From Hyphomicrobiales bacterium (lineage in GTDB: Bacteria; Pseudomonadota; Alphaproteobacteria; Rhizobiales; Xanthobacteraceae), in the NCBI GenBank assembly GCA_021732215.1, contig JAKFVL010000018.1, positions 1-64,000 on the forward strand: a stretch of DNA of 64,000 nucleotides, written 5' to 3'. Of this stretch, positions 1-64,000 are shown piece by piece. The translations under genes were made by a program, and so were the position numbers. The first letter of the stretch is position 1; each line of letters begins with the position of its first letter. Below the pieces are notes generated by a model. The model saw nothing but the letters and a program-made list of their open reading frames with translations. It was not told the DNA's origin and ran no database searches.

Positions 1-84
1 GTCCGGGAGGCGGGCGACCGCGTTAGTGATCCAGGGCGCCTGCATGAAGGGCGCGCGGCGGCCGAAAGAGCAGCTAACCCATGA
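1..84 (+). CDS. C-terminal end of RND efflux periplasmic adaptor (partial)
   Basis: An open frame runs from the left edge to a TGA that overlaps the ATG of the next gene (ATGA). The 27 visible codons contain a VREAGDRV segment followed by a Gly-Arg-Leu turn, which resembles the end of membrane-fusion proteins (the usual GDRVV..G..RL pattern before the disordered tail). The position directly upstream of two RND permeases supports an MdtA-like periplasmic adaptor that would bridge the permeases and an outer membrane channel. Only the tail is visible, so the family call rests mainly on context. Confidence 0.6.
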   Translation, partial: VREAGDRVSDPGRLHEGRAAAERAANP

Positions 85-3000
85 GCAGTGTATCCGAACC
101 GTTCATCCGCAGGCCGATCGCGACTTCGCTGCTCGGCATCGCGCTGTTGATCGGCGGAGCGATCGGTTATTGGGCGCTGCCTGTCTCGGCGCTGCCGCAG
201 GTCGATTTTCCGACCGTGCAGGTCACGACGCGCTTGCCGGGCGCCAGCCCGGATGTGGTCGCTTCGCTTGTTACAGCGCCGCTCGAGCGCCAACTCGGTC
301 AAATTCCAGCGCTCACATCCATGAACTCGACCAGTTCGTTCGGCGTCAGCCAGATATCGCTGCAGTTCGATCTCGGCCGCGATATCGACGGCGCGACGCA
401 AGACGTGCAGGCCGCGATCAATGCTGCCGCCGGAACGCTCCCGCGCAACCTTCCGTATCCGCCGACCTACGCCAAGGTGAACCCAGCCGATGCGCCGGTG
501 ATGACGCTGGCGCTGACCTCCGAGACCGTCTCGCTTCGCGCGATGAGCGATCTGGCGGATACCCAGCTGGCCCAGCGCCTCAGCCAGATTTCCGGCGTCG
601 GCCGCGTTTCGGTTCTGGGTGGATTGAAGCCGGCGGTGCGGGTGCAGGCGGATCTTGCCCGGCTCGCTGCCTACGGAATCTCGATGGAGGATCTGCGGAC
701 GGCGATAGCGAGCGCGAACGTGTCCGGCCCCAAAGGGGCGCTGGACGGTGCGCAGCAGGCCTACACCATTGCCGCCAACGATCAGATTGCAGCCGCCGAT
801 GCCTACAGGCCAATCGTGATCGCCTATCGCAACAATGCGCCGGTCACCATCGGCGATGTGGCGCGCATCGTCGACGGCCTCGAGAACGACAAGACTGGTG
901 GCTGGTTCCAGGGCACGCCAGCCGTCATCATCGACATCCAGCGCCAGCCCGGCGCAAATGTCATCGAGGTGGTGCGCCAGATCCGCGCCGAAATTCCGCG
1001 GCTGCAGAACGCCGTCCCCGCCGCGGTCAAGCTGACCGTCGTTAGCGATCGCACGGTGACCATCCGCGCCTCGGTACACGACGTGCAGTTCACGCTCGTT
1101 CTCAGCGTAATACTCGTCACGCTCGTCGTGCTGCTGTTCCTGCGTTCGATGCGGGCGACCATCATTGCGGGCGTGGCGTTGCCGCTGTCGCTGGTGACGA
1201 GCTTTGGCGTCATGTACTTCGCTGGTTTCAGTCTCGACAACCTGTCGCTGATGGCGCTCACCATCGGTACCGGCTTCGTCGTCGACGACGCCATCGTGAT
1301 GATCGAGAACATCGTTCGGCACATGGAGAACGGCGACAACGCGATGGATGCGTCGCTCAAGGGCGCTCGCGAAATCGGCTTTACCGTGATTTCGCTCACC
1401 GTTTCCCTGATCGCGGTGTTCATTCCGCTACTGTTCATGTCGGGTCTTGTCGGGCGGATGTTCCGCGAGTTTGCCCTGACGCTGACGATCGCAGTCGTCA
1501 CGTCGATGGTTGTTTCGCTGACGCTGACACCGATGATGTGCTCGCGGCTGCTCAAGCATCACAGCGAGGAATTCGCCATTCCGGGGCTTGCGGCCGTCAG
1601 CCGTTTCATTGACCGCACGGTCGAAGCCTATCGTCGCACTCTGCTCTGGGTTTTGCAGCGTCAGCGTGCGACGCTGATCGTCACCTTCCTCACGATTGCC
1701 GCGACGCTGATCCTGTATGTGATCGCGCCAAAGGGCTTCTTGCCGCTGCAGGATACGGCTTCGATCACAGCCGTGACGGAAGCCGGGCCCGCGGTGTCGT
1801 TCGATGAAATGAGTAGCCGGCAAGCCAATATCGTTGCGGCGATCCGGGCCGACCCTGATGTGACAGGGGTCGTCTCGGTGGTCGGCGCGGGTACTGTCAA
1901 TCCGACCCTGAATGTCGGCCGTCTCGTCATCAATCTGAAGCAACGTGGCGCGCGGGATGCCGGCGTCGTCGAGATCATCGAACGATTAAAGCAGCGCGTC
2001 AGCACGGTCGCAGGCATGACCGTGTATTTCCAGCCGGTGCAGGACATCCAGATCAGCACCCGTGCCAGCCGCTCGCAATATCAATACACGCTGACCGCGA
2101 CCGATCCCGCAATGGTTTCGGAATGGTCGGCAAAGCTGGTCCGCGAGCTACAGCGCGACCGGCTGTTTCGCGATGTGTCGTCCGAATCCCAGGAAGGCGG
2201 GCTCAGCCTGGTGCTCGATGTCGATCGTCAGCGCGCAGGTCAGCTCGGCGTATCGGTCCAGGGCGTCAACGACACATTGAACGACGCTTTCGGACAACGG
2301 CAGATTTCCACCATCTACGGCCAGGCCAACCAGTATCGCGTCGTGCTCGAGGCGTTACCCGAATATCAGCGCGATCCATCGGTGCTGTCGAAGCTGTATG
2401 TCCCGGGCGCGGCGGGCGCGCAGGTGCCGATCGAGGCGGTCGCCACGTTGACCCGTTCCACCGCGCCGCTGGCAATTTCGCATCAGGCGCAGTTTCCCTC
2501 GGTTACGGTCAGTTTCAACCTTGCACCTGGCGAAGCGCTCGGCGACGCAGTCAACGCCGTCAAGGAAGCCGAAAAGAAGATCGGCATGCCGACGACGATC
2601 ATCGGGCAATTCTCCGGCGATGCTGCCGAATTCGCGCGATCGCTCTCCGGGCAGCCTTGGCTGATCCTCGCGGCCATCATCACGATCTATATCGTGCTCG
2701 GCGTGCTGTATGAGAGCTATATTCACCCGATCACCATTCTGTCGACGCTGCCGTCCGCAGGCGTCGGCGCGATCCTGGCCCTCATGCTGTGCGGGCAGGA
2801 TTTGTCGGTGATCGGATTGATCGGAATCATTCTGCTGATGGGCATCGTCAAGAAGAACGCCATCATGATGATCGATTTCGCGCTCGAGGCGGAGCGCCAT
2901 CGCGGGATGTCGTCCTATGACGCCATCGTGGAAGCGTGTCTGCTGCGCTTTCGCCCGATCATGATGACGACGCTGGCGGCCTTGTTCGGCGCGCTTCCGC

Positions 3001-3215
3001 TGGCGCTGGAAAGCGGGACGGGATCGGAATTGCGGTTTCCGCTAGGCGTTTCCATCATTGGCGGATTGATCCTCAGTCAGTTGCTGACGCTCTATACGAC
3101 GCCTGTGATCTATCTCGCGCTGGACCGGCTCAATCGCCGGGTCGAGACAGTGCTGCCGCCGGTCGATCCTTCGTCCGCTCCGCCGATTGCCGGAGCGACG
3201 GAAGGAATTCAGTGA
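81..3215 (+). CDS. RND (HAE1 family) efflux permease, MdtB-like
   Basis: This is a 1044-residue inner-membrane proton/drug antiporter subunit of the AcrB superfamily. The N terminus (SEPFIRRPIATSLL) is the standard RND start before TM1. The TM4 motif VVDDAIVMIEN near residues 400-411 carries the paired aspartates of the proton relay, and LIGIILLMGIVKKNAIMMID marks the C-terminal half. Length and duplicated architecture are full. The start overlaps the preceding adaptor stop (ATGA), and the stop overlaps the next permease start (TGATG), so the three genes should be one translationally coupled operon. Two different permeases in tandem is the MdtBC/MuxBC arrangement; the substrate cannot be read from sequence. 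Confidence 0.93.
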   Translation: MSSVSEPFIRRPIATSLLGIALLIGGAIGYWALPVSALPQVDFPTVQVTTRLPGASPDVVASLVTAPLERQLGQIPALTSMNSTSSFGVSQISLQFDLGRDIDGATQDVQAAINAAAGTLPRNLPYPPTYAKVNPADAPVMTLALTSETVSLRAMSDLADTQLAQRLSQISGVGRVSVLGGLKPAVRVQADLARLAAYGISMEDLRTAIASANVSGPKGALDGAQQAYTIAANDQIAAADAYRPIVIAYRNNAPVTIGDVARIVDGLENDKTGGWFQGTPAVIIDIQRQPGANVIEVVRQIRAEIPRLQNAVPAAVKLTVVSDRTVTIRASVHDVQFTLVLSVILVTLVVLLFLRSMRATIIAGVALPLSLVTSFGVMYFAGFSLDNLSLMALTIGTGFVVDDAIVMIENIVRHMENGDNAMDASLKGAREIGFTVISLTVSLIAVFIPLLFMSGLVGRMFREFALTLTIAVVTSMVVSLTLTPMMCSRLLKHHSEEFAIPGLAAVSRFIDRTVEAYRRTLLWVLQRQRATLIVTFLTIAATLILYVIAPKGFLPLQDTASITAVTEAGPAVSFDEMSSRQANIVAAIRADPDVTGVVSVVGAGTVNPTLNVGRLVINLKQRGARDAGVVEIIERLKQRVSTVAGMTVYFQPVQDIQISTRASRSQYQYTLTATDPAMVSEWSAKLVRELQRDRLFRDVSSESQEGGLSLVLDVDRQRAGQLGVSVQGVNDTLNDAFGQRQISTIYGQANQYRVVLEALPEYQRDPSVLSKLYVPGAAGAQVPIEAVATLTRSTAPLAISHQAQFPSVTVSFNLAPGEALGDAVNAVKEAEKKIGMPTTIIGQFSGDAAEFARSLSGQPWLILAAIITIYIVLGVLYESYIHPITILSTLPSAGVGAILALMLCGQDLSVIGLIGIILLMGIVKKNAIMMIDFALEAERHRGMSSYDAIVEACLLRFRPIMMTTLAALFGALPLALESGTGSELRFPLGVSIIGGLILSQLLTLYTTPVIYLALDRLNRRVETVLPPVDPSSAPPIAGATEGIQ

Positions 3216-6200
3216 TGTCAATCTCCGAGCCTTTCATCCGCCGGCCGGTCGGCACCACGCTGCTGGCGATCGGGTTGTTTCTGGTCGGGCTCGTCGCCTA
3301 TTCTGTTCTGCCGGTCCAGAGCATCCCGAATGTGGAGTTTCCGTCGATCTTCGTGTCGGCGTCGCGGCCCGGCGCCGATCCATCGGTGATGGCGGCGACT
3401 GTCGCGGCTCCCCTGGAGCGGCGACTAGGTGAAATCTCGGGCATCAACCAGATCACATCGACGAGTTCGCTGGGATCGACCCGTATCTCGCTGCAGTTCG
3501 ACATCAACCGCAATATCGATCGTGCAGCGCGCGATGTGCAGGCCGCGATCAATGCATCGCTCTCCGATCTGCCGTCCGATCTTCCGTCCCTGCCGACGTT
3601 CCGCAAGGCCAATCCGGCCGCATCGCCGGTTCTGATCCTTGCGTTGACCTCGCAAACCATGCCGACCAGCGCCATCTACGATGTCGCCGATACCGTGATC
3701 GCGCAGCGCATCGCGCAAGTTACCGGCGTCGGCGAGGTTAACGTCAGCGGCGCCGAGCAGCCTGCGGTCCGCGTGCGGCTCAATCCCGGTGCGTTGGCAA
3801 ACGCCGGAATTTCGACCGAAACCGTGCGGCTTGCGATCGTCAACGCCAATCCGCTGGCGCCGTCCGGAATCTTCGATGGCACGCGGCAGAGCGAGACCAT
3901 CGCGCTCAATCCGCAGATGCGAACCGCCGCCGAATTTCGCGATATCGTGGTCAGATCGACCAACGGCAACACGCTGCGGCTGTCCGACATCGCGCAGGTC
4001 GACGACGCCACCCGCAACAGCCGATCGATCGCGTGGTTCAACAAGCAACCGGCGGTCTTGATTCTGATCACCAAGCAAGGCGACGCCAACGTCATCGAAA
4101 CCGTCGAGCGGGTCAAAGCGATCCTGCCGGAGCTCGGCCAATGGATTCCAGCCGGCATCGAGTTCTCGATCCTGTCCGACCGGACCGGCACCATTCGCGC
4201 CAGCGTCGAGGATATGGAATGGACGCTGCTCGCGACCGCGGTTCTGGTGATGGCGGTGGTTTTCTTGTTTCTGCGGCGGGGCATTCCGACCATTGCGGCG
4301 GGCATATCCGTTCCGCTGGCGCTCGCTGGAACGTTCGTCGGCATGTGGATCGCCGGTTTCTCGGTCAACAACCTCTCGCTGATGGCGCTTGCGATCTCGG
4401 TCGGCTTCGTTGTCGACGACGCCATCGTGATGATCGAGAACATGCACCGCAATCTCGAAGCGGGAATGCAGCCTTATCGCGCGGCGCTGGAGGGAGCGAA
4501 GCAAATCGGCTTCACGGTTGTTGCGATCAGTTTGTCGCTGATAGCGGCATTCACGCCGCTGATCTTCATGGACGGCATCGTCGGAAAACTGTTCCGTGAA
4601 TTTTCCCTGACGCTGACGTTCGCCATCGTGGTTTCGACCATAGTCTCCCTGACCGTGACGCCGATGATCTGCGCGCATTATATCAAGGCCGCGCATGGCC
4701 GCGAGAACTGGTTCGATCGCGCAGTGGAAGGCAGTCTGGATGCAATCGTGCGCTCCTACGAGCGCACGCTGCGCGTTGTACTGGGGTTTCCTGTCCTGAC
4801 GATGATTGTGTTTGTCGCGACCATCGCGGCGACAGTTGCGCTCTACATCAAGACGCCGAAGGGATACTTTCCGAGCGACGACAGCGGGCTGATTATCGGA
4901 TCGACGCGAGCGTCGCCCGAAGTCTCGTTTCAGGCCATGCTGCCGTTGCAGCAGCGCGTCGCCGAGATCGTTCTTGGCGACCCGGCGGTTGCGGGGTTGG
5001 GCTCGTCACTGGGCGGCAGTGGAGGACCGGGCGGCGGCTCCAATCGAGGCCGTATGTTCATCAGCCTGAAACCGCTCGCCGAACGTGACGGCGGCGTGAC
5101 CACACAGCAGGTGATCGATCGTTTACGCCTGAAGCTGCTTCGCGTCCCCGGTATTCGCCTGTTTCTGTTTGCGGCCCAGGATGTACGCGCCGGAGGCCGG
5201 CAGAGCGATTCCGATTACCAGTATACGCTGGTGAGCGCCGATCTCGATTTGCTGACCAAATGGGCGCCGCTGGTCTCGAAGCGGATGGAAAGCATCCCCG
5301 GTCTGACCGACGTATCCAGCGATCGCGATCCAGGCGGGCTGGAGCTCAGACTGGTCATCGATCGCAAGATGGCATCAAGCCTTGGCGTCAAGGTCCAGGA
5401 TATCGACAACGCCTTGAACAACGCTTTTTCGCAGCGGCAGATTTCAACGGTCTACACCCAGCGCAACCAGTACAAGGTCGTGCTCGAGGTCGATTCCAGA
5501 TATCAGCGCGATCCCTCCGACCTCGCCAAGATTTATGTGTCCGGTGCGGACGGAACGCAAATTCCATTGTCGGGACTCGTCCGCTTTGAGCGCGGGTTGT
5601 CGCCGCTGGCAGTCTATCATCAAGGCTCGTTGCCGTCCTCGACCGTGTCGTTCGGCCTGTTGCCTGATGTGACGCTGCAGGACGCCACCGCGCGGATTCA
5701 ACAGGCGGTCAACGAAATGCATATGCCCGAGGGCATTCGCGGCTCCTTCGACGGCAATGCCGGTGATTTTGCCCGCACCACGGGACGGCAGCCGCTGCTG
5801 ATCCTCGGGGCACTGATTGCGATGTATATCGTGCTCGGCGTGCTCTACGAGAGTCTCCTGCATCCGCTGACGATCATTTCGACATTGCCGCCAGCGGGGT
5901 TGGGCGCACTCGTTGCGCTTCAGTTGTTCAACACGCCGCTGACCGTGATCGCATTCATCGGGATCATTCTTCTGATCGGAATCGTGAAGAAGAACGGCAT
6001 CATGATTGTCGACTTCGCCCTCGAAGGCGAGCGCCATCGCGGCCTGTCATCGCAGGAAGCGATCTTCGAGGCCAGCATCGCCCGCTTCCGGCCGATCCTG
6101 ATGACGACGATGGCGGCGTTGCTCGCAGCCGTGCCGTTCGTGATCGCTGTTGGTCCCGGCACCGAGTTGAGGCGGCCGTTGGGTATCACGATCATCGGGG

Positions 6201-6319
6201 GTCTGATCGTGTCGCAGATCCTGACGTTGTACACGACGCCGGTGATCTACCTGCTGATCGACCGGTTGAGGCGCAAGCCATCGCCAGAGAAGACGCCTGC
6301 GGCTGCTCCTGCGGAATGA
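3215..6319 (+). CDS. RND (HAE1 family) efflux permease, MdtC-like
   Basis: This is a 1034-residue second RND permease with the same fold as its upstream neighbour but clearly divergent. It starts MSISEPFIRRPVGTTLL; TM4 has VVDDAIVMIENM near residue 399, and LIGIVKKNGIMIVDFALEGE lies near the end. An open frame extends 279 bases further upstream inside the previous gene, but the ATG overlapping that gene's stop aligns with the conserved RND N terminus, so I use it. A glycine-rich loop (about residues 602-612) is an individual feature of this copy. By analogy with MdtBC it probably forms a heterotrimer with the first permease and works with the upstream adaptor and a TolC-type channel. Confidence 0.93.
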   Translation: MSISEPFIRRPVGTTLLAIGLFLVGLVAYSVLPVQSIPNVEFPSIFVSASRPGADPSVMAATVAAPLERRLGEISGINQITSTSSLGSTRISLQFDINRNIDRAARDVQAAINASLSDLPSDLPSLPTFRKANPAASPVLILALTSQTMPTSAIYDVADTVIAQRIAQVTGVGEVNVSGAEQPAVRVRLNPGALANAGISTETVRLAIVNANPLAPSGIFDGTRQSETIALNPQMRTAAEFRDIVVRSTNGNTLRLSDIAQVDDATRNSRSIAWFNKQPAVLILITKQGDANVIETVERVKAILPELGQWIPAGIEFSILSDRTGTIRASVEDMEWTLLATAVLVMAVVFLFLRRGIPTIAAGISVPLALAGTFVGMWIAGFSVNNLSLMALAISVGFVVDDAIVMIENMHRNLEAGMQPYRAALEGAKQIGFTVVAISLSLIAAFTPLIFMDGIVGKLFREFSLTLTFAIVVSTIVSLTVTPMICAHYIKAAHGRENWFDRAVEGSLDAIVRSYERTLRVVLGFPVLTMIVFVATIAATVALYIKTPKGYFPSDDSGLIIGSTRASPEVSFQAMLPLQQRVAEIVLGDPAVAGLGSSLGGSGGPGGGSNRGRMFISLKPLAERDGGVTTQQVIDRLRLKLLRVPGIRLFLFAAQDVRAGGRQSDSDYQYTLVSADLDLLTKWAPLVSKRMESIPGLTDVSSDRDPGGLELRLVIDRKMASSLGVKVQDIDNALNNAFSQRQISTVYTQRNQYKVVLEVDSRYQRDPSDLAKIYVSGADGTQIPLSGLVRFERGLSPLAVYHQGSLPSSTVSFGLLPDVTLQDATARIQQAVNEMHMPEGIRGSFDGNAGDFARTTGRQPLLILGALIAMYIVLGVLYESLLHPLTIISTLPPAGLGALVALQLFNTPLTVIAFIGIILLIGIVKKNGIMIVDFALEGERHRGLSSQEAIFEASIARFRPILMTTMAALLAAVPFVIAVGPGTELRRPLGITIIGGLIVSQILTLYTTPVIYLLIDRLRRKPSPEKTPAAAPAE

Positions 6320-6373
6320 GCGACCGTCCAGCTAGCCGTTGTCGTGCCTCGCTGCGAGGCGTATAGGCCGCTG

Positions 6374-7108
6374 ATGTCCAATGATCCGGCGCCTGACCTT
6401 ACCCCATCGAATATAGACGTACCGCGGGAATGCGGGCGCTGCGGCAAGCCCCTGGAGCTTTGCGTTTGCGACGGTGTCGTCCCGATCGATAATCGCATCG
6501 AGCTCTTGATCCTGCAGCATCCGCAAGAGCAGGACAGGGCGCTCGGCACCGCGCGGCTGACGGCGATGCATTTCGCGAGGTCGATCCTGAAGATCGGGCT
6601 GTCGTGGCCCAGTCTCTCCAAAATCCTCGGCCGCTCCGTGGATCCCGCGCGATGGGCCATCCTCTATCTCGGCTCGTCGAAGGTCGCCGCCCTCGAAACC
6701 GATCGCGATGTGGTCGTGCTCGATCGCAAGGGTGAACTGGAAGACAATCAGACGGCGTTGTTGAAAGGCATCGAAGGCGTGATTGTCCTCGACGGGACAT
6801 GGAGCCAGGCGAAAGCGTTGTGGTGGCGCAATGCGTGGATGCTGAAATGCCGCCGGGTGATCCTTGGGCCAGCGCAGCCTTCGCGTTACGGTAAGTTGCG
6901 ACGCGAACCGCGGCGCGACGGGCTTTCAACTCTGGAAGCCGCCGCGATGCTGCTAAGCCGGCTTGAGCGCCGCGAAGAGATCGCGACCTCGTTGCATGCG
7001 AGTTTCGACCGGCTACTGGCGAAATATCGCGCGGCGCAGGCTGCCGGCTCGGACGTTGCGCCGAAGCCGGTCGCGCGGCGATCGGGACGCGGGCGGCGGC
7101 GGAAATAG
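6374..7108 (+). CDS. DTW-domain tRNA-uridine aminocarboxypropyltransferase (TapT/TuaA-like)
   Basis: This is a 244-residue protein of the DTW family, which transfers the 3-amino-3-carboxypropyl group of S-adenosylmethionine to a uridine of tRNA (acp3U). A cysteine cluster (Cys20, Cys23, Cys30, Cys32) near the N terminus looks like a metal site. The family signature appears as LDGTWSQAK at about residues 139-147, followed by the PSRYG..R.EP segment typical of the family. The C terminus is a basic Arg/Lys tail that could hold tRNA. A GTG start 30 bases upstream is possible; I prefer this ATG because an AGG lies six bases ahead of it and the next residues resemble family starts. Confidence 0.85.
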   Translation: MSNDPAPDLTPSNIDVPRECGRCGKPLELCVCDGVVPIDNRIELLILQHPQEQDRALGTARLTAMHFARSILKIGLSWPSLSKILGRSVDPARWAILYLGSSKVAALETDRDVVVLDRKGELEDNQTALLKGIEGVIVLDGTWSQAKALWWRNAWMLKCRRVILGPAQPSRYGKLRREPRRDGLSTLEAAAMLLSRLERREEIATSLHASFDRLLAKYRAAQAAGSDVAPKPVARRSGRGRRRK

Positions 7109-7221
7109 GTATTTCTTGAGCGAGTTAAGGCGCTCCAGTTGGCCGCAGGCCGTATGGTTGCCGGGTCATAATCGGTACTGTATATGCAAGGCGGGTTCGC
7201 CGGTTTCCGGGTCGCCCGGAT

Positions 7222-7295
7222 GGCCACGTGGCGGAGTGGTTACGCAGCGGTCTGCAAAACCGTTTACACCAGTTCAATTCTGGTCGTGGCCTCCA
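7222..7295 (+). tRNA. tRNA-Cys (GCA)
   Basis: The 74-base cloverleaf has acceptor stem GGCCACG/CGTGGCC, discriminator T, and an encoded CCA at 7293-7295. The anticodon stem GCGGT/ACCGT encloses loop CTGCAAA with anticodon GCA at 7254-7256. The T arm reads CCAGTTCAATTCTGG. All four stems pair, so the identity is secure. Confidence 0.96.
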
Positions 7296-7297
7296 CT

Positions 7298-7325
7298 CGC
7301 GATTTCAATCGCGCCGAACCTTTTT
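7298..7325 (+). terminator. Probable terminator after tRNA-Cys
   Basis: A hairpin CGCGAT-ttca-ATCGCG (7298-7313) lies three bases after the tRNA CCA end, and a run of five T follows at 7321-7325 after a short spacer. The spacer makes it less than ideal, but position and shape fit an intrinsic terminator for the tRNA transcript. Confidence 0.5.
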
Positions 7326-7353
7326 CTCAGCAGGTTTGATACGCTGACCGCCG

Positions 7354-7518
7354 TCAGCAGGATGCTTCCCATCCGGCCGGGAACGGGATGTCGAGCCAGT
7401 TGACCGGTTGATTGTCATTGGCCGGGAACGGCAATTCGTACTGAAAATCCTCGACAAAGTCGGCCCCGATCTCGTCGCTGACGGTCTCGATCAGGCGGTC
7501 GTAAGCTGCGTCGGTCAT
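7354..7518 (-). CDS. Small conserved-looking hypothetical protein (54 aa)
   Basis: The predicted peptide begins MTDAAYDRLIETVSDEIG and ends with a Pro/Asn/Trp-rich stretch (PFPANDNQPVNW). The reading frame is open nine codons further upstream, but the chosen ATG has a GAGGG Shine-Dalgarno match about eight bases ahead. PANDN-type tails recur in small rhizobial proteins from memory, which is modest support. It is acidic, has no membrane segment or known domain that I can see, and lies alone between tRNA-Cys and tRNA-Asn on the opposite strand. Function is unknown, and it could still be a spurious frame. Confidence 0.5.
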   Translation of the reverse strand: MTDAAYDRLIETVSDEIGADFVEDFQYELPFPANDNQPVNWLDIPFPAGWEASC

Positions 7519-7754
7519 GGCAAATCCCTCGGTCCTGAGGAACACTGCCAGACAAGATTTTGGATCGCGTTGCGGGGATTGCTAAGATTTTAGGGAAATG
7601 CGCGAATCCGGATGGCAGGGGACTGCGGCCGGATCGCAACCCGGCCTGAACCAGCCGTAAAACTCCGCGCCATGGTCCCGGCAACCAAGCCAAAACCTTG
7701 GTTAGCCTTTCGTTTCCGCCCTGTTAAGACCACGGATGTAGTCTCCAAATCGCT

Positions 7755-7781
7755 TTGCAATGGATCGGGCCTTTGTTATAC
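7755..7781 (+). promoter_or_regulatory. Possible promoter of tRNA-Asn
   Basis: A TTGCAA hexamer (7755-7760) and a TTATAC hexamer (7776-7781) are separated by 15 bases and lie about 25 bases upstream of the tRNA-Asn 5' end. The -10 match is good, but the spacing is short. The rest of the 288-base stretch between the small ORF and this tRNA shows no further feature. Confidence 0.3.
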
Positions 7782-7806
7782 GCGGCCCTGCTTCGTTAAG
7801 CGCTGT

Positions 7807-7881
7807 TCCTCGGTAGCTCAGTGGTAGAGCATTCGACTGTTAATCGAATGGTCGCTGGTTCGAATCCAGCCCGGGGAGCCA
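7807..7881 (+). tRNA. tRNA-Asn (GTT)
   Basis: The 75-base cloverleaf has acceptor TCCTCGG/CCGGGGA, discriminator G and encoded CCA (7879-7881). The anticodon stem TTCGA/TCGAA holds loop CTGTTAA with anticodon GTT at 7839-7841. The D arm GCTCAGTGGTAGAGC and T arm CTGGTTCGAATCCAG are canonical. Confidence 0.97.
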
Positions 7882-8034
7882 CTCCATTTCATCGAAATTC
7901 ACGCTCTTGAGCCCGCGCTAACACAGATCGCGCGCCCTTTGCCGTTCGACTGCGGCTCGGTTGCCTTTGGCAAATCGATGCCCAAGGATAGCCGCGACCG
8001 GTCTTCCAGGGCCGCACGATTCGAGGGACGTCCG

Positions 8035-8706
8035 ATGTCTGATTTTGCCGTGGCGCGACGCCGAATGGTCGATTGCCAGGTCCGGCCCAGCGACGTCACC
8101 GACCTGCGGATCATCGACGCGATGCTTGAAGTTCCGCGTGAATATTTTGTCCCGAAGAGCCTGCAATCCTTATCTTATCTCGATCAAGATTTGAACGTGA
8201 GCGAGTCGGGCTTGCCGCCGCGCGTCCTGCTGAAGCCTGCATTGCTCGCCCGCATGCTGCAGGCGGCGGCTGTGACCGAAAACGACAACGTTCTTGTTGT
8301 CGGATGCGCCAGCGGTTACGCCGCGGCCGTGATTGGAAAGCTCGCCAGCAACGTTGTCGCGACGGAAGCCGTTCCTGAGTTGGTTGTCTGGGGCAATGAG
8401 GCATTGTCGCAGGCGGGTGCAACGAACGTGACCTTGAAACAGGCTCTGTCCGAAGCCGGCGATCCGGCGAACGCACCTTTCGACGTCATTTTGCTGCAGG
8501 GCGCATCACAGGTGTCCCTGGCAGCGTTGCAGCAGCAGCTTCGGCTGGCTGGCCGTCTGGTGTGGGTCGATGCCACCGCCACCGGTCTGGCGGACCGGGC
8601 GGTGCTGTTGACCCGCTCTGAAGCCGATTTCGGCAGCCGGGTCCTGTTCAATGCAACCGCGCCGGTGCTGCCGGGTCTGGAGCGCCGAGCTGCCTTCGTG
8701 TTCTGA
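8035..8706 (+). CDS. pcm: Protein-L-isoaspartate O-methyltransferase family protein
   Basis: This 223-residue protein belongs to the Pcm family, which methylates isoaspartyl residues in damaged proteins using S-adenosylmethionine. It begins MSDFAVARRRMVDCQVRPSDV, the N terminus typical of the alphaproteobacterial form encoded next to TolC. The SAM-binding motif I region VLVVGCASGYAAAV is at about residues 87-100; the classical G-x-G-x-G pattern is altered to G-C-A-S-G, common in this subgroup. An open frame continues 32 codons upstream, but the chosen ATG has a GAGGGA ribosome site. Whether the enzyme is a true isoaspartyl methyltransferase in this subgroup is uncertain. Confidence 0.85.
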   Translation: MSDFAVARRRMVDCQVRPSDVTDLRIIDAMLEVPREYFVPKSLQSLSYLDQDLNVSESGLPPRVLLKPALLARMLQAAAVTENDNVLVVGCASGYAAAVIGKLASNVVATEAVPELVVWGNEALSQAGATNVTLKQALSEAGDPANAPFDVILLQGASQVSLAALQQQLRLAGRLVWVDATATGLADRAVLLTRSEADFGSRVLFNATAPVLPGLERRAAFVF

Positions 8707-8909
8707 CGTTTCAGGCTGAATCGTTACACAATTTCAAAAGTGTGGCTTGGATGTCCCACTTCCGAAGTCTTTTGGATGCGGGGCTTACGCGCGGGGTGGG
8801 CGGTGCCATATGGTGGCGTGACAAGACTCAACGGGACCGTTGCCGGACCCCGGTTTTGGTCTGCGCTGGTTTATGCCAAGCCGGCGATGGGGAAGAGTTG
8901 GGAATTGGA

Positions 8910-10322
8910 ATGGCTGTGACGCGTGGGGCGAAGCAGATTCTTGGTGGGCTGGTTGCGGGGCTGCTTGCGACCTCGTCTCTGGTGACGTCGGCTCGCGGCG
9001 ACACGATCGAGAGCGCGCTGGTGCGCTCGTATCAAAACAATCCGCAGCTCAATGCCCAGCGTGCATCGGTGCGCGCGACCGACGAGACCGTGCCGCAGGC
9101 ATTGTCCGGTTATCGTCCGCGTGTTGCGGTGACGGCGAACGCCGGCGGTCAGTATTCGGACTTCAAGACACAGAACACCACGGCGACCGGCACAACGACG
9201 TCCGTTCTCAACGGCGTGACCTATCCGCGCAGCGTCGGAGCCACCATCAGCCAGACCATCTACAACGGCCAGCAGACCGCCAATCGCACCCGCGCGGCCG
9301 AGAGCCAGGTCTCCGCGGCGCGCGAAGCGCTGCGCGTGCTCGAGCAGACCGTGCTGCTGTCGGCTGCGACGATCTACATGGACTATCTGCGCGACGCGGC
9401 GATCGTCGAGGTTCAGCGCAGCAACACGCGCGTCCTGGAACAGACGCTCAAGCAAACCCGCGATCGCTTCAACGTCGGCGAGGTGACCCGCACCGACGTG
9501 GCGCAATCGGAATCCCAGCTTGCCGCCGGACGCACCCAGCTTCTGACCGCGGAATCCAATCTGACCACGACGCGCGCGAACTTCCGCCGCATCATCGGCA
9601 ACGATCCGGAAGCCCTGGCGCCGGGCTCGCCGGTCGATCGTTTCCTGCCGGCCACGCTTCCAGCCGCGATCAATCTCGGTCTGGTCGAGAACCCCAACGT
9701 GACGGCTGCAATGTACGGCATCGACGTCAGTCATCTGCAGGTCAAGGTCAACGAAGGCGCGCTGTTTCCGACGCTGACGGCGCAGGCCAGCGTCCAGCAG
9801 GCCTTTGACGTCTCGCTGACCATCCCGCGCCAGTTCAGCGCGGTGGGTTCGGTTCAGTTGTCGGTACCGATCTATCAGGGCGGCGCGGAATACGCCTTGA
9901 TCCGCCAGTCGAAGGAAACGCTGGCGCAGCAGCGGCTCAATCTCGAACAGGTGCGCGATCAGACCCGCGCCACCGTGGCTCAGGCGTGGGGACAGCTCGT
10001 GGCCGGCAAGGCGCAGGTCATGTCGGCGCAGGCCCAGGTCGCGGCGTCCGAGATCGCGCTGAACGGCGTGCGCGAAGAAGCCCGAGTCGGTCAGCGCACC
10101 ACGCTCGATGTCCTCAACGCCCAGCAAGCGCTGGTCAACGCGCGCGTCGCGCTGGTGACTGCCCAGCATGACCGCGTTGTGGCGTCCTACAGCGTGCTCA
10201 ACGCCATCGGCCGGTTGTCGCCGCAGGTGCTCAAGCTCAACACCACGATCTATGATCCAAGCGTCCACTATCATCAGGTCCGCGACAGCTGGTTCGGCTT
10301 GAAGATTCCCGACGGGCGATAG
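8910..10322 (+). CDS. TolC-family outer membrane efflux channel
   Basis: This is a 470-residue outer membrane protein of the TolC family, which forms the trimeric exit duct for RND efflux pumps and type I secretion. A signal peptide covers roughly residues 1-31 (basic MAVTRGAKQ, then a hydrophobic Gly/Leu/Ala core). Two OEP repeats follow, each beginning with long helices of the type ALxxNPxLxAQRA. The C-terminal half has SVPIYQGG, the second copy of the YNGQQT strand/turn. An open frame reaches further upstream, but the ATG chosen directly precedes the signal peptide. It is not in an operon with the RND genes at the left edge but could serve them. Confidence 0.9.
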   Translation: MAVTRGAKQILGGLVAGLLATSSLVTSARGDTIESALVRSYQNNPQLNAQRASVRATDETVPQALSGYRPRVAVTANAGGQYSDFKTQNTTATGTTTSVLNGVTYPRSVGATISQTIYNGQQTANRTRAAESQVSAAREALRVLEQTVLLSAATIYMDYLRDAAIVEVQRSNTRVLEQTLKQTRDRFNVGEVTRTDVAQSESQLAAGRTQLLTAESNLTTTRANFRRIIGNDPEALAPGSPVDRFLPATLPAAINLGLVENPNVTAAMYGIDVSHLQVKVNEGALFPTLTAQASVQQAFDVSLTIPRQFSAVGSVQLSVPIYQGGAEYALIRQSKETLAQQRLNLEQVRDQTRATVAQAWGQLVAGKAQVMSAQAQVAASEIALNGVREEARVGQRTTLDVLNAQQALVNARVALVTAQHDRVVASYSVLNAIGRLSPQVLKLNTTIYDPSVHYHQVRDSWFGLKIPDGR

Positions 10323-10580
10323 GTTCTCGCAAAGCGTCATCGAAAACCGTGATGAACGCCGGTGTCAGCGGCCGCATAGCTTGCTTTCAATTATTGCCCT
10401 GACATAGCCTCGCGAGAGGATTCGGATCGATTCGAATCGCGCTGTTCGTTGGCGGCGGGTTCGAGCGGTTTGGCCTTCGGGCGCACGGCGCGGGGCCGCC
10501 GACAATTGCGGCATGCGCCAATGAATCCAGTTCGGCTGGCCGTGCAGTAGCAAAGAGTTGCCGATGAGGTGGGGTCGGAA

Positions 10581-11282
10581 ATGACACAGGCGGCCAAAGC
10601 GCAAGAACCCTCGATGGAGGAGATTCTTGCGTCGATCAGGCGCATCATTGCCGACGACGAAGCCAAGCCGGTAGCCGGGGAGGCTGCATCTGCGGCGAAG
10701 CCGGAACCCGCGGTCGCGCGCCCGCAGGCTATGACCGGTATTCCGCCATCCGCCGTCAAGCCTGCCCGTGCACCAGCGCCGCCTCCGGCTGCCGCCGCTC
10801 CGGCGCCGGCTGCATCCAACAGCCAGGACGATATCGATGCGATGCTGGCCAGCCTTGAGGCCGATACGTCGGAAGCCGAAGTGCGGCCGGCTCAAGCCGA
10901 ACCCGAGGCCGATGTATTCGAACTGACCGAGCAGATGGCAGTGCCGGCAGCAGAGGAGCAACCGGTCGAGTCGGACGACGATATCGAGTTTTCCGAGCCG
11001 CCGGCCGAAACGCCTGTGTACGCCCGTCACCATGAAGCGCCTCCTGCCGCCGCGGCCGCACCGGCGCCGGCGGCAATGCTGTCGCAATCGACCGTTTTCG
11101 CGGTCGAATCTGCCTTCAATTCCTTGGCCAGCACGGTGCTCAGCAACAATGCCCGCACGCTGGAGGATCTCGTCAAGGAGATGCTGCGGCCGATGCTAAA
11201 ATCATGGCTCGACGACAATCTGCCCAATCTGGTGGAGCGCATCGTCAAGGCCGAGATCGAGCGCGTCTCCCGAGGCCGCTGA
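10581..11282 (+). CDS. popZ: PopZ-like polar organising protein (DUF2497)
   Basis: This 233-residue protein has the PopZ layout: a short N-terminal helix (SMEEILASIRRIIADDE, about 15-31), a long Pro/Ala/Glu-rich disordered centre with acidic clusters, and a conserved C-terminal helical region (LVKEMLRPMLKSWLDDNLP and onwards) that drives self-assembly. PopZ anchors the chromosome origin through ParB at the cell pole in alphaproteobacteria. A GTG lies 12 bases upstream; the ATG chosen has GAGGTGGGG ahead of it. The gene precedes valS, a common arrangement in this order, with about 170 bases between. Confidence 0.88.
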   Translation: MTQAAKAQEPSMEEILASIRRIIADDEAKPVAGEAASAAKPEPAVARPQAMTGIPPSAVKPARAPAPPPAAAAPAPAASNSQDDIDAMLASLEADTSEAEVRPAQAEPEADVFELTEQMAVPAAEEQPVESDDDIEFSEPPAETPVYARHHEAPPAAAAAPAPAAMLSQSTVFAVESAFNSLASTVLSNNARTLEDLVKEMLRPMLKSWLDDNLPNLVERIVKAEIERVSRGR

Positions 11283-11451
11283 ACGGCCATCGCGGCGGAG
11301 CATCTTGAAATGCGCGCTTTAGGTGCCGGGCGGGTTGACTTGCTTCCCGCCTGCGGGGTTTAACCCACATCCATCAAGCCTTTTCCCATTTGCCGATCAG
11401 CGGGCCGTGTCGGTCGCGCTGTCGGCATCCTGATCTGTGAACGATGCCGCG

Positions 11452-14310
11452 ATGATCGAGAAAACCTACCAGCCCGCCGAGATCGAAGACCGCATCGCGC
11501 GCGCTTGGGAAGAGGCGGGCGCGTTCAGGGCCGGACGGCCGGAGCGGCGCGATGCAAAGCCCTACACGATCGTGATCCCGCCGCCGAACGTGACCGGCTC
11601 GCTTCACATGGGTCACGCGCTCAACAATACACTGCAGGATATCCTGTGCCGGTTCGAGCGGATGCGCGGCCGCGACGTGCTTTGGCAGCCGGGAACCGAC
11701 CATGCCGGTATCGCGACCCAGAATGTGGTCGAGCGGCAATTGATGGAACGGCAGGAGCCCGGCCGCCGCGAGATGGGCCGCGCGAAATTTGTCGAGCGCG
11801 TGTGGGAATGGAAGGCGGAGTCCGGCGGAACCATCGTCAATCAGCTCAAGCGGCTCGGCGCATCCTGCGATTGGTCGCGCGAACGCTTCACGATGGATGA
11901 GGGGTTGTCGCGGGCGGTCGCGAAAGTCTTTGTCCAGTTTCATCGCGACGGGCTGATCTACAAGGACAAGCGGCTGGCCAACTGGGATCCGAAGCTGCTT
12001 ACCGTGATCTCCGATCTCGAGGTGCAGCAGGTCGAGGTCAAGGGCCATCTCTGGCACCTGCGCTATCCGCTTGAGGGGAAAACGTTCGATCCGGCCGATG
12101 CATCGACTTACATCGTCGTCGCAACCACGCGGCCCGAGACCATGCTCGGCGACACGGCCGTCGCAGTGCATCCGGAGAATGACAAGCTCAAGCACCTGAT
12201 CGGCCGGCACGCCATTCTGCCGTTGGTTGGCAGAAAAATTTCCATCATCGGCGACGACTACGCCGATCCGGAGAAGGGCACCGGCGCGGTCAAGATCACG
12301 CCTTTGCACGACTTCAACGACTATGAGATCGGCAAGCGGCACGGCTTGCCGCAGATCGGCGTGCTCGACACCGAGGCGCGCATCGCGCTCAAGGACAACG
12401 AGGACTATGCGCGCGGTCTGCCCGAGGGGGCGGACGAGTTGATCGGCGAGTTGCACGGCATGGATCGCTTTGCCGCGCGTAAGGTGCTGGTGCAGCGCTT
12501 CGAGGATTTCGGATTTCTCGACAAGATCGAGCCGCATACGCACATGGTGCCGCACGGCGACCGCTCAGGCGCCATTATCGAGCCTTACCTCACCGACCAG
12601 TGGTACGTGGACGCCAGGACGCTGGCGCAGCCGGCGATCGCAGCGGTGCGCTCCGGCGCGACGCAGTTCGTGCCGAAGAGCTGGGAGAAGACTTATTTCG
12701 AGTGGATGGAGAATATCCAGCCATGGAACATCTCCCGCCAGCTTTGGTGGGGACACCAGATTCCAGCGTGGTACGGCCCGGACGGCAAGGTCTTCGTCTT
12801 CGAGACGGAAGAGGAAGCGGTCAGCCACGCGCTCGGCTATTACGCCGAGCAGGGCGTGATCACTGCGGAGCAGGGCGCCGAAATGGCGACCGATCCGGCC
12901 AAGCGCGCCGGCTTCATCACCCGCGACGAAGACGTGCTCGACACCTGGTTCTCGTCGGCGCTGTGGCCGTTCTCGACGCTAGGCTGGCCGGACGAAACGC
13001 CGGAGCTTGCGCGCTACTATCCGACCGATGTTCTGGTCACCGGGTTCGACATCATCTTCTTCTGGGTTGCGCGGATGATGATGATGGGTTTGCATTTCAG
13101 GAAAGAAGTGCCGTTTCCGACCGTCTACATCCACGCCCTCGTCCGCGACGAGAAGGGCGCGAAGATGTCGAAGTCGAAAGGCAACGTCGTCGACCCGCTG
13201 CATCTGATCGACGATCTCGGCGCCGACGCGCTGCGATTTACGCTGGCGGCAATGGCGGCGCAGGGCCGCGACATCAAGCTCTCGACCCAGCGCGTCGAGG
13301 GATATCGCAATTTCGCGACCAAGCTCTGGAACGCTTGCCGCTTTGCCGAGATGAACGGCTGCGCGGTCATGCCGGATTTCGATGCGACGCAAGCCAAGGA
13401 AACGCTGAACCGCTGGATTGTCCATGAGACGCTCGCGGCCGCGCGCGAGGTGACGGAGGCAATTGAAACCTACCGGTTCAACGACGCGGCGAATGCGATG
13501 TACCGCTTCGTCTGGAACGTCTATTGCGACTGGTATCTCGAACTCGCCAAGCCCGTGATGATGGGGCCGGACAACGCCGCCAAGGCGGAGACCCGCGTCA
13601 TGGTGGCGTGGGCGCGCGATGAAATCCTGAAACTGCTGCATCCGTTCATGCCGTTCCTCACCGAGGAGCTGTGGGCCGTAACGGAAAAGCGCAACGGGCT
13701 TCTGGCGCTGGCGGAATGGCCGCTGCGCGTTGCGGATCTGACTGCGCTTGAAGCCAGTGCCGCGGTTGCCGACCCGATGATGCCGGCGATGCTCGTCCCG
13801 ACGCTGGCTTTGCAGGATTTCACCGATCCGGAGGCCGAAGCCGAGATCGGCTGGGTGATCGATCTGGTTTCCGCGATCCGTTCGGTTCGCGCCGAGATGA
13901 ATATCCCGCCGGCAACGCTGCTGACGTTGACGCTTGCAGGCGTTTCCGAGGCAACGCAGGGCCGTGCGGGCCGATGGAGCGATGTCATCAAGCGGCTGGC
14001 TCGTTTGTCGGATGTCTCGTTCGTGCCGAAGGCGGCCGATGGCTCGTTGCAGCTGCTGGTGCGAGGAGAGATCGCCGCCTTGCCGCTCAAGGGCGTGGTC
14101 GATCTGGCCGCCGAGAAAATGCGGCTCGAAAAGGAGATGGCGAAGGCGGAAGCCGACATCAAGCGCGTCGATGCGAAACTCGCCAACGAGAAGTTCGTTG
14201 CCAACGCCCCGGAAGAGATTGTCGAGGAAGAAAAAGAAAAACGCTCCGAAGCCGAGGCGCGCAAGGCAAAGATTCTCGAAGCGATTGAGCGGTTGAAGGC
14301 GGCGGCGTGA
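11452..14310 (+). CDS. valS: Valine--tRNA ligase
   Basis: This is a 952-residue class Ia aminoacyl-tRNA synthetase that charges tRNA-Val. The HIGH-type motif HMGH is at residues 52-55 within [16 protein letters not shown], and KMSKS is at about residues 571-575. Between them lies the CP1 editing domain with the [17 protein letters not shown] signature. The C terminus ends in the coiled-coil tRNA arm (alternating Lys/Glu/Ala from about residue 890). A GTG 15 bases upstream is in frame; I choose the ATG giving [12 protein letters not shown], the usual N terminus in this group. Confidence 0.97.
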
Positions 14311-14312
14311 TT

Positions 14313-14420
14313 GTCATTCCTGGGCGCGCGATGTGCGAACCCGGAATCCATCGTTCAGCGTGTTGAGCCATTGGAGAGATGGATTCCGGGTCTACGCCTG
14401 ACGGCGCATCCCGGAATGAC
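14313..14420. repeat. GTCATTCC/GGAATGAC palindromic element
   Basis: The terminal arms GTCATTCCTGGG and CCCGGAATGAC are inverted, and an inner pair (ACCCGGAATCCATC / GATGGATTCCGGGT) nests inside. The element fills the whole space between the convergent ends of valS and the glycosylase gene and could act as a bidirectional transcription end. It belongs with the other GTCAT-ended palindromes listed in this window. Confidence 0.8.
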
Positions 14421-14423
14421 ATC

Positions 14424-15008
14424 CTAGAATTTCTTGCTCAGGAAACGCGATCCCTTCAGGCCATAGCGCCAGGGCAGGTCCGCCGCTTTGGTGATGCCGA
14501 TACGAACGCCGGTGACGATCTCCGGTTTGGCGGTGCGGGCATGAAAGGCAAACGGCGGTGTCAGCAGCGACAGTCCGTTATGCTTGATGCTGATCGCCAT
14601 GGCCTCGCAGAGCTTGCCTGGACCGGAACACAGCATGCGTTCGTCGTGCAGGCCGCGTCGCCGGCGCATCGCCGCAACGCCGTGGGTCGGCTCGATCGCC
14701 CGTATCAGCACCGCGCTGGCAGACCCTTCAGCCTCGCAAACGATATTGACGCACCAGTGGATGCCGTAGGAGCGATAGACGTAGGCAAATCCCGGCGGCC
14801 CGAACATCACCAGATTGCGTGGCGTGGGGCCGCGAAAGGAATGCGCCGCCGGCTCGGTGTGATGATAAGCCTCGACCTCCACGATGATCCCGCCGATGCC
14901 GTCCACCAGTATGGTCGCCCCGATCAGGTCGGGCGCAACGTCGTGGACGCTACGGGCGAAGAATCGCTTGTTGAGGGGCTTTCCAGGCGAAGGCGGTGGC
15001 TGATGCAT
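14424..15008 (-). CDS. DNA-3-methyladenine glycosylase (AAG/MPG family)
   Basis: This is a 194-residue base-excision repair enzyme that removes alkylated purines from DNA. It shows the hallmarks of the AAG family: LIVDG-like strand followed by IIVEVEAY with the catalytic glutamate, the [19 protein letters not shown] segment that carries the DNA-intercalating tyrosine loop, and [12 protein letters not shown] near the end. Length is normal for the bacterial form. The ATG used is the only one ahead of the conserved core; no strong ribosome site is visible. The gene stands alone, convergent with valS. Confidence 0.92.
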
Positions 15009-15069
15009 GAAACTGGTGCGGCGAGCCGATATGTCTGTGGTTGCGGCGGGGTCTATTGAGGATTACTTA

Positions 15070-15118
15070 GAGCATGATCCCGAAAAGTGGGTACCGGTTT
15101 TCGGATAAGATCATGCTC
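15070..15118. repeat. GAGCATGATC palindromic element upstream of lipA
   Basis: The inverted arms GAGCATGATC and GATCATGCTC flank an inner inverted pair (CCGAAAA...TTTTCGG) around a GGTACC centre. It is a complete copy of a family seen again at 16104-16185, 41560-41604 and, as a remnant, 55939-55966. It ends 36 bases ahead of the lipA start codon, so it is likely to be in the lipA promoter or leader. Confidence 0.85.
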
Positions 15119-15154
15119 TCTCAAGAAGAGAGACCTATAGCGCTTGGATAGGCC

Positions 15155-16111
15155 ATGGTCGTCGTTCTCGATACAATTTCACCGCAGGCCGTGCGCCCCC
15201 GGCACCCGGAAAAGGCGCACCGGCCGGATACGCCGTTGATGCCGAAACCGGACTGGATCCGGGTTCGCGCGCCGAATACGCGCGGCTATGCCGACACCCG
15301 CAAGATCGTCCGCGACAACAAGCTGGTGACGGTTTGCGAGGAGGCGGGTTGCCCAAATATCGGCGAATGCTGGGACAAGAAGCACGCCACCTTCATGATC
15401 ATGGGCGACACCTGCACCCGCGCGTGCGCCTTCTGCAACGTCAAGACCGGTATGCCCGGCGCGCTCGACGCCAACGAGCCGGACAACGTCGCCGAGGCGA
15501 CCGCGAAGCTCGGACTGGCGCATATCGTGATCACGTCCGTCGACCGCGACGATCTGCCTGACGGCGGGGCCGAGCATTTCGCGAAAACCATCCGCGCCAT
15601 CCGCGCGCGCTGTCCGCAAACCACGATCGAGATTCTGACGCCGGACTTCCTGCGCAAGGAAGGCGCGCTGGAAGTCGTCGTTGCGGCGAAGCCAGACGTG
15701 TTCAACCACAACCTCGAAACCGTGCCGTCGCGTTATCTGACGGTGCGGCCGGGCGCGCGCTATTTCCATTCGATCCGTTTGCTGCAACGGGTCAAGGAAA
15801 TCGACCCGACGATCTTCACCAAGTCGGGCATCATGGTCGGACTTGGCGAGCAGCGTCACGAAGTCCTGCAGGTGATGGACGACCTGCGCTCCGCCGATGT
15901 GGATTTCCTCACCATCGGCCAGTACCTGCAGCCGACGCGCAAGCATCATGCCGTGATGAGCTATATCACGCCCGACGAGTTCGGGGGCTACGAGAAGGTT
16001 GCCTACGCCAAGGGCTTCCTGATGGTGTCGGCGAGCCCGCTGACCCGCTCGTCGCATCATGCCGGCGATGATTTCGTTAAACTCCAGGCGGCACGCGCGG
16101 CGCGAGCATGA
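15155..16111 (+). CDS. lipA: Lipoyl synthase
   Basis: This is a 318-residue radical-SAM enzyme that inserts two sulfur atoms into octanoyl groups on lipoate-dependent enzymes. The auxiliary cluster cysteines are Cys61, Cys66 and Cys72 ([12 protein letters not shown]), and the radical-SAM CX3CX2C is at Cys87, Cys91 and Cys94. The conserved C-terminal RSS motif appears as RSSHHA. The last two codons (GCA TGA) lie inside a GAGCATGATC repeat arm, so the stop codon is supplied by the repeat. The coq10-like gene follows on the same strand, a usual neighbour. Confidence 0.97.
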
Positions 16112-16185
16112 TCCCGAAACGCATGCCCTCGGGCGATTTGAAGCGACCCGAGGGTGGATGCCGATTTTCGGATCAGATCATCCTC
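16104..16185. repeat. GAGCATGATC palindromic element with nested hairpin, overlapping lipA stop
   Basis: Outer arms GAGCATGATC (16104-16113) and GATCATCCTC (16176-16185) enclose an inner hairpin CCCTCGGGC...GACCCGAGGG. The lipA TGA is within the left arm. The inner part differs from the 15070-15118 copy, so this element looks like a mosaic. Confidence 0.78.
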
Positions 16186-16215
16186 AAAGATAGATAAATG
16201 ACTCGCTAAATTCTC

Positions 16216-16683
16216 ATGCCGCAGTTTGCCAACACGCGCCGCGTCCGCCATCGCGCGGATCAGATGTTCGACCTTGTCGCGGATGTCGAGCGCTATCCGG
16301 AATTCGTGCCGCTTTGCAAGTCGCTGAAAGTGCGTCAGCGCAAGTCGGGTGAGGATGGCCGCGAGGTCATTGTCGCCGACATGACAGTGTCATTCAAACT
16401 GGTGAAAGAGAGCTTCACCAGCCGCGTAACCCTCGATCGCCCGAACCTGAAAATTCTGGTCGAGTACCTGAGCGGGCCGTTTTCGAAGCTGGAGAACCGC
16501 TGGACGTTCACGCCGAAGGGCGACAGCGCCAGCGACGTCGGCTTCTTCATCGCCTACGAGTTCAGGAGCCGGATGCTGGCAATTCTCATGGGCGCGATGT
16601 TCGACGCCGCGTTCCAGCGGTTCGCCGCGGCGTTCGAGGCGCGCGCGGACGCAATCTATCGGCCACCTCGCGGGGACGCTTGA
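16216..16683 (+). CDS. Coq10/RatA-family START-domain protein
   Basis: This is a 155-residue lipid-binding START-like protein. The N terminus MPQFANTRRVRHRADQMFDL, then VERYPEFVPLC, is the pattern of Coq10 proteins, which help deliver ubiquinone to the respiratory chain; the same family is annotated as the RatA toxin in enterobacteria. In alphaproteobacteria beside lipA the ubiquinone role is the more likely. The final 98 bases overlap the 3' end of the convergent cinA-like gene. A basic Arg/Pro-rich end (residues about 150-155) falls in this overlap. Confidence 0.88.
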   Translation: MPQFANTRRVRHRADQMFDLVADVERYPEFVPLCKSLKVRQRKSGEDGREVIVADMTVSFKLVKESFTSRVTLDRPNLKILVEYLSGPFSKLENRWTFTPKGDSASDVGFFIAYEFRSRMLAILMGAMFDAAFQRFAAAFEARADAIYRPPRGDA

Positions 16684-17203
16684 CCGGCGGCTTTGCGGGG
16701 CCGCGAGCAAGCTCGGTCAAAAGTTTCAATGCCTCGACGACGGAACGCTGGCGCACGGTGCTGCGCCCGATCGCGCCGAAACGAAATTCGCGTGAGACAA
16801 TGCGCCCGTCGCGCGCGGCTGCGGCGAAGTGGACGAGGCCGACGGGCTTGCCCGGCGTAGCGCCACCCGGTCCCGCGATACCTGTGATCGATACGGAAAG
16901 ACCGGCTCCTGCGCGCTCCAGCGCGCCGACGGCCATGGCAACTGCAGTTTCCTTGCTGACCGCGCCGAACGCCGCGAGCGTTGCTTCCTTGACGCCAAGC
17001 ATCGCGCGCTTGGCATCGTTGGAGTAGGTCACAAACCCGCGATCGATGACGTCCGACGATCCGGGAATGTCGGTTAGCGCCGCCGCCACAAGCCCGCCGG
17101 TGCAGGATTCGGCGGTTGCGATGGTCAATTTACGGGAACGACACAGGTCGAGCAGAGATCGGGCGAGGGCGCGAGTGCCACCACTGACATCGCTGCCTCT
17201 CAT
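16586..17203 (-). CDS. CinA-family nicotinamide-nucleotide amidase
   Basis: This 205-residue protein is the stand-alone C-terminal CinA domain (PncC-like), which deamidates nicotinamide mononucleotide in pyridine nucleotide salvage. The key segment TIATAESCTGGLVAAALT and the later ITGIAGPGGATPGKPVGLV are both clear. The chosen ATG follows the ispDF TGA after one base, indicating translational coupling; an in-frame start 33 bases upstream would overlap ispDF. After the domain ends (LKLLTEL) an Arg/Pro-rich tail of about 38 residues continues antisense to the coq10-like gene. Confidence 0.88.
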   Translation of the reverse strand: MRGSDVSGGTRALARSLLDLCRSRKLTIATAESCTGGLVAAALTDIPGSSDVIDRGFVTYSNDAKRAMLGVKEATLAAFGAVSKETAVAMAVGALERAGAGLSVSITGIAGPGGATPGKPVGLVHFAAAARDGRIVSREFRFGAIGRSTVRQRSVVEALKLLTELARGPAKPPVKRPREVADRLRPRAPRTPRRTAGTRRRTSRP

Positions 17204-17204
17204 C

Positions 17205-18386
17205 TCAGTTGTCCCAGGGCAGGCGGATAGTGGCACTGCCGATGGCGGCGATGCCTTCCTGCCGTCCGGTGAAGCCGAGCCGCTCGCTGGTGGTTGCCTT
17301 CACCGATATGCGCGAGACAGGGAGGCCGGTGATCTCGGCGATTTTCGAACGCATCACGTCGCGCAACGGCCCGATCTTCGGCGCTTCGCACACCATGGTC
17401 ACGTCGAGATGTGCGACGCGGCCGCCGCGTTGGGTGACGCGCTCGATGGCGTACCTGAGGAATTGATCCGACGCCGCGCCCTTCCACTTCGGATCGCTCG
17501 GCGGAAAGTGAGATCCGATATCGCCGTCGGCAAGCGCACCCAGAATAGCGTCGACCAGCGCGTGCAGGCCGACGTCGCCGTCGGAATGCGCCAGAAATCC
17601 GCGGCTGAACGGCACGCGAATCCCGCACAGCATGACGTGATCGCCGTCGCCGAATGCGTGGACGTCGTAGCCGGTGCCGGTGCGCACGTCTCCGAGCGAT
17701 GCGGCAAGGCGCGCTTCCTCGCGTTGAAAGTCTTCCGGATTCGTCAGTTTCATATTGGCAACATCGCCTTCAAAAGTTGCGACCGTCAATCCCGCCCATT
17801 CGGCGATGGCCGCATCGTCGGTGAAGTCGTCGCGGCCATCGCGCGCGGCCCGGCGATGCGCTTCGAGGATCGTTGCGAAATGAAAGGCCTGCGGCGTCTG
17901 CGCGATCCGCAGCGTCGCGCGATCGGGCGTTGCCACGATATGGCCCGCCGCGTTGACGACCTTGATGGTGTCCGTCACGGCGACAGCAGGGATCGCAGCG
18001 CCCGTGATTTTCGCTGCATCGATCGCGCGGGAGATCAGCGCGCCGGTCACGAAGGCGCGCGCGGCGTCGTGGATCAAGACAATGTCCGGCGGATCGGATG
18101 CGAGCGCTTCAAGCCCGGCGCACACCGATGCCTGGCGAGTGGCGCCGCCGTGAACCGGACTTTGGAATTTCAAACCCTGCACCGCGCCATTGAACATGGC
18201 GATATCGTCCGGATTGACCACAGGCTGGACCGCAGAAATGCGGGCATGAGTGCAGAATGGCTCCAGCGATCGGGCGATCACCGGCCGGCCGCCGATTGTC
18301 CGGTATTGCTTCGGGCCGCCGGCGCCAGCCCGGAGACCGCGGCCGGCAGCGACGATAATGGCGGCGTTTCGATCAGTTTTGGCCAT
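17205..18386 (-). CDS. ispDF: Bifunctional IspD/IspF isoprenoid precursor enzyme
   Basis: This 393-residue fusion carries out two steps of the methylerythritol phosphate pathway. The N-terminal IspD domain (about 1-230) has the nucleotide-binding start [14 protein letters not shown] and the [11 protein letters not shown] segment. The C-terminal IspF domain (about 235-393) begins with [15 protein letters not shown], where the Asp and His bind the catalytic metal, and contains [20 protein letters not shown]. The two domains are fused in many alphaproteobacteria. I choose the ATG giving [15 protein letters not shown]; the frame extends 32 codons upstream without conserved sequence. It is divergent from dusB. 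Confidence 0.96.
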
Positions 18387-18539
18387 GCAAAGGCAACAAG
18401 GCTGGTTCGTTCGAGGATTTTCTTGGCGGGATAAGGCCCTGCACTTACCATGTTTGCCAGCGAAAACAGGATGATTCCGCACCTGTGGGCATATCGACGA
18501 TCTTGCTGCGCTGCACTTGCAAGTTTGTTGTTTTTGTCT

Positions 18540-18573
18540 AAACTCTAGGCAATGCGTTTCTATGCCTAAGTTT
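18540..18573. promoter_or_regulatory. Inverted repeat in the ispDF-dusB divergent region
   Basis: AAACT-c-TAGGCA (18540-18551) and TGCCTAAGTTT (18563-18573) are inverted with a single bulged base and an 11-base loop. They sit about 55 bases before the dusB start in a region that is locally AT-rich (TTGTTGTTTTTGTCT just upstream). This could be an operator or leader hairpin for the dusB-ntrBC operon. Nothing else stands out in this 242-base gap. Confidence 0.4.
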
Positions 18574-18628
18574 TAAGCGAGAGCCGCAGCAACTAGGCGA
18601 GGCGACGGTTCGGTAAAGCGAGAAAATA

Positions 18629-19663
18629 GTGACCAGCCCGGCACAAGCACGTCCAGCGGCACTCAGGATTGGCGCGACCAACCTCGCCAACCGAGTCATT
18701 CTCGCTCCGATGTCCGGAGTTACCGATGCGCCGTTCCGCCGTCTGGCCGCATCGCTCGGCGCGGGACTCGTTGTATCCGAAATGACCGCGAGCGAAGACC
18801 TCGTGCAAGGCCGGGCAATGTCGCAACTGCGCTGTGAAGCTGCAGGCGCTACTCCGCACGTCGTACAGCTTGCGGGCTGCGAAGCGCGCTGGATGGCGGA
18901 AGGTGCGCGCATCGCTGAAGCCGGTGGCGCGGATATCATCGACATCAACATGGGTTGTCCCGCGCGTCATGTGACCAGCGGCGCGTCCGGCTCGGCGCTG
19001 ATGCGCGATCTGGATCACGCGCTCACGCTGATCGATGCGACGGTTTCCGCTGTCGACGTGCCTGTGACGTTGAAGATGCGGCTCGGCTGGGACGAGCAGA
19101 AGCTCAACGCGCCTGAGCTGGCGCAACGGGCCGAAGCTGCCGGCGTGCAGATGATCACGGTCCACGGACGCACCCGCTGCCAGTTCTATAAAGGAAATGC
19201 GGATTGGAACGCTGTGCGTGCGGTGCGCGACGCCATCGCCATTCCGCTTGTCGTCAACGGCGATATCACGTCATTTGAGAAAGCCGAGACGGCGCTTGCC
19301 GAGTCCGGCGCCGATGCCGTGATGATCGGCCGCGGTGCGCAGGGGCAGCCGTGGTTGCCCGGACAGATCGGCCGTCAACTGGACGGCGCCGCCCCTGAAT
19401 CCGCGCCGAGCCTTCACGACCAGTTTCATCATGTGCATGAGCTTTACGAGAACGCGCTCGATCACTACGGCTTGCGGATCGGCGTCAGGCATGTGCGCAA
19501 GCATCTGGGCTGGGCACTCGATGTCGCGGCGAAAACCGCCCAGGCGCCTGTTGAAACGCTGCGGCGCTGGCGTTCGGATATTCTCACGACCGAGTCACCC
19601 GATCAGGTTCGCCGGAGCCTGCGCGATGCCTTCGATGATTTCGCTTGGAAGGCGGCCGCATGA
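18629..19663 (+). CDS. dusB: tRNA-dihydrouridine synthase B (NifR3)
   Basis: This is a 344-residue flavoprotein that reduces specific uridines in tRNA to dihydrouridine. The FMN-barrel start [20 protein letters not shown], the [20 protein letters not shown] segment with the catalytic cysteine, and [16 protein letters not shown] are all typical. The start is GTG; the next in-frame Met lies inside the conserved core, so GTG is the only plausible start. Its stop overlaps the ntrB ATG (ATGA). The nifR3-ntrB-ntrC order is classical in alphaproteobacteria, where nifR3 was first found as an ntr-linked gene. Confidence 0.95.
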
Positions 19664-20835
19664 AGAGCGTCGCTGAACATCGCTTGCCGCCGTCCTCCGA
19701 TAGCGATGCGCTCCTCAATGCGTTGCCGAATCCCGTGCTTCAGATCGCGCCGGACGGCAAGATCATGGATGCGAATATCGCGGCGGAATCGTTTTTCGAG
19801 ATTTCGGTGCAACTGCTGCGGCGGCAATCGCTGAAGGAGCTCATTCCGTTCGGCAGCCCGCTGCTGTCGCTGATCGAGCAGGTGCGCAGCTCCGGCTCGC
19901 CGGTCAACGAATACAAGGTCGATCTCGGAACGCCGCGCATCGGCGGCGATCGGCAGGTGGATATTCACGTCGCCCCGCTCAACGAGCGGCCGGGCTGCAT
20001 CGTGGTGATGCTTCAGGAGCGCACCATCGCCGACAAGATGGACCGCCAGTTGACCCATCGCAGCGCGGCGCGCTCGGTGACGGCGCTGGCCGCCATGCTG
20101 GCGCACGAGATCAAGAATCCGCTCTCCGGCATTCGTGGTGCTGCGCAGCTATTGGAGCAGGCGGCATCTGCGGAGGATCGCACGCTGACCCGGCTGATTT
20201 GCGACGAAGCCGACCGCATCGTCACGCTGGTGGACCGGATGGAAGTGTTCGGCGACGAACGGCCGGTGCCGCGCGATGCCGTCAATATCCATTCAGTGTT
20301 CGATCATGTGAAGCGGCTCGCCCAGTCCGGCTTTGCACGCAACATCAAGTTTGTCGAAGAGTACGATCCATCGCTGCCGCCGGTGCTCGCCAATCAGGAT
20401 CAGCTGATCCAGGTATTCCTCAATCTGGTGAAGAACGCAGCCGAAGCGCTGACCGATCTCGGCAGCGACGGCGAAATCCAATTGACGACTGCATTCAGGC
20501 CGGGCGTGCGGCTCTCGATTCCGGGCAACAAGTCGCGCGTATCTCTGCCGCTCGAATTTTGCGTGAAGGACAACGGTCCCGGTGTGCCGGACGACCTGTT
20601 GCCCAATCTGTTCGACCCTTTCGTGACAACCAAGCCGACGGGAAGCGGTCTTGGTCTTGCGCTGGTTGCCAAGATTGTCGGCGACCATGGCGGCATCATC
20701 GAATGCGAGTCACAGCCGCGCCGAACCGTTTTCCGCGTTCTGTTGCCCATGTACAGCTCCGGGAAAAAGCCGACTGCCAGTAACAGTGGCGAGATGCCGG
20801 GCTCGCCGCTGCACACCTCACATGGTGAACGATGA
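19660..20835 (+). CDS. ntrB: Nitrogen regulation sensor histidine kinase NtrB
   Basis: This is a 391-residue cytoplasmic sensor kinase/phosphatase that controls NtrC in response to PII protein. A PAS domain (about 18-130) precedes the H box [11 protein letters not shown] with the phosphorylated His near residue 149; the ATPase part shows N box [19 protein letters not shown] and [12 protein letters not shown]. There are no membrane segments. The start overlaps the dusB stop, and an alternative start 15 bases upstream would extend that overlap. The ntrC gene follows after nine bases with a GAGGA ribosome site. Confidence 0.95.
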
Positions 20836-20844
20836 GGACCAACA

Positions 20845-22287
<1,443 letters not shown>

Positions 22288-22378
22288 CGAGATTTTACCG
22301 ACGGACTCGTAGTGGTGGGTGGGGATTGACGCGCGTCCGTGCCTGACTTGGGTACCTTCCAGGAACTGACGCCGCGGA

Positions 22379-22400
22379 ATTGTCGCAATTGAGCAACAAT
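22379..22400. promoter_or_regulatory. Short inverted repeat upstream of ntrY
   Basis: ATTGTCGC and GCAACAAT (one mismatch) are inverted around AATTGA, in the 190-base gap between ntrC and ntrY. It could be an operator or a small leader hairpin; there is no downstream T run that would make it a terminator. Confidence 0.3.
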
Positions 22401-22480
22401 GTTGTATGATTGCATCAGTCAGCGGTATGGCGTATCCGCCACGCTGGACCAATGCCAATTGTGCTCATTGTACCCATCGA

Positions 22481-24829
22481 ATGACAACCGCAGACCCGCC
22501 GGCCACATCGTTCGATCCGACGTTTGCTGAGACGCCAAAGCGGCAGTTCGGCCGGCTGCTGGTGCCGCTGGCGGTCGGCTTGGCGCTGCTGTCGGCATTT
22601 CTCACCTTTGTCGTGCTGACGGGGTTGGGGCCGATTGCCCCGACCCATAATGTCGTCATCACGTTTCTTCTGATCAACGCCGCCACCGTGCTGCTGCTGG
22701 TGGTGATCGGCGGCAGCGAAATCTTCAAGGTCGTGCAGGCGCGCAGGCGAGGCCGGGCTGCCGCCAAGCTGCATGTCCAGGTCGTCAGCCTCTTTTCCGT
22801 TATCGCGGTACTGCCGGCGGTGCTGGTTTCGATCGTGGCCAATGTCACGCTCGATCGCGGTCTCGATCGGCTGTTCTCGGTCCGCACCAAGGCGGTGATC
22901 GAGAATTCGCTGATCGTCTCGCGCGCCTATCTCAACGAGCACGCCCAGTTGATCCGCGGCGACATCATGGGCATGGCCGGCGATCTGGCCCGCGCGCGTC
23001 CGCTGTTCGATCAGGATCGCGGCACGTTCCGTCAGTTGATGATCGCGAGCGCGGGCGTGCGCAACCTTCCGTTCGTCATCATGCTGGACAAGGACCGCAA
23101 CGTTCTGGAAACCTCGTCCAACGGTCCGCAGCAGAATTTTGCGACGCCCGCCCCTGACTTTCTCAGCAACGTCGACGAGACCGAGCCGCAGATTGCGGTA
23201 TTCATCGAGGCCAACTACGTCGCCGCCGTGATCCGGATACGCGCATTCCAGGACACGTTTCTGTACGTCGCCCGATTGCTGGACCCCCGTGTGGTCGCGC
23301 AGTTGAAGCAAACCCAGGCCAGCGTCGCCGAATACGCCGACATCGAATCGCGGAAGCTCGGGATTCAGGTCGCGTTCGCGCTGATGTTCACCGTTATCGC
23401 GCTGACGGTGCTGATGTCGTCGGTGCTGATCGGCATCAATTTCGCCAACTGGCTGGTAGCGCCGATCCGCCGCCTGATGGGCGCGGCCAATATGGTCTCG
23501 ACCGGCGACCTGCACGTCCAGGTGCCGGTCATCAAATCCGAGGGCGATCTGGCTCAGCTTGGCGCGACCTTCAACACGATGACTCAGGAACTGCGAACCC
23601 AGCGCGACGAACTCGTCAGCGCCAGCGGACTGATCGACAGCAGGCGGCGTTTCATTGAGGCCGTCCTGTCGTCGGCGAGTGCGGGGATCATTGGCGTCGA
23701 CGGCGCGAACAAGATCGGGATTCTCAATCGCTCCGCGGAGAAACTGATCGGACATCCGGAATCGGAAGCGCTGGGCCATCCGCTGTCCGAGGTCGTGCCC
23801 GAACTGAACGAGCTGATGGCCACGGCGCGTGAAAGCGCGCAGCGGCTCGTCCAGGGCCAGATCACCATCAGCCGTGACAACGAGGAGCGCAACCTGTCGG
23901 TTCGCGTCAGTGCCGAGCAAACCGGCGAATCGCGCGACAGCTACATCATCACGCTCGACGACATCACCGAGCTGGTGTCGGCGCAGCGGACGTCCGCCTG
24001 GGCGGACGTCGCCCGCCGCATCGCGCACGAAATCAAGAATCCGCTGACGCCGATTCAGCTTTCGGCCGAACGGATCAAACGCAAGTTCGGCAAGGTTATC
24101 GTGGAAGACCGGATGATCTTCGACCAATGCACCGATACGATCGTGCGTCAGGTCGACGATATCCGCCGCATGGTCGATGAATTCTCGAAATTTGCGCGGA
24201 TGCCGAAGCCGGTGATCGAAGGCGAGGATGTCGCTGACACCGTGCGCCAGACCGTGTTCCTGATGCGCGTCGGCCATCCGGATATCGATATCGAAACCGA
24301 GATCAAACACGATCCGATGCCGGCGAAATTCGACCGCCGCCTGATCTCGCAGGGATTGACCAATATCATCAAGAACGCGACTGAGGCGATCGGCGCTGTT
24401 CCGTCAGATGAACTCGGCCGCGGTCGCATCGATGTCATTGCCGCGCGCGAGACTGACGACATCATTATCGATGTGATCGACAACGGCGTGGGGCTGCCCA
24501 AGGAAAGCCGCTCTCGTTTGCTCGAACCTTACGTGACGACCCGCGAGAAGGGCACAGGTCTCGGTCTCGCCATCGTCGGTCGCGTCCTTGAGGATCACGG
24601 CGGCAAGATCGAACTGAACGATGCGTCGGCGATCAGGCCGGGAGCACGAGGGGCGTGGGTGCGGCTGCGTTTTTCAGTCTCCGGACAACAGCCGTCGGCC
24701 GATGAGAAGACTGGTGAACTTTCTGCAGCGAAAACCGACGAAAACAAGAGCAATGAGACCCACAGCGATGCCGGCAATGTTCAGCAGCCGGAACAACAAC
24801 AAAAAACCGAAGCCGTTGACGGCAATTGA
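22481..24829 (+). CDS. ntrY: Membrane sensor histidine kinase NtrY
   Basis: This 782-residue membrane kinase pairs with NtrX. Hydrophobic segments cluster near residues 25-50, 60-80 and 100-125, followed by a periplasmic or cytoplasmic sensing region and a fourth TM near 290-320; then HAMP, PAS (about 390-490), and kinase with H box [20 protein letters not shown] (His516), N box LTNIIKNATEAIG and GTGLGLAIVGRV. The tail is a charged Glu/Gln/Lys-rich stretch. In-frame ATGs at 22406 and 22427 are alternatives; I prefer this one, giving MTTADPPATSFDPT, but no start has a clear ribosome site. ntrX follows closely. Confidence 0.92.
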   Translation: MTTADPPATSFDPTFAETPKRQFGRLLVPLAVGLALLSAFLTFVVLTGLGPIAPTHNVVITFLLINAATVLLLVVIGGSEIFKVVQARRRGRAAAKLHVQVVSLFSVIAVLPAVLVSIVANVTLDRGLDRLFSVRTKAVIENSLIVSRAYLNEHAQLIRGDIMGMAGDLARARPLFDQDRGTFRQLMIASAGVRNLPFVIMLDKDRNVLETSSNGPQQNFATPAPDFLSNVDETEPQIAVFIEANYVAAVIRIRAFQDTFLYVARLLDPRVVAQLKQTQASVAEYADIESRKLGIQVAFALMFTVIALTVLMSSVLIGINFANWLVAPIRRLMGAANMVSTGDLHVQVPVIKSEGDLAQLGATFNTMTQELRTQRDELVSASGLIDSRRRFIEAVLSSASAGIIGVDGANKIGILNRSAEKLIGHPESEALGHPLSEVVPELNELMATARESAQRLVQGQITISRDNEERNLSVRVSAEQTGESRDSYIITLDDITELVSAQRTSAWADVARRIAHEIKNPLTPIQLSAERIKRKFGKVIVEDRMIFDQCTDTIVRQVDDIRRMVDEFSKFARMPKPVIEGEDVADTVRQTVFLMRVGHPDIDIETEIKHDPMPAKFDRRLISQGLTNIIKNATEAIGAVPSDELGRGRIDVIAARETDDIIIDVIDNGVGLPKESRSRLLEPYVTTREKGTGLGLAIVGRVLEDHGGKIELNDASAIRPGARGAWVRLRFSVSGQQPSADEKTGELSAAKTDENKSNETHSDAGNVQQPEQQQKTEAVDGN

Positions 24830-24849
24830 AAACAGAACGGGCGTAGCAT

Positions 24850-26220
24850 ATGGCGAACGACATCCTCATCGTCGATGACGAAGCCGACATCCGCGAGCTG
24901 GTGTCCGGCATTCTGGAAGACGAGGGCTTTCAGACGCGCACCGCGCGCGACAGCGATCAGGCACTGCAGGAGATCACCAACCGCCGTCCGAGCATGGTGT
25001 TTCTCGATATCTGGCTGCAGGGTAGCCGTCTGGACGGGCTGCAGGTGCTCGAGCACGTCAAGCAGGACCACCCGGATGTGCCGGTGGTGATGATTTCGGG
25101 TCACGGCAATATCGAGACGGCCGTCGCGGCCATCAAGCGCGGCGCGTACGACTTCATCGAGAAGCCGTTCAAGGCGGACCGGCTCGTGCTGGTCGCGACG
25201 CGGGCACTCGAAACCTCGCGGCTCAAACGTGAGGTGAAGGAGCTCAAGCAGCATGCGCCGTCGTCGGGCACGATGATCGGGCGTTCGGCCTGCATGAACC
25301 AGTTGCGCCAGACCATCGACCGCGCAGCCAAAACCAACAGCCGCATCATGATCGTTGGCCCCTCGGGCGGCGGCAAGGAGCTAGCGGCGCGCACGCTTCA
25401 CAATACGTCGAGCCGGGTCAACGGTCCCTTCGTTGTCATCAACGCGGCAGCGATCACGCCGGAGCGGATGGAAATCGAGCTGTTCGGCGTCGAGGGCTCG
25501 AATGGAGAGCAGCAGCACAAGGCCGGTGCACTGGAAGAGGCCCACGGCGGCACGCTGTTCATCGACGAAGTGGCCGACATGCCGCGCGAAACGCAGAACA
25601 AGATTTTGCGCGTGCTGGTCGATCAAACCTTTCAGCGGGCAGGCGGCGCAACCAAGGTCAACGTCGATGTGCGCATCGTGTCATCCACCTCCCGCAATCT
25701 CGAAGTCGAGATTTCAGAGGGGCGTTTCCGCGAGGACCTCTATCATCGGCTGTCGGTAGTGCCGATCCGGATTCCGCCGCTCTCGGAGCGCCGCGAGGAT
25801 ATCCCCGAACTGGTCGATCATTTCATGGACCAGATTTCGCTCTCGACCGGCTTGCCAAAGCGCCAGATCGGTGAAGACGCCATGGCGGTCCTTCAGTCGC
25901 ACGTCTGGCCCGGCAATGTCCGCCAGCTTCGCAACAACGTCGAGCGCGTGATGATCCTGGCCGGCGGTGAACCGGAAGCGACGATCACGGCGAGCATGCT
26001 GCCGCAGGATGTCGGATCGATGATCCCGACCATGCCGACCGGCAACAACGGCGAACACATTATGGGCCTGCCGCTGCGCGAAGCGCGCGAGGTGTTCGAG
26101 CGCGACTATCTGATCGCGCAGATCAGTCGTTTCTCGGGCAACATCTCGCGCACCGCCGAATTCGTCGGCATGGAGCGCTCGGCGCTGCACCGGAAACTGA
26201 AGGCTCTGGGTGTCGGCTAA
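24850..26220 (+). CDS. ntrX: Response regulator NtrX
   Basis: This is a 456-residue NtrC-like regulator phosphorylated by NtrY. The receiver contains Asp53 (FLDIWLQGSRLDG). The AAA+ domain keeps Walker A (GPSGGGKE) and Walker B (LFIDEVADM), but at the position where NtrC has GAFTGA the sequence reads GVEGSNGEQQHKAGALEEA, so the sigma-54 contact loop is missing. A Fis-type helix-turn-helix closes the protein. Lack of the loop fits NtrX acting as a sigma-70-type regulator in alphaproteobacteria, where it influences nitrate use, redox and cell envelope genes. Confidence 0.95.
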   Translation: MANDILIVDDEADIRELVSGILEDEGFQTRTARDSDQALQEITNRRPSMVFLDIWLQGSRLDGLQVLEHVKQDHPDVPVVMISGHGNIETAVAAIKRGAYDFIEKPFKADRLVLVATRALETSRLKREVKELKQHAPSSGTMIGRSACMNQLRQTIDRAAKTNSRIMIVGPSGGGKELAARTLHNTSSRVNGPFVVINAAAITPERMEIELFGVEGSNGEQQHKAGALEEAHGGTLFIDEVADMPRETQNKILRVLVDQTFQRAGGATKVNVDVRIVSSTSRNLEVEISEGRFREDLYHRLSVVPIRIPPLSERREDIPELVDHFMDQISLSTGLPKRQIGEDAMAVLQSHVWPGNVRQLRNNVERVMILAGGEPEATITASMLPQDVGSMIPTMPTGNNGEHIMGLPLREAREVFERDYLIAQISRFSGNISRTAEFVGMERSALHRKLKALGVG

Positions 26221-26242
26221 CAAGCCCTGAGCGGAACAACCG

Positions 26243-27100
26243 ATGTCCAGAATTGCCTATGTGAACGGACGCTACGTGGCGATGCGCGACGCCAGCGTCA
26301 ACGTCGAGGATCGCGGCTACCAGTTTGCCGACGGCGTCTATGAAGTGTGCGAGGTGCGCGGCGGCCGCCTCGTCGATTGGCCTCGTCATGGCAAGCGCCT
26401 GCAGCGCTCGCTTGGAGAATTGCGCATCGCCGAGCCGATGCCGCTCAACGCGATGAGTCTGGTGCTGCACGAGGTGGTCCGCCGCAATCGCGTGAATTAC
26501 GGGATCGTCTATCTGCAGGTCACCCGCGGCGTCGCGCGCCGGGACCATGCGTTTCCGTCCGCAAGCACCAGACCAAGCATCGTGGTGACGGCCCGGAATG
26601 CCAATCCAGAGAAAAACGAAAAGACAGCCCTTGACGGTATCAAGGTAGTTACATTTCCAGAAAATCGCTGGCCACGAGTTGATATCAAATCGACCTCGCT
26701 ACTCCCCAACGTGCTGGCCAAACAGGCGGCGCGGGAGCAGGGCGCGCAGGAGGCATGGTACGTCGATGGCAACGGCGAGGTGACTGAGGGTTCATCAAGC
26801 AATGCATGGATCGTCACGAAAGACGGTCGTGCCATCACGCGGTCAGCCGAGACCGGCATCCTGGCAGGCATCACCCGCGCCGTGCTGATAGAAGAGTTGG
26901 CGGCGCTCCAGATCAGGCTGGAAGAGCGGCCTTTCACGCCGCAGGAAGCAGCGGTTGCGGCGGAAGCGTTTATCACGGCGGCCACGATGATCGTGATGCC
27001 TGTGGTCAGTATCGATGGCCATGCCGTTGGCGACGGCAAACCGGGGCCGCTTGCGCGCCGGCTGCGCGAACAATTCCATCGCTTTGCCCATTTCTCCTGA
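26243..27100 (+). CDS. D-amino-acid transaminase (class IV aminotransferase)
   Basis: This is a 285-residue fold-type IV PLP enzyme. It begins RIAYVNGRYVAMRDASVNVEDRGYQFADGVYEV, the usual start of D-alanine transaminases, with the PLP lysine at about residue 149 (RVDIKSTSLL) and VTEGSSSNAWIV after it. D-amino-acid transaminase makes D-alanine/D-glutamate for peptidoglycan; branched-chain or 4-amino-4-deoxychorismate enzymes share the fold. The gene sits 22 bases after ntrX with a GAGCGGA-like ribosome site, and this ntrX-dat-hfq-hflX order is frequent in rhizobia. Confidence 0.87.
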   Translation: MSRIAYVNGRYVAMRDASVNVEDRGYQFADGVYEVCEVRGGRLVDWPRHGKRLQRSLGELRIAEPMPLNAMSLVLHEVVRRNRVNYGIVYLQVTRGVARRDHAFPSASTRPSIVVTARNANPEKNEKTALDGIKVVTFPENRWPRVDIKSTSLLPNVLAKQAAREQGAQEAWYVDGNGEVTEGSSSNAWIVTKDGRAITRSAETGILAGITRAVLIEELAALQIRLEERPFTPQEAAVAAEAFITAATMIVMPVVSIDGHAVGDGKPGPLARRLREQFHRFAHFS

Positions 27101-27378
27101 ACCCCGTTCGTCAACGCGGTTTTCTAGGGGTGGTCCGGTTCCGGCCTGCGGAATGGTGGTTTTCGTTCGGCCGATTTGGTCTATCGGACAAGGCAGAAAA
27201 CTCCCGGGATGCCTCTGGCTGGTCTTGCCTAAGGAGCGGGCCTGCCGTCTAATTGCGCTGCCGCTTCCAGGAGGGGGATCTCAGGGAGGAGGGCAGCCGG
27301 CCGATGTGTCCAAAAGAGTCGCGCCGCCGGTGAAACTACCTTTCAAAAATGAACACAAGAAACTGCGGGATAAAAAAA

Positions 27379-27627
27379 ATGGCGGCAGACCGCGCACAAA
27401 ACCTACAAGACACTTTCCTGAATCACGTTCGAAAAACCAAAACGCCACTGACGATCTTTCTGGTGAATGGAGTGAAGCTGCAGGGCATTGTCACCTGGTT
27501 CGACAATTTCTGTTTGCTGCTTCGGCGCGACGGTCACTCGCAGCTTGTCTACAAGCATGCGATCTCTACCATCATGCCCGGCGCTCCGATCCAACTGTTC
27601 GAAGGCGGCGAGGACGCCCCGGCGTGA
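27379..27627 (+). CDS. hfq: RNA chaperone Hfq
   Basis: This 82-residue Sm-like protein pairs small RNAs with mRNAs. The Sm1 motif ([20 protein letters not shown]) and Sm2 motif (YKHAISTI) are intact, and the N terminus [18 protein letters not shown] matches alphaproteobacterial Hfq. The acidic C-terminal tail is short. An open frame extends ten codons upstream; the ATG chosen matches known starts and lies after an A-rich leader. The 278 bases between the transaminase and hfq contain no gene that I can support and should hold the hfq promoter. Confidence 0.96.
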
Positions 27628-27651
27628 ACTTGAACTCTGGATTGAACTGAT

Positions 27652-29028
27652 TTGGAACCCCGCACGTTCGATGGGGGCGCCGACCGTCCGCGGTCGGCAG
27701 GGGCACAGGCAACGGGCCGCGTCATTGTGGTCGGCCCTTATCTGCGATCGCGCCGCTCCGGCACCGGTGCGGCGGAGCAATCCGTGTTGCGCAATCCAGA
27801 GGCGCGGCTTGAGGAAGCCGTAGGTCTCGCGCGTGCCATCGACCTCACGGTCGTGGATGCCGTAATGGCGCCGGTGTCTGACATTCGCCCCGCGACCTAT
27901 ATCGGCAAGGGCAAGGCCGACGAGATCGCAGCAAGCCTTGCCATGCATGAAGCCGGCATCGTGGTGATGGACTGCGCGCTGTCGCCGATCCAGCAGCGCA
28001 ATCTGGAGAAGGCGCTGAACGCCAAGGTGCTCGATCGCACCGGCCTCATTCTCGAGATTTTCGGCCGACGCGCCAAGACCAAGGAAGGATCGCTGCAGGT
28101 CGAGCTTGCACACCTGATCTACCAGCGTAGCCGCCTGGTACGGTCATGGACCCATCTCGAACGCCAGCGCGGCGGCTTCGGATTCATGGGCGGTCCCGGT
28201 GAAACGCAGATCGAAGCGGACCGCCGTCTGATCGGCGATCGGATCACGCGCATCGAGAATGAAATCAAGAAGGCGCAGGCCACGCGGCGGCTGCATCGGG
28301 CCGGCCGCAAGCGCGTGCCGTACCGGGTGGTGGCACTGGTCGGGTACACCAACGCCGGCAAATCGACGCTGTTCAATCGTCTGACCCGCGCCGAGGTGCA
28401 GGCCGCCGACATGCTGTTCGCGACGCTCGATCCGACGCTGCGCGCGCTGACGCTTCCGCACGGCGGCAAGGCGATGCTGTCGGACACGGTCGGATTCATC
28501 TCCGATCTGCCGACCATGCTGGTCGCTGCGTTCCGGGCGACGCTGGAAGAAGTCACCGAGGCCGATGTTATCCTGCATGTCCGCGACATCTCGCATGACG
28601 ATGCAGACGCCCAGCAGAATGACGTCGATGCGGTGCTGCGCCAACTCGATATCGGGCCTGAATCCGGCCACCGGATCATCGAAATCTGGAACAAGATCGA
28701 TCGCTTCGACGAGGAGGCAAGGCAGCAACTGGCGAATACGGCCGCGCGGCGGCCGCCGGACCAGCCGTGTTTTCTCGTATCGGCCGAAACCGGGGAAGGC
28801 GTCCCGCAATTGCTGTCGGCGATCGAGGACAAACTCGCCGCCACGCGCAGTACGCTGGACCTGTCGATCGACGCCTCTGACGGTGCCGGCGTGAGCTGGC
28901 TGCATCGCAACGCCGAGGTGCTCGACAAGAATCTTGCCGATGGCCGCTATGCCATGACCGTGCGCGTCGACGAGACCAAGCGCAATATCGTCATCGAGCG
29001 CTACGGCGCGACGTTGCACGTCGATTAG
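27652..29028 (+). CDS. hflX: GTPase HflX
   Basis: This is a 458-residue ribosome-associated GTPase that splits stalled or heat-damaged ribosomes. The HflX N domain has the ARPATYIGKGKADEI segment and a coiled linker (ERQRGGFGFMGGPGETQIE), followed by the G domain with P loop GYTNAGKSTLFNRL near residue 231 and DTVGFISDLP. The start is TTG, with no closer ATG before the conserved core; this gives MEPRTFDGGADRPR. It follows hfq after 24 bases, the conserved hfq-hflX pairing. Confidence 0.95.
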   Translation: MEPRTFDGGADRPRSAGAQATGRVIVVGPYLRSRRSGTGAAEQSVLRNPEARLEEAVGLARAIDLTVVDAVMAPVSDIRPATYIGKGKADEIAASLAMHEAGIVVMDCALSPIQQRNLEKALNAKVLDRTGLILEIFGRRAKTKEGSLQVELAHLIYQRSRLVRSWTHLERQRGGFGFMGGPGETQIEADRRLIGDRITRIENEIKKAQATRRLHRAGRKRVPYRVVALVGYTNAGKSTLFNRLTRAEVQAADMLFATLDPTLRALTLPHGGKAMLSDTVGFISDLPTMLVAAFRATLEEVTEADVILHVRDISHDDADAQQNDVDAVLRQLDIGPESGHRIIEIWNKIDRFDEEARQQLANTAARRPPDQPCFLVSAETGEGVPQLLSAIEDKLAATRSTLDLSIDASDGAGVSWLHRNAEVLDKNLADGRYAMTVRVDETKRNIVIERYGATLHVD

Positions 29029-29244
29029 ACCGTTTACCCAAAGAACGTTGACGCGCGGCGAGGGGAGTGAGGGCCGGTCAGTCCGATGTGGATCAAGCTC
29101 GCGCGATGTCTTGAAAGACAATGGACAAAACCGTTGCCACGGCAGAGTTCAGGTTTATAGACTGGCAATCCGGGGATATAGCAGCCTCCCCGTCAGACAT
29201 TTCGTCCAAGCTCTGCGTGACACGATTTTCGTGGAGCAACGCAT

Positions 29245-30333
29245 ATGGACGCCAATAACCCGTCATTCGGCAGGACGATAGCAATCCTCTGGCGCGGTGA
29301 TGCCGATGCCCGGAAAGACGCTACACCGCAGAACAGCCGTTTTGTTCGCGTGTTCGAGGCCCTTGCGTCTGTGGGCATCAACGCACAGCCAGCTGTCTAC
29401 GACGAGACCTTTGCGGATGTCGTGCGTCAGCAGTTGCTGACGGTGGACGGTGTGCTGGTTTGGGTCGATCCCATCCATCAGGGCAAAACGCGCGCTGCGC
29501 TCGATGAGATGTTGCGTGACGTCGGATCGCGTGGTCCATCGCGTGGTCCTTGGGTCAGCGCGCATCCCGATGTGATCCTGAAAATGGGGGTCAAGGATGT
29601 TCTCTACCGCACGCGCCACCTGGGCTGGGGTGCGGATACCCATCGCTACGATAGCGCCGCGGCCCTGCGCTCGGAATTCCCGTCGCGTTTGCGGTCTGCC
29701 GGCCCTCGCGTGATCAAGCAAAACCGCGGCAATGGCGGGCAGGGCGTCTGGAAAGTTGAAGCGCTTATGGACGGCGGTGGGCAGGTGGAAGTCCTGCACG
29801 CCCTGCGAGGAAGCCAACCCGAGCGGATGTCACTGGACGCCTTTATCGACCGCTGCGAGCCATATTTTGGCTGGGGTAGCTGCATCATCGATCAGCCGTT
29901 CCAGCCAAGGCTGCCCGAGGGGATGATCCGCTGCTACATGAGCGGAGGCAAGGTGGCGGGTTTTGGTCATCAACTCATCAAGGCGCTCATGCCCCCGCCG
30001 CCGCAAGGGCCGGAATCAGTCGAAGCCCAGCCCGGGCCACGCATCATGCATTCACCGGAGGCGCCTGCGTTTCAGACGTTGCGGCGTTTGATGGAAAACG
30101 AATGGACGCCCCAGATGATAAAAGCGCTCGATATTCAGCACTCGTCGCTTCCGGCGATCTGGGATGCGGATTTTCTTTACGGGCCGCGCGATGCCTCCGG
30201 GGCCGACACCTATGTTCTGTGCGAGATCAACGCCAGTTCATGCTTCGCGATTCCCGACCAAGCGCCGCAGGCGATTGCCCGAACGGTCATGGGTCGCTTT
30301 GGGGGCGTGTTCGTGGGTAATCCGTCATCCTGA
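29245..30333 (+). CDS. Cj0069-family protein, ATP-grasp-like, function unknown
   Basis: This is a 362-residue protein that I recognise only as resembling the Cj0069 family. The segment PRVIKQNRGNGGQGVWKVE looks like the ATP-binding glycine-rich loop of ATP-grasp ligases, and YVLCEINASSCFAIPD near the end resembles their metal-binding E-x-N strand. Homologues I recall are single genes of unknown substrate. No signal peptide or membrane segment is visible. The stop codon TGA is inside a GTCATCCTGAGG repeat arm that follows. Carbon-nitrogen ligase activity is an inference from these motifs only. Confidence 0.65.
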   Translation: MDANNPSFGRTIAILWRGDADARKDATPQNSRFVRVFEALASVGINAQPAVYDETFADVVRQQLLTVDGVLVWVDPIHQGKTRAALDEMLRDVGSRGPSRGPWVSAHPDVILKMGVKDVLYRTRHLGWGADTHRYDSAAALRSEFPSRLRSAGPRVIKQNRGNGGQGVWKVEALMDGGGQVEVLHALRGSQPERMSLDAFIDRCEPYFGWGSCIIDQPFQPRLPEGMIRCYMSGGKVAGFGHQLIKALMPPPPQGPESVEAQPGPRIMHSPEAPAFQTLRRLMENEWTPQMIKALDIQHSSLPAIWDADFLYGPRDASGADTYVLCEINASSCFAIPDQAPQAIARTVMGRFGGVFVGNPSS

Positions 30334-30418
30334 GGCGCGAGCGGAGCGAGCCTCGAAGGATGCACGGCCCGAGCGATCGCGCCACCCTTCGAGGCGCGAG
30401 CGCGCACCTCAGGGTGAC
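30324..30418. repeat. GTCATCCTGAG/CTCAGGGTGAC palindromic element
   Basis: Outer arms GTCATCCTGAG (30324-30334) and CTCAGGGTGAC (30408-30418) are inverted, with inner GAGCGAGCCTCGAAGGATG and CCACCCTTCGAGGCGCGAG sequence. The left arm supplies the TGA of the upstream Cj0069-like gene, and the element ends 26 bases before the mazG stop, so it lies between convergent genes. Confidence 0.8.
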
Positions 30419-30444
30419 GCTCCGATAGGCCGGGAATCACAGCA

Positions 30445-31257
30445 TCATTCGTTTTGCTTCGCCTCGTGCCAGAGCCTGTCCATCTCCTCGAGCGAAGCGC
30501 TGTCGAGCGAGCGGCCGGCAGCCCGTAGCGTCGTCTCGATATGGGCGAAGCGCCGCTCGAATTTGGCGTTGGCCTTGCGCAAGGCAAGGTCCGGATCGGC
30601 GCCGACGTGACGCGCCAGATTGACCAGAACGAACATCAGGTCGCCGACCTCGGACTGAATCTCTTCTTTATCGCCGCTGTCGATCGCCTCGCCGATCTCG
30701 TCGGCCTCCTCATGAATCTTGGCCAGCACCGCTTTCGGGTCGTTCCAGTCGAACCCGACGGTTGAAGCCTTGCGTTGCAGCTCGATGGCGCGGGTCAACG
30801 CTGGCAATCCAGCCTTCACGCTCGATAGCAGTGAGGATTGAGCGTCGCTTTCGGGATGCCGCGCAGCGCGCTCGGCTTTCTCCTCGGCCTTGATCTGGCC
30901 CCACGCGCCCTTGACCTGCTCGGGCGTGAGCTTTCCGGCCTGTTCGCCGAACACATGCGGGTGACGCCGGATCATCTTGGTGACGATCGCCTCGACCACG
31001 TCAGGGAAGGCAAATGCGTTTTCTTCCTCGGCCATGCGGGCGTGATACACGACCTGCAACAAGAGATCGCCGAGTTCATCCTTGAGATCGCCAAGGTCGC
31101 CGCGCGCGATGGCGTCCGCGACCTCGAAGGCTTCTTCGATGGTATAGGGAACGATGGTCTCGAACGTCTGCTCGATATCCCACGGGCATCCCGTCTTCGG
31201 CGTGCGCAGGGCGGCCATGATGTCGAGCAGCCGTGCTATGTCGCGGGAGGATGTCAT
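30445..31257 (-). CDS. mazG: Nucleoside triphosphate pyrophosphohydrolase MazG
   Basis: This 270-residue house-cleaning enzyme hydrolyses nucleoside triphosphates to monophosphates. Two MazG-type helical repeats are present: first EEAFEVADAI with DLKDELGDLLLQVVYHA, and second EEADEIGEAI with EVGDLMFVLVNLARH; the acidic residues bind magnesium. The start giving MTSSRDIARLLDIMAALR is supported by the conserved PKTGCPWD that follows. The open frame continues 40 codons upstream, but that part is translated repeat DNA (LVPAIHVF and GIKPGMTK), so I exclude it. Confidence 0.95.
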   Translation of the reverse strand: MTSSRDIARLLDIMAALRTPKTGCPWDIEQTFETIVPYTIEEAFEVADAIARGDLGDLKDELGDLLLQVVYHARMAEEENAFAFPDVVEAIVTKMIRRHPHVFGEQAGKLTPEQVKGAWGQIKAEEKAERAARHPESDAQSSLLSSVKAGLPALTRAIELQRKASTVGFDWNDPKAVLAKIHEEADEIGEAIDSGDKEEIQSEVGDLMFVLVNLARHVGADPDLALRKANAKFERRFAHIETTLRAAGRSLDSASLEEMDRLWHEAKQNE

Positions 31258-31281
31258 TTCTGATAAGCCTCTACTTTCCTT

Positions 31282-31372
31282 CGTCATGCCCGGCTTTATG
31301 CCGGGCATCCACGTCTTTGTTGCCTTACAAACAAGAAAGACGTGGATGGCCGGAACAAGTCCGGCCATGACG
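31282..31372. repeat. CGTCATGCCCGG/CCGGCCATGACG palindromic element
   Basis: Inverted terminal arms (CGTCATG / CATGACG) enclose nested hairpins: CCCGGCtttatGCCGGG on one side and GGCCGGaacaagtCCGGCC on the other, plus CCACGTCTTTGTT/AACAAGAAAGACGTGG. It occupies the divergent space between mazG and queC. Read through on the mazG strand it encodes the familiar spurious peptide MAGLVPAIHVF. Confidence 0.85.
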
Positions 31373-31424
31373 AGCATGGCTCAATTTCCGTCACGGACGA
31401 AAATGATCTAGCCTCTGACCCGTG

Positions 31425-32147
31425 ATGGTTTCTCTCAAACCCAATTCCGCCCTCGTGCTGTTCTCAGGCGGGCAGGATTCAGCGACGTGTCTCGCGTGGG
31501 CGCTGGCGCGGTTCGATCATGTGGAGACCATCGGGTTTTCCTACGGTCAGCGCCATATCATCGAGCTCGGCTGTCGCGAAAAGCTGCTCGACGGCATCCG
31601 CGCCATCAGCAAGGATTGGGCGAAACGGATCGGCGAAGGTCACACGCTCGACATTCCGACGCTGGGAGCCATTTCCGAGACGGCGCTGACCCGCAATGTA
31701 GCGATCGAAATGGGCGAGGACGGCCTGCCCAATACGTTCGTGCCCGGCCGCAACCTGGTCTTTTTGACGTTTGCCGCCGCGCTGGCCTATCGCCGCGGCA
31801 TCAGCAACGTCGTCGGCGGCATGTGCGAGACCGATTACTCGGGCTACCCCGATTGTCGTGACGATACGATCAAGGCGCTCAATACTGCGCTCAATCTCGG
31901 CATGGCCCGCGCCTTCGAGCTGCACACGCCGCTGATGTGGCGCGACAAAGCGTCGACGTGGGCGCTGGCGGACGAACTTGGCGGCCAAGAGCTGATCGAC
32001 CTGATCCGCGAGCAATCCCACACCTGCTATCTCGGCGAGCGCGGCGCGCGGCACGATTGGGGTTACGGTTGTGGCAAATGCCCGGCCTGCGACCTGCGGG
32101 CGAAGGGATGGAGCGAATACAAGAAAAGACAAGGGAGGCGAGAATGA
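31425..32147 (+). CDS. queC: 7-cyano-7-deazaguanine synthase
   Basis: This 240-residue enzyme converts 7-carboxy-7-deazaguanine to preQ0 in queuosine biosynthesis, using ATP and ammonia. The PP-loop motif is [13 protein letters not shown] near residues 10-22, and the C-terminal zinc site is [11 protein letters not shown], with another cysteine in [12 protein letters not shown] three bases upstream is an alternative. Its stop overlaps the ATG of the following crotonase (ATGA). No other queuosine gene is seen nearby. Confidence 0.95.
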
Positions 32148-32929
32148 GCGAAGACTCAATTCTGATCGAACGCGACGGACCCGTGACCATCGTGTCGATC
32201 AATCGTCCCGCCCGCAAGAATGCGGTCGATGGCGCGACAGCGCGGAAGCTGTTCGATGCCTTTCATGCTTTCGATGCCGACGATACGGCGTCGGTTGCCG
32301 TGTTCACAGGAACAGGCGGGACGTTTTGCGCCGGGGCGGACCTCAAGGCGGTCGCCATCGGCGACATCGAGAAACGCCGCGAGCTTGGCGGACACACCAC
32401 CATTGCCCCAATGGGGCCTAGCCGTTTGCGGCTGTCCAAGCCCGTGATCGCAGCGGTCGAAGGCTTCGCAGTCGCGGGCGGCATGGAGCTCGCGCTATGG
32501 GCCGACATGCGCGTGGTCGCTGAAGGCGCGACGTTCGGCGTGTTTTGCCGCCGGTTCGGCGTGCCGCTGATCGATCTCGGAACGATCCGCCTGCCACGGC
32601 TGATCGGTCACTCGCGAGCGATGGACCTGATCCTCACCGGCAGACCTGTCGATGCGCGCGAGGCCTTCGATATCGGGCTGGCCAACCGGCTTGTTCCGCG
32701 CGGCGAGGCAAGGGCGCAGGCTGTTGCGCTCGCGCATGAGCTGGCGAAATTCCCGCAAAGCTGCCTGCGCAACGACAAGCGCTCGGCCTTGCGCCAGTGG
32801 GATCTCGAGGAGGAAGACGCAATCAACGACGAAATGACCGGCGGCCTCGCAGTCATCGGCTCCGGCGAAACGCTGGCGGGCGCGAAACGCTTCGCCAGCG
32901 GCGAAGGCCGCCATGGCAAGTTCGAGTAA
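32144..32929 (+). CDS. Crotonase/enoyl-CoA hydratase family protein
   Basis: This 261-residue member of the crotonase superfamily acts on acyl-CoA thioesters. The oxyanion-hole strand reads [11 protein letters not shown], and [19 protein letters not shown] follows. At the usual catalytic glutamate region the sequence is [18 protein letters not shown], so one canonical Glu seems replaced by Asp, and the exact reaction cannot be assigned. The frame is open far upstream, but the ATG that overlaps the queC stop has the ribosome site GGGAGGCGAGA. A second crotonase follows directly. Confidence 0.87.
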
Positions 32930-32936
32930 GCCGATC

Positions 32937-33743
32937 ATGAGCAAATTTGTCACTATTGAAAAGGGCCTTGGCCCGGAAGGCCGGATCGCCGTCGTCCGTT
33001 TCGATCGCGGCGACGGGATCAACGCGCTGTCGCCCGAGGCGTTGCGGCAATTGACTGACGCGGCGCGCAGTTTCGAGGACGATGCAGAGACATCGGTTGT
33101 CGTGCTCGCAGGCCATGCCAAGGCATTCAGCGCCGGCTTCGATCTGAAGGATACGGAAGGCAGGTCACGCGCGTCGATGGATCTCGGCGCGCTGCGGCGC
33201 CACCTCAAGCTCGGGCCACGACTCACGCGGGCCTGGCAAGAGATGGAACAGGTGACGATCGCGGCGATCGAAGGCTTTTGCATCGGCGGCGGCGTGGCGC
33301 TCGCGGTCGCTCTCGATTTCCGTGTCATGGCGGAAGGCGCGCATATGCGCGTGCCGGAGATTGGCCTCGGCATGAACATGAGCTGGCAGAGCGTGCCGCG
33401 CATGCTGCACCTGATGGGTCCGGCGCGGACCAAGCAGGCGGTGATCCTGGCCGATCAGCGCATCTCCGCTCAGGAGGCTTACGAATGGCGGCTGGTCGAG
33501 CACCTCGCCGATGACGGCAAGGCATTTGATGTCGCCATGGGATTCGCGGAAAAGATCGCAGCACAGCCGCCGCTCTCTGTCGCGATGACAAAACTGACCG
33601 TGAACCGGCTCACTTACGCGCTCGACGATCTCGCAAGCCACATGGACGTCGATCAGTTCGCGCTCGCGAGCATGAGCGAAGATCACAAGGAAGGCGTTGC
33701 GGCGTTTCTCGGCAAGCGCAAGCCGAAGTTCAAGGGGCGGTAA
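32937..33743 (+). CDS. Enoyl-CoA hydratase/isomerase family protein
   Basis: This 268-residue crotonase is distinct from its upstream neighbour. It shows KAFSAGFDLKD for the oxyanion hole, IEGFCIGGGVALAVALDFRV, and HMRVPEIGLGMNMSWQSVPR, which keeps the Pro-Glu of the catalytic loop. The C-terminal helical lid is present. An ATG 24 bases upstream (overlapping the previous gene) has GAAGG ahead of it and is a real alternative. The tandem pair suggests consecutive or paralogous steps in acyl-CoA degradation; the substrate is unknown. Confidence 0.87.
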   Translation: MSKFVTIEKGLGPEGRIAVVRFDRGDGINALSPEALRQLTDAARSFEDDAETSVVVLAGHAKAFSAGFDLKDTEGRSRASMDLGALRRHLKLGPRLTRAWQEMEQVTIAAIEGFCIGGGVALAVALDFRVMAEGAHMRVPEIGLGMNMSWQSVPRMLHLMGPARTKQAVILADQRISAQEAYEWRLVEHLADDGKAFDVAMGFAEKIAAQPPLSVAMTKLTVNRLTYALDDLASHMDVDQFALASMSEDHKEGVAAFLGKRKPKFKGR

Positions 33744-33765
33744 TCGCTGCGGCTATGGAGGTTAT

Positions 33766-33813
33766 CGTCATGGCCGGGCTGACCCGGCCATCCACGCCTT
33801 GAACCGCATGACG
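33766..33813. repeat. Short GTCATGGCCGG palindromic element
   Basis: CGTCATG (33766) and CATGACG (to 33813) are inverted around GGCCGGgctgaCCCGGCC, a reduced version of the 31282-31372 element. It fills the gap between the convergent crotonase and copper ATPase ends. Confidence 0.7.
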
Positions 33814-36159
33814 CTAGAGCCTTGTGGCTCGCAGCCGTAGTGCATTGCCGACCACGCTGACCGACGACAGCGACATCGCCGCTGCAGCGATCATCGGCGA
33901 CAGCAGAATGCCGAACGTTGGATACAGCACACCCGCAGCGATTGGCACACCGGCGGCATTGTAGAGAAACGCGAAGAACAGATTTTGCCGGATGTTGCGC
34001 ATCGTCGCCTGCGACAGCTTGCGGGCGCGCAAGATGCCGCCGAGATCACCTTTGAGCAACGTCACGCCAGCGCTTTCCATGGCGACATCAGTGCCGGTAC
34101 CCATGGCGATTCCGACGTCGGCCGCGGCAAGGGCAGGGGCGTCGTTGACGCCATCGCCCGCCATCGCCACCACGCGCCCGGCCGCTCGCAGTCGTACGAC
34201 GATCTCGCGCTTCTGATCGGGCAGGACTTCGGCCTCGACGTCGGCGATGCCTAGCGCTTTCGCCACAGCGTTGGCCGTTGTCCGATTGTCTCCGGTCAGC
34301 ATAACGATCCTGATGCCTTCTGCCGAAAGAGCCTTCAGCGCGTCGGGCGTCGACGCCTTGACCGGATCGGCTATCGCAAGCAGTCCCGCAATGCGACTAT
34401 CGATCGCAACAGAAATCACAATTGCTCCGTCGCTGCGCAGCGCATCGGCTCTTGCCTCCAGCGACTGCGTGTCGATGCCGGAGGTTTTCAGATAGGCGCT
34501 GCTGCCTAGCAGAACTGTTTTGCCGTCAACTTTCCCCGTCGCACCTTTGCCCGCGGGCGCGTCAAACGCAGCGACTGTTGAAAGAGTGATGTTTCTCTCA
34601 TGCGCCGCACTGACGATCGCATTCGCAATCGGATGTTCGCTGGCGCGCTCCACGCTGGCAGCGAGCCGCAGAACTTCGGCTTCGTCGAAGCCAGGGGCAG
34701 GGATGATCTCCACCACATGCGGTTTGCCCTCGGTCAGCGTTCCGGTTTTGTCGACAACGAGCGTATCGATCTTCTCCAGCCGCTCCAGCGCTTCGGCGTT
34801 GCGGATCAGAACGCCGGCCTGCGCGGCGCGGCCGACGCCGACCATGATCGACATCGGTGTGGCGAGACCCAGCGCGCAAGGGCAGGCGATGATCAAGACG
34901 CTCACCGCGGCAATCAGGCCAAAAGCCAAACGTGGTTCGGGGCCGAATGCATACCATCCAGCAAATGCTGCAATCGCAGACGCCAATACAACCGGCACGA
35001 ACCAGCCCGAAACCTGATCGGCCAGACGCTGGATCGGCGCGCGCGAGCGCTGGGCCTGCGCCACCATTTGCACGATCTGTGCAAGCAGGGTTTCGCGGCC
35101 GACTTTCTCGGCGCGCATGAGAAAGCCGCCGCTCTGGTTGACCGTGCCGCCGATCACCTTCGCGCCGGCGTCCTTGACCACCGGCATGGATTCGCCGGTC
35201 ACCATCGACTCATCGAGCATCGAGCGGCCCTCGACGATCACGCCATCAACGGGCACTTTTTCTCCCGGGCGCACGCGCAAGCGATCGCCCGTCTGCAGGC
35301 TGTCGAGCGGGACGTCCCGTTCGCTGCCATCCGGGCCGAGCCGACGCGCGATCTTCGGCGCCAGGTCCAGCAGCGCCTTGATCGCGCCGGAGGTCGCCTC
35401 GCGCGCGCGCAATTCGAGCACCTGTCCGAGCAACACCAGCACGGTGATGACGGATGCCGCCTCGAAATAGACCGCGACCGTGCCGCCGTGTTCGCGGAAG
35501 TTTGCCGGAAACAGGGCGGGAGCCAGCGTTGCGACAACGCTGGTGAGATAGGCGATGCCAGTGCCGATCGCGATCAGCGTGAACATGTTGAGGTTGCGCG
35601 TGATCAGCGATTGCCAGCCGCGCTGAAAGAACGGGGCCGCCGCCCACAAGACGACAGGCGTGGCGAACGCGAACTGAATCCATTGCGACAGGCGTGGCGG
35701 CACGAGACCGTGGCCGCTCGAAAAATGGGCGCTCATGTCGAGGATCAAGACGGGCAAGGTGAGCGCCAGCGCGATCCAGAACCGTCGCGTCATGTCGGCG
35801 AGTTCTGGATTGGGTGCGGAATCGAGCGTGACGAGTTCAGGCTCAAGCGCCATACCGCAGATCGGGCAGCTTCCGAGGCCGATCTGTTTCACCTCCGGAT
35901 GCATCGGGCAGGTGTAGACCGCGTCCTTCGGCACGTTGGCGGGCGGCGCGTTGCTCCTGTCGAGATAGCGCACCGGATCGGCTTCGAACTTGATTCTGCA
36001 ACCGGCGCAGCAGAAATGGTACGTCTCGCCCTTGTAGTCGAAGCGCGGCTTGCCTGCGTTCGGGTCCACAGTCATGCCGCAAACCGGATCGACGGCCTTC
36101 ACCGGCTCGCTGCCGTGTGCACAGTTTGGTGAGGGCGCGTGGTGGTCGTGAGCGTGCAT
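33814..36159 (-). CDS. copA: Copper-translocating P1B-type ATPase with YHS and heavy-metal-binding domains
   Basis: This is a 781-residue heavy-metal exporting ATPase of the inner membrane. A His-rich start (MHAHDHHAP) is followed by a YHS domain (about 23-65, VDPVCGM...FCCAGC), then a second metal-binding domain (YTCPMHPE...[10 protein letters not shown]). The membrane part has the CPC motif ([13 protein letters not shown], about 425-437), the phosphorylated Asp470 is in DKTGTLTEG, and the [18 protein letters not shown] hinge is present. No classical HMA CxxC domain precedes it. Divergent csoR and the operator between them point to copper-inducible export; silver is an alternative substrate. 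Confidence 0.94.
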
Positions 36160-36184
36160 GCGGTCCGGTCGGTCCTTGCGGATG

Positions 36185-36201
36185 ATACCCTATAGGGGTA
36201 T
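36185..36201. promoter_or_regulatory. CsoR-type operator between copA and csoR
   Basis: ATACCC-TATAG-GGGTAT is a near-perfect palindrome with the C/G tracts flanking an AT centre that DUF156 (CsoR/FrmR/RcnR) repressors bind. It is the only such site in the 51-base divergent space, 10 bases upstream of the csoR ATG and 26 from the copA start. Confidence 0.7.
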
Positions 36202-36210
36202 ATAGGCCGC

Positions 36211-36486
36211 ATGCGAAAAGACATCAAGGCGTCGTGCGAGAAGCGATTGAACCGGATCGAGGGCCAGGTGCGCGGCCTCGCGCGCATGGTCGAGGACGAC
36301 CGCTATTGCATCGACATCGTCACGCAGATTTCCGCGGTTCGCGCCGCGTTGCGCAAGGTCGAAGAGGAAATCCTCAAGGATCACGTCGCCCATTGCGTGG
36401 AGCACGCGATTACCAGCGGCAACAAGGCTGATCAGCGCCAGAAGATCACTGAGCTGATGGATGTGGTCGGCCGCGCCAATCGTTGA
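36211..36486 (+). CDS. csoR: Copper-sensing repressor CsoR (DUF156)
   Basis: This 91-residue all-helical regulator of the CsoR/RcnR family releases DNA on binding Cu(I). The copper ligands of CsoR, Cys-His-Cys, appear here as Cys33 (RYCIDI), His58 and Cys62 (KDHVAHC). RcnR-type proteins would show the His-Cys-His-His pattern instead. The start MRKDIKASCEKRLNRIEGQV is standard for the family; an extra Cys9 is present. Divergent from copA with a palindrome between them, it most likely represses copA and itself. Confidence 0.93.
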   Translation: MRKDIKASCEKRLNRIEGQVRGLARMVEDDRYCIDIVTQISAVRAALRKVEEEILKDHVAHCVEHAITSGNKADQRQKITELMDVVGRANR

Positions 36487-36509
36487 ACGAACGAACTCGG
36501 CCTGCCGAT

Positions 36510-37391
36510 TCAATCCTCCTGAAAATAGGGCGGCATACCCGTGGTCCAGGTCTCGCCCCAGAGCTGGCCGCCGCCATCGACCGTCAGTGTCTCTCCGGTG
36601 ACGAAATCGCCCGAACCGGCAGTGAGATAGACACAGGCTTCCGCGATGTCCCACGGCGAGCCTGAGCGCTTCATCGGGTTCGATCGCGGAGCTGAAGCGC
36701 GAACCTCCGGCGTGTAGACTTTCCAGCCCTCGGTCATGATCGAGCCCGGCGCCACGCAGTTGACGCGGATGTTGAGCGGCGCCCATTCCACGGCGACGCT
36801 GCGCGAGAGACCCATCACACCCGAGCGGGCGGCAATCGAATGCGCGATGCCGTAGAGGCCATGCGTTGTGACGACGACGATGTTGACGATGCTGCCGGGA
36901 CGTTTTGTGTCGCGCCAGCGCCGCGCGGCGGCCTGCATCATGTACCAGGTGCCGTTGAGGTTGGTGTTGATGACGGCGTTCCAGCCTTTCACCGAGAAAT
37001 CGATCGCGGCCTGCGGGAATTGCCCGCCGGCGCTGTTGATCAATCCGTCAATGCGTCCGTGATCTTTCCAGACTGCGTCGAACAATGCAGAGACCGCGTC
37101 GGCATCGCGGATATCGGCCGCGTGCACAGATGCCTTCAGTTTGGCGGCGGTGAGGGCGGATATCAGGGCATCCAGCTTCGCCTGATCACGGCCCACAAGG
37201 ACGACATGAGCGCCGAGCCGCGCCATCAGCCAGACAATGGCGCGGCCTATGCCGCCTGCCGCGCCCGACACCATGATGACCTGATCGCGAAGCAAATCCG
37301 GCGCATAGACGGTCTTGTGGGCCAATAGCTCGTCGTCGCTCAGTCCGAGCTTCTCGTCTTCGGTCGCATGAGCGTTGTCGCTGCCCGTCAT
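36510..37391 (-). CDS. SDR-family oxidoreductase, peroxisomal enoyl-CoA reductase-like
   Basis: This 293-residue NAD(P)-dependent short-chain dehydrogenase has a 36-residue N-terminal extension before the Rossmann start MVSGAAGGIGRAIVW. The NAG-like motif is present as INSAGGQ. Where most SDRs have YxxxK the sequence reads HSIAARSGVMGLSRSVAVEW, with no Tyr or Lys in the usual places; this resembles the AARAGV segment of trans-2-enoyl-CoA reductases (PECR) and 2,4-dienoyl-CoA reductases. Acyl-CoA reduction is therefore a reasonable guess, and the nearby acyl-CoA synthetase and SDR fit fatty acid metabolism. Confidence 0.82.
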   Translation of the reverse strand: MTGSDNAHATEDEKLGLSDDELLAHKTVYAPDLLRDQVIMVSGAAGGIGRAIVWLMARLGAHVVLVGRDQAKLDALISALTAAKLKASVHAADIRDADAVSALFDAVWKDHGRIDGLINSAGGQFPQAAIDFSVKGWNAVINTNLNGTWYMMQAAARRWRDTKRPGSIVNIVVVTTHGLYGIAHSIAARSGVMGLSRSVAVEWAPLNIRVNCVAPGSIMTEGWKVYTPEVRASAPRSNPMKRSGSPWDIAEACVYLTAGSGDFVTGETLTVDGGGQLWGETWTTGMPPYFQED

Positions 37392-37457
37392 CAGACGATC
37401 ATCCGGCGAACCGGCGATCAGGGCAAGACGGCTGCGAGCGTCACGCGCAGCTTGCTC

Positions 37458-37493
37458 AAAAATAATAGAAGGCCGCTCAACGGAGCGGCCTTC
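37458..37493 (-). terminator. Intrinsic terminator of the small 37520-37723 gene
   Basis: On the minus strand an 11-bp GC-rich stem GAAGGCCGCTC/GAGCGGCCTTC (arms 37483-37493 and 37468-37478, loop of four) is followed by a T-rich run (ATTATTTTT). It begins 27 bases after the stop of the small gene. Confidence 0.8.
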
Positions 37494-37519
37494 GCAAACA
37501 ATACCCTGTACGGTTTCCG

Positions 37520-37723
37520 TTAGCGGATTACGGCCGAGGTCGCGCCGGTCGCCATGACCGGTTTGTTGGTGGCCTTGACGACGCCGGCCGTCTGGGTCGT
37601 GGACGTCAGATCATTGACGCGCGCGCTAATACCAAAGCCTGCGAGCGCAATGCCAACCACGAGTGCGACGGCGACGACCTTGAGGTGCGTTGTGCGGTCT
37701 GCGCTGTAAATTGAGTGGTTCAT
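37520..37723 (-). CDS. Small single-pass membrane protein, function unknown (67 aa)
   Basis: The peptide MNHSIYSADRTTHLK is followed by a hydrophobic segment (VVAVALVVGIALAGFGI, about residues 16-32) and a Thr/Ala-rich tail. From memory, similar short proteins occur widely in Bradyrhizobium; I know of no function. The ATG has an exact GGAGG site three bases further upstream than the ATG-proximal CTCAT, and a clear intrinsic terminator follows, so it is very likely a real monocistronic gene. The single hydrophobic stretch could equally be an N-terminal membrane anchor or a signal peptide. Confidence 0.75.
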   Translation of the reverse strand: MNHSIYSADRTTHLKVVAVALVVGIALAGFGISARVNDLTSTTQTAGVVKATNKPVMATGATSAVIR

Positions 37724-37977
37724 ATGAGCCTCCGGCATTTGCCAGTCTTGCTGAGCGCGAACATTTGCCGCGCTTATTGAACACCGTTCTAGAACCGACT
37801 CGTTTCCACCGTTTTGCGCTCAAAGCGGAAAACGGTTTCGTCGGGCAGGAGATTTGTTTCAGTTGTGTTTCGCCAGCTCGTGGCCAGCCAACATAGTCAC
37901 GCCGCGCAATCCCGGATTCGCATAAGGTATATTATGGAATATTTATCTGCACTCAGAATGCCAGATGCGGCAATAGC

Positions 37978-38748
37978 TTACGCCGGATCCGGTGTCTGCA
38001 GGCCGGCTGCAGCAAAGCCGCCATCCACATTGAGCACATGCCCGGTAATAAATCCCGAGCGGCTGCCGTCCAGGAGAAACGCGGCTGCGTTGGCGACATC
38101 CTCGGGCGTCCCGTAGCGCGTTTGCGGGATAGCACGCAGCCAGATGGCGCGATCGGATGGCGTGTGCAACTGCTTGACCATTGGCGTATCGATCGGACCC
38201 GGCGCGATCGCATTGACGCGAATGGCGGCCGCCGCCAGTTCCACGGCCATGGCCTGGGTCATCGCGATCACCCCGCCCTTGGATGCGCCGTAAGCCGTGC
38301 GGCCTGGATTGCCGCGCTGGCCCGACACGGACGAAATGTTGACGATGGCGCCGCCGCCATTGGCGCGCATCAACTTCGCCGCTTCGCGTGCGACAACGAA
38401 CGAGCCGACCAGATTGATGTCGAGAATGCTGCGGAACAGCTCGGCGCTGGTATCGAAAAACGGTACATCGCGGGCGATTCCGGCGCAGTTCACGAGTCCG
38501 TGCACCGGCGCGGCGTCGCGCTCGCAGTCAGCTATGGCTGCGACGACCTCGGACTCAACGGCGACATCGAACACCAGCGTTTTGAGTTTGCTGCTGAATG
38601 CATTCAGGCCGCTGGCGGCGCGCTCAAGTCCATCGCGCGAGCGGTCCGCGATCACGACGCTCCAGCCGTCGCCGAGAAGCTGTTTGGCGACGGCGAAGCC
38701 GATCCCTGATGCTCCGCCGGTGACGATTGCAGCGCCTTTGTCCGCCAT
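37978..38748 (-). CDS. SDR-family oxidoreductase, FabG-like
   Basis: This is a 256-residue classical short-chain dehydrogenase. The cofactor loop is TGGASGIGFAVA, the strand NCAGI is present, and the catalytic Ser and YGASK are intact (ISSVSGQRGNPGRTAYGASK). The C terminus ends after GHVLNVDGGFAA. Substrate is unknown; it resembles 3-oxoacyl-ACP or alcohol dehydrogenases. A GAGGCGAAC ribosome site precedes the ATG. It is divergent from the acyl-CoA synthetase gene, and a shared AT-rich regulatory region lies between them. Confidence 0.88.
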   Translation of the reverse strand: MADKGAAIVTGGASGIGFAVAKQLLGDGWSVVIADRSRDGLERAASGLNAFSSKLKTLVFDVAVESEVVAAIADCERDAAPVHGLVNCAGIARDVPFFDTSAELFRSILDINLVGSFVVAREAAKLMRANGGGAIVNISSVSGQRGNPGRTAYGASKGGVIAMTQAMAVELAAAAIRVNAIAPGPIDTPMVKQLHTPSDRAIWLRAIPQTRYGTPEDVANAAAFLLDGSRSGFITGHVLNVDGGFAAAGLQTPDPA

Positions 38749-38762
38749 GTCGTTCGCCTCAG

Positions 38763-38790
38763 GTCATGCGCCCGGCTTTGAGTGCCGGTT
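38763..38790. repeat. Possible remnant of a GTCATGCCCGG palindrome
   Basis: GTCATGCGCCCGGCTTTGAG followed by TGCCGG resembles the left hairpin of the 31282-31372 element with an insertion, but no right arm is found. Confidence 0.35.
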
Positions 38791-38806
38791 GGTGCAAGCG
38801 TCGATT

Positions 38807-38850
38807 TTCTCAAACATCTGACAAATCAGAATCTTAAGATTATTTGAGAA
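38807..38850. promoter_or_regulatory. AT-rich palindromic region between SDR and acyl-CoA synthetase genes
   Basis: Three overlapping inverted repeats occur here: TTCTCAAA (38807) with TTTGAGAA (38843), TCTGA-caaa-TCAGA (38817-38830) and the perfect AATCTTAAGATT (38830-38841). This part of the 273-base divergent gap is much more AT-rich than the genes around it, as expected for a promoter with operators. The rest of the gap holds no gene I can support. Confidence 0.5.
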
Positions 38851-39021
38851 TCTCGTCTTGGAGAAAAGGTCTCTATCATTGTGATACATGAGATTATCCA
38901 AGTATAATACTGAAGTTATTGATCTAATTTGATCGAAATAGACCTGGCTCCTCTGGCAAGCCAATCACGGATAAGATGGCCAAAACCAAACAACAAAACA
39001 AACGAACGGGGACGAGACGCA

Positions 39022-40665
39022 ATGAGTATCGCACCGAGCCAATACGACGTCGGGCTCGCCAAGACCGCCGCCAACTACGTACCGCTGTCGCCGGTGAGTT
39101 TTCTGAAGCGAACGGCGGCGATCTACCCCGATCGGGTCAGCACCGTTTATGAGGAACGCAGCTTCACATGGGCGCAGACCTACTTGCGCTGCAAGCGCCT
39201 CGCCTCGTTCCTGTCAGCGCGCGGCATCAAGCGCGGCGATACGGTCGCGGCGATGCTGCCGAACCTGCCTGCGATGAACGAGTTGCACTTCGCCGTGCCG
39301 ATGGCGGGCGGGGTGCTCAACACGCTGAATACGCGGCTCGATGCCGCCGCCCTCGCCTTCATGCTGGAGCACGGCGGTGCCAAGATTTTGTTCGTCGATC
39401 CGGAATTTTCCGGCGTGATAGTCGATGCGTTGGCCGCGATGAAGACGCCGAAACCGCTGGTGATCGACGTGGACGACGTCACGTTCACAGGCGGCAAGCG
39501 CATCGGTGAGCTGGAGTACGAGGCCGTCCTGGTTTCTGGCAATCCGGACTTTGCATGGGAGCACACGCAGGACGAATGGGATGCGATCGCGCTCAGCTAC
39601 ACCTCGGGCACCACCGGCAACCCCAAAGGCGTGGTGACCCATCACCGTGGCGCCTATCTCAATGCAGTCAGCAACATCCTCGCCGGTAACCTCGGACAGC
39701 ACCCGGTCTATCTCTGGACGCTACCGATGTTCCACTGCAACGGCTGGTGCTTTCCATGGACCATAGCCTTGGCCGCAGGCATCAATGTCTGCCTGCGCAA
39801 GGTCGATCCCGCGAAGATTTTCGAGCTCAACGCCAAGCACGGCGTGACCCACATGTGCGGCGCGCCAATCGTCTACAATACGCTGATCAACGCGCCCGGC
39901 GCGAAGCGCGGCAAAAGCCCAATCGTTGGTTTGATCGCGGGCGCATCGCCTCCAATGGCGGTGCTGGCGGGCGCCGAGACCATCGGCATCAAGCTGACCC
40001 ACGTCTATGGGCTGACCGAGGTCTATGGCCCCGCCGCGTTCTGTGCCGAGCAGGAGGGCTGGGATGACCTTCCCGCCGACGAACGCGCCAAGCTGACGCG
40101 CCGGCAGGGTGTATCCTACCCCCTGCAGGAGAACGTTACCGTGCTCGATCCGATCACGCTGAAGGAAGTGCCCCGCGACGGCGAGACCATCGGCGAGGTC
40201 ATGTTTCGCGGCAACGTCGTGATGAAGGGCTATCTCAAGAACGAGAAGGCGACGAAGGAAGCCTTCGAGGGCGGCTGGTTTCACACCGGCGATCTCGGAG
40301 TGCTCGATACCGACGGCTACGTCATCATCAAGGATCGGTCCAAGGACATCATCATTTCCGGCGGCGAGAATGTCTCGTCGGTCGAGGTCGAGGATGTGCT
40401 CTACAAGCATCCGGCCGTGCTGTTCGCGGCCGTGGTGGCGAAGCCCGATGCAAAGTGGGGCGAGGTGCCCTGCGCATTCGTCGAGCTGAAGGACAGTGCC
40501 AAGGCGAGTGAGGCCGACATCATTGCCTTCTGCCGCGACCAGCTTCCCGGCTTCAAGACGCCAAAGGCCGTGGTGTTCGGCGTGATCCCGAAGACATCGA
40601 CCGGCAAGATACAAAAGTTCCTGCTGCGCGATCAGGTCGGATCAGTGAAGGCGATCAGCGCCTGA
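39022..40665 (+). CDS. Acyl-CoA synthetase (AMP-forming)
   Basis: This is a 547-residue ANL-superfamily ligase that activates a carboxylic acid to its CoA ester via an acyl-adenylate. The P-loop-like motif is LSYTSGTTGNPKGVV, followed by VYGLTEVYGPA, the DLGVLDTDGYV region (WFHTGDLG) and the C-terminal hinge and catalytic lysine region (PKTSTGKIQKF). The sequence resembles medium-chain or 3-methylmercaptopropionyl-CoA ligases, but substrate is unproven. An open frame runs 31 codons upstream; the chosen ATG follows a purine-rich GGGGACGAGACGCA leader. Neighbouring SDR genes suggest a lipid or aromatic acid pathway. Confidence 0.9.
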   Translation: MSIAPSQYDVGLAKTAANYVPLSPVSFLKRTAAIYPDRVSTVYEERSFTWAQTYLRCKRLASFLSARGIKRGDTVAAMLPNLPAMNELHFAVPMAGGVLNTLNTRLDAAALAFMLEHGGAKILFVDPEFSGVIVDALAAMKTPKPLVIDVDDVTFTGGKRIGELEYEAVLVSGNPDFAWEHTQDEWDAIALSYTSGTTGNPKGVVTHHRGAYLNAVSNILAGNLGQHPVYLWTLPMFHCNGWCFPWTIALAAGINVCLRKVDPAKIFELNAKHGVTHMCGAPIVYNTLINAPGAKRGKSPIVGLIAGASPPMAVLAGAETIGIKLTHVYGLTEVYGPAAFCAEQEGWDDLPADERAKLTRRQGVSYPLQENVTVLDPITLKEVPRDGETIGEVMFRGNVVMKGYLKNEKATKEAFEGGWFHTGDLGVLDTDGYVIIKDRSKDIIISGGENVSSVEVEDVLYKHPAVLFAAVVAKPDAKWGEVPCAFVELKDSAKASEADIIAFCRDQLPGFKTPKAVVFGVIPKTSTGKIQKFLLRDQVGSVKAISA

Positions 40666-40670
40666 CAGCC

Positions 40671-40750
40671 GTCATTGCGAGGAGCACTTAGCGACGATGC
40701 AATCCAGCCTCGTGCAAGGATTGGATGGCTTCGCTTCGCTCGCAATGACG
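40671..40750. repeat. GTCATTGCGAGGAGC palindromic element
   Basis: Left arm GTCATTGCGAGGAGC and right arm GCTTCGCTCGCAATGAC are inverted around a centre with AATCCAGCC...GGATTGGATGG. It lies between the convergent ends of the synthetase and the PhnP-like gene. A second copy of this family is at 42419-42497. Confidence 0.85.
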
Positions 40751-40751
40751 G

Positions 40752-41546
40752 TCACAACTCGATCCGCATCCCGTCGTAACCCGGCACGACGTGCGGCGGC
40801 AGCTTTGTCTTCACGGCCTCGAAGTCAAGGTCGGCATGCATGTTGGTCAGAACCGCACGTTTCGGCTTGAGCCGGTCGATCCACTGCAACGCATCAGCCA
40901 GGCTGAAATGACTGACGTGCGGGTGATAACGCAGCGCATCGATGATCCACAGATCGAGGCCATCCAGCGCGGCCAGGCTTTGCTCGGGGATATCATGCAG
41001 ATCGGGCGTGTAAGCGGCGCTACCGATGCGAAAGCCGAGCGCCGGTATCTTGCCGTGCTGGACAAGAAGCGCCGATAACGTCAGCGGTCCGCCCTTCCCG
41101 TCGATGGTGTGGACCTCGCCCGCCTCGACGCTTCTGCGATCCAGGATAGGCGGATAGTCGCTTCCCGGCTGCGCTTCGAAGCAATAGCCGAACCGCATCA
41201 TCATGTCGCGCGCGGTCCATTCGCTCATGTAGACCGGAATCCGCGCCCGCATATGCAGCACGACCGAGCGCAGATCGTCGATGCCGTGGGTCTGGTCGGC
41301 GTGCTCGTGGGTGAGAAACACCGCATCGAGACGGTCGACGTTGGCATCGATCAGTTGCTCGCGCAGGTCCGGCGAGGTGTCGATCAGCACGCGCGTAACG
41401 CCGCCCGGCGATGTCCGCTCGACCAGCAGCGAGCAGCGCCTGCGGCGGTTCTTCGGATTGTTCGGATCGCATGCGCCCCAGCCCAGCGCCGGACGCGGAA
41501 CGCCGGCCGACGACCCGCTGCCGAGTATCGTGAGCGTCGTCGTCAC
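40752..41546 (-). CDS. MBL-fold metal hydrolase, PhnP-like phosphodiesterase
   Basis: This 264-residue metallo-beta-lactamase-fold protein carries the zinc motif LTHEHADQTHGIDDL. The N terminus TTTLTILGSGSSAGVPRP, and a Cys/Asn/Arg loop after it, resemble PhnP-type cyclic phosphodiesterases. The start is GTG with AGAGG upstream; the frame is open much further, but that part is not conserved. It follows tatD on the same strand, a pairing common in proteobacteria (metG-tatD-MBL), and this context suggests a housekeeping nucleic acid or nucleotide role. Confidence 0.87.
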   Translation of the reverse strand: MTTTLTILGSGSSAGVPRPALGWGACDPNNPKNRRRRCSLLVERTSPGGVTRVLIDTSPDLREQLIDANVDRLDAVFLTHEHADQTHGIDDLRSVVLHMRARIPVYMSEWTARDMMMRFGYCFEAQPGSDYPPILDRRSVEAGEVHTIDGKGGPLTLSALLVQHGKIPALGFRIGSAAYTPDLHDIPEQSLAALDGLDLWIIDALRYHPHVSHFSLADALQWIDRLKPKRAVLTNMHADLDFEAVKTKLPPHVVPGYDGMRIEL

Positions 41547-41559
41547 GCGGCCTCTCTGC

Positions 41560-41604
41560 GCATGATCTGATCGGAAAACCGGTTTGCACTTTGCCGGATC
41601 ATGC
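41560..41604. repeat. GCATGATC palindromic element between tatD and the MBL gene
   Basis: GCATGATC (41560) and GATCATGC (41597) are inverted around CGGAAAACCGG. The TGA of tatD is in the right arm read on the minus strand (GCA TGA), and the element ends 14 bases from the start codon of the next gene. Confidence 0.75.
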
Positions 41605-42393
41605 GGCCATATCCGCTGGCTTTGGCACTTTGCTGAACAGCCGGAAGAAGTTTTCCGTGGTCTGCCGCGACATCTCCTCCAGCGACACGCCGCGCGTCTC
41701 CGCCAGCACCTTCGCCGTCTCGACCACGAACGCCGGCTCGTTGCGCTTGCCGCGATGTTTGCCCGGCGCGAGAAACGGCGCATCGGTCTCGACCATGATG
41801 CGGTCGGCTGGAAGCTCGGCTGCGATGTCGCGCAACGCCTGCGACGCCTTGAAGGTGAGGATACCTGTGAACGAGATCGACAGGCCGTGGGCAATGGCTT
41901 TCATCGCAAGATCGCGTCCGCCCGTATAACAATGGAGTACGGCCTTGAATGGGCCCTTCGCTATTTCCTCGTCCAGAATTTTGCCGCAATCCTCGTCGGC
42001 GTCGCGGGTGTGGATCACCAGCGGCAGTCCGGTCTCGCGCGCCGCCTGGATGTGCGCGCGAAAGCCCCTCGCCTGTGCCTCCGGCGAGCCGTGCTTGTAG
42101 AAATAATCGAGCCCCGCCTCGCCGAGTGCGACCACTTTCGGATGCTTCGTCAGCGCCACAAGCTCGCTCGCAGGAATGCCGTCTTCTTCGTCAGCCTGAT
42201 GCGGATGGGTGCCGACCGAGCAATAGACGTTGGGAAACCGCTCGGCGATCGCGCGCAACCGCTCGAACTGCCGAACGCGCGTCGAGATCGTGACGATGCG
42301 CCCGACACCGGCGGCTTCCGCGCGCGCGACGATGCCGTCCAGATCGTTGGCGAAGTCCGGAAAATCGAGATGGCAGTGGCTATCGATCAGCAT
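41599..42393 (-). CDS. tatD: TatD-family metal-dependent DNase
   Basis: This 264-residue TIM-barrel hydrolase of the TatD family is a metal-dependent nuclease. The N-terminal metal motif is MLIDSHCHLDFPDF, followed by GEAGLDYFYK, HTRDADEDC and VETDAPFLAP, all conserved. I choose the ATG giving MLIDSHCH; the frame extends 14 codons upstream into the repeat-bearing spacer. It lies between metG and the MBL gene on one strand, the typical metG-tatD order. Its last Ala and stop are contributed by the GCATGATC repeat. Confidence 0.94.
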   Translation of the reverse strand: MLIDSHCHLDFPDFANDLDGIVARAEAAGVGRIVTISTRVRQFERLRAIAERFPNVYCSVGTHPHQADEEDGIPASELVALTKHPKVVALGEAGLDYFYKHGSPEAQARGFRAHIQAARETGLPLVIHTRDADEDCGKILDEEIAKGPFKAVLHCYTGGRDLAMKAIAHGLSISFTGILTFKASQALRDIAAELPADRIMVETDAPFLAPGKHRGKRNEPAFVVETAKVLAETRGVSLEEMSRQTTENFFRLFSKVPKPADMAA

Positions 42394-42418
42394 GGCATCG
42401 TTTCTTAAACTCAATTTA

Positions 42419-42497
42419 GTCGTTGCGAGGAGCAATAGCGACGAAGCATTCCAGTCTTTCTCTTGGCTCTGGATTGCTTCGCTTCGCTCGCAATGAC
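42419..42497. repeat. GTCGTTGCGAGGAGC palindromic element (second copy)
   Basis: Arms GTCGTTGCGAGG and CGCTCGCAATGAC are inverted with inner GCGACGAAGCATTCCAG / CTGGATTGCTTCGC. It matches the 40671-40750 element in both arms and lies between metG and tatD. Confidence 0.82.
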
Positions 42498-42501
42498 AGC
42501 A

Positions 42502-44427
42502 TTAGCTATTTTCCGCCTCCACATAGCGCGGAAACACCGGCGCAGGCGGCGGCAGCTTGCTGCCAGGCGCGATCCGTTTCGCGCCACCGACAAACGCAAA
42601 CGTGCGCTCGCTATCCGGCACGCCGAGAATGTCGAGCATCTTGCCGCACGATGCCGGCATGATCGGCCAGGCGAGAATGGCGATCTGACGCACCACTTCC
42701 GCGGTCACGTAAAGCACCGTCGCCTGCCGCTGCGGATCGGTCTTGGCGAGCGCCCACGGCGCCTCGCCCGCGAAATAGCGGTTGGCCTCGGCCACGACCG
42801 CCCAGATCGCATTGACAGCGTGATGGATCTGTTGCGTCGCCATCGCAGTCCGCGCCAGCGCCAGCATGCCGTCGGCCTGCGTCAGGATCGCCATGTCGTT
42901 TTCGGAGAATGCACCCGGCTGCGGCAGCACGCCGTCATATTGCTTGGCGATCATCGACAGCGAGCGCTGCCCGAGATTGCCGAAATCATTGGCGAGGTCC
43001 GCATTGGTGCGGGCGACGATTGCTTCATGATTGTAGTTGCCGTCCTGCCCGAACGGCACCTCGCGCAGGAAGAAGAAGCGCAGTGCATCGACGCCATACT
43101 GATCGGCCAGATTGAACGGATCGACCACGTTGCCGACCGACTTCGACATCTTCTCGCCGCGGTTGAACAGGAAGCCATGCGCGAACACGCGCTTCGGCAC
43201 TGGCACGCCCGCTGCCATCAGGAACGCCGGCCAGTACACCGCATGAAACCGGATGATATCCTTGCCGATGATGTGCACATCCGCCGGCCAGTAACGCCAG
43301 TTTTTGTCGCCGCTGTCGGGATAACCGACGCCGGTGATATAGTTGGTCAGCGCATCGACCCAGACATACATGACGTGCTCGGGGTCGTTTGGAACCTTGA
43401 CGCCCCAATCGAACGTGGTTCGCGAGACCGAAAGATCCTTCAGCCCGCTTTTGACGAAACTCGTGATCTCGTTCTTGCGCGAGTCCGGCCCGATGAAGTC
43501 TGGATGCGTTTCGTAGAGCTTGAGCAGCTTGTCCTGATAGGCGGAGAGCTTGAAGAAATAACTCTTCTCCTCCACCCATTCGACCGGCGTACCTTGCGGC
43601 CCGCGGCGCACCTGATCGTCGCCGAGCGTCGTTTCATCCTCGGCGTAATAGGCCTCGTCACGCACGGAGTACCAGCCGGCGTAGCTGTCGAGATAGATAT
43701 CGCCGTTTGCCTTCATGCCGTCCCAGATCGCCTGACTGGCGCGGTGATGCGCGGGCTCCGAGGTGCGGATAAAACGGTCGAACGAAATGTTCAGCCGCTC
43801 GTCCATCTCCTTGAAGCGTGCGGCATTGCGGGTTGCCAGATCGAACGGCGTCATGTTCTCGCGCTGCGCGGTCTGGATCATCTTCTGGCCGTGCTCGTCG
43901 GTGCCGGTCAGAAAGAACACGTCCTTGCCATCGAGCCGCTGAAAGCGCGCCAGCGCATCGGTTGCGATTGCCTCGTAGGCGTGGCCGATATGCGGCGCGC
44001 CGTTCGGATACGAGATCGCGGTGGTGATGTAAAAGGTCGAGCGTGAAGCCGGGACCGCTGCCGACGGTTTCAGAGCTGGTGCTGCCTTGGGCTTTGACAC
44101 GGCCGGTTTTGGCTTTGTTGCCGCCGGAGCCTTCGTCTTTTCGACGACAGGCGCAGCGGCGACCGCCTTCTTTGCAGCCTTCTTTGCAGCCTTCTTTGCG
44201 GGAGCGTTCTTGGTGGAGCCCTGCTTCTTGGCGCTCGATGTCTTTCCGCTTGCCGCCTTCGATTTTTTGGCTTTGGATTTTTTGCCCGCCTTTTTCGCAG
44301 CCTTCGCGGCTTTCTTCCTGGAGGCGGCGCGCGTCTTCGACGCCGTCGGCTTGCCGCGCCTGGCTTTTGCAGGACGTGCGGCGGCCTTGACCTTTGTGCG
44401 TTTGCTTTTTGATTTTCTGGCCGCCAT
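42502..44427 (-). CDS. metG: Methionine--tRNA ligase with Lys/Ala-rich N-terminal tail
   Basis: This is a 641-residue protein. Residues about 131-641 are a class Ia synthetase charging tRNA-Met: HIGH as [14 protein letters not shown] as [10 protein letters not shown], zinc-less type. Residues 1-130 are an unusual Lys/Ala/Pro-rich extension with [11 protein letters not shown] runs, like histone H1 or AlgP tails. The start ATG has a good AAGGA site seven bases ahead. No in-frame ATG occurs between it and the catalytic core; one GTG near codon 110 is the only other candidate, with no ribosome site. See findings. Confidence 0.93.
44167..44199. repeat. 12-bp tandem repeat inside metG tail
   Basis: The unit CTTCTTTGCAGC is repeated about 2.75 times and encodes KKAA on the minus strand. 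Repeat-unit expansion could change the tail length between strains. Confidence 0.75.
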
Positions 44428-44524
44428 GACGATATCCTTCGAACTTCAAATGCTGAGCATGAGCAAAACCAGCCCGGATACTCTTGTGGATGCGTGAGTG
44501 GGTTGGAACGGCCAGAACGCGAGC

Positions 44525-45556
44525 TTACCGCGTCGCCTCCGCGAGCATTCCGAAAACCGAGAACACCAGCGGCTTTCGCTCAAGGTTGTAGTCTGCGGTA
44601 TCCCGTGCAACGCGCACGATCTTTTCCCATACCTCGGCAAGCCGTGCAAGGCGCGGCAGGCTGGCGTCGGGGCGGTGCAATCGCTCGTTCAGCCAGCGCT
44701 CGACGGTGTCCACGAAAGCCGACAGCGCCACGCGGTCGCTCAGGCCGAGCGCATCTCCGAGCGCATGCAGCGCCCGCTGGTCGAGCTGCGGCAACTGCTC
44801 CAGCAGCGCCGTGGTTTGCTGCTTGAGACCGAGCGTCTCGCCGCCGACGAGATCGAGCGCCTGACCGACACTGCCGTCGGATACATTCGCCGCCTCGATC
44901 AGTTTCGCATCGGCCTCGGACAATTGGCTCGCCAGCGCCGCCGCACGGATCACATCGGCGGTTTCCAACGGCCGCAGCATCAGCTTGCGGCAGCGCGAGC
45001 GGATGGTCGGCAGCACGCGGGCAGGCGCATGGCTGAGCAGCAGGAACAGCGAGCGCGCCGGCGGCTCCTCGATGATCTTGAGCAGCGCGTTAGCGGCGTT
45101 CGCGTTCAACTCGTCCACGGTATCGACCACGCAGACCCGCCATCCATCGACGGCCGCAGTGTTGCCGAAAAACGAGATCGTCTCGCGCGATTCATCGACC
45201 GTAATGACGGTGCGCAGCACGCCCTTGTCGTTGGCGGTTCGCTCCAGCGTCAGCAAGCCGCCATGCGCGCCGGACGCCACTTGCCGTGCGACGGAATGGT
45301 TGACGTCCACAGCGAGCGATGTCGCTTCGCTCAGGCCTTTTGCAGAAGGGATTGGGTTCGCGAGCACGAACCGCGCCATCCGGTACGCCAGCGTCGCCTT
45401 GCCGATGCCCCGTGCGCCGCCGATCAGCCAGGCGTGAGCAATCCGCCCACTGCGATAGGCATCCAGCAAGGTGCGCTCCACATCGCCATGGCCAAACAGC
45501 ATTGTGGTTTCGCGCGGCCTGGCGATCTCGCGTTCGTCGCCAGTGCGTTTGCTCAT
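44525..45556 (-). CDS. holB: DNA polymerase III delta-prime subunit
   Basis: This is a 343-residue clamp-loader subunit. The N terminus has the AAA+ Walker A region GARGIGKATLAYRMARF, then ALLKIIEEPPARSLFLLLSH, and the sensor-like IRSRCRKLML. The zinc-finger cysteines of E. coli delta-prime are not visible, which is normal for alphaproteobacteria. Its ATG overlaps the tmk stop by four bases. Alongside tmk it is a widely conserved pair. Confidence 0.92.
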   Translation of the reverse strand: MSKRTGDEREIARPRETTMLFGHGDVERTLLDAYRSGRIAHAWLIGGARGIGKATLAYRMARFVLANPIPSAKGLSEATSLAVDVNHSVARQVASGAHGGLLTLERTANDKGVLRTVITVDESRETISFFGNTAAVDGWRVCVVDTVDELNANAANALLKIIEEPPARSLFLLLSHAPARVLPTIRSRCRKLMLRPLETADVIRAAALASQLSEADAKLIEAANVSDGSVGQALDLVGGETLGLKQQTTALLEQLPQLDQRALHALGDALGLSDRVALSAFVDTVERWLNERLHRPDASLPRLARLAEVWEKIVRVARDTADYNLERKPLVFSVFGMLAEATR

Positions 45557-46242
45557 GCGGAGATCGCTTCCGCTGCTGGCGCCTGTGTCAACAGGCGATC
45601 GCGCAGCGCCGTCCAGACCCGGCCGGCGACGATCGCGGGTTCACCTTCCGCATCGATCAAGACGCAGCGATCGGGTTCGCGTTCGGCAATCTGCCGGAAA
45701 GCATCTCGCAGCTTCTGGTGAAAGCCTGCCGCTTCGTCCTCAAACCGGTCAGGTGGGCCCTTGCCGCGCCGTTCGGCCGCGCGGCGCATGCCGGTCTCGA
45801 TGGGCAGATCAAGAATAATGGTGAGGTCCGGCTTGAGATTGCCGATGGTCACGCGCTCCAGCGCGTCAAGAAATTTTGGATCGACCTCGCCGGCATAGCC
45901 CTGATAGGCGCGCGTCGAATCCGCAAAGCGGTCGCACAGCACCCACATCCCCCGTTCCAGCGCGGGTTCGATCACCAGCTTGACGTGATCGGCGCGCGCT
46001 GCGGCAAACAGCAACGACTCGGTCGCCGATCCCAGCAGCTTGCCCATGCCGGACAGCACCAGATGCCGCATGATCTCCGCGCCCGGCGATCCGCCAGGCT
46101 CCCGCGTAACGACGGTGCGCAATCCCGTCGCGTCGAGGCGTTCGGCCAGCAGCTTGATCTGCGTGGATTTGCCCGCACCTTCACCGCCTTCAAAGGTGAT
46201 GAAGCGGCCACGCGCGGACGTCGCGAGAGATGCGGCCATCAT
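45553..46242 (-). CDS. tmk: dTMP kinase
   Basis: This 229-residue kinase phosphorylates dTMP to dTDP. The P loop is FEGGEGAGKSTQI; REPGGSPGAE, CDRFADSTRAYQG and a lid region with RRGKGPPDRFE follow. The start overlaps the stop of the PBP5-like gene (TGATG), and the stop overlaps holB (ATGA), so all three form one coupled operon. Two adjacent ATGs exist at the start. Confidence 0.95.
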   Translation of the reverse strand: MMAASLATSARGRFITFEGGEGAGKSTQIKLLAERLDATGLRTVVTREPGGSPGAEIMRHLVLSGMGKLLGSATESLLFAAARADHVKLVIEPALERGMWVLCDRFADSTRAYQGYAGEVDPKFLDALERVTIGNLKPDLTIILDLPIETGMRRAAERRGKGPPDRFEDEAAGFHQKLRDAFRQIAEREPDRCVLIDAEGEPAIVAGRVWTALRDRLLTQAPAAEAISA

Positions 46243-47495
46243 CAGAGTTTCTCGCTATTGCCGCGAAACAGGCCGATGAACAATTCGCTGACGCCGTCGA
46301 ATGCGCGCCGTGTCGTCGAGCCGACGGCGATGCCTTGCGATGTCTGCAACGGCGCCTCGACTGCGATGTTCGCTCCGCGCCAGACTTTCAGCACGCCGAC
46401 ACGCCTGCCCGGCTCGATCGGCGCCTGGACCGGCCCGTTATAGACGATCTGGGCGCGCAGCTTGTCGGAGCCATTCCGTTGCACCATCAGCTTGACTGGA
46501 TCGGGGCTGGCCAGCGTGACCGAGCGGCTTTCGCCGCCGAACACGCGCGCATAGCCGACAAGCTGATTGGCCGCGAACAGCGTGCGTGTCTCGAAGTTGC
46601 GGAAGCCCCATTCCAGCAGCTTCCTGGCTTCGGTGACGCGGTCATCCGGATCGTCGACGCCATTGACCACCACGATCAGCCGCTGGCCGTTTTGCACAGC
46701 GGACCCCACCATGCCGTAACCGCCCTCCTTGGTGGCGCCGACACTCATGCCATCGGCGGACGTCATCACTGTCGGCAGCGGATTGCGATTCTGCTGCTTG
46801 ATCTTGCTCCAGGTGAATTCGCGCTCGTTGAAGATGCGATATTGCTCCGGATAGGTCAGTACGATGTGGCGGGCGAGCCTGGCGATCTCGCGGACCGACA
46901 TCTTGTTGTTCGGATCGGGCAGACCGGTTGCATTGGCGAAGGTCGATCGCGTCAGGCCAAGCTCGCGCGCGCGCTTGGTCATGCGTTCGGCAAACGCCTG
47001 TTCGCTGCCGGCCATGCCCTCGGCAAGAATCATGCAGGCGTCGTTGCCGTTCGACACGATCGCGCCGCGCAGCAGGTCGTCGACGATGATCCGGCTGTTC
47101 AGCGCGGCAAACATGGTCGGTCCACCGGAGGGCGCGCCACCCTTGCGCCAGGCATTCTGGCTGACCTTGAAGTCGTCGGAAAATTTAAGGGTGCCAACGA
47201 GGAGCGCGTTGAACACGACTTCCAGCGTCATCAGCTTCTGCATGCTCGATGGCGCAGTGAGCTGGTCGGCGTTCTTCTCGAACAGAATGCTGCCGCTCGT
47301 GGCCTCGATCAGGATCGCGGTGGGCGCATCGGTCTCGTAGCCGCCCTCTTCCTTCTTCGGCGCGCCCTGCACGCTGTTGTTGGCAGCGTGAACCGCGCCG
47401 ATCGAGACAGCCACAGTCAGCAGCAGCGCCGCGACGGCGGCGCGCCGGGTCAGACCTGATCGCTGGAGCTTATGGCTCAGGTTACGGCAAAACAT
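46242..47495 (-). CDS. D-alanyl-D-alanine carboxypeptidase family (PBP5-like), divergent active site
   Basis: This 417-residue serine-type peptidase-fold protein trims peptidoglycan stem peptides in typical relatives. A signal peptide is clear (LTRRAAVAALLLTVAVSIGA). SxxK is intact at Ser84-Lys87 (SSMQKL). The SxN motif is NGN at 149-151 (SNGNDAC), and the KTG box reads SVG at 251-253 (SADGMSVGAT). A C-terminal PBP5-type beta domain follows. Start chosen at the ATG with GAGGAACA upstream. The two altered boxes raise doubt about carboxypeptidase activity. Confidence 0.88.
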   Translation of the reverse strand: MFCRNLSHKLQRSGLTRRAAVAALLLTVAVSIGAVHAANNSVQGAPKKEEGGYETDAPTAILIEATSGSILFEKNADQLTAPSSMQKLMTLEVVFNALLVGTLKFSDDFKVSQNAWRKGGAPSGGPTMFAALNSRIIVDDLLRGAIVSNGNDACMILAEGMAGSEQAFAERMTKRARELGLTRSTFANATGLPDPNNKMSVREIARLARHIVLTYPEQYRIFNEREFTWSKIKQQNRNPLPTVMTSADGMSVGATKEGGYGMVGSAVQNGQRLIVVVNGVDDPDDRVTEARKLLEWGFRNFETRTLFAANQLVGYARVFGGESRSVTLASPDPVKLMVQRNGSDKLRAQIVYNGPVQAPIEPGRRVGVLKVWRGANIAVEAPLQTSQGIAVGSTTRRAFDGVSELFIGLFRGNSEKL

Positions 47496-47653
47496 ACTGT
47501 TCCTCGAGACCTGCTTTCTATCAGCCGCACGGTGTCCGAACAACGCCGCTGCTGCTGAGCATTCCGGTCGGCCGACATTGCGACGTCAGTTTGACCGACC
47601 TATTCTGCTGCCGGACCGTAATCAGAAAACTCAAAAAACAGGGCGGAAAAACG

Positions 47654-48619
47654 ATGGCGGCATCCCGGACCATCAAGGCCAACGGAATCGATATTTTTGC
47701 CACCGAGCAGGGTCAGGGGCCGCTCGTCATCCTGTGCCACGGCTGGCCGGAATTGTCTTACTCGTGGCGGCATCAGATGGGGCCGCTGGCGGATGCTGGT
47801 TTTCATGTGGTCGCGCCGGACATGCGCGGCTTTGGCAAAACCTCCGCGCCACTGGATATCGCGGCTTATTCGATCTTCGATACGGTCGGCGATATGGTCG
47901 CGCTCGTGACGGCGCTCGGCGAAAGCAAAGCGATCATCATCGGTCACGATTGGGGCGCGCCGGTCGCGTGGCATGCGGCGCTGTTTCGCCCCGACATGTT
48001 CATGGCGGTTGCGGGCCTCAGCGTCCCGCCGCCGTTTCGCGCAAAGGGGCGTCCGCTCGAAAAACTGAAACAGGACGGTATCGAGAACTTCTACTGGCAG
48101 TATTTCCAGACGCCCGGCGTCGCCGAAGCGGAATTCGAGCGCGATGTGGATCATGCGATGCGCGCCATGTTTGCCGATGGTTTTGGCGACGGAGCGAATT
48201 CGCTGTTCGTGGATCCGGGACGCGGTTTTCTCGGCAACCGGCCACCAAATCCGAAGCTGCCGGCATGGATTACCGAGGCCGACCTCGCGCACTTCGTCGC
48301 GAACTACAAGGCGTCTGGATTTCGCGGCGGCTTCAACTGGTATCGCAATCTCGATCGCAACTGGGATCTCACAGCGCCCTGGCATGGCGCGCAGGTGCGT
48401 CAGCCCTCGCTGTTCATTGCCGGCTCGAAGGATTCCGTCATCACCGGCTTGATCGGCGCCAAGCGCGTCGCCGAACTCGACAAGGTGCTTCCCGACCTGC
48501 GCGGCAAGATCATCATCGAAGGCGCCGGGCATTGGGTGCAGCAGGAAAGCGCAGACGAAGTCAACGCGGCGCTGCTCGCATTCCTCAAAGACGTGCGCGG
48601 ATCATTTCCGGGATCGTGA
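47654..48619 (+). CDS. Alpha/beta hydrolase, epoxide-hydrolase-like
   Basis: This 321-residue alpha/beta hydrolase has the epoxide hydrolase pattern: oxyanion segment CHGWPELSYSWRHQM, nucleophile Asp99 in GHDWGAPVAW, and the catalytic His near 293 in GAGHWVQQE. The cap region contains the paired tyrosine positions (FYWQYF, NWYRNL). GHDWG with Asp, not Ser, favours an epoxide hydrolase or haloalkane dehalogenase over an esterase. An alternative start 63 bases upstream exists; the ATG chosen follows GGGCGG. It is divergent from the PBP5-like gene and convergent with rlpA. Confidence 0.88.
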   Translation: MAASRTIKANGIDIFATEQGQGPLVILCHGWPELSYSWRHQMGPLADAGFHVVAPDMRGFGKTSAPLDIAAYSIFDTVGDMVALVTALGESKAIIIGHDWGAPVAWHAALFRPDMFMAVAGLSVPPPFRAKGRPLEKLKQDGIENFYWQYFQTPGVAEAEFERDVDHAMRAMFADGFGDGANSLFVDPGRGFLGNRPPNPKLPAWITEADLAHFVANYKASGFRGGFNWYRNLDRNWDLTAPWHGAQVRQPSLFIAGSKDSVITGLIGAKRVAELDKVLPDLRGKIIIEGAGHWVQQESADEVNAALLAFLKDVRGSFPGS

Positions 48620-48624
48620 AGGCC

Positions 48625-49548
48625 TCAATAGAGGCCGCGGCCGCTCAGAAGATTGCCGATTCCGTCCTGTGACGAGGCCGGAGCGTAGGCCGACACCGGT
48701 CGGGTGCGTGCCACAGGATGGCCGTCACTTTCGTAAGTGACCGAACGGGGGTTTTCCAGCAGTTGTCCCACTGAGCGCGCACTGCGCGACGCCGAAACCT
48801 CCGAGACGGACCGGCTATCGTTGCCAAGGGTGTAGGGCCGCCCTTCCGGCAAGGGAAATTCGCCGCGGATCGGCGCGGATCGCGACGGGAGTTCCGGCAC
48901 GAAGCCGCCAGCGGCCGCAACCCGAACCAGCGAAGGCGCCGGAGCCGGTTCCCCGGTCCGCAGCGTGGCCAGAAGCTGGCGGTCGTCCGAGCCTTCGAGG
49001 GGGGCGCGGCCGACGTATTCGACGCGCACTCGCCCGATTCCATTACTATGGAATCCCAACAGCTTGGCGGCGTTATTTGAGACATCGATGATGCGGTTGC
49101 CGTGGTATGGGCCGCGGTCGTTGACGCGCACGATCACCGATTTCTGGTTGGCCGTATTGGTGACGCGGGCGTAGCTTGGCAGCGGCATGGTCGGATGCGC
49201 GGCGGTGAGCGAAGTCATATCGAACACTTCGCCATTGGCCGTCAGGCGGCCATGGAAGTCATCGCCGTACCACGATGCCAGTCCCTCCGCGCGATAATTG
49301 ACATTGTCCTCAGGCACATACGTGCGCCCAGCGACTGTGTAGGGCTTACCTACCCGGAAGGTGCCGCCACCCTTTGGAACCGGCTCGCCGAATTCGACCA
49401 CGCGCGGACTTGCGGAGACGCCGTATTTGGGATCGACCTTGCGGGCGAATTTGTCGGACGACGCACAATTGGCGAGCACGGCGCACGCACAGCCGACCGC
49501 CGCCACGCGCAGCGTCTGGCCCGTCGCCCCTGCTTTCCAAATCCCCAT
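48625..49548 (-). CDS. rlpA: RlpA-family septal ring lytic transglycosylase
   Basis: This 307-residue lipoprotein has a signal peptide with lipobox LANC (Cys28). The double-psi beta-barrel domain (GLASWYGDDFHGRLTANGE, then VRVNDRGPYHGNRIIDVS) contains the catalytic Glu/Asp region of RlpA enzymes that cleave denuded peptidoglycan at the septum. The C-terminal half is Pro/Ser/Arg-rich and lacks an obvious SPOR domain. A TTG three codons upstream is an alternative. It ends five bases from the convergent hydrolase. Confidence 0.9.
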   Translation of the reverse strand: MGIWKAGATGQTLRVAAVGCACAVLANCASSDKFARKVDPKYGVSASPRVVEFGEPVPKGGGTFRVGKPYTVAGRTYVPEDNVNYRAEGLASWYGDDFHGRLTANGEVFDMTSLTAAHPTMPLPSYARVTNTANQKSVIVRVNDRGPYHGNRIIDVSNNAAKLLGFHSNGIGRVRVEYVGRAPLEGSDDRQLLATLRTGEPAPAPSLVRVAAAGGFVPELPSRSAPIRGEFPLPEGRPYTLGNDSRSVSEVSASRSARSVGQLLENPRSVTYESDGHPVARTRPVSAYAPASSQDGIGNLLSGRGLY

Positions 49549-49760
49549 CAGTCCCAAATACCACTGCAGATGCGGCCTGCTGATGTTCCAGCAAACCCGA
49601 TCGGCGCCACCCTGTTTATTCTAACCCACGTGGGGCTGTTAGGAAATGACCCTGCACCCCGGTGGTAAACCATTGGTTTCGGACCGGCGATCGGCTCGAT
49701 CACGAATCGCCCGTCATGTCGCCTTGCATTCCGCAACCGCATCCCTCATGAGGGCGGGAT

Positions 49761-49850
49761 GGAAAGGTGGCCGAGTGGTTTAAGGCACCGGTCTTGAAAA
49801 CCGGCGTGCCTGCAAGGGTACCGTGGGTTCGAATCCCACCCTTTCCGCCA
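49761..49850 (+). tRNA. tRNA-Ser (TGA)
   Basis: The 90-base tRNA has acceptor GGAAAGG/CCTTTCC, a long variable arm, discriminator G and encoded CCA (49848-49850). The anticodon loop CTTGAAA gives anticodon TGA at 49795-49797. The 212 bases between rlpA and this gene show no coding sequence. Confidence 0.96.
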
Positions 49851-49872
49851 GCACCTGCCTCGCGACCGGACG

Positions 49873-50607
49873 CTAGAGAATCAGCCCGCCATCCACGACG
49901 ATGGTCTGCCCCGTAACGTATGAGGCCAGCGGCGACGCGAGATACAGCGCCGCTCCGGCCATGTCCGCAGGCGTGCCAAGCCGCTTCAGCGGAATGCTCG
50001 CAATCGCGCCCTCGCGCCGTTTCGGATTGTCGGTCGTGACCTTCGTCAGCTTGGTATCGACGAGACCCGGCGCGATGCCGTTGACCCGAATGCCATCCTC
50101 CGCCCACGCCTGTGCAAGAGTCCGTGTCAATCCGACCGCACCGGTCTTGGAGGCGTTGTAAGACGGATTGCCTTTGGTGGCGTGATAGGCTGCGGTCGAA
50201 CTGACGATAATCAGGGTGCCGTTGCTTGCCTTGAGCATCGCGTGGAATTTGGTGGCGCACGCCATCAAGCTCATCAGGTTGACCTCCATCACCTTGCGGA
50301 AGCCATCCATCTCGAACTCGCCGCGGCGATAGATCACCGTGCCTTGCGCCAGAACCAGAACATCGAGCCTGGAGAATCCGGGCTCGAACGCCTCGATGCT
50401 GGCGGGATTGCTGACATCGAGCTGCGCGTAATTCAGTCTAGCGAGATCGGAGCCCTCCTCCGCCGCATAGTCCGACGCTTTTGCGCGAGTGCCGCAGACA
50501 TGAACCTCGGCGCCCTTGGTGCGATAGGCCCGTGCGATGCCGTTGCCTATGCCGCTGGAGCCGCCGATGATGAGAATTGTCTTGCCGGTGAAATCCAGTT
50601 CGTTCAT
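49873..50607 (-). CDS. SDR-family oxidoreductase
   Basis: This 244-residue short-chain dehydrogenase has cofactor loop IGGSSGIGNGIA, catalytic Ser in VSSTAAYH and YNASKTGAVG. The NAG motif is replaced by LAQGT. The C terminus closes with YVTGQTIVVDGGLIL. An in-frame start 81 bases upstream is possible but would add an unconserved stretch. Substrate unknown. It ends 22 bases from the tRNA-Ser gene, on the opposite strand. Confidence 0.88.
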   Translation of the reverse strand: MNELDFTGKTILIIGGSSGIGNGIARAYRTKGAEVHVCGTRAKASDYAAEEGSDLARLNYAQLDVSNPASIEAFEPGFSRLDVLVLAQGTVIYRRGEFEMDGFRKVMEVNLMSLMACATKFHAMLKASNGTLIIVSSTAAYHATKGNPSYNASKTGAVGLTRTLAQAWAEDGIRVNGIAPGLVDTKLTKVTTDNPKRREGAIASIPLKRLGTPADMAGAALYLASPLASYVTGQTIVVDGGLIL

Positions 50608-50738
50608 CGCGGCCGCCCGTGTTGTTGCAACAAGCAGCAACCGCGCGACGCAAAATGTCAATCCGGCAGAATGCAGGGCGCGGGCCAAGGTCTACGCCGT
50701 CCGCAAGACGTCGCAACGTTGCTGAGGCTAGAACAAGC

Positions 50739-50936
50739 TCAAGCCCGCATCATCACCCGCAGCATTCCGACTATCACGACGACGCTGAGAGCAATCAGCA
50801 ACAGTCGCGGCTGTTCGCAAAAAATGCTTGTTTGCGCGCAGAGCTGATCGGCCCAGACCGATCCGCGATTTCGGACCGCACCTGCGTAGTAGAACAGGCC
50901 GACGATTCCGGCCAACACCACAATCAGCAGCAACAT
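50739..50936 (-). CDS. Small two-pass membrane protein, function unknown (65 aa)
   Basis: This short protein contains two hydrophobic segments, MLLLIVVLAGIVGLFYYAGAV near the N terminus and LLLIALSVVVIVGMLRVM near the C terminus, separated by a soluble loop with two cysteines (QLCAQTSIFCEQP). AGGAGA lies eight bases ahead of the ATG, a strong ribosome site. I recognise no family. The paired loop cysteines could form a disulfide if the loop is periplasmic. It lies between an SDR gene and the glycine-reductase-like gene, transcribed opposite to the latter. Confidence 0.65.
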   Translation of the reverse strand: MLLLIVVLAGIVGLFYYAGAVRNRGSVWADQLCAQTSIFCEQPRLLLIALSVVVIVGMLRVMMRA

Positions 50937-51094
50937 GACGATCTCCTGTCATCGCCGTATTCTGAGTGGGTAATCCGTAAAGCAATGCTTGTTGCGGTCT
51001 CAGAAAGTCTTGCCTATCTGCATATTTCATCTTTGTGCTCGACGGCACCGCGTTGGAAGCCATAAGCTGCGCGCATGAGTATACGAAAGTGAAC

Positions 51095-52030
51095 ATGAGC
51101 CAGAGCCACAACGGGTCGTCTGAATTCGCCACCGACGCCGACATCGCCATTCCCTACATGCAACGCACGCGCGAGTACTACGCGGCGATCGGCTACGACA
51201 CGCCGTATCGCTGGGCGCACCATGCGGATGCGCCGTTCACGCCCCTGACAAAGCCGCTGGCGCACTCGCGCGTGGCGATCGTGACCACGGCCTCGCCATT
51301 CGATGCGGCCAAAGGCGATCAGGGACCGGGCGCGGCCTACAACTCGGCGGCGAAATTCTATCAGGTCTATTCCGCCAGCACCGAGAACCCGCCAGACTTG
51401 CGCATTTCCCATATTGCGTATGATCGCACGCACACGACGGCGACCGACAGCAACACCTGGTTTCCCCTACCCGCGCTCAAGCGGCTGCTGGCTGCGGGAC
51501 GTTTCAGCTCGATCGCGTCTCACTTCTTTGGCGCGCCGACCAATCGCAGCCATCGCGTCACCATCGATACCGATGCGCCGGAGATTTTGGCGCGTTGCCG
51601 TGCCGATCGGGTTGATGCCGCGGTTCTTGTTCCGAATTGTCCGGTGTGTCACCAGACCGTCAGCCTTGTCGCACGGCATCTGGAAGCCAACGGCATCCCG
51701 ACAGTGGTGATGGGATGCGCCAAGGACATTGTCGAACACGCCGCCGTGCCGCGGTTTCTGTTCAGCGACTTTCCGCTCGGCAATTCAGCCGGCAAGCCCC
51801 ATGACGTCGCGTCTCAGGATATGACGATTGAGCTCGCTCTTCGTGTCCTGGAGTCTGCGCCCGCCGCGCGGACCACCGTCCAGTCACCGCTCCGCTGGAG
51901 TGCGGATGCGTCATGGAAGCGCGATTACAACAACATCGAGCAGATGAGTCCGGAAGAACTGGCTCGCCGCCGCCGCGACTTCGATGCCCAGAAAGCCATT
52001 GCGAACACTGTCCGCAACAGCGCGGCATAG
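51095..52030 (+). CDS. Glycine/sarcosine/betaine reductase component B-like protein
   Basis: This 311-residue protein resembles the selenoprotein-B (GrdB) family of glycine/betaine/D-proline reductases as seen in aerobic bacteria. It keeps the motif VPNCPVCHQTVSLVARHL, with cysteines where redox residues would be expected, and a preceding NTWFPLPALKRL segment. The N terminus (PYMQRTREYYAAIGY) is also characteristic as I recall it. No selenocysteine (in-frame TGA) is used. The true role in aerobes is not established. The frame is open upstream; I choose the ATG giving MSQSHNGSSEFA. Confidence 0.75.
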   Translation: MSQSHNGSSEFATDADIAIPYMQRTREYYAAIGYDTPYRWAHHADAPFTPLTKPLAHSRVAIVTTASPFDAAKGDQGPGAAYNSAAKFYQVYSASTENPPDLRISHIAYDRTHTTATDSNTWFPLPALKRLLAAGRFSSIASHFFGAPTNRSHRVTIDTDAPEILARCRADRVDAAVLVPNCPVCHQTVSLVARHLEANGIPTVVMGCAKDIVEHAAVPRFLFSDFPLGNSAGKPHDVASQDMTIELALRVLESAPAARTTVQSPLRWSADASWKRDYNNIEQMSPEELARRRRDFDAQKAIANTVRNSAA

Positions 52031-52045
52031 TCAGCCAGCAATGTA

Positions 52046-52450
52046 TCAGCCGACCGGTTTGCCGTAGTCCTCGTCGGTGACCTTTTCCATCCAGGTCACG
52101 GCCGATCCCTTTTCAGCCTCCTGAATCGCGATGTGAATCATTCCGTGGTGTGGTGATGCGCCATGCCAGTGTTTTTCGCCGGGCGGAATCCAGATCGCGT
52201 CGCCCGGCCGAATTTCAACGATCGGCTGGCCCTTGGTCTGGAATCTGCCGACGCCGTGAAGAACGTAGAGCGTCTGTCCAAGCGGATGGGTATGCCAGGC
52301 GGTTCGCGCGCCAGGCTCGAACGAGACGCGCGTCGCCACCACGCGCGCCGGCGCTTCCGCGACAACGATTGGATCTTGCCAGACAGTGCCGGTGAAATAA
52401 TCGGCCGACGCCCTGCGTGTCGGGCGCGAACCCGCGCGATGCATGTCCAT
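52046..52450 (-). CDS. Cupin-domain protein
   Basis: This 134-residue single-domain cupin has metal-binding motif 1 (AWHTHPLGQTLYVLHGVGRF) and motif 2 (GDAIWIPPGEKHWHG). The histidines and glutamate positions for a metal are present. Such cupins are often found as (R)-mandelonitrile lyase-like or carboxymuconolactone-associated proteins; the substrate is not assignable here. The ATG has an excellent GGAGGAGA site. It is convergent with the GrdB-like gene and 26 bases downstream of the RraA-like gene, so it may share that transcript. Confidence 0.88.
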   Translation of the reverse strand: MDMHRAGSRPTRRASADYFTGTVWQDPIVVAEAPARVVATRVSFEPGARTAWHTHPLGQTLYVLHGVGRFQTKGQPIVEIRPGDAIWIPPGEKHWHGASPHHGMIHIAIQEAEKGSAVTWMEKVTDEDYGKPVG

Positions 52451-52476
52451 ATCGTCTCCTCCGCTCTTTCGGATCG

Positions 52477-53196
52477 CTACTTTTTCTGGCTTGCGGCGTA
52501 GCGTGCCTTGGTTTCCGCATTCATCGGGTAAAGCCCCGGCAGCACCGCGCCGTTGTTCACCTCGTTGACGATCCAGGCTTCCATCTTTTCCTGTCCCGGA
52601 CCTTCAGCCAGCACATGATCGAGCAAAGCCTGCGGAATGACGACCGCACCATCCTGATCGGCCACAATGACATCGTTGGGAAAGATCGCGACGCCGCCGC
52701 AACCGATCGGCTCGCCCCATCCCACGAACGTCAATCCTGCGACGGACGGCGGGGCGGCAACGCCGTCGCACCAGACCGGCAGGTTGGTTGCGAGCACACC
52801 TTCGACATCGCGCACCACGCCGTCGGTGACCAGCGCCGTCACCTTGCGCTTGACCATGCGCGCGCAAAGAATGTCGCCGAACACGCCCGCGTCCTTGACG
52901 CCCATGGCATCGATCACCGCGATGCAGCCTTCCGGCATCGCCTCGATCGCGGTGCGCGTCGAGATCGGCGATGACCACGATTCGGGCGTGGCCAAGTCTT
53001 CGCGCGCAGGCACGAAGCGCAGCGTGAAGGCCGGACCCACAAGACGCGGCAATCCGGGCCGTAACGGACGGGTTCCGCGCATCCATATGTTGCGCAGGCC
53101 CTTCTTCAGCAGCACCGTTGTTATGGTCCCCGTCGAGATGTGCTTCAGAGCGTCTGTGGCTTCTTTTGTCAGGGCAACTTCTTTTGTCAAAGACAT
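52477..53196 (-). CDS. RraA-like family protein
   Basis: This 239-residue protein has the RraA / 4-hydroxy-4-methyl-2-oxoglutarate aldolase fold. The region VTALVTDGVVRDVEGVL carries the conserved Asp/Arg pair that binds the metal and oxaloacetate-like substrates, and the GGVAIFPNDVIVADQDGAVV segment is standard. Inhibition of RNase E is known only for some members, and many are aldolases or decarboxylases, so the name is structural. GGAG precedes the ATG. Divergent from pxpB. Confidence 0.88.
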   Translation of the reverse strand: MSLTKEVALTKEATDALKHISTGTITTVLLKKGLRNIWMRGTRPLRPGLPRLVGPAFTLRFVPAREDLATPESWSSPISTRTAIEAMPEGCIAVIDAMGVKDAGVFGDILCARMVKRKVTALVTDGVVRDVEGVLATNLPVWCDGVAAPPSVAGLTFVGWGEPIGCGGVAIFPNDVIVADQDGAVVIPQALLDHVLAEGPGQEKMEAWIVNEVNNGAVLPGLYPMNAETKARYAASQKK

Positions 53197-53354
53197 CGTC
53201 GGGTGGTCTCCACTTTGCAGTCGTTACCGGTCAATTGTGCGATCCGGCCTTATCGCGTCAATAGATTCCGCTTATCGCAGCAGGATTTCTCGTCATCACA
53301 TTTTCGATTGGCGTTGCTATTTGGGTGTCGGTATCGGACAACTCGGGTTCACTG

Positions 53355-53372
53355 ACGCTTCGTAACAAGCGT
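53355..53372. promoter_or_regulatory. Short inverted repeat ahead of pxpB
   Basis: ACGCTT-cgtaac-AAGCGT lies eight bases before the pxpB start codon. It could be an operator or leader hairpin. The rest of the 184-base divergent gap between rraA-like and pxpB should hold both promoters. Confidence 0.3.
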
Positions 53373-53380
53373 GACGATGC

Positions 53381-54112
53381 ATGGCCGGTCAAGCACTCTC
53401 TTCACCTCGCATCCTGCTGTCGGGCGACGCCGCGCTGACAGTCGAATTCTCGACAAAGATAGACCCCGAGGCCAACCGCCGGGTGCTGGCGCTGGATCGC
53501 GCCATAGCCGAGAGCAATGTCGCCGGCATCCGGGAGACCGTTCCGACTTACCGGTCGCTGCTGGTGCACTACGACCCTGTCATTGCCGACTACGACGGCA
53601 TCCGTCAAAAGATTCTCGAACTCGCAAAACGCCCGGCGCCGGAAATTCCACCCGGCCGGCGTTGGCGCATTCCAGTGGTCTACGGCGGCGAGTATGGCAT
53701 CGATCTCGAAGATGTCGCCCGCGCACACGATATGACACCGGACGACGTCGTTCGTCGCCATATCGGGGGCGACTACTGCGTGGTGATGCTCGGATTCATG
53801 CCGGGCTGGGCCTATCTCACGGGCCTTGACCCTCTGCTTGCAACGCCGCGCCGGCAAAACCCACGCACGTTTACGCCGCCCGGAACCATTTCCATCGGTG
53901 GCGTGCAGGCGGGCGTGCAATGCCTTGCAGCGCCGAGCGGCTGGCATCTGCTCGGACGCACACCGGCGCGGACATACGACATTCATCGCCAGCCGATCTT
54001 CATGCTTGAGCCGGCCGATATGGTGAACTTCTACGCGATCCCGGAGAGCGAATTCGCAGACATGAGCCGCGCGGCCGAAGCCGGCGAGCTTGTCGCCGAG
54101 CAGGTGACATGA
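53381..54112 (+). CDS. pxpB: 5-oxoprolinase subunit PxpB (KipI-like)
   Basis: This 243-residue subunit belongs to the ATP-dependent prokaryotic 5-oxoprolinase PxpABC, which opens pyroglutamate to glutamate. The family pattern is clear: SGDAALTVEFS at the start, PVVYGGEYGIDLEDVA, and YCVVMLGFMPGWAYLTGLD followed by PRRQNPRTFTPPGTISIGG. The same fold includes the sporulation inhibitor KipI and allophanate hydrolase subunit 1. Its stop overlaps the pxpC start (ATGA). Confidence 0.93.
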   Translation: MAGQALSSPRILLSGDAALTVEFSTKIDPEANRRVLALDRAIAESNVAGIRETVPTYRSLLVHYDPVIADYDGIRQKILELAKRPAPEIPPGRRWRIPVVYGGEYGIDLEDVARAHDMTPDDVVRRHIGGDYCVVMLGFMPGWAYLTGLDPLLATPRRQNPRTFTPPGTISIGGVQAGVQCLAAPSGWHLLGRTPARTYDIHRQPIFMLEPADMVNFYAIPESEFADMSRAAEAGELVAEQVT

Positions 54113-55164
54113 TGGCGAAACTTGTCATCGGCACCGTCAGCCCCGCGACGTCGGTTCAGGATGCCGGCCGTTTCGGCGCGCAGCGCTATGGCTTGACGCA
54201 GAGCGGCGCGATGGATGCGCTTGCCCTCGCCTGCGCCAATACGCTGGTCGGCAATTCGCCCTTCACCGCAGCTATCGAGGTCGGACCACTGGGCGGGACA
54301 TTCACCGCGCGTGGTGGTGCGCTCCGTGTGGCGCTGAGTGGCGCGCTGCGACAGGCGAGCGTCGGTGCGCGAGCGCTGCCGCTCAACGAGAGTGTGTTGC
54401 TTGCAGACGGCGAGTCGCTGACGCTTACACCGGCACGGACGGGCTCCTTTACATATCTGGCGCTCGAGGGGGGCGTTCAGGGCGAGCCGGTGTTTGGCAG
54501 CCTGTCGGTCAATATGCGCTCCGGCCTTGGCAGTCCCTACCCGCGCCCCTTGCAAGCCGGCGACGAAATCAACGTTACTGACGCGCAGGTGCTCGTCCAC
54601 GAGCGCAAGCTCGAACTGCCCACCACATCCGAGCAGCCGATCCGCGTCGTGATGGGCCCGCAGGATGATGAGTTCGGCCAAACAACCGAGCTGTTCCTCA
54701 CGTCTGACTGGACGCTGTCTGCTGCGAGCGATCGCATGGGCTTTCGCCTCGAAGGTCCCGTCATCAAACACAACGGCGGCCACAATATTGTATCTGACGG
54801 CACGGTGAGTGGCAGCATTCAGATACCCGGCAACGGACAACCGCTTGTGCTGATGCCGGATCGCGGCACGACTGGCGGCTATCCCAAGATTGCGACCGTG
54901 ATCGGTCCGGATCTCGGACGCCTTGCCCAGACGCAGGTCGGGAAAAAGCTGCGCTTCAAGGCGATCACCATTGCTGAAGCTCATGCGGAAGCGCGCCGGT
55001 ATGCAAAGTTTCTCGCTTCGCTTCCCAGCCTGCTGCGCGAGACGAGAGGCTCGGCGTTCAATCTCGACGCCCTGCAATCCGCCAATGTCGCAGGCACGGC
55101 GGTGAGCGCGATGGACTCTACGACGTGGCAGCCGTTGCGCGCGAACGACCTGACAACACCCTGA
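54109..55164 (+). CDS. pxpC: 5-oxoprolinase subunit PxpC (KipA-like)
   Basis: This 351-residue biotin-dependent-carboxyltransferase-like subunit pairs with PxpB. The N terminus SVQDAGRFGAQRYGLTQSGAMD and the VMGPQDDEF segment are typical. MGFRLEGPVI and MPDRGTTGGYPKIATV follow in order. It is translationally coupled to pxpB and is followed after 18 bases by pxpA with GAGG upstream. Length matches stand-alone PxpC rather than the fused urea amidolyase form. Confidence 0.93.
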   Translation: MMAKLVIGTVSPATSVQDAGRFGAQRYGLTQSGAMDALALACANTLVGNSPFTAAIEVGPLGGTFTARGGALRVALSGALRQASVGARALPLNESVLLADGESLTLTPARTGSFTYLALEGGVQGEPVFGSLSVNMRSGLGSPYPRPLQAGDEINVTDAQVLVHERKLELPTTSEQPIRVVMGPQDDEFGQTTELFLTSDWTLSAASDRMGFRLEGPVIKHNGGHNIVSDGTVSGSIQIPGNGQPLVLMPDRGTTGGYPKIATVIGPDLGRLAQTQVGKKLRFKAITIAEAHAEARRYAKFLASLPSLLRETRGSAFNLDALQSANVAGTAVSAMDSTTWQPLRANDLTTP

Positions 55165-55182
55165 GAAGACGAGGCCTGTGCC

Positions 55183-55944
55183 ATGACCATCGATCTCAAC
55201 TGCGACCTTGGCGAAGGATACGGCGCATGGCCGATGGGCAATGACGAGGCGATGCTCGGCATCGCCACCAGTGTCAACGTGGCGTGCGGCTTTCACGCCG
55301 GTGATTCCGATATCATGCTGAAGACCGCGCGGCTCGCGAAACAGAACGGCGTCAGCATCGGAGCGCATCCGGGATTTCGCGATCTGCATGGCTTCGGCCG
55401 CAGGCCCGTTCCCGGCATCACCGCATCCGAGATTGAAACGCTGATCGCCTATCAGATCGGTGCGATGCAGGCTGTTGCCGCGCTGGCCGGTCACAAGGTG
55501 ACCCATGTCAAGGCGCATGGCGCGCTGTCGAATGTCGCTTGCGTCGATGACATGACGGCGCGCGCCATCGCCAATGCCATCAAGGCGGTTGATCCGAAGC
55601 TGATGTTCGTCGTGCTGCCAAACAGCGCGCTGGTGCGTGCCGGCGAGGCCGCCGGCCTCAAGCTGATCTATGAGGTGTTCGCCGATCGAACCTACGAGGA
55701 CGATGCGCAACTGACACCCCGCAGCAAGTCCGGGTCGGTGTTGCACGATGCGAACGAGATTGCTGCGCGCGTGGTGCGCATGGTGCAGGATCGCGCCGTG
55801 TTCTCGACGTCAGGCAAAACAATCAAGGTCGATGTCGATACCGTCTGCATTCACGGCGATACGCCGGGAGCCGTTGCGATTGCCGGCGCAGTCAAGCAAG
55901 CGCTCAACAAGAGCGGCATCGAGATCGCGCCGTTCGGGGCATGA
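55183..55944 (+). CDS. pxpA: 5-oxoprolinase subunit PxpA (LamB/YcsF family)
   Basis: This 253-residue TIM-barrel-like subunit completes the 5-oxoprolinase. It begins [15 protein letters not shown], with [12 protein letters not shown] and [11 protein letters not shown] carrying the metal/His residues; VKAHGALSN and [10 protein letters not shown] near the end are also conserved. The order pxpB-pxpC-pxpA in one operon is common. The stop TGA is inside a GCATGATC repeat remnant, and the gene is convergent with nasA. No dedicated transporter is seen nearby. Confidence 0.95.
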
Positions 55945-55966
55945 TCCTGAAAAGTGGAAAGCGGCT
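55939..55966. repeat. Truncated GCATGATC element between pxpA and nasA
   Basis: GCATGATCCTGAAAAGTGG, with AAAGCGG after it, matches the left half of the 15070-15118 element, but the right arm is missing. It contributes the pxpA stop and ends at the nasA stop codon. Confidence 0.65.
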
Positions 55967-58669
55967 TTAGCTCGCAGCGGATTCGAGCGGCCGCTGCTCG
56001 CTGACAGGCGTCTGTGCGATCAGCCGTTTCAATTCCGGAATGCACGATCCGCAGTTGGTTCCGGCTTTGAGCTTTCCACCGATTTCAGCGGCCGTGCGGG
56101 CGCCTCCCGAGATCGCATCGCAGATGGTGTTGCGGCCGACGCCGAAGCAGGCGCACACCGTCGGCCCGGCATTGGCCATGCCGTTTGCTGACTTCCCGGA
56201 CAGCAGGATGCTGCACTGGTCATCGTCGAGATGCTCGTTCGCGAACAGTTCCCTCACCGCTTGCCAGTCGAACGCAACAGCCGATGGTCCAACAAACAAG
56301 CAGGTTTCGAGACGCCCCTCTTTGTATGCGGCGGCACGATAAACCCCAGCCGTGCTGTCTTCGTATTCGGCCAGATCAGAACCGTGAGCAGCCACCCATG
56401 TTTTCCAGGTCGCCACGTCTGCATTTGCAGCCAGCAGATAGCCGAAGCCACCTCCGATCGCGACACGCGCCCACCAGGCATCCGGGGGCAATGCGACGGG
56501 ATCGCGCGTCAGCAGGAAGCCATGTTGTGCGTAAGTAACCGCCGATATCGCAACCGGTGTCGCCTTGTTCTCCGGTTGACCGGAAAACGGATCGATCAAC
56601 GGTGCGACGAGCGCCCCGACGCGCGCCGACGATGCATTCTCCTGGCTCCAGTGGATCGGAGCGAACAGCATGCCACGCTGCTGGCGATCCGTGATCGCAA
56701 CCCTGAGCACGCACGCGCCATACTCGGTCGAGATACGCGCAAAGCCCCCGTCGCTGACGCCGGCCACTGCGGCGTCGGCCGGATGAATTTCGGCGAATGG
56801 CTCCGGAATGTGCTGCCCGAGACGCTGACTTTTGCCGGTGCGCGTCATGGTGTGCCACTGATCGCGGATACGGCCAGTGTTCAGGCGCAGCGGACGGCTT
56901 TGCGACACCGTCGTGCGCAGGCTCGGCATATCGACGGCGATGAAGTTCGCCTTGCGGTCACAGGTAAAGAACCCGCCGTTTTCGAAGAAGCGCTGCTGTT
57001 CGTGATCGTGGCTCTTTCGCATCGGCCACATCACCGGCGGCATGATGTCGAACGCATCATCCGGTATCCTGTCGAGCGCGCCGATGTCGAAATCGCGCTT
57101 GCCCTCGTTCTCGAACGCAGACAACGCCGCGTGTTCGCGGAAAATGTCCGCGGCTGAGCGATAGTGAAAGGCCTTCTCATATCCGAGGCGCTTCGCCACT
57201 TCGCTGACGATCCACCAGTCTGGCCGCGCTTCGCCGGGCGCCGGGATGAATGCACGCTGACGCGAAATCCGCCGCTCCGAGTTGGTGACGGTGCCGGACT
57301 TCTCCCCCCATGCCAGCGCCGGCAACAGGGCGTGTGCGCCGACATTAACCGTGTCGTTGGACAGAACATTTTCCGAGATCACCAGCAAGTCCAGTCCGCG
57401 CAACGCCGTGCGGACGTAGTCGGCGTTCGGCAGCGACACCGCAGGATTGGTGCCCATCACCCACAGCGCCTTGATCTCGCCGCGGTCGATCGCCTCGAAC
57501 ATCTGCACGGCCTTGAGGCCCTCATGCGTCGCCATGTGCGGCGCATTCCAGAACCGCCGCACGCGATCGATGTCAGGCGGATTGAAGTTCATGTGCGCGG
57601 CGAGCTGATTGGCCAGACCGCCAACTTCGCGGCCGCCCATGGCGTTAGGCTGTCCGGTCAGCGAGAACGGCGACGCGCCAGGCTTGCCGATGCGCCCGGT
57701 CGCGAGATGGCAATTGATGATGGCATTGACCTTGTCGGTGCCTTGCGCCGACTGATTGACGCCTTGGGAGTACAGCGTGACGACGCGCTTGGTGTTCTGG
57801 AACATGGCGAAGAACGCCGAAACGTCGGCTTCGCTGAGACCGGTTGCCAGCGCGGTTGCGGCCGTACCGCCTGCGATCCGGCGCGCCTGCGCCAGTGCCT
57901 CGTCAAAGCCATTGGTGTTCGCGGCGATGTAATCGCGGTCGAGCGTGCCGGTATCGGCCAGATGCGCCAGGAGGCCGCTGAACAGCGCGGTATCGGTGCC
58001 GGGCTTCAGCCCAAGAAACAAATCGGCATCGTCGGAGGTCGACGTTTGCCGCGGATCGATCACGACAATGCGCGCACCGCGTTCCAGCTTGTTACTCAGC
58101 ATGCGCTGGAACAGCACCGGATGGCACCAGGCTGCGTTCGAGCCTACCAGCACCAGCAAGTCAGCATGATCGAGATCGTCATAGCATCCTGGCACCGTAT
58201 CGGCGCCGAACGCACGGCGATGGCCGGCGACAGATGACGCCATGCAAAGCCGCGAGTTGGTATCGACGTTCGCCGTGCCGATGAAGCCCTTCATCAGCTT
58301 GTTGGCGACATAGTAGTCCTCGGTCAGCAACTGGCCGGACAGATAGAACGCGACCGAATGCGGTCCATGCTTGGCGATAATGTGCTGAAGGCGGTTGGCG
58401 ACATGATCGAGCGCATCGGTCCAGGCCACTTGCTCGAGCTTGCCGGTGCTGCAGCGGATTAGCGGATGCAGCAGGCGGTCGTCGAGCGACAGCGTCTCGC
58501 CAAGCGCCGAACCCTTGGAGCAGAGCTTTCCGAAATTCGCCGGGTGATCCGGATCGCCGGAGATCGCAGCACCGCCCTCGGCATCGGGCGTCGCCAATAC
58601 ACCGCAACCGACCCCGCAGTACGGACAGGTGGTCTTGGTTGTCTTGAGGCTGGTATCGATCGCCGTCAT
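55967..58669 (-). CDS. nasA: Assimilatory nitrate reductase, molybdopterin catalytic subunit
   Basis: This 900-residue enzyme reduces nitrate to nitrite in the cytoplasm. The N-terminal 4Fe-4S site is Cys15, Cys18, Cys22 and Cys50 (CPYCGVGCGV...CSKG), followed by the MGD-binding domains (GQPNAMGGREVGGLANQL, LNTGRIRDQWHTMTRTG). The C terminus adds a BFD-like 2Fe-2S domain (CACFGVGRNTICDAI...GTNCGSCIPELK). GGAG lies ahead of the ATG. It is the last gene of the nitrate cluster, with the reductase and nirA genes upstream on the same strand. Confidence 0.95.
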   Translation of the reverse strand: MTAIDTSLKTTKTTCPYCGVGCGVLATPDAEGGAAISGDPDHPANFGKLCSKGSALGETLSLDDRLLHPLIRCSTGKLEQVAWTDALDHVANRLQHIIAKHGPHSVAFYLSGQLLTEDYYVANKLMKGFIGTANVDTNSRLCMASSVAGHRRAFGADTVPGCYDDLDHADLLVLVGSNAAWCHPVLFQRMLSNKLERGARIVVIDPRQTSTSDDADLFLGLKPGTDTALFSGLLAHLADTGTLDRDYIAANTNGFDEALAQARRIAGGTAATALATGLSEADVSAFFAMFQNTKRVVTLYSQGVNQSAQGTDKVNAIINCHLATGRIGKPGASPFSLTGQPNAMGGREVGGLANQLAAHMNFNPPDIDRVRRFWNAPHMATHEGLKAVQMFEAIDRGEIKALWVMGTNPAVSLPNADYVRTALRGLDLLVISENVLSNDTVNVGAHALLPALAWGEKSGTVTNSERRISRQRAFIPAPGEARPDWWIVSEVAKRLGYEKAFHYRSAADIFREHAALSAFENEGKRDFDIGALDRIPDDAFDIMPPVMWPMRKSHDHEQQRFFENGGFFTCDRKANFIAVDMPSLRTTVSQSRPLRLNTGRIRDQWHTMTRTGKSQRLGQHIPEPFAEIHPADAAVAGVSDGGFARISTEYGACVLRVAITDRQQRGMLFAPIHWSQENASSARVGALVAPLIDPFSGQPENKATPVAISAVTYAQHGFLLTRDPVALPPDAWWARVAIGGGFGYLLAANADVATWKTWVAAHGSDLAEYEDSTAGVYRAAAYKEGRLETCLFVGPSAVAFDWQAVRELFANEHLDDDQCSILLSGKSANGMANAGPTVCACFGVGRNTICDAISGGARTAAEIGGKLKAGTNCGSCIPELKRLIAQTPVSEQRPLESAAS

Positions 58670-58706
58670 CCGCGCGGTCTCCGCGCGCGGCGATCAGCCG
58701 TTCGGA

Positions 58707-58850
58707 TCAGAACGGGCGATAGGGCAACGTGATCACGAGAATAACTGCCATGAACGACAAGGCGCTGTAGAAGGTCACCGTGTCCAGACGGGCGTCGGGA
58801 TCGGCGGCCTGTGGCGTCGAGAAGCGGAAAAGCCGGCGAAGGGCGCGCAT
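58707..58850 (-). CDS. Possible small single-pass membrane protein (47 aa)
   Basis: The frame gives MRALRRLFRFSTPQ, an acidic linker, then a hydrophobic segment TFYSALSFMAVILVITLPY. A GGAG lies 12 bases upstream, which is far. It is upstream of nasA on the same strand, separated by 37 bases. No family is recognised. The membrane segment and position make it worth noting, but it might be chance. Confidence 0.4.
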   Translation of the reverse strand: MRALRRLFRFSTPQAADPDARLDTVTFYSALSFMAVILVITLPYRPF

Positions 58851-59028
58851 GGGGGTCTGACTCCGAAAGTCCTCTTGACCTCCAGAAGAAATACTTTTCT
58901 CCAAAAATGCAATATTTGTCAAAAAAATACGATAGAATTGCCAAAAAATGGCGCTGAGTAGATAAAATAAACTGCTTTTTAGCTTTCCCGGTCAAAATCA
59001 TTCGCTTGCTCCCGATCGCTTGTCCGCC
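58851..59028. other. AT-rich non-coding leader between the reductase gene and nasA
   Basis: This region is strikingly AT-rich compared with its surroundings. On the minus strand it contains a TTGACA hexamer (near 58917-58922), ATTTTTTT and AAAAAGC runs, and a GCCATTTTTTGGC-type short inverted repeat (58940-58952). It probably holds a promoter for nasA and the small ORF, independent of the upstream nirA transcript. I see no clear sigma-54 -24/-12 element: the best GA...GC pair has spacing two bases short. Confidence 0.45.
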
Positions 59029-60645
59029 TCAGTAGACGTCGAGCTGGAACCGTCCCTTCTTTTTGAGGTCGCCGACGAATGCGACGGCCTCATCCGTAGA
59101 GCGCGCGCCGAACTGGGCGACGACATCGACCAGAGCCCGCTCGACATCCTTCGCCATGCGCTTGGCGTCGCCGCAGACATAGACGTGAGCGCCGTCGGCC
59201 AGCCACGACCACAGATCCCGGCCCACCTCGCGCATGCGGTCCTGCACGTAAAACTTTTCATTGCCGTCGCGTGACCAGGCGAGCGACAGCCGCGTCAGAA
59301 ACCCGGACGATTTCATGGTGTTGAGTTCGTCGGCATAGAAGAAATCGCAATCGCTGCGCTGATGGCCGAAGAACAGCCAGTTGCGGCCCGGCGCCTTGGT
59401 GGCTTCGCGATCTTTCAGGAAGGCCCGGAACGGGGCGATGCCGGTCCCCGGCCCGATCATGATAATCGGCGTACCCGGATCGGCCGGCAGTGCGAAGCCA
59501 TGTGCCTTCTGGACATAGACCTTCAGCTCTTCGCCCGGATTGATCCGATCGGCCAGAAACGTCGATGCAAGACCGAGACGCTTTCGCTTGTTGATCAGGT
59601 AGCGGACCGTATCGACGGTCAGGCTCAGTCTGCCGGGTGTTGCGTTGTTCGACGATGAAATCGAATAGAGCCGCGGCTGCAATGGTTCTAGCGCTTCGAT
59701 GAACGCTTCCGGGTGCGGACGCACGCCGCCGAATTTCTGCAGCGTAGCCAGCACGTCGAGGTTAGCAGCATCGCCATCCGGATCCTCGCCCTGCGCGAGC
59801 TTTCTCGCCTTCTCGCGTTGCGCACCGCCGGTGATGAATGAGATCAGTTCGAACAGGCTATCCGGCGCGGGCGACAACGACACGTCGTGCAGCAAAACAT
59901 CGCGCAGCGGCTTGCCGTTGATCGGCGTCGTATGCAGTGCACCGAGTACGGCGATGATCTGGTCGACCAGTCCCAGATCGTTGCGCGCGAACACACCAAA
60001 CGAATCGCCAACGACATAATCGAGACCGGCCTTTTCCAGATCGAATTCGATATGATGGGTTTCCTTCTCGGAACCCGGTTTGTTCAGGAGACGGCGCGAC
60101 AGGAACGTCGCCACGGCCGGATTGTCGCGCGAGCGGCCGACGGGCGCGCCCGGCGCAGGCCCTGGTGCGCCCTCGGGAGCTAACTTAGGTGTATCAGCCT
60201 TGATCGCCGGTGCGCTGTCGAGCTCGGCATGGAGCGCCTTGAGCATACGGGCGGTTTCCTTGCCGCCTGGAACGCAGAGATTGAGGCGCTCTTCGGAGCG
60301 CGCCGCGATCGCGTCCGAGTAGTCGTTGCAGTTGTAGCCGCACTGGCCGCAGTCCTGCTGCGCCATCGCCGCCATCATCTTGCGGCGGATGGGCCGGCCT
60401 TCGGCCAGCTTCATGCGCTCGTCCATCGGCAAGGTCTGGTCGTGCCAGGGCGCCTCGCCGTCATCGCCATCGCCGGTGACGCCCTTCATGACGGCGGCGC
60501 CCTGCTCCGCCGACAGTGGGGTCACCACGTTGTCGAGCGATACCAGACCAGCGAAGAAGCCGTTGAGCCACGAACGCTGTTCGGCCGAGAACGGCGCAGT
60601 GTCGGGAATCAAGTCAAAGTTCGGCGCGGGTGAGAGCTGGTTCAT
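59029..60645 (-). CDS. Iron-sulfur flavoprotein reductase (sulfite reductase alpha-like)
   Basis: This 538-residue protein combines an N-terminal 4Fe-4S module with four cysteines, Cys99, Cys102, Cys106 and Cys124 (CGQCGYNCNDYS...CVPGG), like the RnfB/PF04060 domain, with a C-terminal FAD/NADP reductase of the CysJ/cytochrome P450 reductase type (RLYSISSS, GPGTGIAPFRAFLKD, YVCGDAKRM). The flavodoxin domain of CysJ is missing. The start overlaps the nirA stop (ATGA) with GAGGAGG upstream. It most likely passes NAD(P)H electrons to NirA or NasA. Confidence 0.9.
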   Translation of the reverse strand: MNQLSPAPNFDLIPDTAPFSAEQRSWLNGFFAGLVSLDNVVTPLSAEQGAAVMKGVTGDGDDGEAPWHDQTLPMDERMKLAEGRPIRRKMMAAMAQQDCGQCGYNCNDYSDAIAARSEERLNLCVPGGKETARMLKALHAELDSAPAIKADTPKLAPEGAPGPAPGAPVGRSRDNPAVATFLSRRLLNKPGSEKETHHIEFDLEKAGLDYVVGDSFGVFARNDLGLVDQIIAVLGALHTTPINGKPLRDVLLHDVSLSPAPDSLFELISFITGGAQREKARKLAQGEDPDGDAANLDVLATLQKFGGVRPHPEAFIEALEPLQPRLYSISSSNNATPGRLSLTVDTVRYLINKRKRLGLASTFLADRINPGEELKVYVQKAHGFALPADPGTPIIMIGPGTGIAPFRAFLKDREATKAPGRNWLFFGHQRSDCDFFYADELNTMKSSGFLTRLSLAWSRDGNEKFYVQDRMREVGRDLWSWLADGAHVYVCGDAKRMAKDVERALVDVVAQFGARSTDEAVAFVGDLKKKGRFQLDVY

Positions 60646-62396
60646 ATCGAAACCTCCTCAACCATCTTCTTCAGTGCTTCGGGATCATGACGGTTCGCAA
60701 AGGCCGCAAACGTTTCATTCGCCGAAGCGCGGTTCCTGGTGAAAGCGGTCAGCATGTTCTGAACCAGCTTCGGGGCGTCCTCCGACCTGACGTTCTGATA
60801 AAGCTCGCGAGCCATTGCACCCTGCTCGCCATATCCGCCGCCAACCAGCACATGGAAGCCGTCCGCGGTATCTCCGTCGTCATTGATCGGAACGCGCGCG
60901 CCGATCATGCCGATGTCGCCGATGTAGTGTTGTGCGCAGGAATGATGGCAGCCGGTCAGATGAATATTGACCGGCGCGTCGAGCGCGACCTTATCCTCGC
61001 ACCAGTTGACTATCTCCTCGGCGGTTTCCTTGGTGTGCGCGGCCGCGAACCGGCAACCGGTTGCTCCAGTACAGGCCACAATGCCGGCGCGGATCGGCGA
61101 TGCTGATATCGCAAGTCCGAGCGCCTCGATGGCGGCTGTAGCGAGCGGAACATTGGTATCCGAGACGCCGGAGATCAGCAGATTCTGCCACACGGTCAGG
61201 CGAATATCGCCGTCGCCGAGATCCTGCGAAATCTTCGCAAGTCCGCGAATCTGCCCGGGCGACAGCCGCCCGAGCTTCAAGGTGACGCCGATCCAGTTCA
61301 GGCCGGCTTGCTTCTGCGGATGAACGCCGATGTGTGCTAGTCGGTCGAACAGCGGGCGCGGCGCGATGGCCTCGGCGGAAACACGCACCAGCTTGCGGCC
61401 GAGCTTGTCCTCGACTGCGGCGAGATACTTGTCGAAGCCCCACGCATCGAGCACGTACTTCATCCGAGCCTTGTTGCGGTTGGTGCGGTCGCCGCTCTCG
61501 ATGAAGACGCGGATGATGCTGTCGGCGACCGCGGTCGCCTCCGACGGTTTCAGGATCACGCCGGTGTCGCGGGCAAGATCATGGTGGCCGGTGATGCCGC
61601 CAAGCGCGAGGCGATAGTAGATGCCGGGCTCGACGCCGTGACCGTCCAGAACCTCGACGGCCTGAAAAGCGATGTCGTTGGTGTCTTCGAGCGTCGCGAT
61701 GCGCCCCGCGCCGTCAAACGCCACGTTGAACTTGCGCGGCAAGCCATACAGCGAGCGATCGTTGAGAATGTGATTGTGCCAGGCTTTTGCGTGAGTCCGC
61801 GTATCGAGCAATTCCTGCGGGTCGATGCCGGCGGTGGATGAGCCCGTCACGTTGCGGATGTTGTCCGCGCCCGAACCGCGCGAACACAGGCCGAGGTCCT
61901 GAATACCCTCGATGATGTTGATCGCGTTCTTTGGCTCGATCTCGCGCAACTGCAAATTGGCGCGAGTCGTCACATGCGCATAGGGCCCCGCGAAATTCTC
62001 GGCGAGATCGGCGACGCCGGCAAACTGCCAGTGCTTGAGAATGCCGTTCGGAATCCGCATCCGGCACATGTAGGAACTCTGCGTCGGAGCAACGTAGAAA
62101 ATGCCGTAATAGCGCCAGCGGAAATTGTCCGCCGGTTTCGGCGCTTCGTTCTTCGCGGCTTGAGCGACCAGCCGCGGATAGGCGTCGAACGGATGCTCGT
62201 CGCGCTTGAACTTCTCCTGATCATTCAGCTTGCCGCCAGCGGCAACCGTGCGATCCTGCGCCTTGAGATGAATGGCGTCGGGACCGACGGGCTCGGACTT
62301 TGCAGACGTACCGGTCCGCGCAATGCGCGACGCGCTAAGGCCGGAGACAAAGCCTTCCAGATAGCGCTTCTGATCGGCGTTGAAATCGCCTGACAT
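60642..62396 (-). CDS. nirA: NirA-family ferredoxin-type nitrite (sulfite) reductase
   Basis: This 584-residue siroheme/4Fe-4S enzyme reduces nitrite to ammonium using one-electron donors. The cluster-siroheme cysteines are in the C-terminal half: CTGATGCRF and HLTGCHHSCAQ. Both ferrite-reductase-like halves are present (RWRYYGIFYVAP... and LNWIGVTLKLGRL). Sulfite reductase is the alternative in this family, but the position in the nitrate cluster favours nitrite. It begins three bases after the FAD oxidoreductase stop and overlaps the next gene. Confidence 0.93.
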   Translation of the reverse strand: MSGDFNADQKRYLEGFVSGLSASRIARTGTSAKSEPVGPDAIHLKAQDRTVAAGGKLNDQEKFKRDEHPFDAYPRLVAQAAKNEAPKPADNFRWRYYGIFYVAPTQSSYMCRMRIPNGILKHWQFAGVADLAENFAGPYAHVTTRANLQLREIEPKNAINIIEGIQDLGLCSRGSGADNIRNVTGSSTAGIDPQELLDTRTHAKAWHNHILNDRSLYGLPRKFNVAFDGAGRIATLEDTNDIAFQAVEVLDGHGVEPGIYYRLALGGITGHHDLARDTGVILKPSEATAVADSIIRVFIESGDRTNRNKARMKYVLDAWGFDKYLAAVEDKLGRKLVRVSAEAIAPRPLFDRLAHIGVHPQKQAGLNWIGVTLKLGRLSPGQIRGLAKISQDLGDGDIRLTVWQNLLISGVSDTNVPLATAAIEALGLAISASPIRAGIVACTGATGCRFAAAHTKETAEEIVNWCEDKVALDAPVNIHLTGCHHSCAQHYIGDIGMIGARVPINDDGDTADGFHVLVGGGYGEQGAMARELYQNVRSEDAPKLVQNMLTAFTRNRASANETFAAFANRHDPEALKKMVEEVSI

Positions 62397-62399
62397 CGC

Positions 62400-63614
62400 T
62401 CATGCCGCTTTCATTTCTGCCATCGACCGTCCGAACATCAGATCGCCGCGCATCGTTGCGACGGGCGTTCTGTTGCGGATCAGTTCGAGGTACCAAAGCG
62501 CCTCCCGGGTGTCTCCGACGAGAACCGCACCGGTGAGTGCACCATCCGCCAGAACGAGCTTGCGATAAACGCCGCGCCGGGGATCGTTGAGTACGACGAC
62601 TTCGCTGTCGTTCGTGGCGAGAAAGTCTCCGGCTGAGAATACGCCGACGCCGGAAACCTTGAGATTGGTCGCAACGACGCTGCCGCCGTATCCGGCGGTA
62701 CGTCCTGCGAGATGTTCGGCGAGGATCGCCGCTTGTTCGTAGGCCGGTTCAACCAGCCCATAACATGACCCGCGATGTTCGGCGCATTCGCCGAGTGCGT
62801 AGATATTCGGAAACTGCGTCTCGAGCCGGTCGTCGACGACGATACCGCGATTGACCGGAATACCTGCGTCCTTTGCCAGTGCCGCATTCGGCCGGATGCC
62901 GGCGGCGAACACCACCGCGTCGGCTTGCAACACCCGGCCGTCTGCGAGTTCGATGCCCTCGACGCGATCGTCGCCGAAAATCCTTGCCGTGCTGGCGTTG
63001 AGCTCGACGCGGACGCCCTTGCGCTCGACAAGCTGCTTCAGCAACGCCGCCGCAGGTGCATCGAGCTGGCGCTCCATCAGCCGATCCATCAGATGGATCA
63101 ACGTCACGGTGGCTCCGGCTTTGGCGATGCCGTACGCAGCCTCCAGACCTAGCAATCCGCCGCCGATCACGGCGACGCGCTTGCGGCTGTTGGCGAGTTC
63201 GATCAGTTGATCGACGTCGTGGCTGTCACGGAATGTATGAACGCCCGGCAGCTCGGCGCCGGGAATGTTGAGCCGCAGCGCGTTTGAGCCAGTTGCAAAG
63301 ACCAGCCGCGAATAGCCAACGCGCTTCCCGTCGGCGAGTGTGACCTCACGCGCAACCGTATCTACCGCGGTTGCCGCGCAACCGTAACGCACGGTGACGC
63401 CGTGATCTCGCCACCAGGCGCCGGATTTCAGCTCGATATCCTGGGACGTCGCCTCGCCTGCCAGCACCGACGACAACAGCACACGGTTGTACGCCAACCG
63501 CGGTTCATCGCCGATCACAGCAATCGCATAGCGGCCAAGTGCGCGTTTGCCGAGCTCATCAACCAGACGCGCAGCAGCCATTCCATTGCCGATGATGACG
63601 AGCGCTTCGCTCAT
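62400..63614 (-). CDS. NAD(P)/FAD-dependent oxidoreductase of the nitrate cluster
   Basis: This 404-residue two-dinucleotide-binding flavoprotein is close to the N-terminal part of NirB and to NasB. FAD site IIGNGMAAARLVDEL, NAD site VAVIGGGLLGLEAAYGIA, and the C-terminal FAD segment IYALGECAEHRGSCYG are clear. The remaining NirB siroheme domains are absent. It probably donates electrons from NAD(P)H to NasA. The gene is 15 bases downstream of the ABC ATPase gene and immediately upstream of nirA, so all belong to one transcript. Confidence 0.9.
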   Translation of the reverse strand: MSEALVIIGNGMAAARLVDELGKRALGRYAIAVIGDEPRLAYNRVLLSSVLAGEATSQDIELKSGAWWRDHGVTVRYGCAATAVDTVAREVTLADGKRVGYSRLVFATGSNALRLNIPGAELPGVHTFRDSHDVDQLIELANSRKRVAVIGGGLLGLEAAYGIAKAGATVTLIHLMDRLMERQLDAPAAALLKQLVERKGVRVELNASTARIFGDDRVEGIELADGRVLQADAVVFAAGIRPNAALAKDAGIPVNRGIVVDDRLETQFPNIYALGECAEHRGSCYGLVEPAYEQAAILAEHLAGRTAGYGGSVVATNLKVSGVGVFSAGDFLATNDSEVVVLNDPRRGVYRKLVLADGALTGAVLVGDTREALWYLELIRNRTPVATMRGDLMFGRSMAEMKAA

Positions 63615-63629
63615 CGTCCCCGACCCGCG

Positions 63630-64000
63630 TCAAGCCGCTTCGACGAAGCGATGACGCTCGTACAGGAACTCAAGCACGCGCTGACGGCACTTCAGATACG
63701 TCGCGTTCGACGCCAGTTCGAGGCGCTTGCGCGGCCTCGCGAGCGGCACGTCAAGCACTTCGCCAATCCTGGCGCTTGGACCGTTCGTCATCATCACGAT
63801 GCGATCCGACAGCAACACAGCTTCATCGACGTCGTGGGTGATCATCATGATCGTGTTACCGAGCTTCTGATGCAGCGCCATAACCGAATCTTGGAGGTGG
63901 GCGCGGGTCAGCGCGTCGAGCGCACCGAACGGTTCGTCGAGCAGCAGAACCTTTGGCTCCATCGCCAGCGCGCGGGCGATGCCGACACGCTGCTTCATAC
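63630..64000 (-). CDS. Nitrate/sulfonate-type ABC transporter ATPase (partial at right edge)
   Basis: The C-terminal part of an ATP-binding subunit runs off the right edge. The visible sequence begins after the signature motif (KQRVGIARALAMEP), followed by Walker B LLLDEPFGALDALTR and the H loop ITHDVDEAVLLSDR. The tail has PRKRLELASNATYLKCRQRV, a pattern found in NrtD/SsuB-type nitrate or taurine importers. Location in the nitrate cluster points to nitrate uptake (NrtABC-like); the permease and binding protein would be outside the window. Confidence 0.88.
   Translation of the reverse strand, partial: MKQRVGIARALAMEPKVLLLDEPFGALDALTRAHLQDSVMALHQKLGNTIMMITHDVDEAVLLSDRIVMMTNGPSARIGEVLDVPLARPRKRLELASNATYLKCRQRVLEFLYERHRFVEAA

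Follow-up and report, generated by a model that had tools for sequence, protein, structure and literature searches.

Penicillin-binding protein 5 (PBP5, DacA) is a textbook enzyme, and its carboxypeptidase activity is assumed to be its function. A gene of this type in a Hyphomicrobiales bacterium raises the question whether a PBP5 can be maintained by selection when residues of its active site have been replaced, and for what it would then be kept. The window analysed here is a stretch of 64,000 nucleotides (positions 1 to 64,000, forward strand, of contig JAKFVL010000018.1, assembly GCA_021732215.1, a draft genome of 32 contigs). An earlier note, made from the sequence of this window, had described a PBP5-like protein with an intact SxxK motif and degenerate SxN and KTG boxes, and had left the choice between changed specificity, a non-catalytic scaffold and a distinct clade. 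The features needed here are as follows (window coordinates):

42502-44427, minus strand: metG-like gene, presumably for methionyl-tRNA synthetase; conserved neighbour by synteny
44525-45556, minus strand: holB-like gene, which we take to encode the delta' subunit of DNA polymerase III; conserved neighbour by synteny
45553-46242, minus strand: tmk (thymidylate kinase), downstream neighbour, by domain profile and synteny
46242-47495, minus strand: PBP5/DacA orthologue P0001 with degenerate SxN and KTG motifs, open frame of 417 amino acids
46737-46745, minus strand: codons of Ser251-Val252-Gly253 at the KTG position, read directly and placed by alignments
47049-47051, minus strand: codon of Asn149 (NGN) at the SxN serine position, by alignment to relatives and E. 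coli DacA
47235-47237, minus strand: codon of Lys87, the retained SxxK lysine, by alignment with E. coli DacA
47244-47246, minus strand: codon of Ser84, the retained SxxK nucleophile, to which E. coli S44 maps
47591-48619, plus strand: alpha/beta hydrolase-like gene between rlpA and dac, named by eye, with conservation alone scored
48625-49557, minus strand: rlpA-type gene with a DPBB domain, upstream of dac and conserved together with it, by domain profile and synteny

The description of degenerate SxN and KTG motifs in the window protein is correct. The three motifs read S84-M-Q-K87, N149-G-N151 and S251-V-G253, and the motif stretches were gapless against relatives, E. coli DacA and the PBP5 of P. 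aeruginosa (4k91), the best match by sequence among solved structures (E 3e-66). Residues identical to those of E. coli K-12 DacA were found at the positions of S44, K47, G111, N112, R198, G215 and R248 (R198 and R248 being Arg237 and Arg286 of the window protein), and replacements at those of S110 (N149), K213 (S251), T214 (V252) and H216 (A254). No KTG was found elsewhere in the 417 residues, nor did the alignment place a proper one in another part of the sequence. A sister species of the genus, known from a separate assembly (JAKFUP010000026.1), has NGN and SLG in an open frame with 90% protein identity to the window protein. Among the best 80 of 230 relatives this species was the only other one with altered motifs; the remaining 79, from Afipia, Bradyrhizobium, Tardiphaga, Rhodopseudomonas and MAGs and with identities of 64-73%, all possess SGN and KTG. 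Since the change is common to two species in separate assemblies, neither chance nor an assembly error explains it.

The protein shares the domain architecture of E. coli PBP5 (DacA) and PBP6 (DacC) of family S11, and differs from both in three replaced residues, the serine of SxN and the lysine and threonine of KTG. Pfam profiles gave a Peptidase_S11 domain (PF00768) at residues 54-279 with 198 bits against a curated cut-off of 27.6, and a PBP5_C beta domain at residues 301-387 with 64.8 bits against 21.2; the N-terminus is signal-peptide-like by eye. In a check for a C-terminal amphipathic helix of the kind found in membrane-anchored PBP5 proteins, residues 395-412 had a hydrophobic moment of 0.60, the second highest among all 18-mers of the protein. 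Scores against the NCBIfam equivalogs for DacA, DacC and DacD were under the cut-offs (192-220 bits versus 610-765), and an intact Afipia orthologue was likewise below them. AlphaFold models built on narrow alignments were weak, with a mean pLDDT of 61 (window protein) and 72 (intact Afipia orthologue), and neither was used for active-site geometry. The window model alone was searched with Foldseek, where PBP5 and PBP6 came out on top with a TM of about 0.6 and an rmsd of 7-8, values which, at this low confidence, indicate the fold class only.

The window gene has been inherited vertically and is the DacA/PBP5 orthologue within a cluster of the order rlpA-dac-tmk-holB-metG. The order rlpA-dac-tmk-holB-metG-tatD is common across relatives; among the scored genes dac adjoins tmk in 60 of 60 loci of the family (the window included) and in 79 of 80 other loci. 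In E. coli K-12, dacA also lies beside rlpA, and the RlpA proteins of the window and of E. coli match. From this conserved synteny it follows that the gene is DacA itself and not a stray paralogue.

Loss of catalytic motifs at this locus is recurrent within the order and, in our sample, nearly restricted to it. A pattern search in the family showed a replaced KTG lysine in 12 of 391 genomes, which is a lower bound: the search overlooked the g23 copies of G103, G023 and G062 and copies in genera g22, g18, g41, g7, g2, g14 and g42. By reading of the orthologues, damaged motifs were recognized in g1 (the window genus), g43, part of g26 (the genus Tardiphaga, by identity of loci), g23, g22, g18, g41, g7, g2, g14 and g42; Gly, Thr or Asn has taken the place of the nucleophile serine in g2, g14, g7, g41 and some g23 copies. 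One g12 genome has a changed SxxK lysine. All four g23 orthologues found (L218-L221) were damaged, in three different ways, and two of them are without the nucleophile serine. Two copies with an intact KTG were altered at other motifs: in G012 (L228/L270) the SxxK lysine is replaced by Met, and in G418 (L310) the SxxK lysine is replaced by Thr and the SxN asparagine by Gly.

Frequencies in the remainder of the order were taken from 39 other families, of which 60 loci had been fetched before their motifs were known. A damaged motif was present in 20 of the 60 loci and in 10 of the 39 families. The KTG lysine was absent from 18 of 60 loci and in 8 of 39 families, the family count being the fairer figure and the locus count biased upwards, because the loci were distributed unevenly (three each from f9, f19, f21, f35 and f36, two each from 11 families) and all five families with three loci contain lysine-less copies. 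From other orders of the class 62 genomes were examined, one per family: the KTG lysine was present in 62 of 62, and SxxK, SxN and K-x-G were all intact in 61, including each of the 58 genomes in which the gene is linked to tmk. Fisher's test of lysine absence gave p = 3e-4 by family (8/39 versus 0/62) and 6e-7 by locus, with kinship ignored in both. The sole damaged copy outside the order (L413 of G577, with SGG for SxN) stems from a genome of only 0.9 Mb, and its surroundings yielded no tmk.

How often the motifs were lost was estimated from a tree of the neighbouring genes tmk, holB, metG and rlpA (107 rows; L295, L304 and L315 were excluded because of short coverage). At least 13 state changes were required for Lys251, at least 13 for the SxN serine and at least 5 for the nucleophile Ser84; these parsimony counts are undirected and the tree was a quick one, with 30 of 104 inner branches weak. 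The intact motifs elsewhere in the class point to an ancestor in which they were intact. The genera g1 and g43, which both have NGN together with a replaced KTG, represent either a single loss or two separate ones, since the trees disagree: a dac tree without the motif columns weakly favoured g1 + g43 (51/96; L121, L122, L181, L196, L191, L193, L190, L142 and most Bradyrhizobium rows were left out), whereas the neighbour-gene tree placed g1 with Afipia (98/95), and the AU test, on a tree from which L196, L142 and several genera had been left out, yielded p = 0.057 for g1 + g43.

Apart from the motifs, the window protein is under purifying selection. For the pair of species of the window genus, dN/dS (Nei-Gojobori) of dac was 0.097 (dS 0.61); the neighbours of dac gave 0.128 (tmk), 0.128 (holB), 0.088 (metG) and 0.058 (rlpA). 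In damaged lineages, 10 of 13 pairs had dac values between 0.05 and 0.22 and three (g23, f42, f9) values of 0.28-0.44; 13 intact pairs ranged from 0.04 to 0.32. In the window genus, columns conserved to at least 97% in 107 relatives had changed, in one or both species, at 9 of 33 positions in and around the three motifs versus 16 of 175 elsewhere (p 0.007).

The distribution of the damage was followed over 48 columns with a conservation of 95% or more among 65 intact orthologues, which were then scored in 42 lysine-less ones. The most eroded columns were 251 (by definition), 252, 149 and 84, then 297, with 253 in sixth place; among the 47 columns besides 251, four of the six motif columns are in the top five (p 4e-4, the kept columns 87 and 151 being included in the six), and 33 of the 48 columns remain at 93% or more. 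The nucleophile serine was lost in 13 of 41 lysine-less orthologues and the SxN serine in 26 of 42, whereas Lys87 was retained in 40 of 41, Asn151 in 41 of 42 and Arg286, the equivalent of R248, in 42 of 42. Replacements at position 251 were mixed (V, Q, M, S, I, H and others), and no common new motif was seen. This pattern means that residues for substrate handling and the nucleophile have been dismantled while the fold was preserved.

The paralogues of the same family behave differently. An intact second paralogue, for which the earlier note had suggested a search, does exist: the window genome contains two further S11 genes, both with intact motifs. Among paralogue matches with a returned locus, a subset of all paralogues, the residues S-K-S-N-K-T-G were complete in 38 of 38 distinct sequences from 29 genomes. 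Damage was present in 45 of 110 orthologues versus none of these 38 paralogues (p 9e-8), the orthologue set consisting of 50 rows of family f1, deliberately enriched for damaged copies, and 60 others. A compensating extra S11 copy was also looked for where the gene is damaged and was not seen: three matches are usual in genomes with an intact and with a damaged gene alike. Three were counted in 23 of 27 genomes, with two in G236 and G243 and four in G188 and G023 (split or contig-end pieces counted apart); in a second genome set 13 of 15 had three, and G448 and G424 had four.

At the threshold used, a dac match was absent from 20 of 296 genomes of the family and from 15 of 149 genomes of the order, among them each one from f3, f15 and f39 (f6, with a partial match, was left out of the order sample). 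It was also absent from 4 of 8 g23 genomes, two of which are at least 90% complete. In G188 (L139/L125, genus g26), a single-contig genome, a frameshift divides the damaged dac into two open pieces, which might reflect an error or ongoing decay. Together, the absent matches and the frameshifted copy indicate that dac has been lost or has diverged strongly in places, and it may be decaying in those lineages.

The explanation which we consider probable is that the window gene encodes a recurrent pseudoenzyme of the DacA/PBP5 type, with a dismantled D,D-carboxypeptidase site, which is kept for a non-catalytic role in the cell wall. In the window genus the site has been dismantled through replacement of the SxN serine and of both the lysine and the threonine of KTG; the protein would still be exported and fold as a PBP5, would work without cleaving D-Ala-D-Ala, and may serve at the peptidoglycan, in the periplasm, as a subunit with a binding or regulatory task, while carboxypeptidase activity could be supplied by the two intact S11 paralogues. 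That the window protein has no such activity itself is to be expected from the family's chemistry and a laboratory mutant of E. coli (see below). Gene order and analogy point to RlpA, or to the machinery of polar growth or division, as possible partners, with the protein serving perhaps as a scaffold; neither the proposed partner nor the site is nearly as secure as the pseudoenzyme status. Of the three readings offered previously, the non-catalytic one is thus best supported, by the purifying selection, by the erosion mainly of catalytic columns and by the several sister lineages in which the nucleophile serine is gone. The notion of a distinct clade is not supported, since the gene is an ordinary syntenic orthologue and the losses are scattered over the tree.

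Changed specificity is possible for the window protein because Ser84, Lys87 and Asn151 remain, and with these some residual chemistry could persist. It would then be an active serine hydrolase, forming an acyl-enzyme through Ser84 and Lys87 with a substrate that has no free carboxylate to be bound by the KTG lysine; Arg237 and Arg286 are present too, and the near-complete retention of Lys87, Asn151 and Arg286 in lysine-less orthologues would agree with this. We regard it nevertheless as unlikely, in view of the many lysine-less orthologues that have lost the nucleophile or the SxN serine and of the mixed residues at 251, among which no common new motif has emerged. Still less likely would be an acyl trap or sensor, which binds beta-lactams or D-Ala-D-Ala without turnover. 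Its model is the laboratory mutant K213R of E. coli PBP5, in which the KTG lysine is replaced as in the window protein, and for which carboxypeptidase activity is reported to be abolished, but not penicillin binding (Malhotra & Nicholas 1992, as cited in PMC9430164). Ser84 and Lys87 are present, but the lysine has become serine here and not arginine, the SxN serine and the threonine are missing as well, the change occurs in two species and under selection, and several related lineages are without the nucleophile serine. Relaxed selection on a redundant carboxypeptidase on its way to a pseudogene is improbable for the window gene: the frameshifted copy of G188, the raised dN/dS in 3 of 13 damaged pairs, the four g23 genomes without a match and the two intact paralogues would fit such a course, but dN/dS of the window dac lies within the range of its neighbours, the frame is open in both genomes of the genus, and erosion is concentrated on catalytic columns. 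A sequencing or assembly error, as a draft of 32 contigs might harbour, is refuted by the NGN and SLG of the second species and has a negligible probability.

Proteins of the LytM type are metallopeptidases with a fold other than that of PBP5. Some of them, the degenerate LytM factors EnvC and NlpD, are homologues of peptidoglycan hydrolases without catalysis and regulate amidases, and degenerate LytM orthologues have been studied in A. tumefaciens too, according to the accessible text of PMC8416486. A binding or regulatory role of the window PBP5 in the periplasm is proposed by analogy with these factors, as both are hydrolase homologues which lose catalysis; the partners of the LytM factors are amidases. 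In the literature searched, which had most subscription journals outside it and was accessible in part, no description of inactive PBP5 orthologues in this order was found; the accessible portions of PMC7822825, PMC13059705 and PMC6107284 contained nothing on them. A survey of 966 serine proteases lists 42 putative inactive homologues in five families (PMC2605481); the sole "S11" in its accessible text is a residue number, hence family S11 is seemingly not among the five. In S. meliloti, SMc00068 is one of four annotated dac genes, as far as the available part of PMC7327166 describes them.

Members of the Hyphomicrobiales are described, in the accessible parts of PMC11527210, PMC8546619 and PMC10259793, as polar growers which are rich in L,D-crosslinks and are without MreB, RodA and PBP2. 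A strong MreB match (E below 1e-120) was obtained in 6 of 77 genomes of the order (G391, G399, G405, G411, G416 and G422). Weak matches in other genomes are presumably actin-like relatives such as DnaK or FtsA. The order as sampled is therefore not uniformly MreB-less, in contrast to the description in the available text of PMC10259793. Damage to dac was found in none of the 6 genomes with MreB versus 33 of 71 without it (p 0.034), an association that is merely suggestive, since kinship was uncorrected and the f1 rows were enriched for damage. As far as it goes, the pattern fits a release of dac from a role in the Rod system. One might tentatively go further, to a proposal which we would rather doubt than defend at present: after the loss of MreB, RodA and PBP2, the PBP5 encoded in the hyphomicrobial rlpA cluster may have been freed from catalysis and, time and again, have become a structural or regulatory component, without catalysis, of wall growth at poles or buds, so that its main function there, even where the motifs are kept, would not be the removal of D-Ala. 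If the pseudoenzyme explanation is true, many independent catalytic losses at a fixed and selected locus would constitute a natural experiment for a second, non-enzymatic function of PBP5, and many genomes of the order would carry a false annotation of the gene as a working carboxypeptidase. The locus should also offer a testable entry to wall building in MreB-less, polar-growing bacteria.

The surroundings of dac showed some variation of their own. The alpha/beta hydrolase-like gene on the opposite strand separates rlpA from dac in some genera; in others, none was detected at this place. Within genus g26, the similarity of metG to that of the window falls into two ranges, 824-878 bits for L130-L134 and L136 and 971-979 bits for L138, L140, L141 and L143; the neighbour-gene tree splits this genus, and together with the bit scores this hints at a replacement of metG.
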